From: Bacteroidota bacterium
Lineage (GTDB): Bacteria > Bacteroidota > Rhodothermia > Rhodothermales > Rubricoccaceae
Length of the DNA: 6,776 bases
Assembly (NCBI GenBank): GCA_022564455.1
Contig: JADFLK010000123.1
Location: 1 to 6,776, forward strand
Direction of reading: 5' to 3'
Shown: positions 1 to 6,776 of the stretch, piece by piece
How positions within the stretch are numbered: position 1 is the stretch's first letter
Layout of the letters: each line of letters opens with the position of its first letter
Notes under the pieces: model-generated
The model's input: only the letters and a program-made list of their open reading frames with translations
Databases searched by the model: none
Told to the model about the DNA's origin: nothing
Translations under genes and position numbers: made by a program

Positions 1-581
1 TTCTGTACGATCAGGTAGGAGACACGGGGAACGTCGTGTTTCCTGAGGTACTCGTTCGTTGGGCGCCGCTCAACCAGTTTGAACTTCGTTTTGGGCTCCC
101 AAATTATGTCGCGGGCGATTTTTCTGGAGGATTATCCGATGGTTCGGTAGGCGCCAAAGTTCAGTTCGGCCCAATTGGCTCGTGGGATCTGGGGCTGATC
201 GCCGCAGTGTCTTTGCCTGTTGGTGAGGTCGATTTGACGAGCGGTACCGTGGATCCCGAGTTCATCCTGATTACAGGGCGCGACCTCAGTTCTCGCGTAT
301 CGCTAGGCGCGCAAGGGATGCTTACCTACGATGGCGCCGAGGACGTATGGCAGATTGGCGGGACGCTCGTTGTGGGCGCTGAGCTAACCGAACGCGCCGG
401 TACGTTTGTCGAGGCGGTAGTGATTGACCAGCGGCGAAACAGTGTGTTTGTTATGCTCCACCACGGTTATACGTATCTCCTTACGCCAACCCTGCAACTG
501 GATGCGCATGCCGGGTTCGGCTTCTTCGAGGGCGGCGGAGGAGAGGGGCTCGTCGGGATTGGGTTGAGCACCCTCTTCTAG
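1..581 (+). CDS. Outer-membrane beta-barrel protein, Phenol_MetA_deg 'transporter' type (5' end missing)
   Basis: The reading frame is open from the first complete codon (base 3) with no stop, so the gene begins before the window. The GTG at 36 is only an internal valine. The visible 193 residues alternate short hydrophobic strands and turns, as in a beta barrel. They carry features I associate with the Phenol_MetA_deg-like 'transporter' family: a GLSDGSVGAK turn (about 129-158), a strand ending SLPVG (about 210-224), a TYLLTPTLQLDAHAGFG strand-turn-strand near the end, and a C-terminal phenylalanine as used for BAM-dependent insertion. The family is named for a phenol-degradation locus, but most members have no proven substrate, so transport is only an inherited label. 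The protein would sit in the outer membrane. Its TAG stop touches the stop of the convergent propeller gene with no spacer. Family assignment is from recalled motifs; the fold is more certain than the role. Confidence 0.75.
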   Translation, partial: LYDQVGDTGNVVFPEVLVRWAPLNQFELRFGLPNYVAGDFSGGLSDGSVGAKVQFGPIGSWDLGLIAAVSLPVGEVDLTSGTVDPEFILITGRDLSSRVSLGAQGMLTYDGAEDVWQIGGTLVVGAELTERAGTFVEAVVIDQRRNSVFVMLHHGYTYLLTPTLQLDAHAGFGFFEGGGGEGLVGIGLSTLF

Positions 582-1724
582 CTACTCGCCGGCCCCGAAT
601 CTCAGATCCACTTCTTCCGGCGTCTCCACCCAATCCGCGACGAATACGTTGGTGTCGCGGTTGTCCTCGCGGTCCACACGGCGGTTGGAGGAGAAGACCA
701 GTTGAGAGCCATCCGAGCTGAACATGGGGAAGGCGTCGAACGTGCCGGAGTTGGTGATCTTGCTTAGTCCTGAGCCGTCCACGTTCACCATGAACAGGTC
801 GAACTCGCGGCCGCCGCCATCCAGCGTGTGGTGGTTGGAGGCGAAGATGATTTGCTCGCCGGAGGGGTGGAAGAACGGCGCCCAGTTGGCTCCCGGGAGG
901 TCCGTAACCTGCACCGCGTTGCTTCCGTCGATGTCGGCCACGAACAAGTTCAGCGCGCCCGGCTCGATGGCATCCTGCCGGAGCAGCCCGCGGTATTGGG
1001 CTGCGTCTTCGCCTTCGGGGCGGTTCGCGCGCCAGACGATCTTGTCGCTGTTTCGCGAGAAGAAGGCGCCGCCGTCGTAGCCGAGTTCGTCCGTCAACTG
1101 AATGATTTCCTCCGTGGCCATGTCGAAACGGTACAATTCGAGGTCGCCCGAGCGCGTGGAGGTGAAGAGGATGTACTTGCCGTCGGGGCTCACCGTGGCC
1201 TCGGCGTCGTAGCCCGGCCCGCCTATGAGCACTTCCGGGTGCGAGCCGTCCGGCTCGGCCGCGTAGATGTCGAAGTCGGGGAAGATGGACCAGACATAGC
1301 GGCCCAATTCAGAGGCAATCGTGGTCGGGCATTCCCGATTGCCCGCGTGCGTTGAGGCATAGATCACGCGCCCATCCGGGAGGAAGTAGCCGCACGTTGT
1401 CCGTCCTTCTCCCGTTGAAACCAGTTCGTACTGGTCGCCGGTCGCCATCGCCCCGCCATCGGCGCGCAGCACAAACTGTTGGTCGCAGCCCTGCGGGTTG
1501 ATCTCGCTCCAGTCGCTCTGCATGATGAGCAGCGAGTCGTCGAAGCTCCAGTAGGCCTCGGCGTTGTTTCCACCGAACGTCAACTGGCGGATGTTGCGGA
1601 GGTGGGTTTCGCCCTCAAACCGGAGGGAATCCGAGTCCGAATCGTAGCCTGTAGGGTCAGTTGGGCCGCAACCCGCCGTAAGGAGTACCAGGACGAAAAC
1701 AGGGGAGAGGAGCGCGCGTCGCAT
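582..1724 (-). CDS. PD40/TolB-like beta-propeller lipoprotein
   Basis: The 380-residue product starts with a lipoprotein signal peptide: MRR, a hydrophobic core (residues 4-17), and a lipobox LTAG-C with the lipidated cysteine at residue 19. An acidic, serine-rich linker follows (DSDSDS at 28-33). The rest is built from WD40-like/PD40 blades of the form x-F/V-SPDG-x-x-hydrophobic-F-x-S-x-R. The clearest are at about 48-70, 110-125, 173-200 (TVSPDGKYILFTSTRSGDLELY), 218-236, 280-298 and 330-347, each followed by a 'hydrophobic-xxx-DGS' strand. This is the propeller of TolB and of many Bacteroidota surface lipoproteins. There is no TolB N-terminal domain and no protease domain, so it is not classical TolB. 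The likely role is a protein- or ligand-binding propeller anchored in the outer membrane; the partner is unknown. Cysteines at 80, 112 and 132 could form a disulfide. The ATG at 1724 is chosen because it directly precedes the signal peptide; no Shine-Dalgarno site is seen. It lies 100 bases downstream of tsaD on the same strand. Confidence 0.85.
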   Translation of the reverse strand: MRRALLSPVFVLVLLTAGCGPTDPTGYDSDSDSLRFEGETHLRNIRQLTFGGNNAEAYWSFDDSLLIMQSDWSEINPQGCDQQFVLRADGGAMATGDQYELVSTGEGRTTCGYFLPDGRVIYASTHAGNRECPTTIASELGRYVWSIFPDFDIYAAEPDGSHPEVLIGGPGYDAEATVSPDGKYILFTSTRSGDLELYRFDMATEEIIQLTDELGYDGGAFFSRNSDKIVWRANRPEGEDAAQYRGLLRQDAIEPGALNLFVADIDGSNAVQVTDLPGANWAPFFHPSGEQIIFASNHHTLDGGGREFDLFMVNVDGSGLSKITNSGTFDAFPMFSSDGSQLVFSSNRRVDREDNRDTNVFVADWVETPEEVDLRFGAGE

Positions 1725-1738
1725 CGTGAGGAGAATGG

Positions 1739-1773
1739 GTGCGAATGCTCAGAACAACGTAGCTGATTCGCAC
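1739..1773. repeat. Inverted repeat between tsaD and the lipoprotein gene
   Basis: Perfect 8-base arms GTGCGAAT (1739-1746) and ATTCGCAC (1766-1773). An inner GCT/AGC pairing (1747-1749 with 1761-1763) is offset by two unpaired bases, leaving an 11-base loop. On the minus strand it lies about 50 bases after the tsaD stop and 14 bases before the lipoprotein ATG. No T-run follows on that strand, so a simple Rho-independent terminator is unlikely. It may be an operator or a leader hairpin limiting ribosome access to the lipoprotein gene. Role is inferred; the pairing is seen. Confidence 0.5.
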
Positions 1774-1824
1774 GGGTTGCGAGAGCCTTCAACCTTCCTC
1801 GCTTTTTCGACGAGTGGATCTGCG

Positions 1825-2859
1825 CTACAACCTCAGCGCGGGTTCTGCGGCCAGGGTCAACTCGCTCGACTGGCCCGCCGCGAGCTTAAATGCCCCCGTT
1901 ACGGCGATCATGGCCGCGTTGTCCACGGAATGCTCGAAGGCCGGCACGAACAATTCGAATCCGTCTTCGTCCGCAGCGGCCTGTGCAGCGGCACGGAGGC
2001 CTCGGTTGGCAGAGACGCCGCCCACGATGGCCACGGATTTGACGCCGGTTTCCTCCACAGCGTCGCGGATGGCGCCTACGAGAGCATCAACCACCGTTTT
2101 CTGGAAAGAGGCTGCGATGTCGGGCAGATGATTGCCCAACATCTGCTTTCGCTCTGTTTCTCCCAGATCGCGGAGGAAGTAGAGGACGTTCGTTTTGATG
2201 CCGCTGAACGAGAACGCGTAGTTCTTCCGGCGGTCCTTGTTGGGCAGGCGCGGAGAGGGAAACGCTCGAAACGTTGGATCTCCGGAGGCCGCGAGCCGGT
2301 CAATCTCCGGGCCGCCCGGGTAGCCGAGCCCAAGGATTTTCGCCACTTTGTCGAAAGCCTCGCCCGCTGCGTCATCGCGCGTGCGGCCGAGTTCTTCGTG
2401 GACGAACCCCTCCTTTACGAGAGTGAGGAGCGTGTGCCCGCCGGAGACAGTCAGGCAGAGGAAGGGGAATGAGGGTTGGGGCTCGTCGATGAACACCGAG
2501 TAGATGTGCCCTTCCAGGTGGTTCACACCGATTAAGGGAATGTCGAGACCCAGTGCGAGCGCTTTGGCAAAGCTCAGTCCAACGAGCAGCGACCCTGCCA
2601 ATCCCGGCCCGTACGTAACGGCGACGGCGTCCAGGTCATGTTTGCCGATCTCGGCTTCTTCCAGTGCGGCTTCCACCGTAGGAACGATGAGCCGCTGGTG
2701 CGCCCGGCTCGCCAACTCAGGCACGACGCCTCCGAATCCTTCGTGGATGCGCTGCGCGGCAACAACCGACGACACCACCCGGCCATCCTTCAAAACAGCC
2801 GCCGCCGTGTCGTCGCACGACGATTCGATGGCGAGCAGAGTGAGATCAGTGGGCAGCAT
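1825..2859 (-). CDS. tsaD: tRNA N6-adenosine threonylcarbamoyltransferase TsaD
   Basis: TsaD (Kae1/Gcp/YgjD family) transfers the threonylcarbamoyl group from TC-AMP, made by TsaC/TsaC2, to A37 of tRNAs reading ANN codons. It works in the cytoplasm with TsaB and TsaE, which are not in this window. The 344-residue length is normal. All landmark motifs are present: the ASKHA phosphate-loop start AIESSCDDT (10-18), YGPGLAGSL (83-91), the metal-binding HLEGH (H114 and H118), SGGHT (139-143), GEAFDKVAK (166-174), YPGGP (180-184), FSFSGIKT (216-223), GGVSANRGLR (280-289), and the third metal ligand D313 in DNAAMIA. No key residue is missing, so it should be active. The ATG at 2859 puts the first strand at the usual distance. 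No Shine-Dalgarno site is visible. It is divergent from the T9SS cargo gene, with only 59 bases between start codons, so any promoter must be short or lie partly within the neighbour. Confidence 0.98.
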   Translation of the reverse strand: MLPTDLTLLAIESSCDDTAAAVLKDGRVVSSVVAAQRIHEGFGGVVPELASRAHQRLIVPTVEAALEEAEIGKHDLDAVAVTYGPGLAGSLLVGLSFAKALALGLDIPLIGVNHLEGHIYSVFIDEPQPSFPFLCLTVSGGHTLLTLVKEGFVHEELGRTRDDAAGEAFDKVAKILGLGYPGGPEIDRLAASGDPTFRAFPSPRLPNKDRRKNYAFSFSGIKTNVLYFLRDLGETERKQMLGNHLPDIAASFQKTVVDALVGAIRDAVEETGVKSVAIVGGVSANRGLRAAAQAAADEDGFELFVPAFEHSVDNAAMIAVTGAFKLAAGQSSELTLAAEPALRL

Positions 2860-2918
2860 CGTCTGTGTTTTCAGTGCTTGTGCCTTACTCTTTGGTCGTC
2901 ATCTTGATTCTGAATGCC

Positions 2919-3878
2919 ATGCGCAGGGCGATTCTCCTTTTTGTAGTTCTTTCAGCTACTGCAGCGGCGCAGGATCCTGTGCCGGATACGACGGACTGGC
3001 ACCGGTACATCCCGCTGGAGATTGGCAATGAGTGGCACTATGCTATCGACATAGAGCTTTATCCCGGGTTGCCGATTTACGAAAGGTCGTATTTTTTGCA
3101 AGAGGTAGTTGGGGATTCGACGGTATTGGGAATACCGTACTTCCTTGTGGAGAGTTGTGGACAGCGAGAGGGTGAGACGGCTACATGCTCGGAAGAATAC
3201 TCTTTGGTCCGGTTGGATGAGCTGACGGCATCTGTTGTCCAGCGACGCGAATCAGGAAGTGAGATTCAGTGGGGGGCATATCCGTGTAGTCTGGATGCCC
3301 CATTTTCGTCGGGTGGCGACTGGATTCAAACGGTTTGTCCGAATGGAGGGGAGCAGGAATTTTTCATCTACGGAGAACTGCATGAGAGCTATGATTTGCT
3401 TGGAACGATCCTCGACGGGCCGATTACTCATAAAATCTACTCCACGCTGGCCAGTGGAGCGGATGTTCTTTCGGATGTGGGATTGCTTGGTTGGTGGTTT
3501 GGCGACCCTGGATGTTCAACCTGTGCGAGCCTCGCTTATGCACGCCTCAATGGAGTCGAGTACGGCGATCCCGTTGTTGTGGTTGCCAACGAAGGCTATC
3601 CGGAATTACCGGAGCGACACAATCAATTGAGCATCTTCCCCAATCCGGTTCGTTCAACTGCAACGTTGACGTACGTGTTGGATACGCCCGGCAGAGTGAC
3701 GCTCGGCGTGTTCGATCTGCAAGGACGAAAGGTCGAATCGTTGTTGCTGGGCGAACGGTCATCTGGAGAGCACATCCTCGAACTGGATACAGCGCGCTGG
3801 GCCAACGGTTTATACCAAGTACGCATCACAAACGACCGCGGCTTTTTAGCCACCAAGGGCATCATCGTAATCCACTAG
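2919..3878 (+). CDS. Secreted protein with T9SS type A C-terminal sorting domain, unknown function
   Basis: I choose the ATG at 2919 (319 residues) because it begins a textbook Sec signal peptide: MRR, a hydrophobic core (4-15), then ATAAAQ with likely cleavage after the alanine before Gln18. An upstream GTG at 2865 would add 18 hydrophobic residues in front and sits 5 bases from the tsaD start. The mature part opens with WHRYIPLEIGNEWHY (27-41), an opening I associate with uncharacterised secreted proteins of this phylum. It has six cysteines (80, 90, 123, 140, 199, 202), the last two as CSTC. No enzyme motif is recognised. Residues about 235-319 are a type A sorting domain (por secretion tail): LSIFPNPV, a VFDLQGRKV strand (264-272), NGLYQVRI (296-303) and a C-terminal K-G-I-I-V-I-H. 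That tail directs cargo across the outer membrane by T9SS and is normally cut off. Hand-counted rows are about 47-50% G+C, lower than tsaD or the muramidase. Its stop overlaps the stop of the convergent muramidase gene. Confidence 0.88.
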   Translation: MRRAILLFVVLSATAAAQDPVPDTTDWHRYIPLEIGNEWHYAIDIELYPGLPIYERSYFLQEVVGDSTVLGIPYFLVESCGQREGETATCSEEYSLVRLDELTASVVQRRESGSEIQWGAYPCSLDAPFSSGGDWIQTVCPNGGEQEFFIYGELHESYDLLGTILDGPITHKIYSTLASGADVLSDVGLLGWWFGDPGCSTCASLAYARLNGVEYGDPVVVVANEGYPELPERHNQLSIFPNPVRSTATLTYVLDTPGRVTLGVFDLQGRKVESLLLGERSSGEHILELDTARWANGLYQVRITNDRGFLATKGIIVIH

Positions 3879-4591
3879 TCCACCAGCCGCCCGAACGTCC
3901 AGCGGCTGCCCGCGAACACATTGAGATCCACCCGGCTTTGGATGCCGTCAATTTGGCCCAGGTGGTTGTGCTGCCAGAACGTCCAGTCGCGGCCGTCGCC
4001 CAGATCAGGTTCGTCGCCGAGCGTCGGAACCCAGAGCGGGATGTCTTCAAAATGCCCGGCGATAATGCGGCGGTACGCGTCGGAGTCGGCGTAGATGAGC
4101 GCCGTGCGGCCGTAGGCCTCCGAGACGATCTCAATGAAGGTTTTTAGCTCACCTCGGATGGCCTCCGTGCTGTTACGCCGTCCGCAGTTGCCCGTGTATT
4201 CCACATCCACGGCAGGCGGCAGGGTGTCAGACTCCGGCGGCACCGTTGCCAAAAAGTGTGCAGCCTGTTCCTCGCCCGGTTTGCAGAAACGAAAGAAGTG
4301 ATAAGCGCCTCGGGCGATGCCCGCTGCCTCAGCGCCCGACCAGTTTTCATCGAATCTGGGATCGATCCAGTCAACACCCTCCGTGGCTTTGATAAACACA
4401 AAATCGACATCCTCGTTACGCACCGTTCGCCAGTCGATGGCACCCTGGTGGTGCGAGACATCCAACCCCCGAATCGTGTAGCGTAAGTGCGCCGGGCGGT
4501 TAAAGGATAGAAAGCCCAACTCTGCCGAAAGCGCTCCGGCCACCACCACCAGAGTGGCAAACACAGCGAATCGGAAAGCGAAGCGAGCCAC
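3875..4591 (-). CDS. Glycoside hydrolase family 25 muramidase (lysozyme-like), exported or membrane-anchored
   Basis: GH25 enzymes cut the MurNAc-GlcNAc bond of peptidoglycan. The 238-residue product has an N-terminal hydrophobic segment (about 6-23, ending ALSA) that is a signal peptide or anchor, then one catalytic domain from about 40 to 230. The barrel strands carry the family signatures: GLDVSHHQG (42-50, D44), VFIKATEG (65-72), GAYHFF (95-100), the catalytic pair in PAVDVEY (D129 and E131), ALIYAD (164-169), LWVP (186-189), and the closing strand WTFWQH with VDLNVF (203-208, 221-226). The compact single-domain layout resembles proteobacterial YegX-type members rather than phage endolysins. 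No holin or phage gene is nearby, so a cell-wall remodelling or predatory role is likelier than lysis. The start is GTG; the frame has a stop at 4622-4624 and no ATG between. No Shine-Dalgarno site. Exact localisation (periplasm or inner-membrane anchored) is uncertain. Confidence 0.93.
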   Translation of the reverse strand: MARFAFRFAVFATLVVVAGALSAELGFLSFNRPAHLRYTIRGLDVSHHQGAIDWRTVRNEDVDFVFIKATEGVDWIDPRFDENWSGAEAAGIARGAYHFFRFCKPGEEQAAHFLATVPPESDTLPPAVDVEYTGNCGRRNSTEAIRGELKTFIEIVSEAYGRTALIYADSDAYRRIIAGHFEDIPLWVPTLGDEPDLGDGRDWTFWQHNHLGQIDGIQSRVDLNVFAGSRWTFGRLVD

Positions 4592-4600
4592 GGTGAGGAT

Positions 4601-4617
4601 GGTGGTGGGCGGGTGGG
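4601..4617 (+). other. G-rich tract with quadruplex potential upstream of the muramidase
   Basis: The plus strand reads GGTGGTGGGCGGGTGGG: five runs of two or three G separated by single bases. Short one-base loops favour a two-layer quadruplex. It lies 10-26 bases before the muramidase GTG, on the strand that would be its transcription template; the leader RNA would be C-rich. Folding and effect are inferred. Confidence 0.4.
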
Positions 4618-4634
4618 ATTTTTAAGGTTGAAAT

Positions 4635-4659
4635 CCTGAACGGGGCGCGCCCTTTCAGG
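4635..4659. other. Hairpin in the divergent control region
   Basis: CCTGAA (4635-4640) pairs with TTCAGG (4654-4659). After one C/T mismatch, three more G-C pairs form, leaving a GCGCG loop. Outer GGTT (4626-4629) and AACC (4666-4669) could extend it across an internal loop. It lies 44 bases upstream of the muramidase start, in its probable leader or promoter, and about 150 bases before the 4808 gene. It could be an operator, a leader hairpin or a back-to-back transcription barrier. No function can be assigned from sequence alone. Confidence 0.4.
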
Positions 4660-4754
4660 TTACAGAACCCAACAAATGAATATGGAAGGCGAGGGCACAT
4701 CGTTCTACCCCACATCCAGTGCGACAATAAGAACAAAAGGTGTGGCTATGTGTA

Positions 4755-4783
4755 TTGACGCAACCCATCTGCGCACCTATTCT
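4755..4783 (+). promoter_or_regulatory. Candidate sigma70-like promoter for the 4808 gene
   Basis: TTGACG (4755-4760, 5 of 6 to TTGACA), a 17-base spacer, then TATTCT (4778-4783, 4 of 6 to TATAAT). Transcription would start near 4790, leaving a leader of under 20 bases. This supports the start at 4808 over the upstream ATG at 4676, which would lie before the promoter. Caution: the main sigma factor in Bacteroidota prefers different boxes (TTTG and TAnnTTTG), and I see no such pair here. Confidence 0.35.
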
Positions 4784-4807
4784 AGCGCCAACCATCCCCC
4801 TGTGCCC

Positions 4808-5404
4808 ATGCGCATCCTTTTAATTGTTCTGCTGATCGTGCTCATTTCGTCAGCGTCGGCTTATGCACAGCTTCGCACCGATCTGCCGGGAGGCCCTGCC
4901 CCAGTGGTGTTAACCGACTCGCAGAGGCCGCTTACGCTTTCAGGGTTGTTCAATACGCAGACGCTGAGAATCGGCCATTCGTACGAGTTTTCGTATACCG
5001 GCTATGCCGGCGGCAGCCTTGGCCTCGGCATCTACACAACGAGCCTGCAATGGCAACCGAGCAGCAGACTGGCCGCGCGTGTGGATGTTGGCGTAGCGCA
5101 CTCGCCGTTTGGTTCGGCTGATGTCCAGCAGGCGCTCGGGTTCGACCAGAACACACCGGCGCGGGTTTTCCTCCGGAACGCGGAGATCGCGTACCGGCCC
5201 ACCGAGAACTCAGTCCTTCGTCTGCAAATCCAGCAGAACCCGATGGGCGCCTACGGGCGGAGCCCATACGGCTCCTACGCCTCGCCGTACGGTTACGGGG
5301 GTTACGGATATGGAGGCTACGGATATATGCCTGGTAGCTACGGAACGAGCCTCCACGCGCGCTATGGTTCCGACTCGGACGCACTTTTTTGGCGTGGTTA
5401 TTAA
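4808..5404 (+). CDS. Small exported, probably outer-membrane protein with Gly/Tyr-rich tail, unknown function
   Basis: The ATG at 4808 gives 198 residues starting with a clear Sec signal peptide: MRI, a hydrophobic core (3-15), SASAYA, with cleavage likely before Gln21. Residues about 40-142 alternate polar and hydrophobic residues with aromatic ends, such as YEFSYTGYAGGSLGLGIYT (59-77) and RLAARVDVGVAHSPFG (87-102), which suggests several amphipathic beta strands of an outer-membrane or surface beta structure. NAEIAYRPTENSVLRLQIQQ (124-143) continues this pattern. The tail (about 148-179) is Gly/Tyr/Ser-rich with a YGYGGYGYGGYGY core. It ends RGY, not the usual barrel phenylalanine. I do not recognise a named family; I have an impression, not a proof, of similar proteins next to LytR_C genes in Rhodothermales. 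An upstream ATG at 4676 would put the signal peptide at residue 45 and is rejected. A strong hairpin follows the stop by 28 bases, so it may be its own transcription unit. Confidence 0.75.
   Translation: MRILLIVLLIVLISSASAYAQLRTDLPGGPAPVVLTDSQRPLTLSGLFNTQTLRIGHSYEFSYTGYAGGSLGLGIYTTSLQWQPSSRLAARVDVGVAHSPFGSADVQQALGFDQNTPARVFLRNAEIAYRPTENSVLRLQIQQNPMGAYGRSPYGSYASPYGYGGYGYGGYGYMPGSYGTSLHARYGSDSDALFWRGY
5288..5326 (+). repeat. Gly/Tyr codon repeat inside the 4808 gene
   Basis: Thirteen codons encode YGYGGYGYGGYGY. At DNA level this is a degenerate repeat of about 15 bases with the unit GGnTACGGATATGGn. Such tracts vary in length by slippage, so strain-to-strain length differences are expected. 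In other proteins Gly/Tyr-rich tails are flexible, adhesive or self-associating; here that is only a suggestion. Confidence 0.6.
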
Positions 5405-5432
5405 TGTTCTGTCTTCGGACTTGAGCTATCGT

Positions 5433-5461
5433 GCGGCACGCCGGACCTTCCGGGGTGCCGC
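5433..5461 (+). terminator. Strong GC hairpin after the 4808 gene, probable terminator
   Basis: GCGGCAC (5433-5439) pairs with GTGCCGC (5455-5461). After one G/G mismatch, CCGGA (5441-5445) pairs with TCCGG (5449-5453), leaving a CCT loop. Twelve pairs in 29 bases is very stable. It begins 28 bases after the stop of the 4808 gene. The T-tract is poor (GTTTC a few bases downstream), so it may act as an intrinsic terminator of modest strength or as a 3'-end protecting hairpin. It lies just before the first palindromic element. Confidence 0.5.
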
Positions 5462-5472
5462 CGGCGTTTCAA

Positions 5473-5619
5473 CAGCCCGTTGAGAAAAAATCATCCTGCC
5501 TGCCCGCCATGCGGCGGGACTCTCAGCCGATCTTCGCGTTGCCCCGCAGTATTGTGGGGCTCCTCGATCTCGACCGAGATGCACTCGCTTCGGCGGCAGG
5601 GCACTTCTTCAACGGGCTG
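5473..5619. repeat. Palindromic MITE-like element 1
   Basis: A 12-base perfect inverted repeat (ACAGCCCGTTGA at 5472-5483, its complement at 5609-5620) encloses about 125 bases with further pairing. CCCGCC/GGCGGG (5503-5508 and 5513-5518), GCCCCGCA/TGTGGGGC with one G-T pair (5541-5548 and 5553-5560), and ATCTCG/CGAGAT (5567-5572 and 5575-5580) each form a local hairpin. The bases TCAA flank both ends (5469-5472 and 5620-5623), a possible 4-base target duplication; taking it as such sets the borders at 5473 and 5619. The core (5522-5556) matches element 2 at 30 of 35 bases, and landmarks CGATCTCG, CTCGCT, CGGCAG and TTCAAC follow in the same order in both. It encodes nothing convincing. Known small non-autonomous elements have this structure; membership of a mobile family is inferred from two copies only. 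Confidence 0.6.
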
Positions 5620-5645
5620 TCAAGGGCCAACCTGAATTACACTTT

Positions 5646-6098
5646 TTGAGTCGATCTCGCTTGAGCAACGCGTTGTTGAACGCGGCCATTGCAGCGGCCG
5701 CCGTGGTTCTGATTGTGCTTGTATATGGCCTGGCGACACGCGTCTTCGTTCCGCGAACGGACCCGATCCGCGAAGACAACCCCGGGCAACTTTTGGGCGA
5801 TCGCATTCAGGTGGAAGTCCGCAACGGCGTTGGGGAGTCCGGCCTTGCAAGCACAGCTACGCACTACCTCCGCAGCCGCGGTTTTGATGTGGTTGAGAAC
5901 GGGAATCATACGAGCTTCGGTATCGATTCGTCGTTCGTTGTGGACCGTGTGGGCAACCCACGGGCGGCACAGCGCGTAGCCTCTGCCCTTGGGCTCCCGT
6001 ACGAGCGCATCCGCGAAGACATCCGCCAGGACTACTACCTGGACGTTTCCGTCATCATTGGCAATGACTACCTCTCTCTTGAACCCTTTAGGCCTTAG
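5646..6098 (+). CDS. Single-pass membrane protein with LytR_C domain
   Basis: A 150-residue product with a short basic N-terminus, one transmembrane helix (about 10-31, rich in Ala/Val/Leu) and a LytR_C (CpsA/LytR C-terminal, PF13399-type) domain from about 54 to 142. The domain is recognised by the first strand IQVEVRNGVG (54-63), then GLASTATHYLRSRGFDVVE (66-84), FVVDRVGNPRAAQRVASALG (97-116) and the last strand VSVIIGND (134-141). In Gram-positives this domain follows the LytR-CpsA-Psr phosphotransferase; here there is no catalytic domain, as in many stand-alone Gram-negative members whose role is not known. The domain would face the periplasm. The start is unsure: the frame opens at 5484 and offers no ATG or GTG before the helix, only TTG at 5646 (used) or 5661. 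There is no Shine-Dalgarno site. Palindromic elements lie directly upstream and directly after its stop. It probably belongs to the rsfS operon. Confidence 0.8.
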   Translation: MSRSRLSNALLNAAIAAAAVVLIVLVYGLATRVFVPRTDPIREDNPGQLLGDRIQVEVRNGVGESGLASTATHYLRSRGFDVVENGNHTSFGIDSSFVVDRVGNPRAAQRVASALGLPYERIREDIRQDYYLDVSVIIGNDYLSLEPFRP

Positions 6099-6286
6099 GA
6101 AACTGTTGAAATACCTCATCCGGTCTGCGACGGCGCAACTCGGCCGATCTCTGCGTTGCCCCGAAGTACTGTGAGACATCCCGCAGCAATGCGGAGCGGG
6201 GCCGATTCAGTGATTCGACTGCGATCTCGCGCCTTGACCTCGCTCGAGTTGCGCTTGCCTCGGCAGAGTAGGTAATTCAACAGCCT
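6099..6286. repeat. Palindromic MITE-like element 2
   Basis: Imperfect palindrome of about 188 bases filling almost the whole gap between the LytR_C gene and rsfS. The ends CTGTTGAAATACC (6103-6115) and GGTAATTCAACAG (6271-6283) are inverted repeats at 12 of 13. Inside, GCGCAACTCG (6133-6142) pairs perfectly with CGAGTTGCGC (6245-6254), at matching distances from both ends. The centre holds CCGCA-GCAA-TGCGG (6181-6194), a hairpin with a GNRA-type loop. The sequence CTTAG flanks it on both sides (6094-6098 and 6287-6291), a possible 5-base target duplication whose left copy contains the stop codon of the LytR_C gene. Its core (6139-6173) is 30 of 35 identical to element 1, in the same orientation. 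As RNA it could fold into a long hairpin that separates or stabilises two parts of the operon message. No coding capacity is evident. Confidence 0.65.
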
Positions 6287-6298
6287 CTTAGCACACAC

Positions 6299-6751
6299 GT
6301 GAGCTCAAACCCTATGCCGGCAGTTTCCACGTCAACATCCGCACGCAAAAGGCGGTCCAGCCCCGTAGCTGGGCGCCATCTTGCACGCCTGGCCATTGAT
6401 GCTGCCCACGAGAAAAAAGCGATCGATGTGACGGTGATGGACCTGCGTGGTATTTCGGACGAGGTGGACTATTTCGTGATCTGCACGGGCGAGACCGATG
6501 TGCAGATTCGCGCCATTGTAGAGTCGGTGGTGGAGAAGCTGAAAGACGAAGCGGGTGAGCGGCCATCACACAGAGAAGGTATTCCGGGCTTTTCCCGCTG
6601 GATTTTGCTGGATTACTTTGATCTCGTGGTCCACGTGTTCAATCCAGAGCTTCGTTCGTACTACGACCTCGAACGGCTGTGGGGTGATGCGCCTACCGAG
6701 CGAGTAGCCGACGATGCAACGGAGATCTCAATTTTGTTAGAGGAAGTGTGA
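6299..6751 (+). CDS. rsfS: Ribosomal silencing factor RsfS
   Basis: RsfS (RsfA/YbeB/Iojap, DUF143, PF02410) binds ribosomal protein uL14 on the free 50S subunit and blocks joining to 30S, saving energy in starvation. The 150-residue product has an Arg/Ser-rich N-terminal extension (1-25) and the family domain from about 27 to 130. Motifs are all present: VMDLRGISDEVDYFVICTG (46-64), then VVEKLK (77-82), the Gly-Trp region GFSRWILLDYFDLVVHVF (97-114), and the uL14-contacting PELRSYYDLERLWGDA (116-131). The start is either GTG at 6299 or ATG at 6314 (residue 6); both leave the domain intact and neither has a clear Shine-Dalgarno site. The 200-base gap upstream is occupied by palindromic element 2, so translation is not coupled to the LytR_C gene. 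Its TGA overlaps the next ATG. Confidence 0.96.
   Translation: MSSNPMPAVSTSTSARKRRSSPVAGRHLARLAIDAAHEKKAIDVTVMDLRGISDEVDYFVICTGETDVQIRAIVESVVEKLKDEAGERPSHREGIPGFSRWILLDYFDLVVHVFNPELRSYYDLERLWGDAPTERVADDATEISILLEEV
6739..6746 (+). promoter_or_regulatory. Ribosome binding site of the gene after rsfS
   Basis: AGAGGAAG, inside the last codons of rsfS, lies four bases before the ATG at 6751. It is the only convincing Shine-Dalgarno-like sequence before any start in this window and supports 6751 as a real start. Confidence 0.5.
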
Positions 6752-6776
6752 TGCGGTTACTTCTTCCTTTTGTTTT
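6751..6776 (+). CDS. Start of the gene after rsfS, cut by the window edge
   Basis: ATG at 6751 shares its A with the TGA stop of rsfS (TGATG) and has a purine-rich ribosome binding site before it. Only MRLLLPFVF is visible: a basic residue followed by hydrophobic ones, as at the start of a signal peptide or membrane segment. In related bacteria rsfS is often followed by the membrane protease gene ftsH, which also begins with a membrane helix, but nine residues cannot decide this. Translation is probably coupled to rsfS. Confidence 0.6.

Follow-up and report, generated by a model that had tools for sequence, protein, structure and literature searches.

The two repeats that bracket the LytR_C-domain gene in the window (the window being the whole stretch of DNA analysed, 6,776 nucleotides in length) are read here, with a probability of roughly 0.87 as judged by sequence comparison, as copies of a MITE family that is most likely moved in trans by a transposase of the IS1182 family. 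The MITE family itself is confirmed and abundant, and an IS1182-type partner is probable. The elements are short and contain no transposase gene, they have terminal inverted repeats and duplicate their target, and their dispersed copies are accompanied by empty sites, the copy number being taken from the assembly 'Bacteroidetes bacterium isolate B7T1B5' (hereafter G001), the nearest relative reached. Furthermore, the length of the duplication, 4 bp, is that of ISPse1, a member of the IS1182 family.

Organization of the LytR_C locus

The genes identified by the Pfam search of the window include those for TsaD, GH25, LytR_C, and RsfS, together with one gene that has no Pfam match and may be called outer-membrane-like only by guess. 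The LytR_C-domain gene (5646..6098, + strand; PF13399, E 7.5e-15) is situated between the two elements, and the gene of the ribosomal silencing factor RsfS (6299..6751, + strand; PF02410, E 1.1e-29) follows the second one. Copy A (5473..5619, + strand, 147 bp) possesses inverted arms with the ends CAGCCCGTTGA/TTCAACGGGCTG; its central hairpin is swapped for a short CCCCGCAGTATTGTGGGG hairpin, and it is related to the G001 elements L002A, L001x, and A_L087. Copy B (6099..6287, + strand, 189 bp) has the ends GAAACTGTTGAA/TTCAACAGCCTC and a nested hairpin insert in the middle of the element; its identity is 67-72% to those copies in G001 whose match with it extends over most of the copy. In copy A, all 12 bases of the terminal inverted repeat agree; in copy B, the inner arms agree at 13 of 15.

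The initial annotation had described two related, non-coding repeats lying in direct orientation on either side of the LytR_C gene, and this description holds. The shared 35-base core (direct repeat D1, 86% identity; 5522..5556 in copy A and 6139..6173 in copy B, both on the + strand) is identical at 30 positions, and an ungapped match of 30/35 was reached in none of 500 shuffles of both gaps. Over the full copies, which bear the inverted arms and share one orientation, 99 of 134 aligned columns are identical, and none of the three mechanically called ORFs (60-180 aa) overlapping the two copies has a Pfam match. At this level of identity, the loss of the LytR_C gene through recombination between copies A and B, which had likewise been suggested, looks weak on sequence grounds.

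No Rfam match was obtained across the whole window at E up to 1, and a simple consensus scan of positions 5380-6330 found neither a Rho-independent terminator (a stem followed by a T run) nor a promoter. Shortly before copy A, at 5434-5460, there is a GC-rich inverted repeat, CGGCACGCCGGA/TCCGGGGTGCCG (11/12 by eye), which also occurs in G001 and G002; though absent from the list of the consensus scan, it is possibly the terminator of the preceding gene.

Empty sites in the nearest relatives

The search with the LytR_C protein returned matches in 95 of 99 genomes, of which G001 (95% identity) and G002 (83%) were the best. In a separate protein search, the first named species was Rhodocaloribacter litoris of the order Rhodothermales (64% identity over 79% of the query). 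At the DNA level, the LytR_C gene of the window is identical to that of G001 at 415/453 positions. When the loci were aligned, both gaps of the window turned out to be empty sites in the two nearest relatives reached, i.e., in L034 of G001 and L035 of G002, the flanks being uninterrupted against G001 and more diverged against G002.

For copy B, the empty site of L034 reads CCTTAGCACACACG and the filled site of the window CCTTAG-element-TTAGCACACACG; the left duplication TTAG (6095..6098) contains the LytR_C stop codon TAG (6096-6098), and the right one stands at 6288..6291, as taken from the sequence and from the comparison with the empty sites. For copy A, the window shows TCAA twice, on the left at 5469..5472 (from the sequence) and on the right at 5620..5623 (from the sequence together with the empty sites), whereas the empty site of G001 is TTAG, two bases of which differ, and the boundary of copy A is therefore less certain.

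The opposite arrangement was found in front of the preceding gene: there, G001 carries a type A copy (L087 7308-7474, seen in L034 as well) flanked by TTAG and CTAA, and the window and G002 have none; the same gap of G001 additionally holds a copy of a second family, F2 (L087 7106-7265). Presence and absence thus occur in both directions, which points to insertion and not to loss.

As to the spread of the element, a pattern scan for the core through genome contigs hit one assembly only, namely G001, at three loci, and the search with element B yielded 52 matching pieces in that genome. When element L027 was compared with 99 relatives, with at most the best eight candidates per genome scored, the matches listed came only from G001, apart from one in G002. 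Element A gave no match to plasmids, and the loose core pattern was found in no viral contig.

Copy number, target duplication, and placement in G001

The end motif GAGGCTGTTGAA, allowing at most one mismatch, has 537 matches in the 3.1 Mb of G001 vs 20 for the reversed control pattern, which suggests approximately 260 elements, a count that takes in the candidate partner L066 as well as same-ended elements with other interiors. The repeat family called small in the initial annotation is accordingly a large one. By contrast, its proposal of an active or recently active non-autonomous element is supported, and the three checks it had named all came out in this direction: the orthologous gaps in G001 and G002 are without copies, the family is multi-copy in the nearest relative, and a transposase candidate with the same ends, L066, is present in G001.

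Sixty stretches of G001, amounting to 945,769 sampled bases, contained 110 loci, a density biased upward because the stretches were chosen mostly for having matches. Both ends could be recognized at 90 of the 110 loci. An exact 4-bp duplication surrounds 40 of these two-ended copies, while permutation gave a mean of 8.4 and a maximum of 17 in 1000, and the base on the left equals its counterpart on the right in 67-75 of the 90 copies at the four duplication positions vs 27-50 at the eight other positions tested. The exact duplications comprise CTAG (13), TTAG (7), CTAA (5), CTAT (4), ATAA (3), TTAT (2), GTAA (2), and four singles.

Mechanically called ORFs of at least 100 aa cover 84% of the sampled contigs, and relative to them 49 of the two-ended copies show no overlap, 29 overlap partially, and 12 lie wholly inside, so that genes are for the most part spared. 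A targeting of stop codons was considered and rejected, the frequency among the elements (16/90) being no higher than the expectation set by the intergenic YTAR sites that were available (171/905). The length distribution of the copies has peaks at 158, 160, and 181 bp, and there are also short forms of roughly 72 bp; copies of 160 bp are up to 98.8% identical, and 10 of 325 pairs reach at least 98%. Four further elements (L088 16632-16845, L094 11182-11330, L079 9292-9461, and L090 14916-15091) have the same or nearly the same ends, GAGGCTGTTGAA, around interiors that are largely unrelated.

Candidate partner transposases

The search of G001 for PF01609 gave two hits, and only L066 has the ends of the element. 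Both ends of L066 (1,537 bp) are identical to the MITE ends over 15-16 bases and differ from the type A ends, and its flanks are unequal (CTAA and TTAT). The transposase of L066 lies in two frames as sequenced; its pieces carry DUF772 and DDE_Tnp_1, and their best NCBIfam model is IS1182, with a score below the cut-off (101 bits for the longer piece vs 270). At E up to 1e-30 it has at least 1,040 relatives in the protein collection, and none in the other 39 genomes searched. An origin of the MITE interior by deletion from L066, a route that applies to some MITEs only, was not seen in a blastn comparison with 47 elements, the 25 best listed matches all falling in the ends (15-22 bp).

In G046, a distant relative, the transposase of the insertion sequence L161 exceeds the IS1182 cut-off (359 bits vs 270), and this element has GAGTCCGTCGGACTT inverted-repeat ends, which resemble the F2 ends, and CTAG on both sides. 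We take these features as a link, within this clade, between the IS1182 family and both the ends and the duplication. L161, whose open frame (60-1475) encodes 471 aa, is located at the very start of its contig. Of the two PF01609 hits in G046, neither represents an IS whose ends are F3-like.

The IS5 group also duplicates a 4-bp YTAR target, and the target preference observed in G001 would fit a MITE moved by an IS5-family instead of an IS1182-family transposase; the L066 transposase, moreover, weakly matches IS5 models too (E 6.7e-08). We nevertheless regard this assignment as quite unlikely, given that the only one of the two PF01609 hits in G001 with the element's ends has IS1182 as its best model, and that L161, an IS1182-family member, combines F2-like ends with CTAG on both sides.

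Second family and distant relatives

Apart from the family of the window copies (F1), G001 harbors F2, a second MITE family of about 160 bp (L079, L083, L086, L089, and others; 25 pairs) with the ends GAGCCTGTCTGACTAAGG, YTAR-like flanks, and the same whole-length hairpin plan. The interior of F2 is unrelated or only very distantly related to that of F1, the best blastn E between the consensus sequences being 0.05. At L104 7177-7499 and L133 7811-8161, F1 copies are inserted into F2 copies.

For a wider search, the RNA model R1 was built from an alignment of 32 copies, consisting of 28 of 36 non-redundant copies plus four added ones (the two window copies, L069, and L087 7308-7474); the eight copies left out before model building included the same-ended but unrelated L079 9292-9461 and L090 14916-15091. 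With at most the best 49 candidates per genome scored, R1 had matches in at least five of the 60 relatives searched (E up to 0.001): G002 yielded a relic, G046 six copies, and G014 two weaker ones, each 155-161 bp in length. The single match in G031 (105 bp, 7e-4) was dropped by eye, as it showed no clear end repeats. One of the G014 matches, L142, has TTGA on both sides, and the other, L146, is without an exact duplication. In a sample of 296 genomes of the phylum (E up to 1e-4; no more than the best ten candidates scored in each), at least two matched, G001 and G046, both of which were already known.

One related element of G046 (L150 1501-1660) is located in the gap before LytR_C, immediately at the stop of the gene in front of it; its flanks form a direct repeat of 15 bp, CTGGACGCCCGCTGA, in place of 4 bp. 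The locus is syntenic with that of the window, including the TsaD, outer-membrane-like, LytR_C, and RsfS genes. In G046, the end motif of its other copies has 94 matches vs 9 for the control, so this is a further dispersed set and not a conserved feature of the operon.

A related element in the same gap of so distant a genome might indicate an ancient structure of the LytR_C-RsfS operon, serving regulation or RNA stability and doubled on purpose, as the initial annotation had offered for consideration, and such a structure would also accord with the folding of the two window copies, which is better than that of all 200 shuffles (z -5.6 and -3.4). However, this is contradicted by the empty state of both gaps in G001 and G002, the nearest relatives reached; many copies are present at other sites of G001, and the G046 copy stands at a different spot with ends resembling the dispersed set there. 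We therefore consider a purposeful operon structure extremely improbable.

Hairpin modules and folding

Within the MITE families, GC-rich perfect hairpins, e.g., CCCCGCAGTACTGCGGGG, are concentrated in the elements, with 87 in about 20 kb of element vs 106 in the remaining 925 kb (nested stems were counted twice, inside and outside elements alike). At least one such hairpin is present in 31 of 83 copies with F1 ends and in 4 of 25 F2 copies. The segment from CGTTGC to CTTGATCTC, found in 74 copies, measures 41 in 58 of them, 48 in 6, 20 in 5, and 64 in 2, with 42, 46, and 47 once each, and these discrete lengths are read as the exchange of whole hairpins; in the window, the hairpin segment has the short form in copy A and is nested in copy B. 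In the G001 sample (L078-L137), small GC-rich palindromes seem to serve as modules that MITE copies exchange with one another. One and the same module was observed in F1, in F2, and in a further repeat (L082 3625, L105 16148, L118 14868, and L135 18860).

F1 and F2 fold end to end, and a 160-bp G001 copy reaches z -7.1 and -9.3 on its two strands. This raises the thought that one strand of the MITE may also be read and selected as a structured RNA some 160 nt long (or, alternatively, as a hairpin of single-stranded DNA), which, on the modelled folds, we hold to be unlikely. The elements of G046 and G014, with lengths of 155-161 bp, self-pair to a degree similar to that of F1 and F2 (49-56 Watson-Crick pairs each), as such selection would have it, although the model that found them favors its own length and fold, and the window itself is without an Rfam match. 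The alignment of 32 copies retains changes on both sides in 14 of 33 consensus pairs, and double compensatory changes occupy 18 cells in the 160-bp subfamily (f160) and 33 in F2. Counted as distinct events, they number 7 in f160 and 13 in F2, but none in the 158-bp subfamily (f158); some of them fall within the ends or close by, a region in which the transposase by itself could enforce such changes, and template-switch repair of near-palindromes could yield the same compensatory changes.

With regard to the strand, the same one folds better in 78 of 83 G001 copies. In a test of 13 sequences, which leaves out the G046 copy L154 and whose cases are not independent because the sequences are related, mismatches on one strand are more often purine-purine than pyrimidine-pyrimidine in 12 of 13 (8 vs 8 in window copy B), and that strand also folds better in 13 of 13. 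In 10 of the 13 sequences, no more than 6 of 200 controls, in which unpaired or mismatched positions were flipped at random, showed as large a difference in folding; in both window copies and in L146 it is insignificant, with 43-55 of 200 controls reaching it. The strand-selection test of G-U vs A-C, based on distinct events, gave p 0.04 in f160 and a null result (1, 1) in f158 and F2, and no significant G-U excess was seen in the consensus sequences or in the window copies, which speaks against selection on one strand. Likewise, among copies flanked on either side by genes of at least 150 aa, F1 shows no consistent orientation to the genes (10 same vs 15 opposite), whereas F2 has 1 same vs 9 opposite (p 0.02, uncorrected).

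Proposed mechanism and comparison with known systems

According to the MITE reading, an element without a gene of its own would be recognized by its inverted-repeat ends of about 12-16 bp (GAGGCTGTTGAA in type B and CAGCCCGTTGAA in type A). We infer that an IS1182-family transposase acts in trans on these ends and inserts the element, with the duplication of a 4-bp target that is usually NTAN (CTAG, TTAG, CTAA). Copies would last where they do little harm, i.e., between genes; here, one copy occupies the gap that follows a gene, and the other sits precisely on the LytR_C stop codon, which the duplicated target preserves. The copies in the host operon would be passengers and not evolved regulators.

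The closest likeness is to the ISMac2-associated MITEs of Methanosarcina acetivorans, which comprise 14 copies of a 160-bp form and 7 copies of a 169-bp form with a putative IS1182-family partner, and with a direct repeat of 4 bp for the 160-bp form and 0 for the 169-bp form (PMC3852290). The elements described here share with them the non-coding nature, the length of about 160 bp, a putative partner of IS1182 type, and the 4-bp repeat; by description, not by sequence comparison, the archaeal MITEs differ in having fewer copies and inverted repeats of 25-26 bp (PMC3852290). In the same paper, the similarity between MITE and IS is generally limited to the inverted repeats (PMC3852290). ISPse1 of the IS1182 family, with 1653 bp, a 16/16 inverted repeat, and a 4-bp duplication (PMC3281130), resembles our elements in its duplication and in the length of its ends, and differs in having a transposase, which the window elements do not have.

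Two other MITEs are similar in placement or abundance. Chunjie of Geobacter uraniireducens, a MITE of 178-235 bp within an operon, has 38 copies with conserved ends and 57 partial ones (PMC10969869); it is likewise found in an operon, has fewer copies than estimated for G001, and is likened here by description, not by sequence or partner. MITECca01 of Cardinium is a high-copy, mostly intergenic MITE with 169 copies and the parental IS in the same genome, its partner being, in contrast, of the IS982 family (PMC9769881). IS1272, also of the IS1182 family, is inverted-repeat-replacing, in that it replaces its target and makes no duplication (PMC5678879). The replacement of a stem-loop by IS1272 resembles the hairpin swaps inside MITEs of the window type; unlike IS1272, however, our elements have a 4-bp duplication, and the swapped modules are without visible IS ends.

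No earlier description of this MITE family was found in the literature on IS1182, Rhodothermales, and Salinibacter MITEs, a search that covered mostly open-access papers. As far as that literature goes, the family is new, and the kind of MITE is already known, as exemplified by the 160-bp IS1182 MITEs in Methanosarcina. Less ordinary are the end-to-end hairpins, the excess of compensatory changes, the swapped GC-rich modules, the length of about 160 bp recurring in diverged families, and the one better-folding strand.

The MITE reading explains the repeats and removes the idea of a special regulatory structure at LytR_C. It also reveals a dense MITE load (for G001, the estimate is one element per 12 kb) in a Rhodothermales-related lineage that is uncultured. 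As G001 also contains a candidate partner, the transposition in trans by the IS1182 family becomes directly testable. It is conceivable, though in our view doubtful, that a structured nucleic acid some 160 nt long has the MITE as its dispersal form, one strand folding into a hairpin from end to end, whose fold and length recur in diverged families of related genomes while the ends change and whose apex hairpins are exchanged between copies and families; if this were true, the hairpin, and not only the ends, would be recognized by the transposition machinery or the host. More generally, the combination of a whole-length hairpin with the exchange of modules offers a concrete case for asking whether structure shapes the interiors of MITEs.
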